Of a stretch of DNA of 51,606 nucleotides, positions 1-51,606 are shown piece by piece. Below the pieces are notes generated by a model. It saw only the letters and a list, made by a program, of their open reading frames with translations, was not told where the DNA came from and searched no databases. A program made the position numbers and the translations under genes. Origin of the DNA: Gammaproteobacteria bacterium (GTDB lineage Bacteria > Pseudomonadota > Gammaproteobacteria > Steroidobacterales > PWYM01); the NCBI GenBank assembly GCA_007693855.1, contig RECU01000057.1:1-51606 (forward strand). Direction: 5' to 3'. Each line of letters starts with the position of its first letter. The first letter of the stretch is position 1.

Positions 1-1482
1 GGGATAGAGCTTGCCGATCTGGAAGTGTGCGCCGCCGTGCTGGTGCATCAGGTCGATGATTGCCTGCTTCATCTCGGCAACGAGCTCACGACCCTCGGGG
101 TTCGGCGGGTAGACCGGCAACTGGGCCAGGTAGTCCGCCGGCACCATGCGCTCGCTGCAGGCGTTACGCTCGTCCTCCCAGTAAAACACCGGCTCATACA
201 GGAAGGCATTGGTGCTGACCGTCATGAACATCGCCCCGTAGGTCACCTTGTGGCGTTCCATGCGCTCGGCATGACGCGCGTAGAGGGCTTCCAGGTCACG
301 GCGGAAGGCCAGGGCGCGGGAGAACGGCAATACGCAGTGGATCGGCACCCAGCGCTCGCCCTTCGGGCCAAGCACGTTGTTGAACGGCGCGAACGGCATC
401 GCCTGCACGATGTTCGGAATCGTGTTGGCCGTCTCGGCGCCGAACCCGGCCACGGCCCGGCGCAGCGCTGCCGCCGAGGCCTTGGCCGCGGCGCGGTCGA
501 CACCCTCGACGATGTAATGCACGGAATAGTTTTCCGGCGACAGGAAGCGCTTGCCGGCAAGCCCCATGCGGACGACCTGGACCAGCCCGTCCAGCGGGTT
601 GCGGGAGGTCTTGAACACCGCCAGCGCCGCCGCCATGGCGTCCGAGGCACTGGCCTTGCCAAGCTGCCCCTGCTGCAGCTGGGGATCGAGCGCGAAGTTG
701 ATGGTGTTGAGGCCGAGCTTCGCCACCGCGGTCATGGCCTGGCGCATGCTGTCGAAGTCCGGAAACTTGAACGACAGGCCGATGAACTCGGGCGGCCGCT
801 CGATCAGCCGCAACGTCACCGCGGTCTTCAGGCCAAGCGCGCCGGCATCGCCGGTGAACAGCCCCGTCAGGTCCGGGCCGAAGTGGCGGAAGAAGGGTGT
901 GGATGTCTCCGTGCCCCAGGTGCCGGTGCGCAGCACCTGGCCGCCGGACAGCACGACCTCGACACCGAGCACCGACTCGGCCGAGACCCCGAAGGTGCCG
1001 GTTCCCCAGCTCACGCTGTTCTGCGAGATGCTGCCGCCGACTGTGGCATGCAGCCCGGAAAACGGGCCGTAAAAGGGGGTGCGCAGGCCCAGCGGCTTCA
1101 GCGCGTCATTGAGTTTCACCCAGGGCACGCCCGCCTGCACCGTGACATACATGTCCTCCTGGTTGATCTCGAGGATTTCGTCCATCCGCGAGGTGTCGAC
1201 CAGCAGGGAATGCTGCTCCGTGGGCAGGTAGCCGTCGGTGTAGGAGGCCCCACCGCCGCGGGGCACCAGGCTGGCGCCGTCGTCGGTCGCCAGCTTTGCC
1301 AGCTCGGCGACCTCCTCGAGGCTGCCGGGACGCACCACCGCCAGGGGGCGCTCGCGCGCCGAGTAGATGTCCGTGGAGTAAAAGGCGATCTCATCGGCAT
1401 CGGTGATCACGTGCTCGCTGCCGAGCAGCGCCGCCACACGTTCGACGAGCCCGACGGGCTCGTCCTGGGCTTGGGTCTGCAT
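1..1482 (-). CDS. FAD-linked oxidase (PCMH/VAO family), C-terminus cut off by the window edge
   Basis: The open frame starts at ATG 1482 and runs off the left edge without a stop, giving 494 codons. The N-terminal third has the VAO/PCMH FAD-binding pattern: VVRPGSLEEVAELAKLA, then PRGGGASYTDGY, then a GGSISQNS segment in the place where this fold usually carries the FAD pyrophosphate contact. The family oxidises hydroxy acids, alcohols or phenols; the substrate cannot be read from the sequence. GGAGGT lies 6 nt before ATG 1482 and supports that start over the in-frame ATG at 1497. It is divergent from the MFS operon at 1724, and a GACC-N4-GGTC palindrome lies between them. Confidence 0.85.
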   Translation of the reverse strand, partial: MQTQAQDEPVGLVERVAALLGSEHVITDADEIAFYSTDIYSARERPLAVVRPGSLEEVAELAKLATDDGASLVPRGGGASYTDGYLPTEQHSLLVDTSRMDEILEINQEDMYVTVQAGVPWVKLNDALKPLGLRTPFYGPFSGLHATVGGSISQNSVSWGTGTFGVSAESVLGVEVVLSGGQVLRTGTWGTETSTPFFRHFGPDLTGLFTGDAGALGLKTAVTLRLIERPPEFIGLSFKFPDFDSMRQAMTAVAKLGLNTINFALDPQLQQGQLGKASASDAMAAALAVFKTSRNPLDGLVQVVRMGLAGKRFLSPENYSVHYIVEGVDRAAAKASAAALRRAVAGFGAETANTIPNIVQAMPFAPFNNVLGPKGERWVPIHCVLPFSRALAFRRDLEALYARHAERMERHKVTYGAMFMTVSTNAFLYEPVFYWEDERNACSERMVPADYLAQLPVYPPNPEGRELVAEMKQAIIDLMHQHGGAHFQIGKLYP

Positions 1483-1632
1483 CCGTCTGACCTCCATCAG
1501 ATCACGCTGTGGCCGGCAGTGTTTCAGATCGACCCGCCGGACGGGAAAGGCTCAGCCCCCACTATCCACCTCGTGGACGGTCGATTCAATGCTTGGAAAA
1601 CCCAAGCAGCACCCATAACATGCTGAGATCCG

Positions 1633-1644
1633 GACCAGTCGGTC
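1633..1644. promoter_or_regulatory. GACC-N4-GGTC palindrome (candidate TetR operator)
   Basis: GACC-AGTC-GGTC lies between the divergent FAD oxidase and MFS operon. The same half-sites with the same 4-nt spacer occur at 47752, 48611 and 50619 near TetR genes. Seen directly; the operator role is inferred. Confidence 0.4.
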
Positions 1645-1661
1645 AACAGGAGCGGAGCAGC

Positions 1662-1718
1662 ATGCGCGGGAGCGGCGGCAGCACAGGCGTCGGTGACGCC
1701 CTGGCCTTGGGCGGCTGA
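1662..1718 (+). CDS. Possible 18-codon leader ORF
   Basis: ATG 1662 follows AGGAG by about 9 nt and encodes a Gly/Ser-rich 18-residue peptide ending 5 nt before the GTG of the MFS gene at 1724. That GTG has no good ribosome-binding site of its own, so the short ORF could couple its translation. It may equally be chance. Confidence 0.25.
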   Translation: MRGSGGSTGVGDALALGG

Positions 1719-1723
1719 GCGCT

Positions 1724-3073
1724 GTGGCCACCTCCGGACCGGTGCTCGCCGCGTCTCCCGGCCGTCCGGTCGACCTGCTCTCCCAGATCGGCTACGGCAG
1801 CGGCCAGGTCGCCGGTCAGGTGTTCCGCGACCTGCCCTCGCTGCTGCTGCTGTTCTTCATGACCTCCGTGCTGGGGATTCCGCCGGGCATCGCCGGGGCG
1901 GCCATTTTCGTACCGAAACTCCTCTGCGGCGTGGTGGGTGACATGCTGGTCGGCGTGCTCTCCGACCGCTGGCGCGCGCGTATCCCGCGGCGCGTGTGGC
2001 TGCTGGCCGGGGCGGCCGGGGCGCCGCTGGCGATGCTGCTGCTGTTCCATGTGCCCGCGCTGCCGATGGCCGGCCAGGTCGCGTGGATCATCGCCGCGTT
2101 TACACTCTACATGCTGGTGTTCGCGGTGTTCTCCGTCCCCTATCTCGCGATCGCCGGCGAGATGACCGACGACCCGCAGCAACGCACCGTCCTGATGGCC
2201 TGGCGGCTGGTGTTCTCGGCGATCGGCATTCTCACCGCAGGCGCCCTGGCCCCGGCCATCATCGACGCCGGCGGCGGCGGGCAGGCCGCCTACCAGAACA
2301 TGGCGATGGTGCTGGCGGTGATCTGCCCGGCGGCCCTGGTGGTGGCGTTTTTCGGCGCCCGCCGGGGGGCCGGGCGCAGCGGACTGGTCGAGGATCCCTC
2401 GCTGCGCCTGGCGATCAGCCTGCGCGAGGCGCTGCTGCTGCTGTCACGGCCGCGCTTTGCCGTGCTGGCCGGCGCGGCCATGCTGCAGTTGACCGGCGCG
2501 GGCATGGCCTATGCGTCGCTGCTGTATTTCCTGATGTACAACATGGGCCGGGATGACGCCTTCCAGCTCATCGGGCTGGTCGTGTTCCTGGCCTGCGCCG
2601 GCATCGTGCTTGCCCAACCGCTGTGGGTCGCCGTGTCGCGGCGCCTGGGCAAGATCCCCACCTACGTGATCGCAAGCCTGCTCTACGCCGGCTGCTACAC
2701 CGCCTGGTCGCTTTCCGCGGGGGCGCCGTTGTGGGTGATCTATGTGCTGGTGTTCGCCGGCGCCGTCGGCAATTCCGGCTGGGCCATGCTCGGTTTCTCG
2801 ATGCTCTCCGACATCGCCGGCGAGGACCGACAACATGCCGGCCTGTATTCAGCCGCCTGGATCGCCGTGGACAAGATCGCCTTCGCCCTGGGCGGCACGC
2901 TGCTGGTCGGGCTGGTGCTGGGCGCCTTTGGCTTCGACTCGGCGCGGGCGGTCGCGGGCCTCGAACAGTCGTCGCGCGCCCTGAGCGGCATCGTACTCAG
3001 CTTCGGCGTGCTGCCCGGGTTGCTGAACGTGGCCGGTGCGCTGCTGCTGTGGCGCCACGGACGCGAGCGTTGA
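1724..3073 (+). CDS. MFS transporter of the GPH (glycoside-pentoside-hexuronide cation symporter) type
   Basis: This 449-residue protein has about twelve hydrophobic segments. The first helix region (LLSQIGYGSGQVAGQVFRD) and the loop GVLSDRWRARIPRR match the GPH/MFS_2 pattern of cation-coupled symporters. Another loop, AGEMTDDPQQRT, is the usual conserved acidic loop of that family. The substrate is unknown. The GTG at 1724 is the only start giving the complete first helix. It is the first gene of a plus-strand run with a methyltransferase, a small protein and a second MFS transporter. Confidence 0.75.
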   Translation: MATSGPVLAASPGRPVDLLSQIGYGSGQVAGQVFRDLPSLLLLFFMTSVLGIPPGIAGAAIFVPKLLCGVVGDMLVGVLSDRWRARIPRRVWLLAGAAGAPLAMLLLFHVPALPMAGQVAWIIAAFTLYMLVFAVFSVPYLAIAGEMTDDPQQRTVLMAWRLVFSAIGILTAGALAPAIIDAGGGGQAAYQNMAMVLAVICPAALVVAFFGARRGAGRSGLVEDPSLRLAISLREALLLLSRPRFAVLAGAAMLQLTGAGMAYASLLYFLMYNMGRDDAFQLIGLVVFLACAGIVLAQPLWVAVSRRLGKIPTYVIASLLYAGCYTAWSLSAGAPLWVIYVLVFAGAVGNSGWAMLGFSMLSDIAGEDRQHAGLYSAAWIAVDKIAFALGGTLLVGLVLGAFGFDSARAVAGLEQSSRALSGIVLSFGVLPGLLNVAGALLLWRHGRER

Positions 3074-3198
3074 ACAGTTGAACCGCTGATCCGACAGGCG
3101 GTCACCGCCCCTGCCGGACAGGCCGCCTGCCGCAGCCGCGCATGCTACCTTTGTGGTTGGGGCTTGGTCACTCATCAGACGAACTGGAGGAGACACTC

Positions 3199-4431
3199 AT
3201 GGCCGGTGTCATGCTCAACACTTTCCAGCAGCTCGATCATCCCGTGCTGCCCAAAACCGACCACGACGAGCGGTCGCGACAGGAATTCAGCAAGAGCCTG
3301 AAGAACTGTGTCCAACAGAAGCTCCTGCCTGGACTGCAGACGGTCTACCAGGCACGGGCCGCGAAGAACTTCGAGAAAGCCGAGGGTCGCGCCCCGGAGA
3401 GCCGCCGCGACATCCGCAAGGCGATGGAGCGCGACACCTATTTCCAGCACTACATCAACATCAACCGCGTCGCCCAGGAGCTGATCTGGGAGTCGGTCAC
3501 CACGTCCATCGAGCGCCAGCTGCCCGAGTTGATCGATACCGCGAAGGCGTTGTCCGCCGCTTCGGGCGCGACGCTGTCGATCGATCCAGACTTCAAGCCA
3601 CCGCGCTACGCCACCGCCATCGACATCCACTGCATGCCAGGCGGCTATGCCGATGAATTCACCGAAGATGACGTGGCTGTGGCGGCGCTGTACGACCGCG
3701 GCGTCTATCTCTACGCCATGGGGTTCATCGGCCCCTATAACGACGATATGGGGCGCTCGGTCTGCAACTACCTGCAGCGCAACATGCCGGACTTCAAACC
3801 CACGCGCATTCTCGACATGGGCTGCTCGGTCGGCCACTCCACCGTGCCCTACAAGGAGCGCTTCCCGGATGCGGAGGTCTACGGCCTGGACGTCGGGGCA
3901 CCACTGGTGCGCTACGCGCATGCCCGGGCCAAGGGGCTGGGCCACGACGTGAACTTCGTGCTCGGTAACGCCGAACAGACCGATTTCGAGGACGAGAGCT
4001 TCGACCTCATCGTCAGCCACATCCTGCTGCACGAGACCTCGGGCAAGGCCATGCCGCGGATCTTCAAGGAATGCTACCGGCTGCTGAAGCCGGGCGGCGT
4101 GATGATCCACGCGGATCTTCCGCCCTTCACCAAGATGGACATCTTCTCGCAGTTCATCCTCGACCTGGAAACCTACTACAACAACGAGCCGTTCTGGGGC
4201 GCGATGCGTGAGGCCGACCAGATCGAACTGGCCGAGAAGGCGGGCTTCCGCCGTGAAGACGTGGCTTTCGATACCGCCCCCATGGCCATCCTCGAACTGG
4301 CCGCCGCGGCCCAGGCGGGCAACGCGGCAGCCGCGCTGGACCCTGACTCCAAGGAGTTCAAGAGCGGGGAGTTTGCCCCGGGCGGCGGCTGGGAAGTACT
4401 GATCGGGCGCAAGCCGGAGGTGCAGTCATGA
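3199..4431 (+). CDS. Class I SAM-dependent methyltransferase
   Basis: The 410-residue protein has an N-terminal helical domain of about 200 residues and a C-terminal Rossmann methyltransferase domain. Motif I is ILDMGCSVGHST, followed by the acidic strand VYGLDVG and the post-motif loop YRLLKPGGVMIHADLP. GGAGGAG stands 6 nt before ATG 3199, which favours this start over one 19 codons upstream. The stop overlaps the next gene by ATGA. The acceptor is unknown. The N-terminal domain has no feature I recognise and may define the substrate. Confidence 0.75.
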   Translation: MAGVMLNTFQQLDHPVLPKTDHDERSRQEFSKSLKNCVQQKLLPGLQTVYQARAAKNFEKAEGRAPESRRDIRKAMERDTYFQHYININRVAQELIWESVTTSIERQLPELIDTAKALSAASGATLSIDPDFKPPRYATAIDIHCMPGGYADEFTEDDVAVAALYDRGVYLYAMGFIGPYNDDMGRSVCNYLQRNMPDFKPTRILDMGCSVGHSTVPYKERFPDAEVYGLDVGAPLVRYAHARAKGLGHDVNFVLGNAEQTDFEDESFDLIVSHILLHETSGKAMPRIFKECYRLLKPGGVMIHADLPPFTKMDIFSQFILDLETYYNNEPFWGAMREADQIELAEKAGFRREDVAFDTAPMAILELAAAAQAGNAAAALDPDSKEFKSGEFAPGGGWEVLIGRKPEVQS

Positions 4432-4781
4432 GCGCGCAGGTCAAGGTACGCCGCGATGCCCGCGGCAAGCGCCCGCAGATCTATGGCGATCCCGTCAACG
4501 ACACCCTGATGTCGATGGTGATGGTGCTGGCGAGTGAACTCAATGTCACCCGCGACCGCCTCGACACCATCGAGCGGATCGCCGCCGAGAAAAAGCTGAT
4601 CCTGGGCGAGGAGATCGACGCCTACCAGCCCGACCAGGAAGTGCTGGTCGATCGCGAGCAGCGCCGCCAGGATTTCATGGATCGGCTGTTCTACCTGCTG
4701 CGCAAGGACATCACCGAACTCAGCGAACAGGACAGCGGCGAGCGCTACTCGGAAACACTCGAGGATATCGCGAAGAACTGA
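4428..4781 (+). CDS. Small conserved-looking protein, unknown function
   Basis: This 117-residue soluble protein starts at the ATG that overlaps the methyltransferase stop (ATGA), so the two are probably translationally coupled. It is highly charged and mostly helical, with a likely coiled-coil stretch at residues 35-60 (ELNVTRDRLDTIERIAAEKK). No signal peptide, membrane segment or metal motif is visible. Its position suggests an accessory or oligomerisation partner of the methyltransferase. I do not recognise a family. Confidence 0.6.
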   Translation: MSAQVKVRRDARGKRPQIYGDPVNDTLMSMVMVLASELNVTRDRLDTIERIAAEKKLILGEEIDAYQPDQEVLVDREQRRQDFMDRLFYLLRKDITELSEQDSGERYSETLEDIAKN

Positions 4782-4785
4782 CCCG

Positions 4786-6132
4786 GTGAGTCGCCAGGGG
4801 CGCCACGGCCAGGGGTTCTTCTACGGCTGGATCGTCTCCGGCGGGGCCACGCTGTCGTATTTCTTCACGAACGGCGTGGCCTATTACCTGCCGCAGAACC
4901 TGTTCCCGCGGCTGATCGAGGAGTTTGGCCTGACGGTCAGCCAGGTCAGCCTGGCCGGGGCGCTCACGTTCATGGTCGGCGGGCTGAGTGCGCCGCTGGC
5001 CGGCCTCCTGATCGACCGCTATGGCGCGGTCAAGGTGCTGCGCTGCGGCATCCTGGTGCTGGCGATCACCGCGACGCTCTATCCCTTCACCGCCAGCCTG
5101 TGGCAGCTCTACCTGCTGCACATGTTGTTCGGCGTGACCATGGTCAGCGCCGGGCTGATGATCAACGTCGTGCTGCTGTCGAACTGGTTCAACGTCAAGC
5201 GCGGCATGGTCATCGGCGTGCTGGTGGCCGGCTCCAGCCTCGCCGGCTTCATCCTGCCGAACCTGATCTCGGGGCTCGTCGCCAGCCCCGACTATGGCTG
5301 GCGCTGGGGCTTTGGCGTGGCCGCGGCACTGATCTGGCTGCTGCCGGTGCCGGCGGTATGGCTGTTCGTGCGGGAGAAGCCTGCCGATGTGGGCCAGTTC
5401 CCCGACGGCCTCGCCGAGCCGCCGCGCGGCCATGAAGATCCGGCTGCCCTGCCGGGCGTCACGCTCCGCGAGGCCATGCGCACGCAGACGTTGTGGGCCC
5501 TGGCGCTGGGGTCATTCTGCCTGTGGTTTTCCATCACCGCGGTGAACAGCCAGCTCACGCTGTTCCTCGAGCAGGAGGCAGGGCTTGCCATCCGCCAGGC
5601 CACGCTTTTCTACTCGCTGGTGCTCGGATTTTCCGTGGCCGGCAAGTTCCTGTTCGGCTGGCTGGCCGACCATCGGTCGAAACAGGAGGTGATGATCATC
5701 GCGAGCCTGGTGCTGCTCGCCGGCTGTCTGCTCCTGTTCCAGGTGCCTGGCGGGACGCTGATGCTGACCGACAGCGTAGCCCAGCTCGCGCTGTTCACGC
5801 TGGTGTACGGATTGGGCTTCGGCGGGGCCTTCACCATGATCCAGCTGGTCTGTATCGCCAGCTTCGGCCAGCGCGAACTCGGACGCATCCTCGGCCTGAT
5901 CATTTTCATCGACACCATCGGTGCGGTGCTCGGCATTGCCGGCATCGGCATGCTGCGGGACCTGACCGGCGACTACCTGCTGCCCTTCCTGATCGTGGCG
6001 GCGGTCGCCCTGGTGGGCGCCGTCAACATGTGGTTCGTCCGCCCCCTGGACTTCGCCGCCGCCGTCGAGACAGCCTCGCCCCCCCTGCCGGGGACCACCG
6101 CCCCGAGCAGCGGCACAGCCCCACGACACTGA
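4786..6132 (+). CDS. MFS transporter, OFA/monocarboxylate-type
   Basis: The 448-residue protein has twelve predicted membrane helices. The first helix begins GFFYGWIVSGGATLSYFF, as in oxalate/formate antiporter and monocarboxylate MFS proteins, and the loop LIDRYGAVKVLR is the MFS signature between helices 2 and 3. A hydrophilic loop of about 40 residues separates the two halves. The GTG at 4786 lies 4 nt after the previous stop, so the four genes from 1724 form one operon. The substrate is probably a carboxylate, but that is family-level inference. Confidence 0.7.
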   Translation: MSRQGRHGQGFFYGWIVSGGATLSYFFTNGVAYYLPQNLFPRLIEEFGLTVSQVSLAGALTFMVGGLSAPLAGLLIDRYGAVKVLRCGILVLAITATLYPFTASLWQLYLLHMLFGVTMVSAGLMINVVLLSNWFNVKRGMVIGVLVAGSSLAGFILPNLISGLVASPDYGWRWGFGVAAALIWLLPVPAVWLFVREKPADVGQFPDGLAEPPRGHEDPAALPGVTLREAMRTQTLWALALGSFCLWFSITAVNSQLTLFLEQEAGLAIRQATLFYSLVLGFSVAGKFLFGWLADHRSKQEVMIIASLVLLAGCLLLFQVPGGTLMLTDSVAQLALFTLVYGLGFGGAFTMIQLVCIASFGQRELGRILGLIIFIDTIGAVLGIAGIGMLRDLTGDYLLPFLIVAAVALVGAVNMWFVRPLDFAAAVETASPPLPGTTAPSSGTAPRH

Positions 6133-6181
6133 TCCGCCGCAGCGGCCGGCCGGTGTACGGACACGTGCCGCCAAAATCGCG

Positions 6182-6225
6182 TGTCAAGCTTGCAATACGT
6201 TCCGGGGTGTAATACAAAGTTTACA
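6182..6225 (+). promoter_or_regulatory. Paired PpsR/CrtJ boxes and promoter of the BCH2-type gene
   Basis: Two boxes lie in tandem: 6182-6199 (TGT-N12-ACG, one mismatch) and 6208-6225 (TGTAATACAAAGTTTACA, exact TGT-N12-ACA). The spacer is exactly 8 bp, the arrangement known for cooperative CrtJ binding. A sigma70-like promoter, TTGCAA at 6190-6195 with 17 bp to TACAAA at 6213-6218, lies inside the boxes, as expected for a repressor that blocks polymerase. Confidence 0.7.
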
Positions 6226-6249
6226 TTGTTTCGGGGGAGCTCCTTCACC

Positions 6250-7629
6250 ATGTGGCAGGCCATCAGAGCGATCTTCTGGACGTTGCGTATTGCCCTGCCC
6301 AAGGTCGCCACCGGCTGGATGTTTGCCCTGCTCACCATCGACTTCAACCGCGTGGCAATCTTCGAACTCGGTATCGCGGCGATCATCGTCACCGCATTGC
6401 TGTCGATCCACTATTTCATGGCGCCGTTCCAGGTGGTGATCGGGCGGATTGCCGACACCATGCCGCTGTTCGGTTACCGCCGCACCCCCTACCTGCTACT
6501 GGGCAGCATCACCGCCAGCCTGCTGTTCCTGGCGTTGCCGACGGTGACGATGGGCATGGGTACGGGCTCGGCCACCGCGATGCTGAGCGCGATCGTGCTG
6601 TTCACGCTGTTCGGCCTGTCGATGGCGGTGATCGCCGACACCTACCACTCGCTGCTCGCCGAAGTCACCACACCCGAGACCCGCGGTCTGGTGATTTCCG
6701 TGGTCTGGCTGGTGATGATCATGAGCACCATCCTCGCCACGGTAGTGATGAACATCGTGCGGCCGGAGTTCACCCCCGAGGCGATGCAGAATCTGTACAA
6801 CCTCACGCCGCTGATCGTGGTCGGCAGCACCTTGATCGGCGTCATCGGCATGGAACGGCGCATGAATGCCGCGCAGCTCGAAGAGGCCCGCTTGAAGGCC
6901 CGCTCGCTCGCGCCTCCTGGCAATCCGCTGATGTCCGCGATCAAGCTGCTTCAGCAGAACCCCCAGACCCGCGCCTTTTTCGCCTTCATCTCGCTGGCGA
7001 TGTTCTCGATCTTCCTGCAGGAAAACATCATCGAGGTGTTTGGCGCCGAAGTCTTCGCGATGTCGATCACCGAGACCTCCACCTTCCAGCGCTTCTGGGG
7101 CGGCGGCATCATGCTTGGGATGTTGCTCACAGGCGTCTTCAGCTACATCTTGAAAGTGTCGCGGAAAAAGCTGGTGATCACCGGCCTGGCCGGCACCGCC
7201 GCAGGCTTTGTGCTGCTCGGTGCCGTGTCGCTGCTCGAGATCTCAACGGCCGTGAAGCCCAGCCTGTTTGCGATGGGCCTGTTCATCGGCATGTTCAATG
7301 TGGGCGCGCTGGCATTGATGATGGAAATGACCGTCGCCGGTGCCACCGGCCTGTACATGGGCCTGTGGGGCACTGCCCAGGCGCTGGGCATGGGCATGTC
7401 CTCGGTGGGCAGTGGCGCCCTGCATACGTCGCTGATCGGTACTGGTCTGCTGGCCCCCAAATACGCCTATTTCGGCATTTTCATGATCGAGGCCGCTGGC
7501 TTGCTGATCGCCGGCTATATTCTCTACCGTGTCAATGTGCGTAAATTCGCCGCCAGCGCCAGCACCCCGGTCAACGTCGACCGAACGGCTGACGCACCGC
7601 TGCCAGCCGGCACTGCAGCGAGCGCCTGA
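6250..7629 (+). CDS. BCH2/PucC-family MFS transporter (photosynthesis-cluster type)
   Basis: The 459-residue, twelve-helix protein belongs to the PUCC/BCH2 branch of MFS proteins found only in phototrophs. Typical segments are FNRVAIFELGI at the N-terminus, FGYRRTPYLLLGS between helices 2 and 3, and MSITETSTFQRFWGGG in the middle loop. The branch is thought to move or deliver bacteriochlorophyll intermediates or light-harvesting polypeptides; the exact cargo is unsettled. ATG 6250 follows GGGGGAG by 11 nt and is preferred over an upstream in-frame start at 6181, which would lie in the PpsR boxes. In many clusters this gene sits between bchP and bchG; here it stands alone with its own PpsR-controlled promoter. 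Confidence 0.85.
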   Translation: MWQAIRAIFWTLRIALPKVATGWMFALLTIDFNRVAIFELGIAAIIVTALLSIHYFMAPFQVVIGRIADTMPLFGYRRTPYLLLGSITASLLFLALPTVTMGMGTGSATAMLSAIVLFTLFGLSMAVIADTYHSLLAEVTTPETRGLVISVVWLVMIMSTILATVVMNIVRPEFTPEAMQNLYNLTPLIVVGSTLIGVIGMERRMNAAQLEEARLKARSLAPPGNPLMSAIKLLQQNPQTRAFFAFISLAMFSIFLQENIIEVFGAEVFAMSITETSTFQRFWGGGIMLGMLLTGVFSYILKVSRKKLVITGLAGTAAGFVLLGAVSLLEISTAVKPSLFAMGLFIGMFNVGALALMMEMTVAGATGLYMGLWGTAQALGMGMSSVGSGALHTSLIGTGLLAPKYAYFGIFMIEAAGLLIAGYILYRVNVRKFAASASTPVNVDRTADAPLPAGTAASA

Positions 7630-7642
7630 CCCCCGCCTCCGA

Positions 7643-7669
7643 CCCTGCCCGGCCGCGCGCCGGGCAGGG
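7643..7669 (+). terminator. Strong hairpin after the BCH2-type gene
   Basis: A perfect 10-bp GC-rich stem (CCCTGCCCGG / CCGGGCAGGG) with a 7-nt loop begins 14 nt after the stop codon. There is no T-run, so it may act with Rho or protect the 3' end. Confidence 0.6.
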
Positions 7670-7707
7670 TATCATCGTGGCTTGAGTTCGATCGCGGATA
7701 CCGTCTT

Positions 7708-8544
7708 ATGAGTGGACAGCCTGGCCTGGATTACCGCTTCGATACCCGCGTCGCGGTGCAGTATGACGCGCTTCGCGGCCACCCTCCCGAGGTCTCGGGT
7801 GACATTGGCCGGGCCATCGCCTCGCAGATGGGCGACCACGCCCGGGTTCTCGAGCTCGGCGTAGGCACCGGGCGGATCGCCCTGCCGGTCGCTGCGGCCG
7901 GCTGCGAAGTCTATGGTGTCGATCTCTCGGCTCACATGCTCGCAGCACTGTCCAGGCGCATCGAAGCCGATGGTCTGGAGGGCATCCAACTGGCCCAGGC
8001 CGACATCACGGCGCTGCCCTTTCGTGAAGGGGTCTTCGATGGCGCGATGGCGGTACATGTGCTGCACCTGGTCGCCGACTGGGCAGGCGTACTCGCCCAG
8101 GTCAGCCGGTTGGTGCGGCCCGGCGGGACGCTCGTGCTCGGCCGTGACTGGGTCGATCCCGAGTCCTTCGCCGGCATGATCCGGAACTTTTTCCGCAAGA
8201 CGGTCGTGGAGGTGGGTACTGAAATGCTGCCGCCCGGCGCGACCGCAGCCGCCCCACCCAGCGGCGGTGCAGCCATCGTGAAGTCCCTGATGGAACTCGG
8301 CGCCAGGCCGGCGGGCGACGGCGAAGTCATCGGCGCCGAGTGGCGCACAGACCTCACCCCGCGGCAGGTCCTGGACGGCATCCGCTCCCGCGACGACGCG
8401 GAAAGCTGGGTGCTGCCAGACGACGTGCTCACCGAGACCATGCGCCGGCTGGATGCCTTCGCCGCGGCCCAGTGGCCCGACCTCGAAGCCCCGCAACCCG
8501 TCACGCGACGCTTCCTGCTGGGCGTTTTCCGCTTCGGCGGCTGA
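7708..8544 (+). CDS. Class I SAM-dependent methyltransferase
   Basis: The 278-residue protein carries motif I VLELGVGTGRIALP near residue 48, the acidic strand EVYGVDLS, and the post-motif VSRLVRPGGTLVLGRDWV. The pattern is that of methyltransferase_11/25 family enzymes acting on small molecules or quinone-like substrates. It lies 39 nt upstream of bchO and is probably cotranscribed with it, so a tetrapyrrole or quinone substrate is conceivable. It does not look like BchM. No ribosome-binding site is obvious. Confidence 0.7.
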   Translation: MSGQPGLDYRFDTRVAVQYDALRGHPPEVSGDIGRAIASQMGDHARVLELGVGTGRIALPVAAAGCEVYGVDLSAHMLAALSRRIEADGLEGIQLAQADITALPFREGVFDGAMAVHVLHLVADWAGVLAQVSRLVRPGGTLVLGRDWVDPESFAGMIRNFFRKTVVEVGTEMLPPGATAAAPPSGGAAIVKSLMELGARPAGDGEVIGAEWRTDLTPRQVLDGIRSRDDAESWVLPDDVLTETMRRLDAFAAAQWPDLEAPQPVTRRFLLGVFRFGG

Positions 8545-8583
8545 GGGCTTGCGCTTGGGGTTCCCGAGCCCACACCCGACATC

Positions 8584-9552
8584 ATGAGCCCGCGCCTCAA
8601 CTGGCAGCGTCAGGGCGGGGACTGGCCGAACCGCGCCTACAGCCGATTTGTCGATGCGGGCGGGGTCCGGTGGCATGTCCAGGTCGCCGGCGAGGGCCCA
8701 CCCATCCTGCTCCTCCACGGCACCGGCGCAGCCACCCATTCGTGGCGCGGAATCCTGCCTCTGCTGGCACGGGAATACACCGTCATCGCGCCCGACCTGC
8801 CCGGCCATGGGTTCACCGACGCCCCGGCCACGCGCCTGGGATTCACATTGCCGGGCATGGCGGCACTCACCGGGGATCTCCTGGCAGCGCTGGACATCAG
8901 CCCGACACTGATCGTCGGTCATTCGGCGGGTGCGGCCATCGCCAGCCGGATGGCCCTTGACGGGTACGCTGCACCCACCCGGCTGATCAGCCTCAATGGC
9001 GCGCTATTGCCGCTGCCCGGGATGCCAGTGCCCCTGTTCCTCGCGGTCGGGCGACTGATGGTGGCCACGCCACTGCTGCCACGGCTGGTCGCGCGGCGAG
9101 CCCTGGATGGCAGGATGGTCGCGAAGCTGATGGACAGCACGGGTTCGGTCATCGACGCCGAAGGCCAGGCCCTCTACCAGCGCCTGGTGAGCAATCCGGC
9201 CCACGTGCGCGACGTCCTGAGCATGATGGCCCACTGGGACCTCCGCGCGCTGCAGCGCGACCTGCCCCGCCTGGCGGTGCCGCTGGTGTTGATCGCCACC
9301 GGCAACGACCGCACGGTCCCGCCGGCGGAATCCGGCCGCGTCAGTCGCCTGGTCCCCGGGTCCCGTCTGGTGGAGCTGCCGGGTCTCGGACACCTGGCGC
9401 ATGAAGAACGCCCGGAGACCTTCGCGAGGATGATCGCGGAGTCAGCCCAGCAGCCTTCGGCGGCCGACAGCACCCAGAATCTCGCAGCAGAGCCATCTTC
9501 CGCGGCAGCCCCCGCGGCAAAATCGCCGCCTCAAGCCTCGCTGGGCGGCTGA
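8584..9552 (+). CDS. bchO: Magnesium chelatase accessory protein BchO (alpha/beta hydrolase)
   Basis: The 322-residue protein has the BchO hallmark N-terminus: WPNRAYSRFVDAGGVRWHVQ followed by LLLHGTGAATHSWR. The nucleophile elbow is GHSAGAAIA, an Asp lies in TGNDRTVPP, and the late His is in LGHLAHEERPE, completing an alpha/beta-hydrolase triad. BchO is linked to magnesium insertion in bacteriochlorophyll synthesis because it usually lies in a bchO-D-I operon. Here bchD and bchI are not adjacent. The last 22 nt overlap the convergent DUF3422 gene, and the tail beyond residue 290 is Ala/Ser/Pro-rich and probably disordered. Confidence 0.9.
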   Translation: MSPRLNWQRQGGDWPNRAYSRFVDAGGVRWHVQVAGEGPPILLLHGTGAATHSWRGILPLLAREYTVIAPDLPGHGFTDAPATRLGFTLPGMAALTGDLLAALDISPTLIVGHSAGAAIASRMALDGYAAPTRLISLNGALLPLPGMPVPLFLAVGRLMVATPLLPRLVARRALDGRMVAKLMDSTGSVIDAEGQALYQRLVSNPAHVRDVLSMMAHWDLRALQRDLPRLAVPLVLIATGNDRTVPPAESGRVSRLVPGSRLVELPGLGHLAHEERPETFARMIAESAQQPSAADSTQNLAAEPSSAAAPAAKSPPQASLGG

Positions 9553-10865
9553 CGCAGCAGGCGCCTGCGCATGGCGCGGATGCTGAAGAAGATCGCCAGC
9601 ACCAGGACCGGGACAGTCAGCCCCATCGTGAGTTCCACGTTGACCGCCACACCGGCTGCGGCCAGGCCCTTGAGCAGAAAGTGCAGCAGCCCGGCGCTGT
9701 AATAGCTGATCACCACCACCGACAGCCCCTCCACGGTCTGCTGCAGGCGCAGCTGCAGGTCGGTGCGCCGGTTCATCGAGGCCAGCAGATCGCGATTCTG
9801 GCGCTCCAGCGCGACGTCGACACGCGTGCGCAGCAGATCCGTCGCCCGGGCGAGACTGCGTGACAGGGCCTCCTGCCGATCCACCACGGACTGGCAGGTG
9901 TGCATCGCCGGCGTGAACCGGCGATCCATGAACTCGCCGATGGTCTGCAGTCCGCTGAGGCGCTCCTCGCGCAGCGCCTGGATCCGGTGCATGACGATGC
10001 TGTGATAGGCGCGCGCGGCGCTGAGCCGGTAGTTGCGTGCCGCACTGGCGCGCGCGAGCTCACTCGCCAGCCCGGCGATCTCATCCAGCAGACCCTGCTG
10101 CTCCTCCAGCGCACACTCACCGGCCATGCGGTCGGTAATGGTCTGCAACCGCTGCTCGATGGCGTTGAGCTCGGGACTGGCCGCCCGGGCCAGGGGAAAC
10201 GCCAGCAGCGCGATCAGCCGATAGGTCTCGATCTCCAGCAGGCGCTGCACCAGGCGTCCGGTGCGCATGGGCGGCAGACCGCGGTCCTGCACCAGCAGAC
10301 GACCGAAGCCGTCACCGTGCAGGCGAAAATCCGTGAACACCAGCGCGCCGCCATCGGCAACGTGACTGCCTGCGACGTTCGGCGTGCGGAACATCTCGAT
10401 GATCTCGTGGACGCCGCGCTGCGGACGACTGGAGGCCTCCAGCGCCAGATGCACACCGGCAATCATGCGGCCGGCGATCGCAGCCAGCCACGCCTCGGGC
10501 ACCTTGTCCAGCGCCACAACATCGAAAGGCTGCAGCCCGTAGGCACTGTAATCGGTGATGAAGAACGTGTAGGTGGAGAACTCGGTGTGGCGCTCCCAGC
10601 GCAGCCGAAAAGATCCGAGTTCGACGCTGTGATGCGTGGCCCCTTCCCTGGGCAAGCGCTGATCGAGCGCCTCACACAGGCGCGCGACATGGGCGCGATC
10701 GGTGGCCGCATCACTGCCAAGCATGGCCAGATGTGAGGCACGCAGGGGCGCGGTGAAGGTCTCGAACGGCCGGGCGTGCAGCTCGGCTGCGACCAGCGTG
10801 CGCTGCGGATGATCCTCCAGGCCGTGCAGCAATTGGGGGGCATCCGAAGGAATACGCTCTTGCAT
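9531..10865 (-). CDS. DUF3422 family membrane-anchored protein
   Basis: The 444-residue protein has the DUF3422 signature: the N-terminal HPQRTLVAAELHARPFE segment, a central alpha/beta region, a long helical coiled-coil stretch (about 260-380) and two C-terminal transmembrane helices (about 385-430). Function is unknown. ATG 10865 follows TAGGAG by 7 nt and is preferred to the GTG six codons upstream. It lies 78 nt downstream of the IPP isomerase on the same strand and may be the last gene of the bchG-bchP train. Its 3' end overlaps bchO tail to tail. Confidence 0.8.
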   Translation of the reverse strand: MQERIPSDAPQLLHGLEDHPQRTLVAAELHARPFETFTAPLRASHLAMLGSDAATDRAHVARLCEALDQRLPREGATHHSVELGSFRLRWERHTEFSTYTFFITDYSAYGLQPFDVVALDKVPEAWLAAIAGRMIAGVHLALEASSRPQRGVHEIIEMFRTPNVAGSHVADGGALVFTDFRLHGDGFGRLLVQDRGLPPMRTGRLVQRLLEIETYRLIALLAFPLARAASPELNAIEQRLQTITDRMAGECALEEQQGLLDEIAGLASELARASAARNYRLSAARAYHSIVMHRIQALREERLSGLQTIGEFMDRRFTPAMHTCQSVVDRQEALSRSLARATDLLRTRVDVALERQNRDLLASMNRRTDLQLRLQQTVEGLSVVVISYYSAGLLHFLLKGLAAAGVAVNVELTMGLTVPVLVLAIFFSIRAMRRRLLRQPPSEA

Positions 10866-10943
10866 TTGGGGGCTCCTACCCACTCGGATCCTGCCGTCCG
10901 CGCCGCACCCGGCCGCCGGTCCAGACCATCATTCAGATCGCGT

Positions 10944-12026
10944 TCAGCTCGCGGGTTCGGCGCGGAATACGCGGCCGCGCAGGGCCTTGACGTTGGCAGC
11001 GCCGCTGCCAAACATGCACACCCGAAGCTCGGTCAGCACCGAGTCGACGAAGGCTGCCAGCGCCGCTTCCGACTCATGTGCACGCAGCAGCATCGGCCTT
11101 GCCATCGAACCGACATCTGCACCCAGGGCCAGCGCCCGCGCCACGTCCATCCCGTCGCGCAGGCCACCACAGGCGATCAGCGGAATATCGGCAGTGACCC
11201 GACGGACGTTCAGGATACTCTGACTGGTCGGAATACCCCACTCCGCAAAGCGCTCACCCAGGATCCGGCGGCGTTCGCTGCGCGCACACAGCGCCTCGAC
11301 GCGGGCCCAGGACGTCCCCCCTGCACCCGCGCAGTCCAACCCCGCGACGCCACACTCGATCAGTCGCCGCGCGGCATTCTCGCTGAGACCGAAGCCGACC
11401 TCACGCGCGAACACTGGAATGCCGTCGGCGCGCAACGCCGTACAGAGCGCCTCGAGGCGCCGAGCGAGACCACGAAAATCCTGGTCGCCCCCCTGGATGG
11501 CCTCCTGAATCGGGTTGAGATGAATGAACAGCGCATCGGCCTCGATCATCTCGACGGCACGCCGGGCCTCGTCCACACCCCAGCCGCGCACCAGCTGGGC
11601 GCCACCGAAGTTCGCGAACAGGGCAATGTCGGGCGCGACATGACGCACTCTGAACCAGCGTGCCCGCGCCGCATCCTCGAGCGCCAGGCGCTGGCTGCCC
11701 ACCCCCATGGCCAGGCCGAAACGCTGAGCCACACGGGCCAGCCGGAGATTGAGCTCGCCGGCCCGTCGCGTGCCGCCGGTCATCGGCGAGATCATCAGCG
11801 GCGCACCCAGGCGCCTGCCGACCAGCGAACAGCTCAGGTCCAGGTGCTCCAGGGAGACTTCAGGCAAGGCATCGTTCTGAAACGTCCAGACCTCGAGCCC
11901 GGTCGACTTTCGGTACTCGACGTCCTCGTACAGGCAGACGTCGAGGTGCTGGCGCTTGGCCGCCGGATCTCGATGCGGCGCCGCAACCGTCTCCTGCGCG
12001 TCATCGACCGGCGAGCGCGCGCTCAC
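10944..12026 (-). CDS. fni: Type 2 isopentenyl-diphosphate delta-isomerase (FMN-dependent)
   Basis: The 360-residue enzyme converts IPP to DMAPP, feeding carotenoid synthesis and the geranylgeranyl tail of bacteriochlorophyll. Type 2 features are visible: KRQHLDVCLYEDVEY at the N-terminus, MISPMTGGT, VGSQRLAL, HLNPIQEAIQGGDQDF (the conserved HLNPxQE motif), VFAREVGFGLS, DCAGAGGTSW and a C-terminal IACGGLRDG phosphate/FMN loop. The GTG at 12026 overlaps the stop of the upstream gene (GTGA), arguing for coupling and against longer readings upstream. Many photosynthesis clusters carry the unrelated type 1 enzyme instead. Confidence 0.92.
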   Translation of the reverse strand: MSARSPVDDAQETVAAPHRDPAAKRQHLDVCLYEDVEYRKSTGLEVWTFQNDALPEVSLEHLDLSCSLVGRRLGAPLMISPMTGGTRRAGELNLRLARVAQRFGLAMGVGSQRLALEDAARARWFRVRHVAPDIALFANFGGAQLVRGWGVDEARRAVEMIEADALFIHLNPIQEAIQGGDQDFRGLARRLEALCTALRADGIPVFAREVGFGLSENAARRLIECGVAGLDCAGAGGTSWARVEALCARSERRRILGERFAEWGIPTSQSILNVRRVTADIPLIACGGLRDGMDVARALALGADVGSMARPMLLRAHESEAALAAFVDSVLTELRVCMFGSGAANVKALRGRVFRAEPAS

Positions 12027-12322
12027 GGGCGGCTCTCCAGCGTCTCTCGCGTCTGGGGTCCGCGCCAGCGCCCGGCGAGATCGAACAGATGGGCGGCCAG
12101 CGCCACCAGCAGCAAGCCGGCCAGCACCGACCAGCCGCTGCCGGTGAGCGCTGCGCGCAGCGCCAGCAGCAGGGCTGCACCCGCAACAAGCATGGGCCAC
12201 AAGGCGCGGGGTGGCACACCGACGCCGCGCCAGTGATACAGCAGCGTCAGCGCGACGGCTTCCAGGGCCATCACAGCCAACACCAGGTCAATGGCCTGCC
12301 CACTTGCGAAGAAGCCGCCCAT
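12023..12322 (-). CDS. Small integral membrane protein, unknown
   Basis: This 99-residue protein has about three hydrophobic helices (roughly 8-25, 35-52 and 58-76) and a charged C-terminus. ATG 12322 is preceded by CGGAGG, though with a short spacer of about 4 nt; a GTG 14 codons upstream is possible. The stop overlaps the isomerase start by 4 nt. Its place between tspO and the isomerase suggests a role in isoprenoid or tetrapyrrole metabolism, but nothing in the sequence shows it. Confidence 0.6.
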   Translation of the reverse strand: MGGFFASGQAIDLVLAVMALEAVALTLLYHWRGVGVPPRALWPMLVAGAALLLALRAALTGSGWSVLAGLLLVALAAHLFDLAGRWRGPQTRETLESRP

Positions 12323-12389
12323 CAGGCCTCCGTGCGCGTGCCCGCCCGCCCCCTGCCGGCGCACGCACGGCCCCTGCAGGCGACGCGAG

Positions 12390-12881
12390 TCAGTTGAAGG
12401 GCGCGTTCAGCTCGACCACGGCGCTGTTCAGCACGCCGGCCACGGTCACCCAGATCAGGTAGGGCAGCAGCAGCAGTGCGATTTTCCATGACGCCCGTGA
12501 CAGCCACCAGATGAGCACCGCGACCGAGGCCCACAGGAAGCTGACTTCGAACAGTGCCCAGTCCGGGCGCTGCAACCGGAAAAACAGCAGACTCCAGAAG
12601 ACATTGAGAAACGCGTTGAACGCGAACAGCACCAGCAGCCATTCGCGGTAGCCACGCTCTGGCCGGCGCTCCCAGGCCTTCACGCCCGCGACCGCGCACA
12701 GCGCGAAAATCACTGTCCACGCTGGACCGAACAAGGCGTCCGGTGGTTTCCAGGACGGCTGTTCCAGCTCGAAATACCATGGCGAGAGGTCGGTCATCAG
12801 CGCACCGACGATGGCGACCGCGAACGCTGCGACCGCCGCCGTGGCGATCGTTTTCCAGCGCCGCGGTCGCGCTGACGTCAT
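12390..12881 (-). CDS. tspO: TspO/MBR family tryptophan-rich sensory protein (CrtK)
   Basis: The 163-residue, five-helix protein carries the TspO signatures: WKPPDALFGPAW in the first loop, NAFLNVFWSLLFF in helix 3 and LLLPYLIWVTVAGVLN in the last helix. TspO of purple bacteria is an outer-membrane protein that binds porphyrins and tunes photosynthesis gene expression to oxygen. Its ATG overlaps the bchP stop (ATGA), so it is cotranscribed with bchG and bchP. Confidence 0.95.
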   Translation of the reverse strand: MTSARPRRWKTIATAAVAAFAVAIVGALMTDLSPWYFELEQPSWKPPDALFGPAWTVIFALCAVAGVKAWERRPERGYREWLLVLFAFNAFLNVFWSLLFFRLQRPDWALFEVSFLWASVAVLIWWLSRASWKIALLLLPYLIWVTVAGVLNSAVVELNAPFN

Positions 12882-14068
12882 GCACGCACCAGACCCAGGA
12901 GATGCGCCATGTCCTTGAAGAAAATACGCACGTGAGCCATCGGCTTGGCGCGCACGAGTTTCTTGTACATATAGGCCTGCCAGGTCAGGTACTGCACGTC
13001 CTCATCGCCGCAGATCGTGACGAACCGCTCGCGGCGCTTGTCGGAGGAGTACCAGAACGACTGCATGATCCCCAGCACCCAGAACACCTTGCCGTGCTTG
13101 CGCATGAAGCGCTTGCGTGCCGTGCGCAGTGCCGAGGCCTTGCCGGTGGCCAGCGCCTCGGCCACCGCCTCGGCGGCCAGGCGACCGCCAAGCATGGCGT
13201 AGTAGATGCCTTCGCCTGACGCCGGGGCCACAATGCCCGCGGCATCGCCGGCGAGCAGTACATCTCGCCCATTGTCCCAGCGCTTCATCGGCTTCAACGG
13301 AATCGGCGCCCCCTCGCGGCGCACGGTTTTCCCGAGATCGAGTCCGGTCGCCTCGCGCAGCTCATCCACGGCCCGGCGCAGCGAAAAGCCTTTCTGCGCG
13401 GACCCGACCCCGACGCTGGTGACATTGCCGTGCGGGAAGACCCAGGCATAGAAATCCGGCGACAGCGAACCGCGGTAGTAGACGTCACAACGGGCACCGT
13501 CGAAGTCACGGGTCCCCTGCGCCGGCGACTCGACGATCTCGTGGTAGGCCGCCACGTACGGCACCTTGTCCGCCCCGGGCACGGTCTGGCGACCGAGCTC
13601 CGAGCGTGCACCGTCCGCGCCGATCACGAACCGGGCACGCACCTGCTGCTCGACGCCTTCGGCATCCCGATACAGAATGATGGCGGTGCCATCGTCATCG
13701 CGCAGAAACTTCTTGAACGTGCCGGTCACCCGGGTCGCCCCGCTGCCTGCCGCACGCTCACGCAGCCACTCGTCGAACACGTCGCGATCGACCATGCCGA
13801 CGAAGCCGTCGCCGACCGGCATGTCGACCTTGCGATCACTCGGCGAGACGATGCGCGCAGCCTTCACCCGGGCGACCAGCAGCGACTCAGGCACGTTGAA
13901 TTCATCGAGCAGAATTGGCGGAATGGCGCCTCCGCAGGGTTTGATGCGCCCCGCCCGATCCAACAGCATGACGTCCTGCCCCGCCTGCGCCAGGTCGTTG
14001 GCGGCGGTTGCCCCCGCCGGTCCACCGCCAATCACGACGGTATCGAATGTCCGCAACTCTGTACTCAT
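12878..14068 (-). CDS. bchP: Geranylgeranyl reductase BchP
   Basis: The 396-residue flavoprotein reduces the geranylgeranyl tail of bacteriochlorophyll a to phytyl. Visible motifs are the dinucleotide fold DTVVIGGGPAGATAA at the N-terminus, KPCGGAIPP near residue 45, RFVIGADGARS and the second FAD contact LLAGDAAGIVAPASGEGI. Length and spacing fit the family. ATG 14068 follows GGAGG by 8 nt; longer upstream readings lack a binding site. It lies between bchG and tspO. Confidence 0.95.
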   Translation of the reverse strand: MSTELRTFDTVVIGGGPAGATAANDLAQAGQDVMLLDRAGRIKPCGGAIPPILLDEFNVPESLLVARVKAARIVSPSDRKVDMPVGDGFVGMVDRDVFDEWLRERAAGSGATRVTGTFKKFLRDDDGTAIILYRDAEGVEQQVRARFVIGADGARSELGRQTVPGADKVPYVAAYHEIVESPAQGTRDFDGARCDVYYRGSLSPDFYAWVFPHGNVTSVGVGSAQKGFSLRRAVDELREATGLDLGKTVRREGAPIPLKPMKRWDNGRDVLLAGDAAGIVAPASGEGIYYAMLGGRLAAEAVAEALATGKASALRTARKRFMRKHGKVFWVLGIMQSFWYSSDKRRERFVTICGDEDVQYLTWQAYMYKKLVRAKPMAHVRIFFKDMAHLLGLVRA

Positions 14069-14135
14069 GCCACGATCCTCCGTTGGCTGCCGCCGCCCGG
14101 GGCCATACCCGCGCAGCGCCGATTCGAACGACACC

Positions 14136-15035
14136 TCACTGCAGACCGCGCAAGGCGACTGCCGTGACCATCATGCCGATCACAAACATGTTGATACCTG
14201 TCAGGTTGTACCAGGGTGCGAGCTCGCGCGGCTGGCCCACCCAACGCCGCATGAAATACACCTGGGCGATCACCAGCGCGCCAATGACGGCGGCATACCC
14301 CGGAACGCCCCAGTGCCAGAGCAGCGCGATCACCACCACCTGCGGCAAGACCATGACCCAACAGGTCAGCAGCGCCGCCATATCGACCCCCAGCTGCACC
14401 GGCAGGGAATCCACACCCATGCGCCGGTCGCCTTCGACGGCCTTGAAATCGTTCACGGTCATGATGCCGTGGGCGCCAATGCTGTAGAGCAGGGCAATCA
14501 CCAGGATCCGTGAGTCCGGAAACACGCCGGTCATGACCACCACACCGGTGAACCAGGGCAGGCCTTCGTAACAGATGGCCACCGCGCCATTGCCCCACCA
14601 GCCATCGCGCTTCAGGCGGACGGGTGGTGCGCTGTACGCCCAGGCCAGCAACAGGCCCACGGCCGCCGCGGCAAGCCCCCAGGGACCGAGGAGCGTCGCC
14701 ACGGCCAGCGACAGCACGGTCCATACGATCGCGATCCACAGGCCCCACTGCCCGGGCACTTGGCCTGACGGAATGGGCCGACCCGGCTCGTTGATGGCAT
14801 CGACGTGACGATCGAACCAGTCGTTGACCACCTGGCTGGTGCCACAGACCAGCGGACCGGCGAGGGCGATACCCACCAGCAGCAGATGCCAGCGTCCCTG
14901 CAGCGGGGCGCCTGCCGAGACTACGCCACAGGCCAGCGCCCACATGGGCGGGAACCAGGTCACCGGCTTCAACAGCCTGAGTACGGCACGGGGCGGAGGC
15001 ACCGTGACGCTCACGGGGGGAGGGAGTTGCGTCAT
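14136..15035 (-). CDS. bchG: Bacteriochlorophyll a synthase BchG
   Basis: The 299-residue, UbiA-family membrane prenyltransferase esterifies bacteriochlorophyllide a with geranylgeranyl diphosphate. The first aspartate-rich motif is NDWFDRHVDAINEPGRPI (about 71-88), and the second loop motif DFKAVEGDRRMGVDSLPVQLG is split between helices 5 and 6. Typical chlorophyll-synthase segments are KPVTWFPPMWA and YEGLPWFTG. About nine helices are present. It is 67 nt upstream of bchP. A weak PpsR-like box lies 4-21 nt before the start codon. Confidence 0.95.
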   Translation of the reverse strand: MTQLPPPVSVTVPPPRAVLRLLKPVTWFPPMWALACGVVSAGAPLQGRWHLLLVGIALAGPLVCGTSQVVNDWFDRHVDAINEPGRPIPSGQVPGQWGLWIAIVWTVLSLAVATLLGPWGLAAAAVGLLLAWAYSAPPVRLKRDGWWGNGAVAICYEGLPWFTGVVVMTGVFPDSRILVIALLYSIGAHGIMTVNDFKAVEGDRRMGVDSLPVQLGVDMAALLTCWVMVLPQVVVIALLWHWGVPGYAAVIGALVIAQVYFMRRWVGQPRELAPWYNLTGINMFVIGMMVTAVALRGLQ

Positions 15036-15038
15036 TGG

Positions 15039-15056
15039 CGTAAACTATCCCTGACA
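15039..15056 (-). promoter_or_regulatory. Weak PpsR-like box before bchG
   Basis: On the minus strand the sequence reads TGT-N12-ACG, one base from the TGT-N12-ACA consensus, and ends 4 nt from the bchG start codon. No full partner box at 8-bp spacing is seen. A single near match can easily be chance. Confidence 0.25.
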
Positions 15057-15116
15057 CCATGGAGCGTCAAGCCACCCGCAGGCACGAGCCCGTCCTCTGG
15101 CCGGCATGCAGATCAC

Positions 15117-16568
15117 TCAGGACTTGCCGTCATCGTCGCCCGCGAGGTCTCCCAGACCGTAACGGCGAAGCTTCACATAGAGACTCTGTCGGCTCAGGCC
15201 GAGCATTTCGGCGGCTGATGCGCGATTGTCCTTGGTGAGCTCGAGCGCCGCCTCGATGCACAGGCGCTCGATCATGTCGGTGCTCTCGCGCACCAGGTCC
15301 TTCAGTGGCACGCGGCCCACCAAGGCGGTCAGTTGCTCGACCGAGCGCGGCAGATCCAGCGGGGTATCGGCTTCCGGGGCGAGGCGCGGCGTCACGTTAC
15401 GGACACTGAAGCCAAGACAGGGCTGCTCGCCACCGGACACCGCGACGGCGGAGATCTCGACATCGGCAACGGAGCCATACTCGCCGTGTAATGAGGTGGC
15501 GAACAGCCGCACTGCCCCGTGTTCCCGCAGGCTGTCCAGCAGCACGTTGAGATCCACGCCGGGGCGGCCCAGCCAGCGGCTCAGCGACTCGCCACGCAGT
15601 TGCTCCTGCGCCGGCATCTGCGCCAGCTCCAGAAACGCCGGGTTGCACAACAGGATGTTGCCCGCAAGGTCGGTGATGACGAAGCCGTCGGGCACCTGCT
15701 CGACCAGTGACAGCAGCGTCGAGGCCATGCCGGTGGGCCGGGCGCCGTTCGACCGCTCCTCGTCACGACCCATCCGCACCAGCAGATAACTCGCGCCGTC
15801 CTGCCGGAAGCTCGACGCCGAGATTTTCAGCTTGGGCCCGCCATCAGCCACCTGCGCGGTCACCGGCTCGATCACCGCCCCGGCACCCACCTGGGCGAAC
15901 ATCCCGGCGACGGCCTTGGCACCCTTGCGATCGAACATGCCCGCCAGGTCCTGGCCAGTGATTTCACGCACACTATGCCCAAGCAGACGCGCAGCGGCAG
16001 GGTTGGCCTCGAGCAGGCGACCGCTCGCCGCGTCCGCAATCGCCACCGCCTCCGAAGAGACCCGAAACAGCAGGCGATAGCGGGTTTCCGCATTGCGCAG
16101 ACGGGCGTACTCGCGCTCCATGGTCTGCTGCGCCTCGACCAGACGCCGTTGCAGGGCGGCCACGCTGCGCAGATCCCGGCCGAGGGCGACCACCGGGCCA
16201 CCCTTGCCCACCTTCAGGGTGGCGTACTGCACGGGAACCGCGTCGCCGCGGGCGGTGGGATGGTTGATGTGCCGCCAGCGCGGCGAGCGCTTCTCGTCAG
16301 CCTCGCGCAGCAGCGCCTCGACCTTGGCCCGACTTTCGCGGGTCACGGTCTCGACCCAGGGTTGCCCCAGCCAGGCGGAATAGCCTTCGTGGCTCAGTTC
16401 GTCGCTGCCGAAGGCGAGGTCGGTAATGATCCCGTCATCATCGAGCACCAGGGTGACGTCCGCGGCCGCGGCGATCAGTGAGGCGGCCTGCTCGTCGCTG
16501 AGCCGTGACAGCCAGCCGCCGGCCCCCCTGAACCGGTCGGCAGCTTCGATGGTGGGACGCTGTTCCAC
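15117..16568 (-). CDS. ppsR: Photosynthesis repressor PpsR/CrtJ
   Basis: The 483-residue regulator has an N-terminal domain (about 20-140), a Gln-rich linker helix (VEAQQTMEREYARLRNAE), two PAS domains (about 160-265 and 280-395) and a Fis-type helix-turn-helix (about 448-471, RASAAEMLGLSRQSLYVKL). PpsR represses bch, crt, puc and puf genes aerobically by binding TGT-N12-ACA pairs. Cysteines are at 308, 384 and 437. Cys437, in IERLCIEAAL beside the DNA-binding domain, matches the redox-sensitive Cys424 of the Rhodobacter protein; I see no counterpart of its Cys251. The GTG start has only a weak binding site, so the exact start is uncertain. Confidence 0.95.
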   Translation of the reverse strand: MEQRPTIEAADRFRGAGGWLSRLSDEQAASLIAAAADVTLVLDDDGIITDLAFGSDELSHEGYSAWLGQPWVETVTRESRAKVEALLREADEKRSPRWRHINHPTARGDAVPVQYATLKVGKGGPVVALGRDLRSVAALQRRLVEAQQTMEREYARLRNAETRYRLLFRVSSEAVAIADAASGRLLEANPAAARLLGHSVREITGQDLAGMFDRKGAKAVAGMFAQVGAGAVIEPVTAQVADGGPKLKISASSFRQDGASYLLVRMGRDEERSNGARPTGMASTLLSLVEQVPDGFVITDLAGNILLCNPAFLELAQMPAQEQLRGESLSRWLGRPGVDLNVLLDSLREHGAVRLFATSLHGEYGSVADVEISAVAVSGGEQPCLGFSVRNVTPRLAPEADTPLDLPRSVEQLTALVGRVPLKDLVRESTDMIERLCIEAALELTKDNRASAAEMLGLSRQSLYVKLRRYGLGDLAGDDDGKS

Positions 16569-16676
16569 GATATCCGATGATCCTGTTGAGGGGAGCGAGC
16601 ATCCGTGCGCCCTCCGGAGTTGACCTTGCGTGGTGCCTGCAGCCGTTCACGGCCGGCACACGCACCTAGTGTTCTG

Positions 16677-17615
16677 TCACGGCAGGACCGCTTTACGGAC
16701 CAGAATCTCCTGCGCCAGCGCCAATGCCCCTTCGGCGTCGGCCGCGGTGGCGTCGGCCCCTACTTCATGGGCAAGGGCAGGGTTGTCGGCAAAGACCCGC
16801 CCACCGACGAGCACCTGGAGATCGGGATTGCGCGAGCATTCGCGCAAACTGGCAATGGCCTCGGCGAGCTCCGGCAGCATGGTGTCGTAGGCGGCGGACA
16901 AGCCGACCACGGCAAACCAGTCGCGCGAAACCATGTCCCGCAACTCCGCCGGCGAGAGTGCGCAGTCCCCCGCGACCTCCCAACCGGCACGCCGGAAGAA
17001 CTCGGCAACCATCAACATGCCGAAAGTGTGCTGCTCTCCCGGCGCCGGGGCGAGCAGCACGCGGGGCGCGCCGACGGCCTCGTCGTCGTACTCGCAGGCA
17101 TGGCTGATCTCGCGCATGACCTGCTGCAGACGGCAAAGACCCACCGTCACCGCCGTGAAATCCACCTGGTCTTCGTCCCACAGTGTGCCCAGACGCCGGG
17201 CGCAGGGCGCCAGCAGCCCGACCAGCAGACCGGGCGGCGCAGCACCCTCGCGAAGCAGGTCCGTGCAGAAGTCGCGCACCGGACCGATCTCGTCCTCGAG
17301 CACCAGATCGGTGAACTGTGCCACGTGTTCCGGCGAGATCTCCGTCGCCACCTCCGGGTGATTGGCGACCCGCCCGTTGGACCCACCATGGGTTCGGTGC
17401 GCCATCATGAGCCGCGGGATGATTTCGCCCTCGATCACGCCGGCCAACCTGCCAAGCCGCTCTGCATCGAGCCTGGTGTGATGCCGACCGTCCGCATCCG
17501 CATCCTGTCCCGTTCCGACCCGCCCGTCAGCCGAACGGCTGTCGCCTTCGTCTCGCCGACGTGCGTCCTTGAGCGACCAGCCTCCCTCAAGCAGTCCCTC
17601 GCGCATGGTTCCCAT
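16677..17615 (-). CDS. ppaA: B12-binding antirepressor PpaA/AerR
   Basis: The 312-residue protein has a disordered N-terminus (1-50), a helical cobalamin-cap domain (about 95-175, with LGTLWDEDQVDFTAVTVGL) and a Rossmann-like B12 domain (about 184-305). His196 in PGEQHTFG corresponds to the histidine that binds cobalamin in AerR. The family modulates PpsR/CrtJ in response to light through B12. It is 108 nt upstream of ppsR on the same strand. ATG 17615 has GGGAGGG upstream and is preferred over ATG 17606. A 17-bp perfect palindrome stands 27 nt before the start. Confidence 0.92.
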   Translation of the reverse strand: MGTMREGLLEGGWSLKDARRRDEGDSRSADGRVGTGQDADADGRHHTRLDAERLGRLAGVIEGEIIPRLMMAHRTHGGSNGRVANHPEVATEISPEHVAQFTDLVLEDEIGPVRDFCTDLLREGAAPPGLLVGLLAPCARRLGTLWDEDQVDFTAVTVGLCRLQQVMREISHACEYDDEAVGAPRVLLAPAPGEQHTFGMLMVAEFFRRAGWEVAGDCALSPAELRDMVSRDWFAVVGLSAAYDTMLPELAEAIASLRECSRNPDLQVLVGGRVFADNPALAHEVGADATAADAEGALALAQEILVRKAVLP

Positions 17616-17641
17616 GGAGTGCCCTCCCCCCTGTCTCTATC

Positions 17642-17658
17642 GGCCGACAGTGTCGGCC
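17642..17658. promoter_or_regulatory. 17-bp perfect palindrome upstream of ppaA
   Basis: GGCCGACA-G-TGTCGGCC is a perfect inverted repeat around one base, 27 nt before the ppaA start. It could be an operator or a hairpin in the ppaA leader. Confidence 0.4.
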
Positions 17659-17834
17659 TGCCGCTGCCAGGAATCCGCGGACGCAACACCACCCAGGCAC
17701 TGCCTCGCCGGTCTCCACCCTCGTGCCGCAGTATTCCAGACTGCGGGCATACGGCAAACTGCGTAGAAACCGATGCGGGCTTTCGGCGCCCTCGCGGCGC
17801 CATGCGTGCGCGCTGACCAGACCCTGCAGAGGCG

Positions 17835-17850
17835 TTGTGCAAGTGCACAA
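17835..17850. promoter_or_regulatory. 16-bp palindrome TTGTGCA-AG-TGCACAA
   Basis: Seven-base arms match perfectly around AG. The spacing does not fit PpsR (TGT and ACA are only 8 nt apart) nor the FNR half-sites, so another dimeric regulator would be the reader. Confidence 0.35.
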
Positions 17851-18228
17851 ACCACCGTGCAGCAGCGATCGCAAGCAGGGGCTCGACAGACTCGCCACAA
17901 CTCGACCAGCGTCGAGACAAGCCATTGAAGAATATGGCAGATAAGCCCGATGCCGCACGCCTCTTGCGCGCCGTCACGCGGGCCTGGGGATAACGCTGCG
18001 GTCTCGGATAATTATCTTGCATAGCAATATCGACCTGGCGTCTGACGTCGGGGGTCCTGCGCGTTTGGCGGCGGCTAACCGCCGCTGACATCACCACGTA
18101 GTGGCGCCTGCAGCGCCCCTCGCGAGCCCGGGCTGCGCAATTCCCCCCTTCGCCATGACACCCTCCGGCATGACGATCTGCGCAGCGCGAGACACAGGCT
18201 GGGCGTGAACAGGATCATCGCTCGCACC

Positions 18229-18270
18229 TGACAGTTTGTCAACCTTCATTTACGTCTATTCTGATTGACA
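18229..18270 (+). promoter_or_regulatory. Promoter region of lhaA-puhABCE with overlapping PpsR-like half-sites
   Basis: TTGTCA (18236-18241) and TATTCT (18258-18263) are 16 bp apart, a sigma70-like pair. TGT-N12-ACG (18237-18254) covers the -35 and CGT-N12-ACA (18253-18270) covers the -10. Each has one mismatch to the PpsR consensus and the two overlap by 2 bp instead of being 8 bp apart. A small inverted repeat, TGACA-GTT-TGTCA, lies at 18229-18241. Confidence 0.4.
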
Positions 18271-18337
18271 ATATGGCGCGTATTGGCGACACTCTGATCT
18301 GACTCCTTGTAGGTCCGGGTGCGGGCTGTTGGCGGGT

Positions 18338-19783
18338 ATGCAGCAATCAGTCAAATCGATGAATGAGGCGCTTGCCAGGGTCTGGACCCAGGTTGGGACG
18401 CGCTTCCTCCCGTTCGCGGATGTCGCCACGCGCGATCTGCCGCTCGGGCGCCTGATGCGACTTGCGCTGTTCCAGGTCTCGGTGGGTATGGCACTGGTCC
18501 TGCTCACCGGCACGCTCAACCGCGTGATGATCGTCGAGCTGAGTGTCCCGGCGTGGCTGGTCGCCCTGATGGTGGCCCTGCCAGTGCTGGTCGCGCCCTT
18601 CAGGGTGCTGATCGGCCACCGTTCGGATACGCACCGCTCGGCACTTGGCTGGCGGCGGGTACCTTATATATGGTTCGGCACCCTGCTGCAGTTCGGCGGT
18701 CTGGCGATCATGCCGTTCTCGCTGCTGATCCTCTCTGGCGACACCCACGGGCCCGCCTGGGTGGGCCACGCCAGTGCCGCCCTGGCCTTCCTGCTCGTCG
18801 GCGCGGGGCTGCACACGACGCAGACCGCCGGTCTTGCGCTCGCCGCAGACCTGGCGGAGCCGGATAAACGGCCGCGAGTCGTGGCCCTGCTGTATGTGAT
18901 GCTGCTGATCGGCATGGCGGGCAGCGCGGCGGTGTTCGGACTGCTGCTCATCGACTTCACCCAGCTCAAGCTGGTGCAGGTCATCCAGGGCGCGGCGGTG
19001 GTCACCATCGTGCTCAATGGCATCGCGCTGTGGAAGCAGGAGGCCCGACAACCGGCGATGACCGACCCGGCGTTACCGCGTCAGGCGTTCCGCGAGGCCT
19101 GGCAGGCCTATATCGCCAGGGATCGCGCAGTCCGCTTCCTGGTGGCGGTCGGCCTGGGCACTGCCGCCTTCAACATGCAGGACATTCTGCTGGAACCATA
19201 CGGCGGCGAAGTGCTCGGCCTGTCGGTGAGCGCCACCACGGTCCTCACTGCGATCTGGGCCCTGGGCACCTTGCTGGCCTTCGGCATCTCGGCCCGGCAA
19301 CTCGCGCGCGGCAGCGACCCTTACCGGCTCGCCGCCTTCGGGGTACTGGTCGGCGTCGTCGGGTTTTCGGCGGTGATCTTCGCCGCGCCGCTGGACTCGC
19401 CCAACATCTTTCGCGCAGGTGCATTCCTGATCGGGGTCGGCAGCGGCTTCTTCGCGGTGGGCACCCTGATCGCGGCCATGAGCCGAGAAAACGGCGGCCA
19501 GAGTGGCATCGCGCTCGGCGCCTGGGGCGCCGTGCAGGCCTCCGCACTCGGATTTTCGATTTTTCTCGGCGGCGCGCTCCGCGACATCGTCAATGCCGTC
19601 GTCACCCGTGGCGACTTCGGCGATGGCATCAGCGCGCCCGCCGCCGGTTACAGTTTCGTCTATCACCTGGAGATCGCGTTGCTGTTCGCAACGTTGATTG
19701 CCATCGGTCCGCTGGTCAGGTCGGTGAAGCGTTCACCGGTCCGATCCACGGACAGGTTCGGCCTTGCGGAGTTTCCTGGCTGA
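18338..19783 (+). CDS. lhaA: LH1 assembly protein LhaA (PucC/BCH2-family MFS)
   Basis: The 481-residue, twelve-helix protein shows the LhaA/PucC pattern: RFLPFADVAT at the N-terminus, LFQVSVGMALVLLTGTLNRVM in helix 1 and ALGWRRVPYIW between helices 2 and 3. It also carries DILLEPYGGEVLGLSV. LhaA helps insert the core antenna and bacteriochlorophyll into the membrane. ATG 18338 is chosen by match with its paralogue at 24091 and by GGCGGG upstream. It precedes puhA by 30 nt, the standard lhaA-puhA order. Confidence 0.9.
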   Translation: MQQSVKSMNEALARVWTQVGTRFLPFADVATRDLPLGRLMRLALFQVSVGMALVLLTGTLNRVMIVELSVPAWLVALMVALPVLVAPFRVLIGHRSDTHRSALGWRRVPYIWFGTLLQFGGLAIMPFSLLILSGDTHGPAWVGHASAALAFLLVGAGLHTTQTAGLALAADLAEPDKRPRVVALLYVMLLIGMAGSAAVFGLLLIDFTQLKLVQVIQGAAVVTIVLNGIALWKQEARQPAMTDPALPRQAFREAWQAYIARDRAVRFLVAVGLGTAAFNMQDILLEPYGGEVLGLSVSATTVLTAIWALGTLLAFGISARQLARGSDPYRLAAFGVLVGVVGFSAVIFAAPLDSPNIFRAGAFLIGVGSGFFAVGTLIAAMSRENGGQSGIALGAWGAVQASALGFSIFLGGALRDIVNAVVTRGDFGDGISAPAAGYSFVYHLEIALLFATLIAIGPLVRSVKRSPVRSTDRFGLAEFPG

Positions 19784-19813
19784 GCCGCCCATCACCCCCG
19801 GAGAGACCTTGCC

Positions 19814-20656
19814 ATGCCTACAGGTGCCATTACAGAATATGTCAACGTCGCCCAGGTCACGCTTTATGCGTTCTGGATTTTCTTTTTCGCGCTGGTCCTC
19901 TGGCTGCACCGCGAGAATAAACGTGAGGGCTACCCGCTGCAGTCCGATCCGAAACGGCGTATCGTCGTCCAGGGTTTCCCCGGAGTGCCGCCCGTCAAGA
20001 GCTACAAGCTGGCAGACGGCCGGCCGGAAGGCGCCGACGCACTGATCGGCGATGGCCGTGGCGACTCGCGAGAGATCAAGCTCGAGCCGACCGGCGGCTG
20101 GCCCGGCGCGCCCTTCGAGCCGACCGGCAACCCCTTGGTCGACGGTGTCGGCCCGGCCGCCTGGGCGGAACGCCAGGACGTGCCCGACGTGACCTTCGAC
20201 GGCCGCCTGCGCATCGTGCCGATGCGTGCGGATGAGGATTACCGCGTGGTCTCGCGCGACCCCGACCCCCGCGGGCTGCCGGTGATTGCGGCCGACGGCG
20301 AAGTCGCCGGCGCCGTACGCGACGTCTGGGTGGACCGCTCGGAACCGATGATCCGCTACCTCGAGGTCGAAGTCCCGACCGACGCCGGCCCCCGCAACGT
20401 GCTGGTCCCCAACATGCTGGTGAAGCTGCGCCGCATGCGCCGTGCTCCGGCAGGTTACGAGAACAAGCTGCACAAGCGACTGATCGACAGCCGGCCTTAT
20501 GAGGTGGTGGTCAAGTCGGTCTGTGCGCATCATTTCAAGGATGCGCCGGTGACCAAAAAACCCGATGAGGTCACGCGGCTCGAGGAAGACAAGGCCATGG
20601 CCTACTTTGGCGGGGGCCACCTGTTCGCACTCGACCGGGCCGAGCCGTTTGTATGA
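19814..20656 (+). CDS. puhA: Photosynthetic reaction centre H subunit
   Basis: The 280-residue protein has one N-terminal transmembrane helix (about 15-32, TLYAFWIFFFALVLWL) followed by the cytoplasmic PRC-barrel domain, including KTYKL-like VKSYKLADGRPEG and IRYLEVEV. The H subunit caps the L/M dimer and conducts protons to the secondary quinone. GGAGAG stands before ATG 19814. The stop overlaps the puhB start (ATGA). Confidence 0.97.
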   Translation: MPTGAITEYVNVAQVTLYAFWIFFFALVLWLHRENKREGYPLQSDPKRRIVVQGFPGVPPVKSYKLADGRPEGADALIGDGRGDSREIKLEPTGGWPGAPFEPTGNPLVDGVGPAAWAERQDVPDVTFDGRLRIVPMRADEDYRVVSRDPDPRGLPVIAADGEVAGAVRDVWVDRSEPMIRYLEVEVPTDAGPRNVLVPNMLVKLRRMRRAPAGYENKLHKRLIDSRPYEVVVKSVCAHHFKDAPVTKKPDEVTRLEEDKAMAYFGGGHLFALDRAEPFV

Positions 20657-21315
20657 GTGAACGTGAACACATGGTCGAACCGCTCCCCGGGCTGCCGGAA
20701 CGTCCGCCCGCCGGGGAGCGGATCCTGTGGCAGGGCGGGCCGCACTGGCGGACCGTGGCACGGCGCACGTTCCATGTGCGCAAGGTCGGCCTGTACCTGG
20801 GTATTTTCCTGGCGTGGCGCTTCATCTGGAGCATGACCCAGGGGCAGGGCCCAATCGAGGCGCTGCAGTCCACCATGCTGTTCATCGGCCTCTCGGCGGC
20901 AGCCCTCGGGCTGCTGCTGCTGCTGGCCTGGCTGACTGCCCGGGTCACGGTCTACACCATCACGACCGAGCGCGTCGTGATGCGCTTCGGCGTCTCCTTC
21001 CAGATGGCCGTCAACCTGCCGTTCCCGCTCATCCGCTCGGCGTCGCTGAAGACCTATGCGGACGGCACGGGCGACATCCCGCTGGAACTCGATCCCGAAC
21101 ATCGGGTCTCGTATATCGTGATGTGGCCACATGTGCGGCCCTGGAGCATGACCCGCGCTCAGCCCATGCTCAGAGGCATTGATGACGCCGCAAACGTCGC
21201 CAAGCTGCTCGGCCGCGCACTGAAGCGCGAGCCGGTCAGCCCCATGCCGGGACAGTCTCAGACGGCCGGGGCGGCAAGCGGTGTGTTCTCTGCCGACAGG
21301 CCGGCCGCAGGCTGA
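20653..21315 (+). CDS. puhB: Photosynthetic complex assembly protein PuhB
   Basis: The 220-residue protein begins with a PuhB-type GERILWQGGPHWRTVARR segment, then two transmembrane helices (about 47-62 and 72-94) and a PH-like domain (TVYTITTERVVMRFGVSF). PuhB aids reaction-centre assembly. The start overlaps the puhA stop by 4 nt. The last 25 residues are low-complexity. Confidence 0.93.
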   Translation: MSEREHMVEPLPGLPERPPAGERILWQGGPHWRTVARRTFHVRKVGLYLGIFLAWRFIWSMTQGQGPIEALQSTMLFIGLSAAALGLLLLLAWLTARVTVYTITTERVVMRFGVSFQMAVNLPFPLIRSASLKTYADGTGDIPLELDPEHRVSYIVMWPHVRPWSMTRAQPMLRGIDDAANVAKLLGRALKREPVSPMPGQSQTAGAASGVFSADRPAAG

Positions 21316-21381
21316 CAGGCCGGCAGGCAGTTCTGGCGTATGCCGCGCGGGGGTGCGGCGACGCCATCCCAGGAGGTGTGC

Positions 21382-21846
21382 ATGAGCGAGCAAGCGGGCA
21401 GGCCGCCCACATCCCGTGGTCCATGGTACGGCGTGGCCGCGATGCTGGCCCTGGTGGTCGCGGTCGCGATCTTCCGCAGTTCCGGCGGGGTCATCAGCGA
21501 CAGTCGGGACCCTGAAGCCTATGTGCTGCAGACCGAGCAGCTGCGCTTCGAAGATCGCTATGACGGCGCGGTGGTGGTCTATGCGCTCGACGGCCGGGAG
21601 GTCAGCGTACTCGACCCGGGCACGCATGGTTTCGTTCGCGGTGTCATGCGGGGTATGGCCCGCGAGCGGCGTGCCCGCAATGTCGGTGCGGAGCCACCCT
21701 ATCGGCTGCAATACTGGTCGGACGGGCGCCTGACCCTTGACGATCCGGAAACCGGTCGCTGGATCGAGCTCGCGGCATTCGGCCCGGACAACACCGTGGC
21801 CTTCGCACGACTGCTCGCCAGCGCGGCGCAGTCGGAGCAACGCTAG
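21382..21846 (+). CDS. puhC: Photosynthetic complex assembly protein PuhC
   Basis: The 154-residue protein has a short cytoplasmic N-terminus, one transmembrane helix (about 18-33) and a periplasmic domain with ALDGREVSVLDPGTHGFVRGVMRGMARER, which is the PuhC signature. PuhC supports assembly of the core complex. AGGAGG stands 5 nt before ATG 21382, so the in-frame ATG at 21340 is rejected. It lies 66 nt after puhB and 36 nt before puhE; the acsF gene often found here is missing. Confidence 0.9.
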   Translation: MSEQAGRPPTSRGPWYGVAAMLALVVAVAIFRSSGGVISDSRDPEAYVLQTEQLRFEDRYDGAVVVYALDGREVSVLDPGTHGFVRGVMRGMARERRARNVGAEPPYRLQYWSDGRLTLDDPETGRWIELAAFGPDNTVAFARLLASAAQSEQR

Positions 21847-21882
21847 ACGGCTCGCTGCCGTCAGCTGTCCTGATTCACTGAC

Positions 21883-22704
21883 ATGAGCACGATTCTCGCG
21901 CCCGTGCTGTTCGCGCTATTGCTCTGGTGGTTCAGCACCGGCCTCATTCTCTATCTGGACGGGCTGCCGGAGCGCACCTATCGCTGGAGCCTGTTCGGCG
22001 CCACGCTGGTCGCCCTGCCCTCGCTGTGGGGCATCGTGGCCTTCAGCCAGCAGGACACGCTGGTCGCGACCTACGGGGCCTTCACCTGTGCCCTGCTCTT
22101 CTGGGGTTGGGTCGAGATGAGTTTCCTGCTCGGCTTCATCACCGGCTCACGGCGTGCGGCGCTGCCACCGGGCGCGCGCGGCTGGCGGCGGTTCGGCTAT
22201 GCCTGGCAGGCGCTCTCGCACCATGAGCTGACGCTGTTCGCGGCGCTGCTTACCGTGGTGGCGCTGACCTGGGGTGCGAGCAATCCGGTGGCCTTGTGGA
22301 CGTTCAGCGCGCTGTGGCTGATGCGTCTCAGCACCAAACTGAATATTTTCCTGGGGGTACGAAACCTCAGCGAGAACTGGCTGCCACTGCGCTTGCGTTA
22401 TCTCGAGAGCTATTTCAACCGCAAGCCAATGAACTGGCTGTTTCCCTTTTCCATCACCGCCGCCACTGCCGCGACCTTCCTGGTCTTTCGTGCGGCGCTT
22501 GCGCCGGAGATCCCCGCGCATGAGGCGGCAGGGCTGTTTCTCGTGGGGACGCTGCTGGCGCTGGGCATTATCGAACACTGGTTCCTCGTGCTGCCTGTGA
22601 CCATCGACGCCCTGTTTCGCTGGGGCTTTCGCTCACGCGACCAAGCTCCGAGACCTGGCGAGGGCCAGGCGACGGAGCCGCAGCAGGTCAAGGTCCGAAG
22701 CTGA
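21883..22704 (+). CDS. puhE: Photosynthetic complex assembly protein PuhE (DUF3623)
   Basis: The 273-residue membrane protein has about seven helices and the PuhE features LWWFSTGLILYLDGLPERTY at the N-terminus, FWGWVEMSFLLGFITG in helix 3 and KLNIFLGVRNLSENWLP after helix 5. It moderates bacteriochlorophyll supply and core-complex assembly in Rhodobacter. It is the last gene of the lhaA-puh operon and is followed directly by a large hairpin. Confidence 0.92.
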   Translation: MSTILAPVLFALLLWWFSTGLILYLDGLPERTYRWSLFGATLVALPSLWGIVAFSQQDTLVATYGAFTCALLFWGWVEMSFLLGFITGSRRAALPPGARGWRRFGYAWQALSHHELTLFAALLTVVALTWGASNPVALWTFSALWLMRLSTKLNIFLGVRNLSENWLPLRLRYLESYFNRKPMNWLFPFSITAATAATFLVFRAALAPEIPAHEAAGLFLVGTLLALGIIEHWFLVLPVTIDALFRWGFRSRDQAPRPGEGQATEPQQVKVRS

Positions 22705-22755
22705 GGTCCAACCCTCGGGACGCCGCCGCTGCTGGCGGCATCCCGAGGACCTCAG
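22702..22755 (+). terminator. Large interrupted hairpin after puhE
   Basis: Arms CCTCGGGA-C-GCCGCC and GGCGGC-A-TCCCGAGG pair around a 6-nt loop, with further outer pairing of GAGGT and ACCTC. It starts at the puhE stop and ends just before the convergent gene's stop, so it can serve both strands. There is no clear T-run. Confidence 0.7.
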
Positions 22756-22756
22756 A

Positions 22757-23452
22757 TCAGTCGCTCGCGGTTTTCGTCGGAATATGCAGTGACGAGGACA
22801 GCGGCGCCGCCTTGCCACTCAGCAGGGGTAACCCGAGCTTCGAGGACAGCGGCGCGGGCCCGCGGGAGAGCAGCGGCCACTTCAATTTGCCCGACAAGGG
22901 TGCCGCGCCCGTGGACAGCAGCTTGAGCCCGACCTTGCCCGAGAATGTCCAGCCCGAGTCCGCAAGCTCAGGGATGTTGAGCCGCTCGCAGGTGCGCTTG
23001 CCGCTCCTCGAGAGCACCGGAAGCCCCGCCATCCAGTTCGAGAAGGGTGTGGGATCGCGCAGGATGGTACCGAAGTGTAGGCTTGAACTCATCGGCGCAG
23101 ACTCGTCCCAAGCCATCGGACGATCAGGCGAGGGCTCAAAACCACTCGGCACAGGGTCGCACTCATCCAGCAGGTCTTCGGCGATCAGCCCCATGCCGAT
23201 AGGCGCGCGCACAATCACCAGCCAGTGGCCATCGAGGACCCGCGCGGCGTAGAGGCGCGCCTGGGCGCGGACGACGTAGGCGTCGGCGATCGCCGCCGTC
23301 ACCGTTTCCGTTGCCGCCGCCCCATCGGCAGGCTCTGCTGGAGGCGCGATGAGATCATATTGCCGGACGCCGAAGCCTCGCGCCTGGAGTTTACCGACCG
23401 CCGCTTCGGCGTTGTCGGCGCTGGCATACAGCCTAACGATTGGATGGATCAC
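22757..23452 (-). CDS. GSP17M-like domain protein with C-terminal 16-residue repeats, undescribed
   Basis: The 231-residue protein has an N-terminal domain (about 1-100) resembling GSP17M/DUF1269 stress proteins: IHPIVRLYASADNAEAAVGK, LQARGFGVRQYDLIAP, then VIVRAPIGMGLIAEDLLDE. Residues about 117-231 are built of degenerate 16-residue units with consensus APLSSKLGLPLLSxGx. The clearest units start at 183, 199 and 215, and weaker ones cover 118-182. No signal peptide or membrane helix is seen. GGGAGG lies 7 nt before GTG 23452 but directly against ATG 23458, so the GTG is preferred; ATG 23539 is a longer option. It ends the puc-def gene train of the photosynthesis cluster. I know no described function. 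Confidence 0.65.
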   Translation of the reverse strand: MIHPIVRLYASADNAEAAVGKLQARGFGVRQYDLIAPPAEPADGAAATETVTAAIADAYVVRAQARLYAARVLDGHWLVIVRAPIGMGLIAEDLLDECDPVPSGFEPSPDRPMAWDESAPMSSSLHFGTILRDPTPFSNWMAGLPVLSRSGKRTCERLNIPELADSGWTFSGKVGLKLLSTGAAPLSGKLKWPLLSRGPAPLSSKLGLPLLSGKAAPLSSSLHIPTKTASD

Positions 23453-23582
23453 TGGCATACCTCCCTGCCAAGCAAGATGACTGATGAAATCGGTGGCCTC
23501 GGCGACCGCTGCCGCGGGAAGCGAATACCGCATGAGCATACCGAGGCCCTGAGGGCTTGTGAAGCGATGTTCATGGCGGGGG

Positions 23583-24086
23583 TCATGCCGCGCGCCTCGT
23601 CTGCAGGGCCAGGGCGGCGCGGAAGCGCAGTCGCCCCAGCCATGACAACCGGTCGACGAACAGCCGGCCGTCCAGGTGATCGAGTTCGTGCAGAAGACAG
23701 ACGGCGGCAAGACCCTTGAGCCGCCGTTCGAAGGACTCGCCCTGCAGCGTCTGGGCGCGCACCTTGATCTCGGTGGCACGCCGGACCAGCCCGCTTCGGC
23801 CGGGCACGGACATGCACCGCTCCTCGATCCAGCCCATGCTTGCGCTGGCGAGCACTTCGGGGTTCACGAACACCTCTGGCCGGGTCTTCTTCTCGGAGAC
23901 ATCCATGACCAGGAGCCGGCGGCGCACGTCGACCTGGGGCGCGGACAGCCCAATGGCGGGCTCGGCATACATGGTCTCCAACAGGTCATCGGCAAGTTGT
24001 GCGAGGTCGGCGTCGAAGTCCTCTACCGGCTGCGAAATCAGTCGCAGCCGAGGATCAGGGAAGAGCAACACGTCACGGCGCGCCAT
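23583..24086 (-). CDS. def: Peptide deformylase
   Basis: The 167-residue metalloenzyme removes the formyl group from N-terminal methionine. All three motifs are present: motif 1 GLSAPQ (46-51), motif 2 ERCMS (89-93; usual form EGCLS, the metal ligand Cys91 kept), and motif 3 HELDH (133-137). The Gly-to-Arg change in motif 2 is unusual. GGAGG is 8 nt before ATG 24086. It lies 4 nt after pucC and 66 nt from the end of the LH2 operon's previous gene, so it is probably expressed with the light-harvesting genes. A second, housekeeping def is expected elsewhere. Confidence 0.88.
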   Translation of the reverse strand: MARRDVLLFPDPRLRLISQPVEDFDADLAQLADDLLETMYAEPAIGLSAPQVDVRRRLLVMDVSEKKTRPEVFVNPEVLASASMGWIEERCMSVPGRSGLVRRATEIKVRAQTLQGESFERRLKGLAAVCLLHELDHLDGRLFVDRLSWLGRLRFRAALALQTRRAA

Positions 24087-24090
24087 CTGC

Positions 24091-25569
24091 CTATCCTCCC
24101 CCGGCCCCATGGCCAGTCGGCTGCCGAGCCAGCCCGACGTCGGAGGCCTCCGACGAATCCTGCATCGCGTAACCCCGCAGGCGGCCGACCAGCGGGATGA
24201 TCACGATCACCGTCGCGACAAGAAGAGCGATCTCGACGCCATAGACCACGATATAGCCGGCGGCGGCGCCGCCCAGCCGCAAGCCCCAGTCGGCGCCAAT
24301 GCCGACGGCAGTGATCACATCCCGCGCGATGCCGCTGAAGGCAATCCCAAGCCCCAGTGCCGTCGCCTGCACGGACCCCCACGCCCCGAGTGCAAGGCCA
24401 GATTGCTCACGGGGCGCGAGACGCATGGTGGAGGTCAACGTGCCATGACTGAACAGCGCGGCCCCGAAGCCGATGGCGAAGTTCGCCATGGTGAACAATA
24501 CCGTAGACTCAATCGGCGCCGAGAAAATCACCGCGAGGAACGAGGGGATACCGACAATTGCGCCGACGCTCGCCACCCGCAGTGGATCTACCCCATGGGC
24601 CATGAACCGCGAGGCGAGCGCAAAGCCGATCAAGGTACCCAGGGCGAGGATGGCTGTCAGCCGCGTGGTCTCAGCTACCGTCATGCCCAGGATTTGACCC
24701 CCGTAAGGCTCCAGCAGGATATCGGCCATGCTGAAGGCCAGCGTCCCGATGCCGACGGCGACCAGACTGCGGATGGCGCCTGCGCCGCGACTCATGCGCG
24801 CCCAGGCTTCGCCGAAGGTCAATTGCGGCACCGGCTGGGTCTGCAGGCGACGAGGACGCCGGGTCTCCTGCTTCCACAGCGCGACGACATTCAGCAAGAC
24901 AGCCGCGACCGCGGCACCCTGCACCACCTGGATCAGCCGAGGGGCCGAGAAATCAGCCAACAGGGCCCCAAAAATCAGCGCACTGGCGATCATGCCGAGC
25001 AACAGCATGACATACATCAGCCCCACGACTCTGGGTTGGCTCTCTACCGGCGCGAGGTCGGTCGCCAGCGCGAGTCCCACCGTTTGGACTGTGTGCATTC
25101 CGGCACCTATCAGCAGAAACGATACACCCGCGGCAGCCTGGCCAACCCACGGCGGGTACTCTGCCGCCTGGCCGCCGCCGGCAAGCACCAACAACGCGAA
25201 CGGCATGATCGCCAGGCCACCGAACTGCATCAGTGTTCCGTTCCACATGAAGGGAACGCGACGCCAACCGAGCTCCGAACGATGCTGGTCCGACCGAAAG
25301 CCGATAAAGGCCCGGAAGGGTGCAAAAAGAATGGGAAGCGCGATCATCACGCTGACGAGCGAGGCGGGCACTGACAGCTCGACGATCATTACGCGGTTCA
25401 ACGTGCCCGCGAGCAGCACCAGGCACATGCCGACGGACACTTGGAACAGCGAGAGCCGCAGCAGGCGGCTCAACGGCAGTTCGTCCGTCGCGACGTCGGC
25501 GAACGGCAGGAATCGTGGGCCCAGGTTGACCCACAGCGAAACCGCCTTTCTGGATAAACTTTGCTTCAT
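24091..25569 (-). CDS. pucC: LH2 assembly protein PucC (PucC/LhaA-family MFS)
   Basis: The 492-residue, twelve-helix protein is a close paralogue of LhaA at 18338, sharing RFLPFADVAT, SLFQVSVGMCLVLLAGTLN, LGWRRVPFMWNGTLMQFGGL and DILLEPYGGQILGMTV. Because it follows the LH2-like beta and alpha genes, PucC is the natural assignment. It supports LH2 assembly. ATG 25569 is chosen by alignment with LhaA. A rho-independent terminator sits between the LH2 alpha gene and this start, which would lower its expression relative to the antenna genes. Confidence 0.9.
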   Translation of the reverse strand: MKQSLSRKAVSLWVNLGPRFLPFADVATDELPLSRLLRLSLFQVSVGMCLVLLAGTLNRVMIVELSVPASLVSVMIALPILFAPFRAFIGFRSDQHRSELGWRRVPFMWNGTLMQFGGLAIMPFALLVLAGGGQAAEYPPWVGQAAAGVSFLLIGAGMHTVQTVGLALATDLAPVESQPRVVGLMYVMLLLGMIASALIFGALLADFSAPRLIQVVQGAAVAAVLLNVVALWKQETRRPRRLQTQPVPQLTFGEAWARMSRGAGAIRSLVAVGIGTLAFSMADILLEPYGGQILGMTVAETTRLTAILALGTLIGFALASRFMAHGVDPLRVASVGAIVGIPSFLAVIFSAPIESTVLFTMANFAIGFGAALFSHGTLTSTMRLAPREQSGLALGAWGSVQATALGLGIAFSGIARDVITAVGIGADWGLRLGGAAAGYIVVYGVEIALLVATVIVIIPLVGRLRGYAMQDSSEASDVGLARQPTGHGAGGG

Positions 25570-25589
25570 GATATCCGGACGCAACAGCT

Positions 25590-25622
25590 AAAAAGGGAGC
25601 GGGACCTGGCGATCCCGCTCCC
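25590..25622 (-). terminator. Rho-independent terminator/attenuator between LH2 alpha and pucC
   Basis: On the minus strand a perfect 10-bp stem, GGGAGCGGGA / TCCCGCTCCC, with an 8-nt loop is followed at once by TTTTT. It lies 38 nt after the alpha gene stop and 20 nt before the pucC start. Confidence 0.88.
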
Positions 25623-25660
25623 CGTTCAGCACTCTCTATGTCCAGTCCAGGTGGACGGGT

Positions 25661-25876
25661 TTACGGCGTCATCTCGCGATTGGCCGCCAGCGCTGCATCG
25701 GGCGCTGCCACCTGAGACACCTGAGCGCTGGCGCCGCCTTCAAAGAAGGCAGCCATCCACGTGGTGTTCGAAAGCACCGAGTAGTGGACCAGCAGGGAAA
25801 TGAGCAACACTGTACCGAGGAACAGCGGCAGACCTACCGTGGGCTTGACCACAAGCCAGATTCGAGCTTGGTTCAT
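25661..25876 (-). CDS. pucA: LH2-type light-harvesting alpha polypeptide
   Basis: The 71-residue antenna subunit begins [20 protein letters not shown] and has one transmembrane helix with the bacteriochlorophyll ligand His31. Numbering runs without gaps against Rhodoblastus acidophilus LH2 alpha, whose H31 and Y44-W45 positions are known. Here the sequence reads [11 protein letters not shown], so residues 44 and 45 are both Phe. Loss of those hydrogen bonds shifts B850 to about 820 nm in LH3-type antennas. The 25-residue Ala-rich C-terminal tail is long. It lies 13 nt after the beta gene. Confidence 0.93.
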
Positions 25877-25889
25877 GTTTCAGTCCTCC

Positions 25890-26060
25890 TTAACCGAGCC
25901 ACGGCGAATAAATCCACGCCAACAAGTGGGCAAACAACGCGATCACGAAGAACACGCGGCTGCCATCGATGACGTGCTTGTGAAGCTCCTCGGACTCCGG
26001 CAGGGTCAGGCCGGTCGGCCATACCCGGTTCGGATCGTCTCCGTCTCTCTGATTTTCCAT
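25890..26060 (-). CDS. pucB: LH2-type light-harvesting beta polypeptide
   Basis: The 56-residue subunit matches LH2 beta closely: [20 protein letters not shown] followed by the helix ending [16 protein letters not shown]. His45 is the B850-type ligand, and His27 with Arg35 occupy the positions that shape the B800 pocket in known LH2. The start at ATG 26060 has GGGAG upstream; a longer upstream frame is not needed. It lies 86 nt after pufC, separated by a small hairpin. Confidence 0.92.
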
Positions 26061-26106
26061 TTCACCACTCCCAATTAACACCAAAAATCCCGGACGCCCT
26101 GCGATA

Positions 26107-26122
26107 GGCCGAGCGCCCGGCC
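26107..26122 (-). other. Small hairpin between pufC and pucB
   Basis: Five-base arms GGCCG / CGGCC flank a 6-nt loop in the 86-nt gap. It could stabilise the puf mRNA or end part of the transcript. It is weak and lacks a T-run. Confidence 0.35.
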
Positions 26123-26146
26123 AGTGCTCCGAACGCGTTGTCGCGA

Positions 26147-27349
26147 TCAGATGTCGTCGCCGTCTTCTTCGTCGGCGTAGTCGTCTTCGGCCATCTCGGC
26201 GGCCTCGTCCATGGCGTCGATCGCCTGGCGCGCAGCCTCAAGTGCCTCTTCAGCAGCCGTATCGATCGCGGGGCCGGCGCCGTTGTCCCGCGCTTCTGCG
26301 CGCATGTCGTCATCGCGCCCAGTGCGGGACACCGCCATCAGCTCCGGATAGTGCTGGAGCATGTTGGCACCATACAGCGGCTTGTGTACGCCCTGGTGGC
26401 AGGTCGCGCAGTTGGCCTTGGGTGCATCGCCATGCGGGCCGAGCTGGGAGTCCGGATACACCGGCTGCAACGGGTCCAGATAGACCTGGTTCAGTTCCCG
26501 CGTCATGCGGATGCCATGCCAGGCCGTGACCCGCTGGGGCGGCGAGCCATCCCAGCTGAAGAACGAGCGGGAGTTGTGGCAGAACGTGCAGTTCACCCCC
26601 AGCCCATCCGACATGTGCATCATCAGCGCGTAGGTCCACTCCGTATCCATGATGTTGCGGGGGTTACTGCCTTCCGGCAGCACCGTGGTCGGAATGACGC
26701 GAATTTCCTCCTCGCCCAGCAGGAACGGCGTGAACGGGTCGTTCGGCAGCGAACTCGAGCCGACCTGCGGACCCGCAAGATTCTGCCCCGCGCGGCTCGC
26801 GGCCATGCCACCGGCCTGCGGGGGACCGCCCCGCTCCTCGAACCAGAGATAGTCCGGCACGGGCTTACCCTGGTGGCAGGTGTAGCAGGTCACGCCGGTA
26901 TCACCCACGTGTGCGTGCCAGTCCTCGTTGATGGTCTTGGTCATCTCGAACATCCGCCGCGAGACCACCTTGGTGTAGATGTCCTCGCTGGCGAAGTCCC
27001 CCGGCACGTGGCAGTAGTTGCAGCCCTCGTCGGGAGAGACCCAGGCGGTCACCGCCGTCATCAGGCGATTGAACTCGGTAATGGTGAGGTCACCGAGTAC
27101 TTCGACGTTCTGGTAGATGTCGCCCGCGCGGGGCCCGCCTGGAGTGACGGGCGGCGTGATTTCCGGCATCTCGTTCGCCGCCCGCAGGGCTTCTTCAGTC
27201 CGGCGGTTGGTGACCTGTTCCATGCCCACACCACGCCAACCGATCTGCTCGGCCTCCATGTTGGCCGGGTTCTCGCAGGCGGCCAGGGCGGCGGCTGCCG
27301 CGAGGACCGTCAGCGAGAGCGTGGTCTTGCGGAAGTTGTCGTGTCTCAT
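26147..27349 (-). CDS. pufC: Reaction-centre tetrahaem cytochrome c subunit
   Basis: The 400-residue protein re-reduces the photo-oxidised special pair. It has a lipoprotein signal ending LAAC, with lipidation Cys25, and four haem motifs: CNYCH (110), CYTCH (155), CTFCH (254) and CATCH (314), with candidate axial Met residues in MFEMT and MMHMSD. The last ~57 residues (344-400) form an Ala/Glu/Asp-rich tail ending in a run of acidic residues. The start overlaps the pufM stop (ATGA). Confidence 0.96.
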
Positions 27350-28323
27350 CGCGCCATTCCCTCCATCGCACCCGGGTCAACCACCGCCGGGTATACGTCG
27401 GGGTATGTCGGTGCGATACCGTGCTGGACGCCCCAGAGGTACCAGTTGTCGACCACCGTGCCCGTGAGCAGGATGCCGATGCCGCCGGTCAGCGGGCAGA
27501 GCACCGCGAACCACCAGCCCCAGCGGTGAATGGACTCCATCGTCGCGTTGAAGCCCATCGTCCAGCGCCAGAACAGGGCGGCACGCTCCGAGGCTGTACC
27601 ACGGTCGGTGATCTGTTCGATCTCGCGCTCACCGCCGTAACGGCCCAGCGCCAGAATCGTCGCACCGTGCATCGCAAACAGCAGGGTCGCACCGTAGAGG
27701 AACGCGATCGACAGCATATGGAAGGGGTTGTAGAACAGGTTCCCATACTTGATCGAGAACGCCGCCGTCCAGTCCAGGTGCGGGAAGATGCCGAAAGGCA
27801 CCGCCTCGCTCCAGCTGCCCATCAGGACCGGCCGGATGAAGCCGAGCACCAGGTACAGCCAGATCGCCGCCGCAAAGGCCCAGGCCACATGCGTGCCCAT
27901 CCCCAGGGCGCGGGCACGACGGTACATGCGGACCCACCAGAGACCCAGCGAGACGGTCAGGAAGAACCCCGCCATCAGCCACCAGCCCCCTTCCTGCAGC
28001 GGCGGCAGGCTGAGGCCATACTCCGGTGCGGGCGGCTCGAGACCCAGCCAGAACAGCTGGCGCACGAACTGCAGTGGATCCCAGTTGACCATGGCCCAGA
28101 AATTGAAGCCGATGATCAGGAAGGCGATCAGGCCGGTCAGGATCGAGGCGACACCGAAGAAACCCAGGTAGATCGGCCCAAGCTGCGCATTGCCGATGAC
28201 GCCCAGCCAGTACTGCAGGACCGGTGTACCCGCCCGTGGCCAGCTGCCCTCGGGCAGCGGTACGCCGGTCTCCGGCGCATGTGCCACCTGAACCTGCGTG
28301 AAAATGTTTTGATACTCAGCCAT
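27346..28323 (-). CDS. pufM: Photosynthetic reaction centre M subunit
   Basis: The 325-residue, five-helix protein binds special-pair bacteriochlorophyll, bacteriopheophytin and quinone A. Ligand segments include [25 protein letters not shown] and [22 protein letters not shown], which holds the iron-binding glutamate loop. [20 protein letters not shown] holds another iron-ligand His. GAGGGG precedes ATG 28323, 15 nt after pufL. The M subunit C-terminus is extended, as in species with a bound PufC. Confidence 0.97.
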
Positions 28324-28338
28324 TGTCGGTCCCCTCGC

Positions 28339-29163
28339 TTAAGACCAGATCGGCAGATCGAGCCACCAGTTCCACCACTCAGGCCAGCCGCGTGTCCAGA
28401 ACGGGCCGCTGATGATGATGCACACGGCACTCCAGAACCCGGCGTTGAGTGCCAGGAACAGGCCGAGACGGTGGATGCCCAGCGCGCCGATCGAATAGCC
28501 GATGGTGTCGCGGAAGAACGTATCCTCGTACTCGGGCGTCTTCACCGGCTCGCCTTTCTTCGGGTTGGTGACCGACAGGATCAACGCGCCGTGAAGGGAC
28601 AGTGCCAGGGTCGTGGTGAAGAAGAACGTGACCGCCAGCATATGGGCCGGGTTGTAGTGGAAGTGCAGGTACTGGTAGCCGACGTTCGACACCCAGTCGA
28701 GATGACTGAGGATGCCGTACGGGAACCCATGCCCCCAGGCACCGAGCAGCATCGGCCGGATCACCACCAGCGCGATATAGGCGAAGATCGCGACAGAGAA
28801 GGCGATGGGAATGTGATACCCCATGCCCAGCTTGCGTGAGATCTCGGCCTGGCGCAGGGCCCAGGAGCCGAAGGCGCCGATGGCGCAGATGGTGGTGAGC
28901 TGCCAGATGCCGCCTTCACGCATTGGCGCCAGCCCGAGCCCGTAAGACAGGTCAGGTGGCTCAATATTGATTTGCCAGATGTTCCAGGTCGGGCCGAGCG
29001 CCGCGCCCCAGATCAACAGTGCAGTGCCTAACAGGCTGAAGAAAATCGTGAGCACACCGAAGAAGCCCACGTAAAACGGCCCCACCCAGAAGTCGAACAG
29101 ATCGCCGCCGACCAGTGTGCCGCCACGTACGCGGTACTTTTTCTCAAAACTCAGCATCGACAT
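28339..29163 (-). CDS. pufL: Photosynthetic reaction centre L subunit
   Basis: The 274-residue, five-helix protein begins [17 protein letters not shown] and holds bacteriochlorophyll, bacteriopheophytin and the exchangeable quinone B. Ligand regions include [32 protein letters not shown] and SLHGALILS; the [19 protein letters not shown] stretch includes the iron-ligand His and quinone-B pocket. GGAGG precedes ATG 29163. A hairpin separates it from pufA. Confidence 0.97.
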
Positions 29164-29204
29164 GAGTCGAACCTCCGGATAAGGACAGCGGGCGTCCTGG
29201 ATGA

Positions 29205-29238
29205 CGGGCGGGATGCGGTCACGGCGTCCTCGCCCGCC
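29205..29238 (-). other. Intercistronic hairpin between pufA and pufL
   Basis: CGGGCGGG and the CGCCCGCC stretch can pair (for example 29205-29210 with 29231-29236) around a ~20-nt loop. In Rhodobacter, hairpins at this place stabilise the antenna mRNA and set the LH1 to reaction-centre ratio. Confidence 0.5.
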
Positions 29239-29256
29239 ACCCGGGACACGGCACGC

Positions 29257-29466
29257 TTACAGCCTTGCGACGTTGTCCTCGGTGCGGGCCACCTGGACGT
29301 CCGGCGCGACGAGCACCGAGGCCGTTGCAGCCGAGCCGCCATCCAGCCAGTTGAACCGATCGGTGCTGAGCAGGATGAAGTGAATGATCAGCGCGAGCGC
29401 AAAAAGAAAGGTGAAGAGCGCAATCAGCACCCTGCGCGGATCGAAAAGCATCCATATACGCCACAT
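29257..29466 (-). CDS. pufA: LH1 alpha polypeptide
   Basis: The 69-residue core-antenna subunit begins [18 protein letters not shown], a standard LH1 alpha N-terminus, and has one transmembrane helix with ligand His29, followed by [10 protein letters not shown]. Its C-terminal ~25 residues ([17 protein letters not shown]...) are probably periplasmic. AGGAG precedes the ATG by 8 nt. It follows pufB by 81 nt. Confidence 0.95.
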
Positions 29467-29547
29467 GTCTTTAACTCCTATCTAGAATCGAAAATCGTGT
29501 CGGACCGGCATGCCGTGGGCGAACCCGCGACTGGCGGTCACAGGCAG

Positions 29548-29694
29548 TTACAGCCAGGGGCGCCACAGCCACACGAGAATATGGGCCACCACCGCAATGG
29601 CGGTGAAGATCATGAAGCTGGTCACGAAGACTCCGTGGAATTCTTTCGCTTCCTGCTCAGTCAACCCTGAGAGCGAACCGTTACCGTTTGACAT
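29548..29694 (-). CDS. pufB: LH1 beta polypeptide
   Basis: This 48-residue gene is short and easily missed. It reads [20 protein letters not shown], then a helix with [14 protein letters not shown]. The conserved His in VVAH is the bacteriochlorophyll ligand, and the [10 protein letters not shown] segment and RPWL ending are typical of LH1 beta. GGGAGG precedes ATG 29694. It is the first antenna gene after the puf promoter. Confidence 0.95.
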
Positions 29695-29902
29695 TTCTAC
29701 CTCCCGTTACAGCCTTGTCGGCCACTACCGCGATTGCGGCTACGCACACACCGGGGCCACCAGACCCAGGTGATTCCTCGTCCCGAAGCACCCCGACGAC
29801 ATCGCCGACACGCCCCCGCGCGGCAGCTGCCCTGACACTCCACAGGCCGGCGAGCGGCGGCGCGTGCGGAAGGATCGTGGGCAGTGCAGGACTCTGACTC
29901 AT
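29681..29902 (-). CDS. Possible 73-codon ORF in the puf leader
   Basis: ATG 29902 begins a 73-residue frame that ends 14 nt inside pufB. It is Ala/Gly/Val-rich with a moderately hydrophobic stretch ([13 protein letters not shown]) but does not resemble PufQ. The ribosome-binding site is weak (AGAGG 14 nt upstream). The overlap with pufB could couple translation. It may be a leader peptide or chance. Confidence 0.3.
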
Positions 29903-29943
29903 GACGCTGAAAGTGCCTCTCGCGCGGACTCCATTGGACTGAG

Positions 29944-29987
29944 TGTCAGTTTACTCTGACGAAAGCCGATGTCAAGCAAAGTTAACA
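29944..29987 (-). promoter_or_regulatory. puf operon promoter with paired PpsR/CrtJ boxes
   Basis: On the minus strand, TTGACA (29975-29970) and TAAACT (29953-29948) stand 16 bp apart. Box 1 is an exact TGT-N12-ACA covering the -35 (29970-29987). Box 2, CGT-N12-ACA, covers the -10 (29944-29961). The boxes are exactly 8 bp apart, as in CrtJ-regulated promoters. Confidence 0.8.
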
Positions 29988-30002
29988 CCTGGAGCGTCAC
30001 TT

Positions 30003-30050
30003 TTTGGCGACGTCCCCATTTGGCGACGTCCCCGAATGGCGACATCAGCG
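30003..30050. repeat. 16-bp tandem repeat between crtF and the puf promoter
   Basis: Two copies of TTTGGCGACGTCCCC plus A/G (30003-30018, 30019-30034) are followed by a degenerate third, AATGGCGACATCAGCG (30035-30050), which includes the crtF stop codon. Each copy carries GCGAC, the half-site form reported for RegA/PrrA. Confidence 0.8.
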
Positions 30051-31208
30051 TTGCGCGACCAGCAGACGGGTCAACAGGGGGGTGTAGGTGCGATGCTCGC
30101 GCACGCGGGCAAAGCCGGCCTCCGCCAGCATCGCCTCCAGAGCGGCACGGCTGCGCGGCCGGCCGCTGCCCATGGCCATCAGGTAGAGGCCGAAATAGGC
30201 GTCTCCGGCGGGTTCGGCACGACGGGTCTCGGCCATCGGCTCTGCCAGCAGCAGCCGCCCGCCAGGCGGCAGTGCCTCATAAACCGCCCGCAGCAGGCGG
30301 CGCACGGCATCGTCATCGTGATCATGGACGATGCGCACCAGCGTGATGACATCCGCGCCGCGGGGCAGCGGATCCCGGAAAAAATCGCCCCCATGCACCT
30401 CGATGCGTGAGCCAAGACCGGACTGCTCGAGGCGTTCGCGCGCCTGTGCCGCCACCGCCGGGAGATCGAACATCGCCAGGGCCAGGCCCGGAACATGTGC
30501 CGCCACCGCGGAGGTGAATGCCCCATGCCCACCGCCCACGTCCAGCAGCCGTCGGTGGCGTCGCAGCGGATAGGCGGCAAGGATCTCCTCGGCGACCAGC
30601 TGCTGGGAGACGGCCATGAGCGTGGAGTAGTCGCCCACCGCCTGACCGGCCAGCGCCGCGGGCGCCGCGGCCCCGGCATAGCCCCAGAACGCCCCCAGCG
30701 TCGTCGGTCCACCCTCGCGCAGCAGCGCCACCGGGTCGCGCAGATCTTCGTAGAGCAACGCATGGTGTCGGATCATGGCGACAACGCCAGGATTACCCCG
30801 CAATGCTGCGCCGAGCGGACCGAGATCCCAGGCGCCGCCATCATCCCGCTCGAGCAGCCGCAGCGCTGCTGCCGCGCGCAGCAGTACTTCGAGCCGCGCC
30901 TCGGGCACCTCACAGGCCGAGGCGAGCGCGGCGGAAGTGGCAGGCCCGGCCGCGGCGAGACGTTCGAACAGGTCCAGGCGCACACAGGCCGCCAGGACCT
31001 GCGAGTACACAAACCCGGCAACGAGATCGAAGAGCTCCCGGGTGTGGCGCCGGGCCACGGGACGGGTCAGGGGGAAGGCCGCCGCCCAGCGCTGAAACCG
31101 CGGGCTCGCCAGCAGGCGATTCCGCAGACTGCGCAGCCGCATCCTCAGGCTGAGTGCCGCCTGCCCGCCGGGCGGCCGTCTGCCGCCGGCACCCGCCGCA
31201 GCGCTCAC
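30045..31208 (-). CDS. crtF: Hydroxyneurosporene-type O-methyltransferase CrtF
   Basis: The 387-residue SAM enzyme methylates the 1-hydroxyl group of acyclic carotenoids. It has an N-terminal dimerisation domain and a methyltransferase fold with RRLLDVGGGHGAFTSAVA (motif I), LAMFDLPAVA, VHGGDFFRDPLPRGADVITLVRIVHDHDD and GGRLLLAEPMAET. The GTG at 31208 overlaps the crtE stop (GTGA), indicating translational coupling, so longer upstream readings are rejected. It is followed by the puf promoter only 58 nt later; bchCXYZ, usual at this point, are absent. Confidence 0.93.
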   Translation of the reverse strand: MSAAAGAGGRRPPGGQAALSLRMRLRSLRNRLLASPRFQRWAAAFPLTRPVARRHTRELFDLVAGFVYSQVLAACVRLDLFERLAAAGPATSAALASACEVPEARLEVLLRAAAALRLLERDDGGAWDLGPLGAALRGNPGVVAMIRHHALLYEDLRDPVALLREGGPTTLGAFWGYAGAAAPAALAGQAVGDYSTLMAVSQQLVAEEILAAYPLRRHRRLLDVGGGHGAFTSAVAAHVPGLALAMFDLPAVAAQARERLEQSGLGSRIEVHGGDFFRDPLPRGADVITLVRIVHDHDDDAVRRLLRAVYEALPPGGRLLLAEPMAETRRAEPAGDAYFGLYLMAMGSGRPRSRAALEAMLAEAGFARVREHRTYTPLLTRLLVAQR

Positions 31209-32074
31209 GCGGCCTGCTGCGCCAGCTCCTTCGGCAGGAAACTCGCCGCCTGGGTGCGCAACAGGGTCGCAAGCTCCTCGCGCCCGGGACACTCCGGAAT
31301 GGCGGACAGGGCACCGTCGACCAACTCCTGCAGACGCGCGACGGCGCCGTCGAGGCCGAGCTCGCGTGCCGCGCTGGGCCGATCCAGGGCCACGTCGCGC
31401 CCTACCGGCTTGCCGAGATCCTCGGCCTGCGCCACCACATCGCGCAGATCATCAGCCACCTGATAGGCCTCCCCGAGCCGCTCACCGAGCGCACCCCAGG
31501 GCGCCGGATCGACACCGGCGGCCGCGGCTCCGGCCATGGTGGCAGCGGCGAACAGCGCACCGGTCTTCGCCTGCTGATACTGACTGAGGCCCACACTGGG
31601 CTCGCATTCCCATGCCTGGCCGGCCACGATCCCGTGCGGCGCGCCCACGCCGCCCGCCACGGTCATCAGTACCGGCACCAGCCGCGACGGGTCAGCCTGC
31701 GCGGCGCGCCCCAGCGTCTCGAACGCCAGCACGATCAGTGCATCACCGGCGAGCACCGCCAGGCGCTGGCCGTAGGCCGCGTGCAGCGCAGGCTTGCCAC
31801 GGCGCATGGTGGCATCGTCGAAACAGGGAAGATCGTCGTGCACCAGCGAGGCACAGTGCAGCAGCTCGATCGCCGCGGCCGCGGCATCGACCAGCGGGGC
31901 ATCCGCCGCCCCGCAGGCAGCCGCTACCGCGAGCGTCAACCGCGGCCTGACCCTGGCGCCACCGGGGAACACCGCGTAATCCAGGGCTTCGGCCAGCCGG
32001 GGCGGACCATCGACTGCAGACGCCTCGTCAAGCGTTGCCCTGAGGGCGGTTTCAATGCGCATCGCGGCGTCCAT
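31205..32074 (-). CDS. crtE: Geranylgeranyl diphosphate synthase
   Basis: The 289-residue polyprenyl synthase makes GGPP for carotenoids and the bacteriochlorophyll tail. The first Asp-rich motif is DDLPCFDD followed by ATMRRGKPALH, and the second is DDLRD in YQVADDLRDVVAQAEDLGKPVGRD. GGARVRPRL near residue 38 binds diphosphate. GGGGAG is 8 nt before ATG 32074. It is coupled to crtF and has a promoter overlapping the start of crtD. Confidence 0.93.
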   Translation of the reverse strand: MDAAMRIETALRATLDEASAVDGPPRLAEALDYAVFPGGARVRPRLTLAVAAACGAADAPLVDAAAAAIELLHCASLVHDDLPCFDDATMRRGKPALHAAYGQRLAVLAGDALIVLAFETLGRAAQADPSRLVPVLMTVAGGVGAPHGIVAGQAWECEPSVGLSQYQQAKTGALFAAATMAGAAAAGVDPAPWGALGERLGEAYQVADDLRDVVAQAEDLGKPVGRDVALDRPSAARELGLDGAVARLQELVDGALSAIPECPGREELATLLRTQAASFLPKELAQQAA

Positions 32075-32093
32075 CAGGCAATCTCCCCGGGCT

Positions 32094-32156
32094 TGTCACA
32101 TGGCGTGATCACTGGCGTGTGTCATGTAGAATAGACACAAGGTCAGGGTGAGTCAA
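32094..32156. promoter_or_regulatory. crtE/crtD divergent promoter with paired PpsR/CrtJ boxes
   Basis: Box A (32094-32111) is TGT-N12-TCA, one mismatch. Box B (32120-32137) is TGTCATGTAGAATAGACA, the full consensus in an extended palindrome. The spacer is exactly 8 bp. For crtE, TTGACT (32156-32151) and TATTCT (32133-32128) stand 17 bp apart and box B covers the -10. For crtD, TAGAAT (32127-32132) is a -10 candidate in the same box. Confidence 0.8.
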
Positions 32157-32171
32157 AGAAGGAAACCGCGC

Positions 32172-33683
32172 ATGCCCGAGTCGCCGGTCATCATCGTCGG
32201 CGCCGGCATCGGCGGTCTCGCCGCAGCACTTGAGCTGGCCGCCAGCGGCGTCCCCGTCGAGCTCCTCGAGCGCCAGAATGCCCCGGGCGGCAAGATGCGC
32301 CAGATCGCCATCGCCGGGCAGGGGATCGACGCCGGCCCCACCGTGCTGACCATGCGCTGGGTGTTCGACGAGCTCTGCGACCTCGCGGGTACGACACTGG
32401 AATCCACGGTGGCCCTCGAACCGGCGTCGGTGCTCGCCCGCCATGCCTGGCTCGCCGGTGGGCAGCTGGACCTGCACGCCGAGCACGGCCGCAATCTCGC
32501 CGCGATCGGCGAGTTTGCCGGGGCGGCGGAGGCACGCCGCTACGAGGCCTTCTGCAGCCGCGCGAAACGCACCTACCAGGCACTGCGGGACACCTTCATC
32601 CGGGCCTCCCGGCCCAACCCGCTGAGCCTCGTGGCCCGCGCCGGCCTGCGGGGTCTCCCCGACATGCTGCGGATCTCGCCGTTTGGCACGCTGTGGGGCG
32701 CACTGGGCGAACATTTCCACGACCCGCGCCTGCGCCAGCTCTTCGGGCGTTATGCCACCTACTGCGGCTCCTCGCCGTTCGCGGCGCCCGCCACCCTGAT
32801 GCTGATCGCCCATGTCGAGCTCGAAGGCGTCTGGCGGCTGCGCGGTGGCATGCACGGTCTGGCGCAGGCGCTGGCCGCCCTGGCCGAGGCCCGCGGTGTA
32901 CGGGTGCGCTACGGCTGCGAGGTACAGCAGCTGGAGCAGCGCGGCGGGCGGGTCACCGGTGTGCGGCTGAGCGACGGCGAACACCTGGCGGCTGCCGCGG
33001 TGGTGTTCAACGGCGATGCGTCGGCGCTGCCCCAGGGCCTGCTGGGCCAGACCGGGGTGCAGGCGGCGCGCGGCACGTCCGGCCGCGCGGCGCGCTCGCT
33101 CTCGGCGCTGACCTGGAACCTGGTGGCCCGCAGCGAGGGCTTTGCGCTGAGTCACCACAATGTGTTTTTCTCCGACGATTATGCCGGCGAATTTGCCGAT
33201 CTCTTCGAGCGCAGCCGTCTGCCCCGTCGTCCGACCGTGTATATCTGCGCCCAGGACCGGGGCGCCGAACAGGCCGGCACCCCGACGGACACGGAGCGGC
33301 TGCTCTGCCTGGTGAATGCACCGGCCGTTGGCGATCACATCCCAGACCCCCTCGACCCTGCGGAGATCGAGCGATGCGAGACCGAGACTTTCCGACTGCT
33401 GGAGCGCTGCGGGCTGACGCTGGCCTTCGAACCGAGACACTGCCAGCGCACGACCCCACGGGACTGGCACCGGCTGTTTCCGGGCACCGGGGGCGCGCTC
33501 TATGGCCAGGCCTCACATGGATGGCAGGCCTCTTTCAGCCGCCCGGGCACGGTGGCGCGCCTGCCGGGGCTGTATCTGGCGGGGGGCAGCGTACATCCGG
33601 GGCCGGGGGTGCCGATGGCGGCGCTTTCGGGCCGCCTGGCGGCGAGAACGCTGCTGCGCGACCTGACTTCACGCGGGACGTAA
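32172..33683 (+). CDS. crtD: 1-hydroxycarotenoid 3,4-desaturase CrtD
   Basis: The 503-residue flavoprotein desaturates C3-C4 of hydroxylated acyclic carotenoids on the spirilloxanthin route. The N-terminal FAD fold reads VIIVGAGIGGLAAALELAASG with LLERQNAPGGKMR, followed by DAGPTVLTM. The middle has FGRYATYCGSSPFAAPATL, characteristic of CrtD, and the C-terminus YLAGGSVHPGPGVPMAALSG is the second FAD contact. AAGGA is 8 nt before ATG 32172. The crtC frame starts inside its 3' end. Confidence 0.93.
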   Translation: MPESPVIIVGAGIGGLAAALELAASGVPVELLERQNAPGGKMRQIAIAGQGIDAGPTVLTMRWVFDELCDLAGTTLESTVALEPASVLARHAWLAGGQLDLHAEHGRNLAAIGEFAGAAEARRYEAFCSRAKRTYQALRDTFIRASRPNPLSLVARAGLRGLPDMLRISPFGTLWGALGEHFHDPRLRQLFGRYATYCGSSPFAAPATLMLIAHVELEGVWRLRGGMHGLAQALAALAEARGVRVRYGCEVQQLEQRGGRVTGVRLSDGEHLAAAAVVFNGDASALPQGLLGQTGVQAARGTSGRAARSLSALTWNLVARSEGFALSHHNVFFSDDYAGEFADLFERSRLPRRPTVYICAQDRGAEQAGTPTDTERLLCLVNAPAVGDHIPDPLDPAEIERCETETFRLLERCGLTLAFEPRHCQRTTPRDWHRLFPGTGGALYGQASHGWQASFSRPGTVARLPGLYLAGGSVHPGPGVPMAALSGRLAARTLLRDLTSRGT

Positions 33684-34600
33684 ACCCCGGCGGCTACGGC
33701 TGGTGGTATGTCGACGGCGTCAGCGACGACGGGGCCTATGGCATCACCGTCATTGCCTTTGTCGGCAGTGTGTTCTCGCCCTACTACAAATGGGCGCGCG
33801 GGCGCCGCACACCGGCCGAGCCGGCGCATCACTGCGCCCTGAACGTCGCGCTCTACGGCCCCGGCGCCAACCGCTGGGCCATGACCGAACGCGGCCGCGG
33901 CGATCTACGCCGCCAGCCGACACGGCTGGACATCGGCCCGAGCAGCGTGCGCTGGGAAGACGGGCGACTGCGCGTGATCTTCGATGAGATCTCGGCACCC
34001 CTGCCCAGGCGGGTGCGCGGCGAGCTCTGTCTGACCCCCACGGCGCTGCCTGGCCGGCGGTTCCTGCTCGACCCGGCGGGCCGTCATGACTGGCAACCGT
34101 TCGCGCCCTGCGCCGCCCTGGAGGTCGCACTCGAGCGCCCGCAGCTGCGCTGGCAGGGTCACGGGTACTTCGACAGCAACTTCGGCAGCGAACCCCTGGA
34201 GGCAGGGTTCCGCGACTGGGACTGGTCGCGGGCCACGCTGTCGGACGGCTCCACCGCAGTGCTGTATGAGGCGCGGGGGCGGCCTGCCAACGACGAACGC
34301 CTGCTGGCGCTGCACTTCGATCCCAAGGGGGGTGCGCAGACCTTCGCCGCGCCCGACAAGGTCAGACTGCCCACCACCGGTTGGCGGGTGTCCCGGCAGA
34401 CGCGGGCCGAGCACCGACAGGCGAAGGTGATCGAGACCCTGGAGGACACGCCGTTCTACGCGCGCTCACTGCTCACGACCCGACTGCTGGGCGAGGAGAT
34501 CACCGCCGTGCACGAGAGCCTGTCACTCGAGCGGTTTCGCACCCCGATCGTGCAGTTCATGCTGCCGTTCCGCATGCCCCGACGTGCGCGACGCGGCTGA
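33521..34600 (+). CDS. crtC: Carotenoid 1,2-hydratase CrtC
   Basis: The enzyme adds water across the terminal 1,2 double bond of acyclic carotenoids. The conserved N-terminus is NPGGYGWWYVDGVSDDGAYG, followed by AFVGSVFSPYYKWARGR, HCALNVALYGPGANRWAM and GHGYFDSNFGSEPLE. The family normally begins about ten residues before GGYxWWY, near 33660. No ATG, GTG or TTG occurs in frame between 33524 and 33690; the nearest is ATG 33521, 163 nt inside crtD, adding about 53 residues. Start at a non-standard codon or a frameshift from crtD are alternatives. It overlaps a small minus-strand gene by 78 nt at its 3' end. Confidence 0.88.
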   Translation: MAGLFQPPGHGGAPAGAVSGGGQRTSGAGGADGGAFGPPGGENAAARPDFTRDVNPGGYGWWYVDGVSDDGAYGITVIAFVGSVFSPYYKWARGRRTPAEPAHHCALNVALYGPGANRWAMTERGRGDLRRQPTRLDIGPSSVRWEDGRLRVIFDEISAPLPRRVRGELCLTPTALPGRRFLLDPAGRHDWQPFAPCAALEVALERPQLRWQGHGYFDSNFGSEPLEAGFRDWDWSRATLSDGSTAVLYEARGRPANDERLLALHFDPKGGAQTFAAPDKVRLPTTGWRVSRQTRAEHRQAKVIETLEDTPFYARSLLTTRLLGEEITAVHESLSLERFRTPIVQFMLPFRMPRRARRG

Positions 34601-34720
34601 GCGGGCCTGTTCATCCTTGCGCCGTTCCCGTCGCAGCGAGATCAGCTCGCGCGCCGCCAGGCCGAACACGATCCCGACAATCAGCAGCAACTCGATGATG
34701 ATGAGCGTGGAGGTGCTCAA
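34523..34720 (-). CDS. Small single-helix membrane protein after crtB
   Basis: The 65-residue protein has one transmembrane helix (about 6-24, LIIIELLLIVGIVFGLA) followed by a strongly basic segment (ISLRRERRKDEQARS). The TTG start overlaps the crtB stop (TTGA), so translation would be coupled. Its 3' end overlaps convergent crtC by 78 nt. Function unknown; a membrane anchor or assembly role for CrtB/CrtI is conceivable. Confidence 0.5.
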   Translation of the reverse strand: MSTSTLIIIELLLIVGIVFGLAARELISLRRERRKDEQARSAASRTSGHAERQHELHDRGAKPLE

Positions 34721-35826
34721 CGGGTCTCGCCCTGCAGCTGCAGGGCGCGGGCGCTGTCTGCTGCCCCCGCCTCCGCAGCCCGCAGGCGCTGACGTTCATC
34801 CACGCGCTGGAACAGCTCGATCAGCCAGTTGATGCGCTCCTCGACCCGCCCGGCCGGCACCTGCACGGCCTCAGGCTCGGCGAGCCCGGCCGCCACCGCA
34901 GCCTCGACCAGGAACGTGGCCGAGGGCACCGGCGCCTCGGCCAGCATGTCCTCGCAGGTCTCGCCACTGGCCAGCACCCGCAGCAGCACCTGGCCCTTGC
35001 GCCATCCCGGCACCACGGCACGGCCGTTGACCGAATCCAGGCCGCGACGCTCGAGCTCACGGCCGATCTCGGCATACAGCCAGCGGGCTGCGCGAATGCC
35101 CGGCCGACAGCGCCGCGGCAACGACTCGATGCCGGCTTCCGCGCGGCGGTAGAGCCGATCCGCATCATCCAGCAGGCGGGCGATCACCGCGGCGAGTTCA
35201 GGACTGTGCGCCGGCGCCACCAGGAAGGCCTCGGGATCGATACCGGCCTCCTGCAGCCACTCCAGCGGCAGGTACAGCCGCCCGGCACGCGCATCCTCGC
35301 CAACATCGCGCGCGATGTTGGTCAGCTGCATGGCCACCCCGAGGTCGCAGGCCCGGGCGAGCGCACTCTCGCAGCGCACACCCATCAGCAGCGACATCAT
35401 CACCCCGACCGTCCCGGCCACGCGCACCGCGTAGGCCTCGAGTCCGCCGATGGTCGGGTAATTCCGCACCTCCGTATCCCAGGCAAACCCCTCCAGCAGT
35501 GCCGCCGGGAGATCGCGTGGAATCGAGTAACGTTCGACCACGTCGGCAAAGGCCCGGTCGACCGCAATCGGCTGCGGCGCACCGGCGTAGATCGCATCGA
35601 GCCGGGCATAGAGTTCGGCCATCGCGCGCGCGCGATCGTCGCTCAGGTCGATGGCGTCATCGGCCATCCGGCAGAAGCCATACAGCGCGGTGGCGGCATC
35701 GCGGGTGTGCTGTGGCAGGAACATCGACGCGGCGAAAAACGACCGCGAGCCATCGCACAGCAGCGCCCGGCAGGCGGCGTGGTCGGCCGGCGCCGCGTGC
35801 TCGAAGTCAGGCCAGCGCCGCTGCAT
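34717..35826 (-). CDS. crtB: Phytoene synthase CrtB
   Basis: The 369-residue enzyme condenses two GGPP into phytoene. Motifs visible are SRSFFAASMFLP near residue 30, YGFCRMADDAIDLSDD (first Asp-rich motif), YAVRVAGTVGVMMSLLMG, and LGVAMQLTNIARDVGEDARAGRLYLPLEWL holding the second motif NIARDVGED. ATG 35826 overlaps the crtI 3' end by 20 nt. The C-terminus beyond residue 300 is longer than in the minimal enzyme. Confidence 0.94.
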   Translation of the reverse strand: MQRRWPDFEHAAPADHAACRALLCDGSRSFFAASMFLPQHTRDAATALYGFCRMADDAIDLSDDRARAMAELYARLDAIYAGAPQPIAVDRAFADVVERYSIPRDLPAALLEGFAWDTEVRNYPTIGGLEAYAVRVAGTVGVMMSLLMGVRCESALARACDLGVAMQLTNIARDVGEDARAGRLYLPLEWLQEAGIDPEAFLVAPAHSPELAAVIARLLDDADRLYRRAEAGIESLPRRCRPGIRAARWLYAEIGRELERRGLDSVNGRAVVPGWRKGQVLLRVLASGETCEDMLAEAPVPSATFLVEAAVAAGLAEPEAVQVPAGRVEERINWLIELFQRVDERQRLRAAEAGAADSARALQLQGETR

Positions 35827-37336
35827 CGGGCACCAGGGCATCGAGTACACGCGCCGAGGAAATCACCCCGGGAAGGCCGGCCCCCGGATGGGTACCGGCG
35901 CCGACCAGGTAGAGGCGATCGAGCTCCTCGCTGCGGTTGTGGGGGCGGAACCAGGCGCTTTGCATCAGCACCGGCGCAAGCCCGAAGGCCGCCCCGTTGA
36001 CCGAGCTCAGCCGGTCACGGAAATCCAGCGGCGTCATGAGTCGCGAGCTGACCACGGCCTCGCCCAACCCCGGCAGCACGGTCGCCTCGAGTTCCCGTTC
36101 CATGGCTTTGCGGAACGGCTCTCCCTGGACGTGCCAGTCGGTATCGCCGCCGAGATGCGGCACCGGTGAGAGCACGTAGAAGGCATCGCAGCCCGGCGGG
36201 GCCAGCGACGGGTCGGTGGCCGTCGGCCGATGCAGGTACATGCTGAAGTCATCGGCCAGCACCTTGCGCTCGAAAATGTCCTCGAGCAGCTCCCGATAGC
36301 GCGGCCCCATGAGGATCATGTGATGCGGTACGTCGTCGTAGCGCCGGTTGGTGCCGAAGTACCACACACACAGGCTCATGGAATAGGTGGCGCGCTCGAG
36401 CTTGCGGTCGGTCCAGCGGCGGCGCACCTCGGCCGGCACGAGGTAACGGTAGGTGGCGGCGGAATCCGCGTTGGACACCACCACGTCGGCGGCGATGCGC
36501 TGGCCGTCGGCCAGCTCGACACCGGTCGCCCGGCGGCCCTCGACGGTGATGGCCTTGACCTCGGCATCGCACTGCACGCGATTCCCCTGCCCTTCGATCA
36601 GCGCCACCAGGCCCGTGACCAGCGCACCGGTACCGCCCATGGCGAAATGCACGCCCCAGTGGCGCTCGAGGAAGGAGATCAGGCAGTACACCGAGGTGGT
36701 GCTGAAGGGATTGCCACCGACCAGCAGCGGGTGGAAGCTCAGCACCTGGCGGATGCGCGGATCGCGCACATACTTCGCCACCATGCCGTAGACACTGCGG
36801 AAACTCTGCAGACGCAGCAGATCGGGGGCCACGCGCAGCATGTCCTTCCAGCTGCCGAACGGCACATGCCCGAGCTCTTCGAAGCCGATGCGGAAGATCT
36901 CCTCACTGGCCTGCATGAAACGCTCATAACCCTCGACATCGCCGGGCGACAGGCGGGCCACCTCGGCACGCACCAGTTCAGGGTCGCTGCCGCAATCGAA
37001 GTGTTCGCCGTCGTGGAAGCGGATCCGGTAGAACGGCTCCATGGCCCGGAGTTCGACATCGTCGGCCAGGCGCCGACCGCACATCTCCCACAACTCCTCG
37101 AGCAGAAACGGCGCGGTGATGATGGTCGGGCCGGCATCGAAGGTGAAGCCGTCCTGACGGAACACGTAAGCCCGCCCGCCGGGGGCATCGAGCTTCTCGA
37201 GAACGGTGACGCGGTAGCCGCGGGCACCCAGCCTGACGGCCGCCGCCAGTCCGCCGAAGCCACTGCCGATGACCACGGCGTGGGGGCGGGTATCGTCGAC
37301 CGCGGGCGCCACGTCGGCGCGTATCGAAACTGCCAA
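35807..37336 (-). CDS. crtI: Phytoene desaturase CrtI
   Basis: The 509-residue flavoprotein introduces three or four double bonds into phytoene. The FAD-binding N-terminus reads AVVIGSGFGGLAAAVRLGARG and LEKLDAPGGRAYVFRQDGF, followed by FDAGPTIITAP. The C-terminal signature is LYLVGAGTHPGAGLPGVISSA, the bacterial desaturase pattern. The best start is TTG 37336 with GGGAG 5 nt upstream; the upstream in-frame TTG at 37426 is part of the promoter. It is cotranscribed with crtB. Confidence 0.93.
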   Translation of the reverse strand: MAVSIRADVAPAVDDTRPHAVVIGSGFGGLAAAVRLGARGYRVTVLEKLDAPGGRAYVFRQDGFTFDAGPTIITAPFLLEELWEMCGRRLADDVELRAMEPFYRIRFHDGEHFDCGSDPELVRAEVARLSPGDVEGYERFMQASEEIFRIGFEELGHVPFGSWKDMLRVAPDLLRLQSFRSVYGMVAKYVRDPRIRQVLSFHPLLVGGNPFSTTSVYCLISFLERHWGVHFAMGGTGALVTGLVALIEGQGNRVQCDAEVKAITVEGRRATGVELADGQRIAADVVVSNADSAATYRYLVPAEVRRRWTDRKLERATYSMSLCVWYFGTNRRYDDVPHHMILMGPRYRELLEDIFERKVLADDFSMYLHRPTATDPSLAPPGCDAFYVLSPVPHLGGDTDWHVQGEPFRKAMERELEATVLPGLGEAVVSSRLMTPLDFRDRLSSVNGAAFGLAPVLMQSAWFRPHNRSEELDRLYLVGAGTHPGAGLPGVISSARVLDALVPDAAALA

Positions 37337-37382
37337 GATCGCTCCCGGGGAAATCCCTGTCGCAGGTGGCGTCCACGGGCTG

Positions 37383-37438
37383 TGTACGCCGCCAGTGACA
37401 GTAGTCACGATCGCCTGAGGTGTCAACCTGAATTGTCA
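37383..37438 (-). promoter_or_regulatory. crtI promoter with PpsR-like boxes
   Basis: On the minus strand TTGACA (37426-37421) and TACTGT (37403-37398) stand 17 bp apart. An exact TGT-N12-ACA box (37383-37400) overlaps the -10. A second, TGT-N12-TCA (37421-37438), covers the -35. The boxes are 20 bp apart, not 8. A palindrome GTGACAGTAGTCAC (37395-37408) lies between. Confidence 0.6.
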
Positions 37439-37551
37439 CCTATAGCGCGTTGCACGACACTGACATATGCTGCTCCAGCCCGCGCCGCGATCAGTCGACG
37501 CACTGCTGGCATGCGATGATCGAGAGCTCTGTCGACCGCTGGGATTCCGCC

Positions 37552-38220
37552 ATGCCGCTTGCTTCGCTGAACACCTGCGACCGCCGCCAAATGCCCTGCC
37601 GGTCAGGCACGGCTGTCGCCCTGCTGCTCGGCGTGACGCTGGCCTTCGGCGCCACCACCATGGCGGAACCCGGCGACGACCTGCCTGCGCCGACAGGCCG
37701 TTTTCAGAGCGTCACTGCGGACACCATGGATGGCGCGGCATTCAGCTTCCCCGAAGACCTGCAGGGCAACCCGCTGGTCATCGGCGTGGCGATGAGCACC
37801 AGCCGCGCCAATGGCGAATACCAGCAGGGTGTCCTGCTGGAATGGCAGGCGTGGCTGGATGCCGAGGGCGTGCTGCCGCCGGGCGCGGCGGTCTATCACT
37901 TTCCGGTGATCGAGTCCCCACCCCGGTTCATTCGCGGCGCCATCCGCCGCGCCATGCGCCGGACCTTTGCCGACCGTGTCCCGGACGACCGGGCCGCAAT
38001 GCTGTTCGTGGACGACTCGGCGGCCTTCGCGGCCGCGGCCGGACTGACGCTCGACGACGAACCCACGCTGGTGCTTGCCGCTGCCGACGGCCGGCCCCGC
38101 TGGCTGTTCAAGGGTGGCCCGGATGAGGCGAACACGGCCACCCTGCGCCGGGCGCTGGAGGTGCTGGCCGGCGCCGGCACTGGCGAGGCTTCCGAGGACC
38201 TCGCCCCTGCAAGCGACTAG
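37552..38220 (+). CDS. Exported thioredoxin-fold-like protein
   Basis: The ~222-residue protein has an N-terminal signal peptide (CRSGTAVALLLGVTLAFGATTMA) and a mature domain with FQSVTADTMDGAAFSFPEDLQGNPLVIGVAMS. This is the layout of an AhpC/TSA- or YtfJ-like thioredoxin fold, but no CxxC or peroxidatic Cys is present after the signal peptide. It lacks an obvious catalytic residue and may be a binding protein. The start may be 37552 or 37591. It is divergent from crtI and convergent with the next gene by a 4-nt overlap. Confidence 0.6.
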   Translation: MPLASLNTCDRRQMPCRSGTAVALLLGVTLAFGATTMAEPGDDLPAPTGRFQSVTADTMDGAAFSFPEDLQGNPLVIGVAMSTSRANGEYQQGVLLEWQAWLDAEGVLPPGAAVYHFPVIESPPRFIRGAIRRAMRRTFADRVPDDRAAMLFVDDSAAFAAAAGLTLDDEPTLVLAAADGRPRWLFKGGPDEANTATLRRALEVLAGAGTGEASEDLAPASD

Positions 38221-39440
38221 GGCTGCGGGGCGATCGACAGGGCCGCCGGCTCCCTGGCGCTCGCCGCAGGCATCCCGCGCAACAGGGCATTCGGGATGAC
38301 GGCATCGTCGAAATCGAGCCGCGTCCGGCCGATCCGCACCACTACCAGTTCCTGGCTCGGGACAATGTAGACCCGCTGTCCGCCGGCCCCGTCGAAAAAC
38401 ACCACGTCCGGCGCGAGGTAGGGCTCCGAATGCGGCACCTCCAGCGTGCTCAGCCGGTTATAGCGGCGAACGCCCTCCTCCGGAGAGCCCAGCCAGAGTT
38501 GCAGACCATAGTTGGGGTTGGCGGCCGACGGGCGCATCATCTCGGCGGCCCAGCCCGGCGGCAGGATCTGTCGGCCCTCCAGGCGCCCGTCATCGAGCAG
38601 CAGACGGCCCACCTGCACCCAGGCCGGTGCGCTGGCCAGCAGGCAGCAGAACATCCGCGGCAGACCCGCTTCGCGATCCAGCCAGACCGCCGCCTCGGGC
38701 GCGCCCAGGGGTTGCCACAGGCGCCGCGACAGGTAGGCCGCATAGCGTTCATCCAGGGCCCGATCGAGGGCGATACCCAGGGCCTGGGAGCTGAAGTTCA
38801 GATACTGGAAATCTTCGCCGGGCGGCCCCTCGGCGGGCAGCGACAGGGTGATGTCTTCGACGTTGCTGCCCAGCACCAGTCGCATGCCCTTGGAAAACGG
38901 CGAGGGCCGGAACGCCTCGACCAGCAGCCCGCTGGACATGGTCGCGAGCTGGCGCAGCGTGATCTGTCCACGCGCATCCTCCGCCCATTCCTCGATATAC
39001 CGCCCCACGGGATCGTCCAGGCTCTGGATATGGCCATCCTCGATGGCCAGCCCCAGCAGCATCGCCATCACGCCCTTGTGCATGGAGGCGGTATCGAAGC
39101 GACTGTCGGGGCCATGCCCGTCCCAATACCGCTCCACCACCAGTGCGCCACGGTGGTGGACCAGGAACGCAAAGCTGTCCATTTCCTCGGCATAGGCCAC
39201 CGCTGCGCGCAGCGCCTCCGGCGAGATACCGTCGACCACGTCCTCGCGCAGCCTGGCCGTGCCGCCTGGCACAGGTTCCTGGGGCTGACGCCAGTCCACG
39301 GCGGTCGGGTCGAGGCCCTGCATCGAGGTGGCGTAGCGCTTCCAGAACCAGGGATCGGACAGGTACGCCACCCCGCCGACGACCAGCATGACGCCGACCA
39401 GTGCCAGCAGCCCTATACCCAGCGCGCGCAGCACCCTCAT
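38217..39440 (-). CDS. Serine hydrolase, beta-lactamase class C family
   Basis: The 407-residue protein has one N-terminal membrane anchor (about 8-27) and a periplasmic penicillin-binding-type domain. The catalytic SxxK motif is SMHK in FDTASMHKGVMAML, and the YxN motif is in FQYLNFSSQ. The family includes esterases, peptidases and beta-lactamases; substrate unknown. The start overlaps the stop of the upstream membrane-protein gene (ATGA), so they are coupled. Confidence 0.8.
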   Translation of the reverse strand: MRVLRALGIGLLALVGVMLVVGGVAYLSDPWFWKRYATSMQGLDPTAVDWRQPQEPVPGGTARLREDVVDGISPEALRAAVAYAEEMDSFAFLVHHRGALVVERYWDGHGPDSRFDTASMHKGVMAMLLGLAIEDGHIQSLDDPVGRYIEEWAEDARGQITLRQLATMSSGLLVEAFRPSPFSKGMRLVLGSNVEDITLSLPAEGPPGEDFQYLNFSSQALGIALDRALDERYAAYLSRRLWQPLGAPEAAVWLDREAGLPRMFCCLLASAPAWVQVGRLLLDDGRLEGRQILPPGWAAEMMRPSAANPNYGLQLWLGSPEEGVRRYNRLSTLEVPHSEPYLAPDVVFFDGAGGQRVYIVPSQELVVVRIGRTRLDFDDAVIPNALLRGMPAASAREPAALSIAPQP

Positions 39441-40156
39441 GCCTGTGACCCGGTGACGTTCTCATCGAAGCGCCGCGCCAACAGGAAGCGGATGGTCGCG
39501 AGAATGCCCAGCGCCAACACGATCTCGCCGAAATTCCCCGGCGCGGGACCGGTCAGGCTCGGCGGCACGGCGGCGGCGAAAAACATCACCAGGGACGCCA
39601 GCGTCAGCCACGGCCAGCGACAGCGGATCCAGATCGCCACGCCGGCAATCAGCAGCACGATGTTGGTGATGATCGGCGGCGGCGGCGGGCCGCTGCCGCG
39701 CACCACTTCCTGGCCCTCGAAGCACAGCGCATTGGCACTCACCGCCTCGGCATAGCGCACCGTGTCCATGAAGCACACCGGGTGCAGCTCCAGCGTCCAG
39801 AACAGCGGGATCTCCATGGCGATCATGGCGACCGCGAGCAGGCAGAAGCCACCCATGACCCACTTATGCTGGGCCCAGCGCACACCGGCAAGGCGAAGCA
39901 TGCCGCCGGCGGCGATGATCCACAGCGGCGTCAGCAGCCAGTGGGCCCAGTAGCGCGGCAGGTTGAGTGCCTCGAGCACTTCACCCGGGCCGATGAATCG
40001 CCCGATGCCGATGATCAGGCAGTCATACCAGAGCAGCAGCAGCGGCATCATGGCCATGAGCACGGTCGAGGACCGGGTCTCACGCCAGAAGCGGATCGTC
40101 CACACCAGGATGACCACGTGTACGACGGCAAACAGCAGGAACAGGGCGCTCAGCAT
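39437..40156 (-). CDS. Multi-pass membrane protein, unknown
   Basis: The 239-residue protein has about seven hydrophobic helices, beginning MLSALFLLFAVVHVVILVW, and a Pro-rich loop GSGPPPPPII near residue 155. No transport or catalytic motif is evident. Its stop overlaps the serine hydrolase start, so the pair forms a two-gene operon. Confidence 0.6.
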   Translation of the reverse strand: MLSALFLLFAVVHVVILVWTIRFWRETRSSTVLMAMMPLLLLWYDCLIIGIGRFIGPGEVLEALNLPRYWAHWLLTPLWIIAAGGMLRLAGVRWAQHKWVMGGFCLLAVAMIAMEIPLFWTLELHPVCFMDTVRYAEAVSANALCFEGQEVVRGSGPPPPPIITNIVLLIAGVAIWIRCRWPWLTLASLVMFFAAAVPPSLTGPAPGNFGEIVLALGILATIRFLLARRFDENVTGSQA

Positions 40157-40199
40157 CTGCGGCTCCGAGCAAGCAGGAAAAAGAGATCAGACCTGAGGC

Positions 40200-41129
40200 T
40201 CAGGCGGCAGGCGCCTCGGCGACACCGGCAAGCGAGCGCCTGGCATCCTCGACAAGCGCACGGGCCTGTACCTCACGTCGTGACAACGAATAGCGGACCA
40301 GTTCCCCGGTGAAGAAGTTTGTCGCGAGGATACCGTCGCCGTCGGCGCAGGGACAGAGGGTCGCCCAGCCGAAACCGTCCAGCGGATGGCTCTCCAGGCA
40401 CTCGCCGCTCCCGGCATCCAGTCGCTCCAGCCGATCACCGCGCAGCACCCCGAGCGTCCCGTCGGCGAGGAACGCCAGATCGAAGAACATCTGCCGGCTG
40501 TCATCCGGGTAGCTCACGAGGTCAGGGAGCTGACGATCCTCGACCAGGTCATAGCGCATCAGCCGCGGCCCGGTCTCGGAGACGTAATACAGCACCCGTT
40601 CATCGGCCGACAGTGCCGTCATCGTGACACCGAGAAAGCCGCCCATGCCGCCATGCGTCGCCGTAGCGTACTCCGCGACCTGTCTGCCCTCGCCATCGAA
40701 ACGAAAGACATGACCCTCGCCGAAACGCCCGGTCTGCGGATCGCGCTGCAGCGAGGTGCCCAGCGGCACACGCGACTCGGCACCCACAAGATGCTCTCCG
40801 AGCAGCATGCTGCCGTCACGGCAGAACAGAATATTGGAATAGGACCGAGACCCAAGATTCGGCGCCGCGGCCCGCCGGCCTTCACGATCGAAACACAGCA
40901 CCTTGTGCGCCTGATAGTCGAACGCCCAGAGTGCGCCCTGCGGATCGAAGGCCAGTCCGGCGATCACGTGGGTGGTGTCTGTCACGGCATGGCTCGCCTT
41001 GAGCGCGAGCGCGGCATCGTAATGCAGGATGCGGCCCGCGCCCGCATGGTCATCATCGGGGTTGTTCAGCCGCGTGGCCCCCACCAGAACATCCCCTGGC
41101 AGGACACCCAGCCCGTCGTCCTCACGCAT
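40200..41129 (-). CDS. Beta-propeller (NHL/SMP-30-like) protein
   Basis: The 309-residue protein has repeated strands of propeller type, such as VIAGLAFDPQGALWAFDYQAHKVL, SNILFCRDGSMLLGE, VTMTALSADERVLYYVSE and FFDLAFLADGTLGVLRGDR. No signal peptide is seen. It may be a lactonase-like or binding protein. ATG 41129 has GGGGGGA upstream; a GTG lies one codon earlier. It follows the TonB-dependent receptor with a hairpin between. Confidence 0.65.
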   Translation of the reverse strand: MREDDGLGVLPGDVLVGATRLNNPDDDHAGAGRILHYDAALALKASHAVTDTTHVIAGLAFDPQGALWAFDYQAHKVLCFDREGRRAAAPNLGSRSYSNILFCRDGSMLLGEHLVGAESRVPLGTSLQRDPQTGRFGEGHVFRFDGEGRQVAEYATATHGGMGGFLGVTMTALSADERVLYYVSETGPRLMRYDLVEDRQLPDLVSYPDDSRQMFFDLAFLADGTLGVLRGDRLERLDAGSGECLESHPLDGFGWATLCPCADGDGILATNFFTGELVRYSLSRREVQARALVEDARRSLAGVAEAPAA

Positions 41130-41163
41130 CACTTCCCCCCTGGTCAGGGCAACCTTGAAACAT

Positions 41164-41193
41164 CAGGGCCGGCCGGAGTCCCGACCGGCCCTG
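41164..41193 (-). terminator. Hairpin after the TonB-dependent receptor
   Basis: A perfect 9-bp stem (CAGGGCCGG / CCGGCCCTG) with a 12-nt, partly self-paired loop lies 27 nt after the receptor stop. The following minus-strand bases include only a short T-run. Confidence 0.65.
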
Positions 41194-41219
41194 CTCTCTT
41201 GCCAGCGCCGTCCGCGTTC

Positions 41220-43733
41220 TCAGAAGCGCGCGTTCAGACGCAGCCCGACAGTCCGCGGCTGCGGCAGGAACACCAGATAGCCCCTGCCGGGTGCGAACGC
41301 CGGAAAACCATCCGGGTTGCCCAGATCGACGGTGCGCTGAGCACTCTTGATCTTGTCATCGTCGAACAGGTTATCGATGTACGCGACCACCGAGAGATTG
41401 GCACTCTCCAGACCGACACGCAGATTCACCAGCGAGTAGGAAGGCAGGAAGGCCAGATTCGCCTCGTCAAGGAAGCGCTGCGACCGGTAGATACCCGAGA
41501 CCTGGGTGAACCAGTCGAGATCACTGCCGGCGATCTGCTGACGCCACTCGGCGGACACGTTCCAGGCATTGCGCGGACTCTTGCCAACCTTGTTACCCGA
41601 AAAGTCTCCGTCGATATTGCCCGCCTCGGCCTTGTTGAGCGCCGAGGAACCCGCCTCGCCCTGGATGTACTCCTTGAACTCGGCGTCCGTGTAGGCATAA
41701 GCCACCGACAACGCGAGATTATCGGTGGCCTGCCACAGCGCATCCAGCTCCAGACCGATCACCTCGACCTTACCGGCATTGGTGATACCGGGAATATCGG
41801 TGATGCTGCCTGCCGGCCGCTGCTGGACGCCGATCTGCTGATCCTTGTAGTCATTGAAATAGATCGAGCCATTCAAGCGTAACCGCCCCTCGAGCCAATC
41901 GGTCTTCGCGCCGATTTCGTAGGCCCACACGGTTTCCTCGTCGTAGAACTGCCCTTCCGGCGTAACGGCTTCGTTCGCGGCGATACCACCGGGCTTGAAG
42001 CCCTTGGCCACGGAGCCGTAGAACAGCATGTTTTCGTTGAGCCGGTAATCGGCAATGAAGCGCGGCGTGAACACCGTACTGCGCACTTCCGCTGACCAGG
42101 TGCAGTCATAGGCGACGTTGGGGTACTTCGCGCTGTCCGGTACATCACGGTCATCCGTTTCCGGCGGACAGAACGGCAGGGGGACCTGCTGCAGCAGACT
42201 CATCTGCTGGCGCGAGTAGGTGGGTGCCGTATAGTCGATGGTGTCACGCGACCAGCGCCCCTCGGCAGTGAGCCGCCACTGGTCATTCAATTGGTAACCG
42301 AGCGACAGAAACACCGAATAGTGATCGGTGTCCCGATGCTGGCGGCTGAATGCGCGGGCACCAGGGTTCGGGGTGGTGGCGATGCCGGTCGGCGACAGCG
42401 GCGGTGGCCCGGGGAACCGCAGGAAGGTGTTCGGGTTGCGCAGGTAGAACTGTGAACCATTCTCCAGCGTCACCCGCTCCCGGTAGTTGGCGCCGCCGAC
42501 GATCCAACGCAGTGCGCCGGCTTCACCGACATGGCGCAACTCATGAGAGTTGGTCTTGAACTCGTAGTTGAGGATATTGACGGCATTCAGGGACAGCGCC
42601 AGATTTTCCGTGAACGGGTAGTTCGTGTAGTCAGGGTCCGAGCGGTCGGTGTTTGTATTGCGCATGTAGCCGGTCAAGTACGTCAACGTACCTCCGGCAA
42701 TGTCGTAGTCGGCCTGAATGGTACCGAAACGCATGAATTGCGACAGGCCTGGGAAGGCCTCACCCGTAAGCGGATCTGGCGAGAGATCGATATCTGCCTC
42801 GGTGGCGCTGAGCTCGCCGATGAAGGTACCCCGCGTGCAGGTACCGACCACCGGTGGGGGGAACCCGGTGACATCCGGCGGGCACCCCTCCACCCCCGGC
42901 ACGGGCACACGATCGCGATGCGTGATCAGCGCCGTGGCCGGTTCACTGAAGTCCTCGTCGCTGTACTGATAGCGCGCATAAACAGTCAGTCGCTCGTTCG
43001 GGGTGAACAGCAGCGCCAGTGAGCCTGAGAGCGAGTCCTCGGTGCCGAGTCCGGCGCCGGTGTTCGGGTTGCTGTAATAGCCGCCGAACTCGGACTTGGA
43101 AATGCCCACGCGGAACGCCAGCTGTTCGTCGATCAGCGGGCCGGAAAAACCCGCATCCAGCGCCCACAGGCCGCCGCGGGCAGCCTCCAGGCCTGCGCGA
43201 CCCTCCCACTCGAACGTTGGACGTCGCGTGACATAGTTGATCGCACCGCCGAAGGCGTTACGGCCATAGAGGACGGTCTGCGGCCCCTTCACCAGCTCGA
43301 TGCGCTCTACATCCAGCAGACGCCCGCGCAGGGCGCTGCTGCCGCCGGCGGTCGCGAGGTTTTCGCTGGACGCATCCACGTAGTCGATCAGCACCGCCAC
43401 CGACGGCCGGCCCCGCTCGTTCTGCATGCCGCGAACGGCCGGACGGGTGTCGGAGGCAAAGGCGCCGACATCGAAAGTGAAGCCGGGAAGCAGCTGCCCG
43501 AGATCCGCGAGGCTGCTGATGCCTTCGCGCTGGATATCCTGGGCGCTCAGGGCGGTGATGGCGATCGGGATATCCTGAACACGTTCCTCGCTCTTGCGGG
43601 CGGTGACGACGATCTCCTCGATCAGGCGCGCCCCCGGCTCCTGCGCCAGCGCAGGCGCGGCAGCGGTGGTGGCGAGTGCCGCGGATACGGCCAGCGCCAG
43701 CTGGCGGCCCCTCAGTTTCGATTTAGCTTGCAT
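41220..43733 (-). CDS. TonB-dependent outer-membrane receptor
   Basis: The 837-residue protein has a signal peptide ending APALAQ, a TonB box (EEIVVTARKSEERVQD), a plug domain with VRGMQNERGRPSVAVLIDYV and VERIELVKGPQTVLYGRNAFGGAINYVT, and a long beta-barrel ending in aromatic F after RLNARF. This branch imports siderophores, sugars or aromatic/polycyclic compounds. The neighbouring Rieske oxygenase and MFS genes suggest an organic substrate. GGAG precedes the ATG. A near-match GGCC-N4-GGTC palindrome lies at 43845-43856 upstream. Confidence 0.92.
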   Translation of the reverse strand: MQAKSKLRGRQLALAVSAALATTAAAPALAQEPGARLIEEIVVTARKSEERVQDIPIAITALSAQDIQREGISSLADLGQLLPGFTFDVGAFASDTRPAVRGMQNERGRPSVAVLIDYVDASSENLATAGGSSALRGRLLDVERIELVKGPQTVLYGRNAFGGAINYVTRRPTFEWEGRAGLEAARGGLWALDAGFSGPLIDEQLAFRVGISKSEFGGYYSNPNTGAGLGTEDSLSGSLALLFTPNERLTVYARYQYSDEDFSEPATALITHRDRVPVPGVEGCPPDVTGFPPPVVGTCTRGTFIGELSATEADIDLSPDPLTGEAFPGLSQFMRFGTIQADYDIAGGTLTYLTGYMRNTNTDRSDPDYTNYPFTENLALSLNAVNILNYEFKTNSHELRHVGEAGALRWIVGGANYRERVTLENGSQFYLRNPNTFLRFPGPPPLSPTGIATTPNPGARAFSRQHRDTDHYSVFLSLGYQLNDQWRLTAEGRWSRDTIDYTAPTYSRQQMSLLQQVPLPFCPPETDDRDVPDSAKYPNVAYDCTWSAEVRSTVFTPRFIADYRLNENMLFYGSVAKGFKPGGIAANEAVTPEGQFYDEETVWAYEIGAKTDWLEGRLRLNGSIYFNDYKDQQIGVQQRPAGSITDIPGITNAGKVEVIGLELDALWQATDNLALSVAYAYTDAEFKEYIQGEAGSSALNKAEAGNIDGDFSGNKVGKSPRNAWNVSAEWRQQIAGSDLDWFTQVSGIYRSQRFLDEANLAFLPSYSLVNLRVGLESANLSVVAYIDNLFDDDKIKSAQRTVDLGNPDGFPAFAPGRGYLVFLPQPRTVGLRLNARF

Positions 43734-43791
43734 GACGAACTCCCCAGTGGTGTTGCGTTGTAGTCAGTGGTTTGCCAGTCGGCCACGGCCG

Positions 43792-43807
43792 CGGATCTTC
43801 TGATCCG
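43792..43807. other. Small hairpin CGGATC-TTCT-GATCCG
   Basis: A perfect 6-bp inverted repeat with a TTCT loop lies in the 180-nt gap between the MFS gene and the TonB receptor. It could end the MFS transcript. No T-run follows. Confidence 0.3.
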
Positions 43808-43913
43808 GACCGCTCTCGCCTCCATGTCGCCGCCGTCACCCGAAGGCCGTACGGTCCGCAATCCCTGCGTGTTTATTTCTCGTCAACACTCGTGCCGCCA
43901 CCCGCCGGCCCGC

Positions 43914-45101
43914 TCATACGGGCTGACTGATGTCGGCAAGATTCGCTCGCGTACCCAGCACGATCAGCCAGAGCGCCGGCAGACCGAGCAGGGCCCCGAG
44001 CACGAAAGGCGCACCGCTGCCCAGCTGGGTGAACAGCACCCCGGACATCGCCGGCCCGACGATCCGCCCGATACTGCCGGCCGCCTGGTAGGCGCCCATC
44101 ACCGAGCCGCGTTCGCCAGCGCCTGCGCGCAGCGACACCAGCGTGGTCACGCTCGGCGTGAACAAGCCAAAACCGGCGCCGATGAGCAACAGTGCCACCA
44201 GCACCGCCGCATGGGTCGCCGCCAGACCCAGAACCATCAGCCCCGCGCTGGTGGTCAGCACCCCGAACAGCGCGATGCGACGGGCGCCGAAACGTCGATC
44301 CAGCGGCCCGATCAGCGCCGCCTGGCAGATCACCGCCAGGATCCCCAGCACGAAGAAGGCCATGCCGACGGTCTGCGGTCCAAAATTGAACTCGTGGCTG
44401 GCCCAGATCGGAAAGATCGCCTGCATCATCGCGGTGGCGGCCGACATCAGCAGGCCCGCCGTCACCAGACTGCCTAGATCGATACGCGTCGACAGACCGC
44501 GGAAGGGCATTGGAATGCCGCCTGCACCGGTGCCGAGCGGCTTGCGCTGCTCCCGCGGCAGGCTCTCCTCGAGAAACCACCACGCGCCGAGGAATGCCAC
44601 CAGGCTGAGCACCGCGGCGACGATGGCCGGCAGCATGATCCGCCAGGACTCCGGATCGTTCCCGGCCAGCAGCCCGCCCAGCGCAGGCCCCACGGTAAAG
44701 CCCAGACCAAACGCCGCACCGATCAGCCCGAGACTGCGGGCGCGGTTCTGCTCGTCGCTGATGTCGGTGACGTAGGCAAAGGCCGCCGAGAGGTTGCCGG
44801 CCATCAACCCCCCAAGCGCACGGGCGACGAACAGCATCCACAAGGTATCGGCGATGGCCAGCAGCACATAGCCCAGCACCGCACCGAGCATGCTCAGCAT
44901 GAGAATCGGGCGGCGACCGTAGGCATCGCTCAGCCGTCCCCAGAACGGTGTCGAGATCAGCTGCGCGAGCGAATAGATCGCGATCGCCCAGGTGATCAGC
45001 ACCGGCGAGGCGCCGAGGCGCTCGCCGTAGAAGGGAAACAACGGAACAATCAGCCCGAAACCGAGCAGGTCGATGAAGACGATGAGCAGGAGAACTGGCA
45101 T
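43914..45101 (-). CDS. MFS drug-efflux type transporter (DHA1)
   Basis: The 395-residue, twelve-helix protein begins MPVLLLIVFIDLLGFGLIVP, the DHA1/tetracycline-efflux opening, with GRLSDAYGRRPIL between helices 2 and 3 and GAAFGLGFTVGPALGGLLA in helix 5 (the antiporter motif C). It lies 13 nt after another MFS gene and probably shares its transcript. Substrate unknown. Confidence 0.85.
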   Translation of the reverse strand: MPVLLLIVFIDLLGFGLIVPLFPFYGERLGASPVLITWAIAIYSLAQLISTPFWGRLSDAYGRRPILMLSMLGAVLGYVLLAIADTLWMLFVARALGGLMAGNLSAAFAYVTDISDEQNRARSLGLIGAAFGLGFTVGPALGGLLAGNDPESWRIMLPAIVAAVLSLVAFLGAWWFLEESLPREQRKPLGTGAGGIPMPFRGLSTRIDLGSLVTAGLLMSAATAMMQAIFPIWASHEFNFGPQTVGMAFFVLGILAVICQAALIGPLDRRFGARRIALFGVLTTSAGLMVLGLAATHAAVLVALLLIGAGFGLFTPSVTTLVSLRAGAGERGSVMGAYQAAGSIGRIVGPAMSGVLFTQLGSGAPFVLGALLGLPALWLIVLGTRANLADISQPV

Positions 45102-45114
45102 CCGGAGATCGCAC

Positions 45115-46419
45115 TCAGCCGCCCGTTTCCGCCGGTTGGGTCGCAGGGGGCACGCCCATCAGGCGCACCACCAGCGCCCAGCCTGCCAGCAGCAGGTTAC
45201 CCACCGCGACCAGGATGAACGGTGCGGCCGGGGTCCAGCTGTCGAACAGATTGCCGCCGACCACGGCCACGAACAGGATGCCGAGCGCGCCGAAGAAGCT
45301 GTACACCCCCAGCACTGAACCGCGGCGGGCCTCGGGCGCCTCCTGGCCGATCAGGGTCTGGCTGGCGAGAATCGCGCTCATCTGACCGATGCCGAGCAGG
45401 ATCGCCAACGGAATGGCCGCTGCACCGATCGGGTTGCTGGTGGTCGCCATCAGCCCATAGCCGACAGTGGCCAGCAACATCGCGATGATGGTCAGCGTGA
45501 CCCGATCGAGGCGGTCAGCGAGCGTCCCGAAGATGGGCGCCCAGACGAGCGCGGCCGTCTGCACCACTGCGAACAGGATGCCGGCCCGGGCGGTGGCCTC
45601 GGCCGGCGTGGCGCCCTGGGCGATCCCCACCTGCACGGCCCACAGCAGCAGGAATGTCCCCACCACGGCCAGGTCACCGCGCGAGACGAAGGCCGTACCG
45701 TAAGCCAGGCTGATGCGCGCGTTCTTCGCGGCCGCCATGCCCTGGGTGAGCAGTGACACCAGGCTGTCGCTGCTCTTGGCCGCCTCCGGCACCCCGCCCC
45801 GCAAGCCGCGAAGCACCACGGCCCCGACAATGGCAATGCCCGCCACCACCAGCAGCGAGTACTGGCCGGCCGTCTGCGGATCATCGGTGATCGCAGAAAA
45901 CCACGCCGGCAGGCGCGTGAGCACGATGGCGAAGATCAGCACGCCAACGCCATTGAGCATGTAGGCGACGGCGACGAACTTGCCCCGCGACTGCTCCTGC
46001 GGGTAGTCGGCCAGCACGGTGGCGAGCATGGCCGTGACGGCCGCGGCACCGATGGCGAATACGATGCGGGCGCCGATCAGCTCGTTGACCGTGTTGGCAT
46101 AGGGGTACAGGCCGTAGCCCAGGCCGATCAGAAAGAAGCCGCCCATGTAGACGGCGCGACGCCCGATCCGGTCGGACAGGGCGCCGAGCGGCCCGACCAG
46201 CAGCAGGATCACCAGTTCCTGCCACAGCAGCAGCTGACCGCTGACACGGCCGTGCACAGACTCCGGCAGCCCGAGGTGCTCGGTCAGGATATAGGGCTGG
46301 ATGGTGTTGATGAAGGTGAACAGGCCGATGCTGAGCAGCGCGGCGAAAAAGAACACCAGTGCATTGCCCCGGCTGACCCCGGGGGAGAGATGGAATGGTC
46401 CGAGTTTCTGCGTCTGCAT
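45115..46419 (-). CDS. MFS transporter
   Basis: The 434-residue, twelve-helix protein has GPLGALSDRIGRRAVYMGG between helices 2 and 3 and a charged central loop (AAKSSDSLVSLLTQGMAAAKN). It lies between the Rieske oxygenase (27 nt) and a DHA1 transporter (13 nt), all on the minus strand. Together these look like a catabolic transport unit; import or export of the oxygenase substrate is inference. Confidence 0.8.
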   Translation of the reverse strand: MQTQKLGPFHLSPGVSRGNALVFFFAALLSIGLFTFINTIQPYILTEHLGLPESVHGRVSGQLLLWQELVILLLVGPLGALSDRIGRRAVYMGGFFLIGLGYGLYPYANTVNELIGARIVFAIGAAAVTAMLATVLADYPQEQSRGKFVAVAYMLNGVGVLIFAIVLTRLPAWFSAITDDPQTAGQYSLLVVAGIAIVGAVVLRGLRGGVPEAAKSSDSLVSLLTQGMAAAKNARISLAYGTAFVSRGDLAVVGTFLLLWAVQVGIAQGATPAEATARAGILFAVVQTAALVWAPIFGTLADRLDRVTLTIIAMLLATVGYGLMATTSNPIGAAAIPLAILLGIGQMSAILASQTLIGQEAPEARRGSVLGVYSFFGALGILFVAVVGGNLFDSWTPAAPFILVAVGNLLLAGWALVVRLMGVPPATQPAETGG

Positions 46420-46446
46420 GACTGCGCCCCCTGCACATCGCCGGCG

Positions 46447-47607
46447 TCAGCCGGCGAGTTCCTCGGCCGCATCGGCCGCATCGTCCTGCCCCGATCGCGT
46501 CGCGCGCGCCTGCCGCGCCTTGAGCGGGACATTGTCGAGCACCCAGGGGCGATGCTCATGGCGCATCGGACAGGGCAGGGTCGCGGCCCGCTTGCCGGTG
46601 AACTCGGCGGCCAGTCGATCGCTGTCGATGAGCCAGCCGCGCGCCTCGAGCTTGCGCACCATGCGCCGGAATTCCATCTGCAGCTGATCCGAGCGCACGG
46701 TCACCTCCTCGAGGAAGTTCTCAGGCACGTGAATCGGCCGGATGTTCTCGATGATGTGGGCGTCCTGCTCGAAAATCTTGATGTTCCGCTTGACGGTGTT
46801 CTTGTCGAACATCGGCAGACGCAGGAAATTACGCCCCATCATCCACCAGCTGCGCGTGTTGTTCTCGTCGACAGGGGTATGGGCGTTGTAGATCCAGATG
46901 GCCATCTTCGGCGTGATATCCAGCCGCAGGCCGACGATCGGACCGCACATGTGGAAGAACGGCTTGGTGGCGACCGGCGGACGGTCCGGGGTCGTCAGGG
47001 CCCAGACACCACGCGGCTTCGGCGGATGCATGATGATCTCGCCCTTGGCGCCCCACTCGTGGACATCGATCGAGAAATCCATGACTTCGGGGCGATCCGG
47101 GTCACCGAAGGCGGTGCCGTGCACGAACGGGGCATGCGAGGCATCCAGGCCGTTTTCCACGACCCGCTCCCAGTTCATCTTGAAATCCCAGACGCCATGC
47201 ACGAACCGCCAGCCGTCGTTGTCGACATCCGGCAGTTCCGGGAGCGGCGGGCGCTCGGCTTCGGGCAGGTCGCCGAGAAACACCCAGACCCAGCCGTAAC
47301 GCTCGGTGACGGGGTAGCTGTCCACGCGGGCCCGACCGGGGACCTTCATGTCGGGATGCGCGGGAATGCGCGTGCAGCGCCCATCGCCGCCGTAGCGCCA
47401 ACCATGGAACGGACACTCGACCGTGCCATCGACCACGCGCCCCTGCGAGAGCGAGGCACCACGGTGGACGCAGATGTCGCTGAGGCAGGCCACCTCGCCG
47501 GCCTCGTTACGGAACAGTACAAGGTCCTGGCCGAGCAGCCTGACGAAAACAGGCTTGTCGGTGACGTTGCGCGACTGCTGCGCGACATACCAGAGGTTCA
47601 CCAGCAT
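46447..47607 (-). CDS. Rieske non-haem iron oxygenase, large subunit
   Basis: The 386-residue enzyme has an N-terminal Rieske [2Fe-2S] domain with CVHRGASLSQG and CPFHGWRYGG (CxH-x17-CxxH) and a C-terminal catalytic domain with NGLDASHAPFVH, which supplies the two iron-binding His residues. The architecture fits the phenoxybenzoate/vanillate-type or KshA-like monooxygenases. No reductase gene is adjacent. It ends 27 nt before an MFS gene and starts 174 nt from the TetR gene, with a GACC-N4-GGTC palindrome between. Confidence 0.9.
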   Translation of the reverse strand: MLVNLWYVAQQSRNVTDKPVFVRLLGQDLVLFRNEAGEVACLSDICVHRGASLSQGRVVDGTVECPFHGWRYGGDGRCTRIPAHPDMKVPGRARVDSYPVTERYGWVWVFLGDLPEAERPPLPELPDVDNDGWRFVHGVWDFKMNWERVVENGLDASHAPFVHGTAFGDPDRPEVMDFSIDVHEWGAKGEIIMHPPKPRGVWALTTPDRPPVATKPFFHMCGPIVGLRLDITPKMAIWIYNAHTPVDENNTRSWWMMGRNFLRLPMFDKNTVKRNIKIFEQDAHIIENIRPIHVPENFLEEVTVRSDQLQMEFRRMVRKLEARGWLIDSDRLAAEFTGKRAATLPCPMRHEHRPWVLDNVPLKARQARATRSGQDDAADAAEELAG

Positions 47608-47751
47608 CGATCTCTCCTGGGTCTATGAGGTGACGCGGCCAGCACCATTCGCCATGAGGGACTCGGCTAGGGGGCTGACGAAGACGGCGTTGGCCGCGTC
47701 GTTGACCTTATCCCGGGACGTCTCCGGGGCCTGTCTGCACACTATCAAAAT

Positions 47752-47763
47752 GACCGGTCGGTC
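47752..47763. promoter_or_regulatory. GACC-N4-GGTC palindrome upstream of the Rieske gene
   Basis: GACC-GGTC-GGTC lies 145 nt before the oxygenase start, just after the TetR gene's 3' end. It matches the sites at 1633, 48611 and 50619. Confidence 0.45.
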
Positions 47764-47780
47764 CAATACTCTGCACTCAC

Positions 47781-48572
47781 TCAATCCGCAGAGTGGCCAC
47801 GCGGCGTCTTTCGCTTACCCGCCTGCCGAGGCCGGCTCTGGCGCATCCAGCGCCGTGCCCGGTCACCCCTGCGGCGCCCACCCTCGGCCTCGCCAGCCAT
47901 GACACGCTCGACAATCAGCTCGATCATCTCGTTGATGTCCTGCCAGTCCTCGTCCTGGTCGAGCGCATACCAGAAATACCGGGGCGCACTGTGCGCCCGC
48001 AGGGCGAGGTAGGTGACGGCTGCATTGAGGATCACCAGCAAGGCAACCGTGCCCTCGCGGCTGTATTCATCCGGCCGGGTAAAGTACTTGCGCAGGTCCT
48101 TGCCGAAGCCGGTGCGCACCTCTTCCAGGGCCTCGGTCAGCTGGTTGGGGCGTAACAGTTCGTTGGCCAGAATCTCCAGGGTACGGGGCCGACGGCGCAG
48201 CGCGGCCGCATAGGCGGCATAGTTGTGCGAAATCTGCTCCGCCGTGGACATGCGCGCATAGGCGTCGAGATCGGCGCCAGCGAGCTCGCCTTCGCCCGGC
48301 ATGAAGTCGCTCTGCTCGCCCCAGGCCCGCGCGAGACCCTGGAGCCCGCCGAAATACTTGTAGAGCAGGTTCTTGCCGACCCCGGATTCCTTGATCACGG
48401 CGTTGACTCCAAGGCCCTGCACCCCATCGCGATGCAGCACCTTGTCAAAGGCACGGATCAGCGCCTGCTCCTTGGCCTCCGGATCGCGCGTCCAGCTGCG
48501 ACGGCGGGGCGTACCCCGGGCGTCCTTGCGCGCTGTCACCCGGCGTGCCGGGCTGGCCGTTTGCCGTGCCAT
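47781..48572 (-). CDS. TetR-family transcriptional regulator
   Basis: The 263-residue regulator has a basic N-terminal tail (1-28), a TetR DNA-binding domain (about 33-80: ALIRAFDKVLHRDGVQGLGV and ESGVGKNLLYKYFGG) and a ligand domain with RRRPRTLEILANELL. A C-terminal basic tail of about 35 residues is unusual. A GACC-GTTT-GGTC palindrome lies 39 nt upstream, suggesting autoregulation. It is closely related to the regulator at 50696. Confidence 0.85.
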   Translation of the reverse strand: MARQTASPARRVTARKDARGTPRRRSWTRDPEAKEQALIRAFDKVLHRDGVQGLGVNAVIKESGVGKNLLYKYFGGLQGLARAWGEQSDFMPGEGELAGADLDAYARMSTAEQISHNYAAYAAALRRRPRTLEILANELLRPNQLTEALEEVRTGFGKDLRKYFTRPDEYSREGTVALLVILNAAVTYLALRAHSAPRYFWYALDQDEDWQDINEMIELIVERVMAGEAEGGRRRGDRARRWMRQSRPRQAGKRKTPRGHSAD

Positions 48573-48610
48573 GACTCCTCCCCCAGACTGGATGTCAGCA
48601 TAGCATTTTG

Positions 48611-48622
48611 GACCGTTTGGTC
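48611..48622. promoter_or_regulatory. GACC-N4-GGTC palindrome upstream of the TetR gene
   Basis: GACC-GTTT-GGTC is placed 39 nt upstream of the start at 48572, in an AT-rich stretch. It is the expected place for an autoregulatory operator. Confidence 0.5.
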
Positions 48623-48668
48623 AATTTTTTTTCGTCGCCAGTTGAAGCGCCTCGAGCACCAACGCGGA

Positions 48669-49190
48669 TCAACGAAACAGAATATTGCCCGGGTAGCGCT
48701 GGGCCAGCCGCCGATCGAGGCCCATCCAGCGCCCGGAGGGCGTGAGGATGAACATCAGGGCGATGGCACCGAGCACGATCAGCGAGGCATCGTAAAACCC
48801 GCCGATCGCGAACATGATGATGAAGAACAGTGCCGCAGCACCCGCCCAACGCGTGCACAGGCCCAGCAACAGGCCGACGCCGGCGGCAAGTTCACCCCAG
48901 GCGATCAGCCAGGAGATCGGCACGTAAAACGGCACGGCAAACGCCTCGATGAACGTGACTGCAAACGACCCGGGATCGAGCTCGGGCACCCGCTGCTCCA
49001 GCGTGACCTTGAGCCTGTCGGTGAACAGATAGCCACCGCGAAACTTGTTGATCGAGGCAAACAGATAGAACAGGCCGAACACCCAGCGGTTGAACAGCAC
49101 GAACACCCGTCCGAGCGAGCGGAACGGCTGGGTACGGAAGTTGTTCCAGCGAAAAGGATCGACATCCTGGAGCGGGGCAAGGGTACTCAT
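48669..49190 (-). CDS. DoxX-family membrane protein
   Basis: The 173-residue protein has four predicted helices with the DoxX pattern: WVFGLFYLFASINKFRGG in helix 1 and WLIAWGELAAGVGLLLGL in helix 3. DoxX proteins occur as subunits or partners of membrane oxidoreductases. The start overlaps the stop of the exported protein at 49187 (4 nt), so the two are coupled. Confidence 0.75.
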   Translation of the reverse strand: MSTLAPLQDVDPFRWNNFRTQPFRSLGRVFVLFNRWVFGLFYLFASINKFRGGYLFTDRLKVTLEQRVPELDPGSFAVTFIEAFAVPFYVPISWLIAWGELAAGVGLLLGLCTRWAGAAALFFIIMFAIGGFYDASLIVLGAIALMFILTPSGRWMGLDRRLAQRYPGNILFR

Positions 49191-49708
49191 GGCGTGTCAC
49201 TCGATGAAGCTGATAGAAGATCACGACCGGCCACGGCGACGCACTGGCCAATCCGTCGGCCATCCTGGTCGTGCCAGGCACCGTCGCCGCGGTCGATCCA
49301 GGCGCCGGGATAGTCAATGCGGTTGCTGCCGAGATCGAGCACCGCCCGTTCCTCGGCCACTGGCGCCCAGCCGCCGTCGGCGTCCGGGTGATAGAGGGTC
49401 ACCGTGCGGGTTTCAGGCCGGACCGGCGCGAACAGATGTCGCAGCCAAGACCAGATGGTGCCGATCTGCTGCCAGAAATTCAGGCTCTGCACATGCAGTA
49501 GCACGGCATGGACGTCACCCCCGCCCGCATCGGGCTCGCACAGGGCAAAGCCCTCACACGTGGTGCACAGCTCACCATAGGGTGAACTGAGCAGAGGGCG
49601 TTCTTCGGCGCGCAATTCAGAGGACATCATCAGGACAGCCAGACCCAGCAGCGCGGCCAGACGCGACCAGAGACTGCGCACGGGACTCGACAGGGCAAGC
49701 GCGGTCAT
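49187..49708 (-). CDS. Exported protein with CTTC motif, unknown
   Basis: The 173-residue protein has a signal peptide (to about residue 34, ELRAEE) and a mature part with GELCTTCEGFALCEP, a CxxC motif near the N-terminus. Later segments such as VTLYHPDADGGWAPVAEE are hydrophilic. It is cotranscribed with DoxX and follows the SDR by 4 nt. The CxxC could bind metal or act in redox chemistry. Confidence 0.6.
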   Translation of the reverse strand: MTALALSSPVRSLWSRLAALLGLAVLMMSSELRAEERPLLSSPYGELCTTCEGFALCEPDAGGGDVHAVLLHVQSLNFWQQIGTIWSWLRHLFAPVRPETRTVTLYHPDADGGWAPVAEERAVLDLGSNRIDYPGAWIDRGDGAWHDQDGRRIGQCVAVAGRDLLSASSSDTP

Positions 49709-49712
49709 GAGT

Positions 49713-50543
49713 TCAACTCTCCTCCAGGCGAGCCTGTGGCTCGAAAGGGCTGGGCCTGCGTCGACGCAGCACTCCGGCGGCCAGAAACCGCCGGATCGCC
49801 TTGCCGCGGGTCAGCCAGTTGATCCGGGCACCATGGGTTCGGTTCGCCAGCACCTGGTCCACCAGCCACGGCGCCACGGTCTCGACGCGGTCACCGAGAA
49901 TCTCGTACATCCGCAGCGAGCGCTGCCACTGCGCCTCGCTGACGTGTTCGCGCTCACCGGTGATCATCTCGGTGATCACGATGCCGGGGAACAGGGTCCC
50001 GGTGTAGATCGGGCCATCGGCGAATTCCTCGGCCAGACTGCGGGCGAAATAGCGAATGGCCGCCTTGGTCGTGCCGTAGACCGAGAAGCCTGGCGTGACC
50101 ATGCCGTCGCTGCCGAAGCCCTCGAAATTGAACACCTGACCACCCTCAGGCTGCTGACGCATGCCGGCGATTGCGACCCGGGTGGCGGCCATCGCGCCCA
50201 CCACATTGGTACGCACCACCGACTCGATGGTCTCCAGCGACTGTTCCGCGAAGGGCTGGCGCGGCGACATCAGCGCCGCGTTATTGATCCAGTAATCCAC
50301 CCGACCGAAGCGCTCGACCGCGGCGTCCCACAATCCCTGCAGGGCCGCCGGGTCAGCCGAATCACAGGCCACGCCAAGCACCCGCGCAGGCTGCTCGGCA
50401 TACGGCGGCGCGGCGAGCGCCTGCGCCACGCTGGCGTCGCTGCGCCCGGTGAATACGAGACGGCAATCGCGCGCGAGAAAGGCCTCCGCCATGCCGCGAC
50501 CGATCCCCCGCGTTCCACCCGTCAAGACGACGACTTTGCCCAT
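49713..50543 (-). CDS. Short-chain dehydrogenase/reductase
   Basis: The 276-residue SDR has the cofactor motif VVLTGGTRGIGRGM (TGxxxGIG), NNAALM at the end of strand 4, and the catalytic YGTTK (YxxxK) near residue 156. The segment GTLFPGIVITEMI follows. The C-terminal ~45 residues (WLVDQVLANRTHGARINWL, then TRGKAIRRFLAAG) remind me of NYC1/NOL-type SDRs that reduce chlorophyll b in plants, but a general alcohol or steroid dehydrogenase is equally likely. A GACC-N4-GGTC palindrome lies 76 nt upstream. Confidence 0.8.
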   Translation of the reverse strand: MGKVVVLTGGTRGIGRGMAEAFLARDCRLVFTGRSDASVAQALAAPPYAEQPARVLGVACDSADPAALQGLWDAAVERFGRVDYWINNAALMSPRQPFAEQSLETIESVVRTNVVGAMAATRVAIAGMRQQPEGGQVFNFEGFGSDGMVTPGFSVYGTTKAAIRYFARSLAEEFADGPIYTGTLFPGIVITEMITGEREHVSEAQWQRSLRMYEILGDRVETVAPWLVDQVLANRTHGARINWLTRGKAIRRFLAAGVLRRRRPSPFEPQARLEES

Positions 50544-50617
50544 CTTCCTGCACCCACTCCGCGATCGACCGGATCCCCTGACGCATACGCCAGGCTGAGG
50601 CTGAAGCTAGCAGTACC

Positions 50618-50631
50618 TGACCGTTAGGTCA
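50618..50631. promoter_or_regulatory. TGACC-N4-GGTCA palindrome upstream of the SDR
   Basis: TGACC-GTTA-GGTCA is the most complete of the four sites, lying between the TetR gene at 50696 and the SDR start at 50543. Confidence 0.55.
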
Positions 50632-50695
50632 ATTACTATCTGCGCGACGGAATCACCAATCCGCCAGGCAGTCAGGACAGCGCTCGGGAACGCGC

Positions 50696-51370
50696 TCAGG
50701 AATCCGTATCTTCATCGAGTACACGGTGGGCCACCAACTCGATCATGCGGTCGATCGCCGCCCAGTCTTCCTCGGTATCGAGCGCAAGGTGCAGGTAGCG
50801 CGGCGACGTGCGCGTGCGCAGCGCGAGGTAGTTCACCGCCGCGTACAGCAGCACCTGCAGCGCCACCGCCTCATCGCTGGCGTACTCTTCCGGCCGCGTG
50901 AAGAACCGCGTCAGGCCACGGCCATATTCGCTGCGCACGCCTTCCAGCGTGCGGGTCAGCGGGGTGGGTTGTGTCAGTTCGTTGGCGAGGATTTCCAGGG
51001 TTCGCGGGCGCCTGCGCAGCGCGCGGGCAAAGCGTTGATAGTTGCCTGCCAGCTGTTCCGCCGTGCTTTGCTCCGCATAGGCTTCGGCATCCACGCCACC
51101 GATCTCCTCATCGGTCGGCAGAAAATCCGTGTTCCGCGCCCAGGCCGCGGCCAGCCCCTGGAGCCCCCCGAAATACTCGTACAGCAGCCACTTGCCGACG
51201 CCGGCTTCCTTGACCACCTCGTTGACCCCGACCCCCTGCACGCCATGGCGCTGGAGCACGCGGTCAAAGGCTGCGATCAGCTGCTGTTCCTTGCCTGCCC
51301 GGTCACGACGCCAGGCTTTTTTCTTGGTTTTTTTCGCAGCCCCTGGGCTTGCGGTGTTCTTCTCTGGCAC
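50696..51370 (-). CDS. TetR-family transcriptional regulator, paralogue of the one at 47781
   Basis: The 224-residue regulator has a Lys-rich N-terminus (AAKKTKKKAWRRD) and the same DNA-binding core as its paralogue (AFDRVLQRHGVQGVGVNEVV, GVGKWLLYEYFGG). The ligand domain shares RRRPRTLEILANELTQP and FFTRPEEY. The clear similarity throughout shows a duplication. It lies 153 nt upstream of the SDR on the same strand and probably controls the SDR-DoxX group. Confidence 0.85.
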   Translation of the reverse strand: MPEKNTASPGAAKKTKKKAWRRDRAGKEQQLIAAFDRVLQRHGVQGVGVNEVVKEAGVGKWLLYEYFGGLQGLAAAWARNTDFLPTDEEIGGVDAEAYAEQSTAEQLAGNYQRFARALRRRPRTLEILANELTQPTPLTRTLEGVRSEYGRGLTRFFTRPEEYASDEAVALQVLLYAAVNYLALRTRTSPRYLHLALDTEEDWAAIDRMIELVAHRVLDEDTDS

Positions 51371-51406
51371 GCAGTTCTCTCCCCGGCGCGCGACAGGCGC
51401 ACCTTC

Positions 51407-51606
51407 TCAGACCTGGGGCAGGACGTGCAGACCGATCTGAAACGCCTGAAAACACAGGAACCAGCTCAGCAGGCCAGCCAGCAGCATGCCACGAAAGGCG
51501 CTGATGCGTCCCCGCCAGCGCGCCACCAGCCCACCGCCCACCAGCAGCCAGGTCAACACCCCGAGCGGCGCACCCAGGTTGAACCCGATGTTACGACCGG
51601 TGACCT
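51407..51606 (-). CDS. Membrane protein, N-terminus beyond the window
   Basis: The minus-strand frame ends with TGA at 51407-51409 and is open to the right edge, giving about 66 residues. It contains two hydrophobic helices (LGVLTWLLVGGGLVA and GMLLAGLLSWFLCF) linked by a basic loop. The family cannot be decided from this fragment. Confidence 0.55.
   Translation of the reverse strand, partial: VTGRNIGFNLGAPLGVLTWLLVGGGLVARWRGRISAFRGMLLAGLLSWFLCFQAFQIGLHVLPQV

Follow-up and report, generated by a model that had tools for sequence, protein, structure and literature searches.

The window (the whole stretch of DNA analysed, 51,606 nucleotides) carries the gene of a previously unnamed bacterial protein, here called X, whose small head is folded and whose tail is made up of 16-residue repeats. 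The evidence strongly ties X to LH2 (puc), the outer or peripheral light-harvesting antenna of purple bacteria, and not to puf in general. Because its distribution is LH2-specific, we regard a role for X in LH2 as near certain.

Gene X and its operon

On the minus strand of the window a series of genes runs pufBALMC, pucB, pucA, pucC, def and X, facing puhABCE. The preliminary description had X closing a puc-def train, and this order, with def after the puc genes and X last, is borne out. The features of this region are as follows.

29257-29466, minus strand: pufA, LH1 alpha, distinct from PucA
25890..26084, minus strand: pucB, LH2 beta (NCBIfam antenna beta model, 63 bits; sequence)
25661..25876, minus strand: pucA, LH2 alpha (aligned with puc-type alphas; distinct from LH1 alpha)
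24091..25584, minus strand: pucC, LH2 assembly/BChl-delivery MFS protein (PF03209, E 1e-142)
23583..24110, minus strand: def-like gene of the puc operon, peptide deformylase (PF01327, E 8e-45)
23460..23465, minus strand: Shine-Dalgarno sequence GGGAGG, 7 nt upstream of the X GTG (sequence)
22757..23452, minus strand: gene X, 231 aa with a GTG start, repeat protein associated with LH2 (translation; kept in sister genomes)
22701..22755, no strand assigned: strong hairpin where the ends of X and puhE converge (-44.4 kcal/mol, z -5.4)

The open reading frame of X, given earlier without a strand, is real and its coordinates are exact; it lies on the minus strand, and the plus strand at 22757-23452 has stops in the corresponding frame. 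The gene is single-copy in its own genome, and across its whole length dN/dS is 0.08-0.15 (window versus sister loci). An alternative in-frame ATG two codons before the GTG would lie 1 nt from GGGAGG. The hairpin beyond the gene is a possible shared transcription end for X and puhE, with no U tract.

The antenna pair at 25661-26084 (minus strand) is assigned to LH2 by its sequence and by its position before pucC; NCBIfam names it LH1 (pufB_517_ASD, barely above the cut-off). The LH2 genes lie immediately 3' of pufC. Between pucA and pucC there is a terminator-like hairpin (25594-25623, minus strand) of 13 pairs followed by TTTT, as would be expected if pucBA were expressed differently from (over) pucC.

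The deformylase paralogue at 23583-24110 (minus strand) keeps the GLSAPQ, EERCMS and HELDH motifs. It is a regular member of LH2 operons, and most X operons have it at this position (L051, L052, L053, L054, L055, L070, L113-L118, L140). Alpha-Met1 of PucA can act as a ligand of B800 BChl, and because of this a deformylase dedicated to antenna N-termini is a testable idea. No paper in the literature collection searched names the puc operon together with a peptide deformylase.

The head and tail of protein X

The protein divides into two parts, the second of which contains three clear repeat units.

23138..23452, minus strand: N-terminal domain, residues 1-105, predicted ferredoxin-like alpha/beta (hhalign; AlphaFold2; fold matches)
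22760..23104, minus strand: C-terminal tail, residues 117-231, with some seven degenerate units of 16 residues
22862..22909, minus strand: repeat unit GAAPLSGKLKWPLLSR, residues 182-197 (26.2 bits, profile from other groups)
22814..22861, minus strand: repeat unit GPAPLSSKLGLPLLSG, residues 198-213 (29.9 bits, profile from other groups)
22766..22813, minus strand: repeat unit KAAPLSSSLHIPTKTA, residues 214-229 (15.4 bits, profile from other groups)

The N-terminus had been likened to a GSP17M/DUF1269 domain. The likeness to GSP17M holds at a distance: hhalign of a profile of 16 X-family N-domains against seven ordinary GSP17M-type proteins gives 98.9% probability over 106 columns. A Pfam search with X matched nothing, neither PF11181 (YflT/GSP17M) nor PF06897 (DUF1269), and the alphaproteobacterial cousins of X likewise have no match to PF06897. 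One of these cousins reaches 19.6 bits with PF11181, below the gathering cut-off of 26.2. Searches of NCBIfam, PHROGs and PDB sequences with X returned no usable match, and neither X nor its cousins matched anything in the plasmid collection. Ordinary GSP17M-type proteins are tail-less and most have a Gly-rich hydrophobic insert, which is missing from every X protein aligned. X shares with YflT/GSP17M (PF11181) the topology of the N-domain and a distant profile homology, and differs in the loss of the insert, the gain of the repeat tail, a score below the Pfam threshold and its restriction, among the genomes sampled, to phototrophs with LH2. On these comparisons the head is a diverged, distant YflT/GSP17M-like domain that has lost the insert.

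AlphaFold2 models the N-domain alone with a pLDDT of 84.7. The fold matches of this model are PII, ACT-like proteins and chain D of alternative complex III, with Z of 6-7 (maximum 7.1), and amount to no more than a common ferredoxin-like arrangement; no YflT structure is among the matches listed. For the whole of X, modelled from 3 sequences, pLDDT is 38.7 and the model is unusable. Neither secondary structure nor a TM helix is predicted anywhere in the tail.

Repeats had been described at 183, 199 and 215, and they are confirmed. The units start at 182, 198 and 214, and their scores (26, 30 and 15 bits), obtained with leave-group-out profiles, compare with a 95th percentile of 3.9 bits for the best score in shuffled tails. 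Weaker units start at residues 117 and 166 by the same scoring. A set of 66 units from 16 proteins of the family gives the consensus N-[PA]-[AT]-P-[LF]-S-S-K-[LF]-G-[LM]-P-x-L-[ST]-[RD], of which columns 3-6 fall within the selection pattern and the later columns outside it. Tandem spacing is exactly 16 in most arrays. For non-tandem units multiples of 16 fit weakly (phase-0 P about 0.02; another period fits best), and we do not rely on a strict 16-residue register across distant units.

A tail in which no structure is predicted might be taken for an unselected low-complexity tract, and the preliminary description had itself allowed that the repeat region might prove untranslated. The tail is, however, translated: its dN/dS is 0.07-0.17 (window versus two sister loci), most changes fall on the third position of codons, and the sole internal difference in its length between the window and its sisters is one whole 16-aa unit. 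The motif is conserved between classes, and the indels are unit-exact. A low-complexity tract is already contradicted by these observations, and we give it almost no credence.

Distribution of X and its linkage to puc

Close homologues of X are in two gammaproteobacterial MAGs (L008 and L009), presumably from soda-lake sediment to judge by their sample names. Among 396 genomes of the window's order, 55 have reaction-centre (RC) genes. Profile A1 detected X in 10 of the 396, all ten with RC genes, and profile A2, run on the RC-positive genomes, in 11/55; a twelfth A2 match (G238, E 0.011) sits in an unrelated enzyme and was rejected. Widespread occurrence in non-phototrophs, which would have spoken against the preliminary description, is not seen in this order: tail-bearing X is present in 11 of 55 genomes with RC genes versus 0 of 341 without, the latter having been searched with the narrower A1.

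The association is closer with LH2 alpha (PucA). The profile of LH2 alpha detects PucA in 15 of the 55 RC-positive genomes, among them all 11 with X, and X is in 0 of the 40 that have no PucA match (Fisher P = 1e-8), a correlation that may be inflated by the building of the PucA profile from X-linked operons. The same-genus sister species G002 and G003 have puf genes, and both PucA and X are absent from them. Four LH2-positive genomes of the order have no X. In two (G192 and G372) def is also missing beside pucC; the other two (G335 and G104) are cut at contig ends, and many of the genomes surveyed are fragmented into many contigs.

The wider samples give a similar picture. In 369 genomes sampled across the class there is one strong match besides the window's own, in the phototrophic G651. 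Six of the 48 genomes of its order have PucA, and X is found in the same six (P = 6e-7); one of that order (G794) has an X fragment at a contig edge, then pucC-def. In a sample of 398 genomes across the phylum, X is present in G816 and G1154, and six genomes from a single alphaproteobacterial family carry divergent cousins. The weak class and phylum matches that were read (G565, G420, G413, G432, G802, G1167, G981 and others) are plain, tail-less GSP17M-type proteins, and those in G729 and G580 are chance matches in outer-membrane receptor-like open reading frames.

Could X simply be a general-stress protein of the GSP17M type hitch-hiking in the cluster? The distant homology of the N-domain would allow it, but tail-bearing homologues are found only in LH2 phototrophs, in several orders and two classes, and the ordinary GSP17M-type proteins differ in their want of a tail and, mostly, in their Gly-rich insert. 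We consider this very improbable.

X lies inside or adjoining the puc operon in 23 genomes of two classes, with neighbourhoods called by script using tblastn with the window genes. The arrangements are these.

pucBA-X-pucC-def: G108, G149, G651, G782, G783, G784, G816
X-pucBA-pucC-def: G083, G320, G377, G771, G775
pucBA-pucC-def-X: the window, G001
def-X: G004, with the puc genes on another contig
pucBA-pucC-X: G1154
X-pucC-def: G794
pucB-pucA-pucC-X' (X' a cousin): six alphaproteobacteria, of which G1024 has two tandem X'

X therefore takes several positions within the operon while the linkage is kept, which argues for a functional tie over an inherited neighbourhood. The expectation that homologues occur only beside puf or puc genes comes close to holding. 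The exceptions are the unlinked copies in G011 (two), G024 (two), G377 (a second copy) and G379, all in PucA-positive genomes, and the link is to puc, not to puf generally.

In G011 and G024 (L057 8994-12059, L058 8974-12123) an ATP-grasp-like gene away from puc has an X paralogue on either side, both with 13-residue repeats (LQRKYNWSFGIPR). In G379 (L059 11307-12428) an X-like protein has a YflT-like head followed by about twenty 12-residue repeats (GAISRLSGRVSP). The units of the alphaproteobacterial cousins are longer, at about 25 aa, and their Ser is not always kept; the cousin at L147 6069-7178 has about eight 25-residue repeats (MANWPIPLLSDRKP...FAFPRHAR) and the end SFSRMLGLPTLTAR, and a second cousin gene follows it.

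Possible roles of X in LH2

The explanation that we prefer, and to which we give about an even chance, is that X is an LH2 accessory protein whose tail lies along the ring with about one 16-mer per alpha-beta pair. X would be made together with PucB, PucA and PucC, its N-domain staying on the cytoplasmic side. The extended tail would follow the outer rim of the LH2 ring at its cytoplasmic face, with each unit of about 16 residues (consensus N-P-A-P-L-S-S-K-L-G-L-P-x-L-S-R) contacting about one alpha-beta pair. In this way it might hold or pace the assembly of the ring, and possibly add pigment sites, as does the LH2 gamma ribbon of Rps. palustris. That X physically binds LH2, with one unit to each pair, as well as the membrane side and any pigment binding, is what we infer, and the ribbon mechanism is proposed on the same footing. 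The preliminary description had suggested a repetitive docking or scaffold surface for the antenna. The tie to the antenna is upheld by the finding of tail-bearing homologues only in LH2-encoding phototrophs; docking would be one reading of it.

The LH2 gamma of Rps. palustris forms a ribbon at the ring's cytoplasmic edge, made up of six repeats of 16 residues each (PMC9618040; PDB 7zcu_S), with one unit per alpha-beta pair and each Ser holding a BChl (PMC9618040). The repeat period of X is that of this ribbon, the sole structurally known LH2 gamma ribbon that we found. Gamma (RPA1495; 7zcu_S) and X have in common an association with LH2, an extended chain, 16-residue tandem repeats in a number comparable to the ring size, and a G-x-P-L-[IL] core. 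Yet gamma consists of repeats only (97 aa in the structure), with no YflT-like head where that of X has 105 residues, and unlike X it is reported from Rhodopseudomonas only. The sequence likeness of the two units is not significant (best rotation P = 0.08) and homology of the repeats is not claimed; we therefore say that X would work like gamma, not that it is gamma.

In favour of the ribbon, X tails span 4.8-9.1 units, against reported LH2 rings of seven, eight and nine pairs (PMC9618040). Counting against it, the link of X to LH2 is not universal, the unit length is not constant (12-13 residues in G011, G024 and G379), and the LH2 of Rba. sphaeroides, with its puc1BAC operon, has been solved without such a subunit (PMC8775250). 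A bolder version makes X a second, widespread class of LH2 gamma subunit, its units wrapping the ring one per alpha-beta pair and its conserved Ser acting as ligand of extra BChl; this seems to us rather unlikely.

A transient role as an assembly partner of PucC, with X absent from the finished ring, is nearly as open as the ribbon, though taken by itself we hold it only tentatively. The repeats would imitate the cytoplasmic N-terminus of PucA (xGLPLxLG versus LGLPLLSG) and, while BChl is being loaded, draw in PucC or antenna chains. X is usually encoded beside pucC, a known LH2 assembly factor (PMC4949548), and resembles PucC in sharing its operon and a connection with LH2 assembly, while being, unlike PucC, no membrane transporter. 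Scored with the repeat profile, the PucA N-terminus comes within the best ~200 out of 453,000 positions, but the resemblance is weak after counting the positions tried (about 0.02 for that protein, by our estimate), and we treat the mimicry as a weak lead only. A repeat number near the ring size moreover suggests a stoichiometric role.

The ribbon is compatible with a further proposal, that X is the gammaproteobacterial version of R. capsulatus PucDE. PucDE is LHII gamma, a 14-kDa stabilising polypeptide of R. capsulatus, and like X it is encoded in the puc operon. In Rhodobacter this operon has the order pucBACDE (PMC9231093; PMC4634722), so that the alphaproteobacterial cousins of X, directly 3' of pucC, occupy the place of pucDE. 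The same place is taken by X in G1154, whereas in the window def stands between pucC and X, and unlike pucDE the X of gammaproteobacteria precedes pucB, separates pucA from pucC or follows def. By gene position X is likely to be related to LHII gamma of R. capsulatus; that it is the counterpart of PucDE, judged on the same ground, we consider about as probable as its opposite. The earlier remark that no such protein occurs in characterised clusters needs a caveat to this extent.

In most species alpha, beta and PucC are considered to be all that LH2 requires. A family so tightly tied to LH2 in two proteobacterial classes, and with the repeat period of the gamma ribbon, suggests an overlooked subunit or a ruler of ring assembly, and X probably is either a part of the antenna that had been missing or an aid to its assembly. 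If X were indeed a second gamma, many purple bacteria would have an LH2 larger than the textbook alpha-beta ring. X offers a concrete candidate for questions such as what sets the size of the ring and the number of its pigments.
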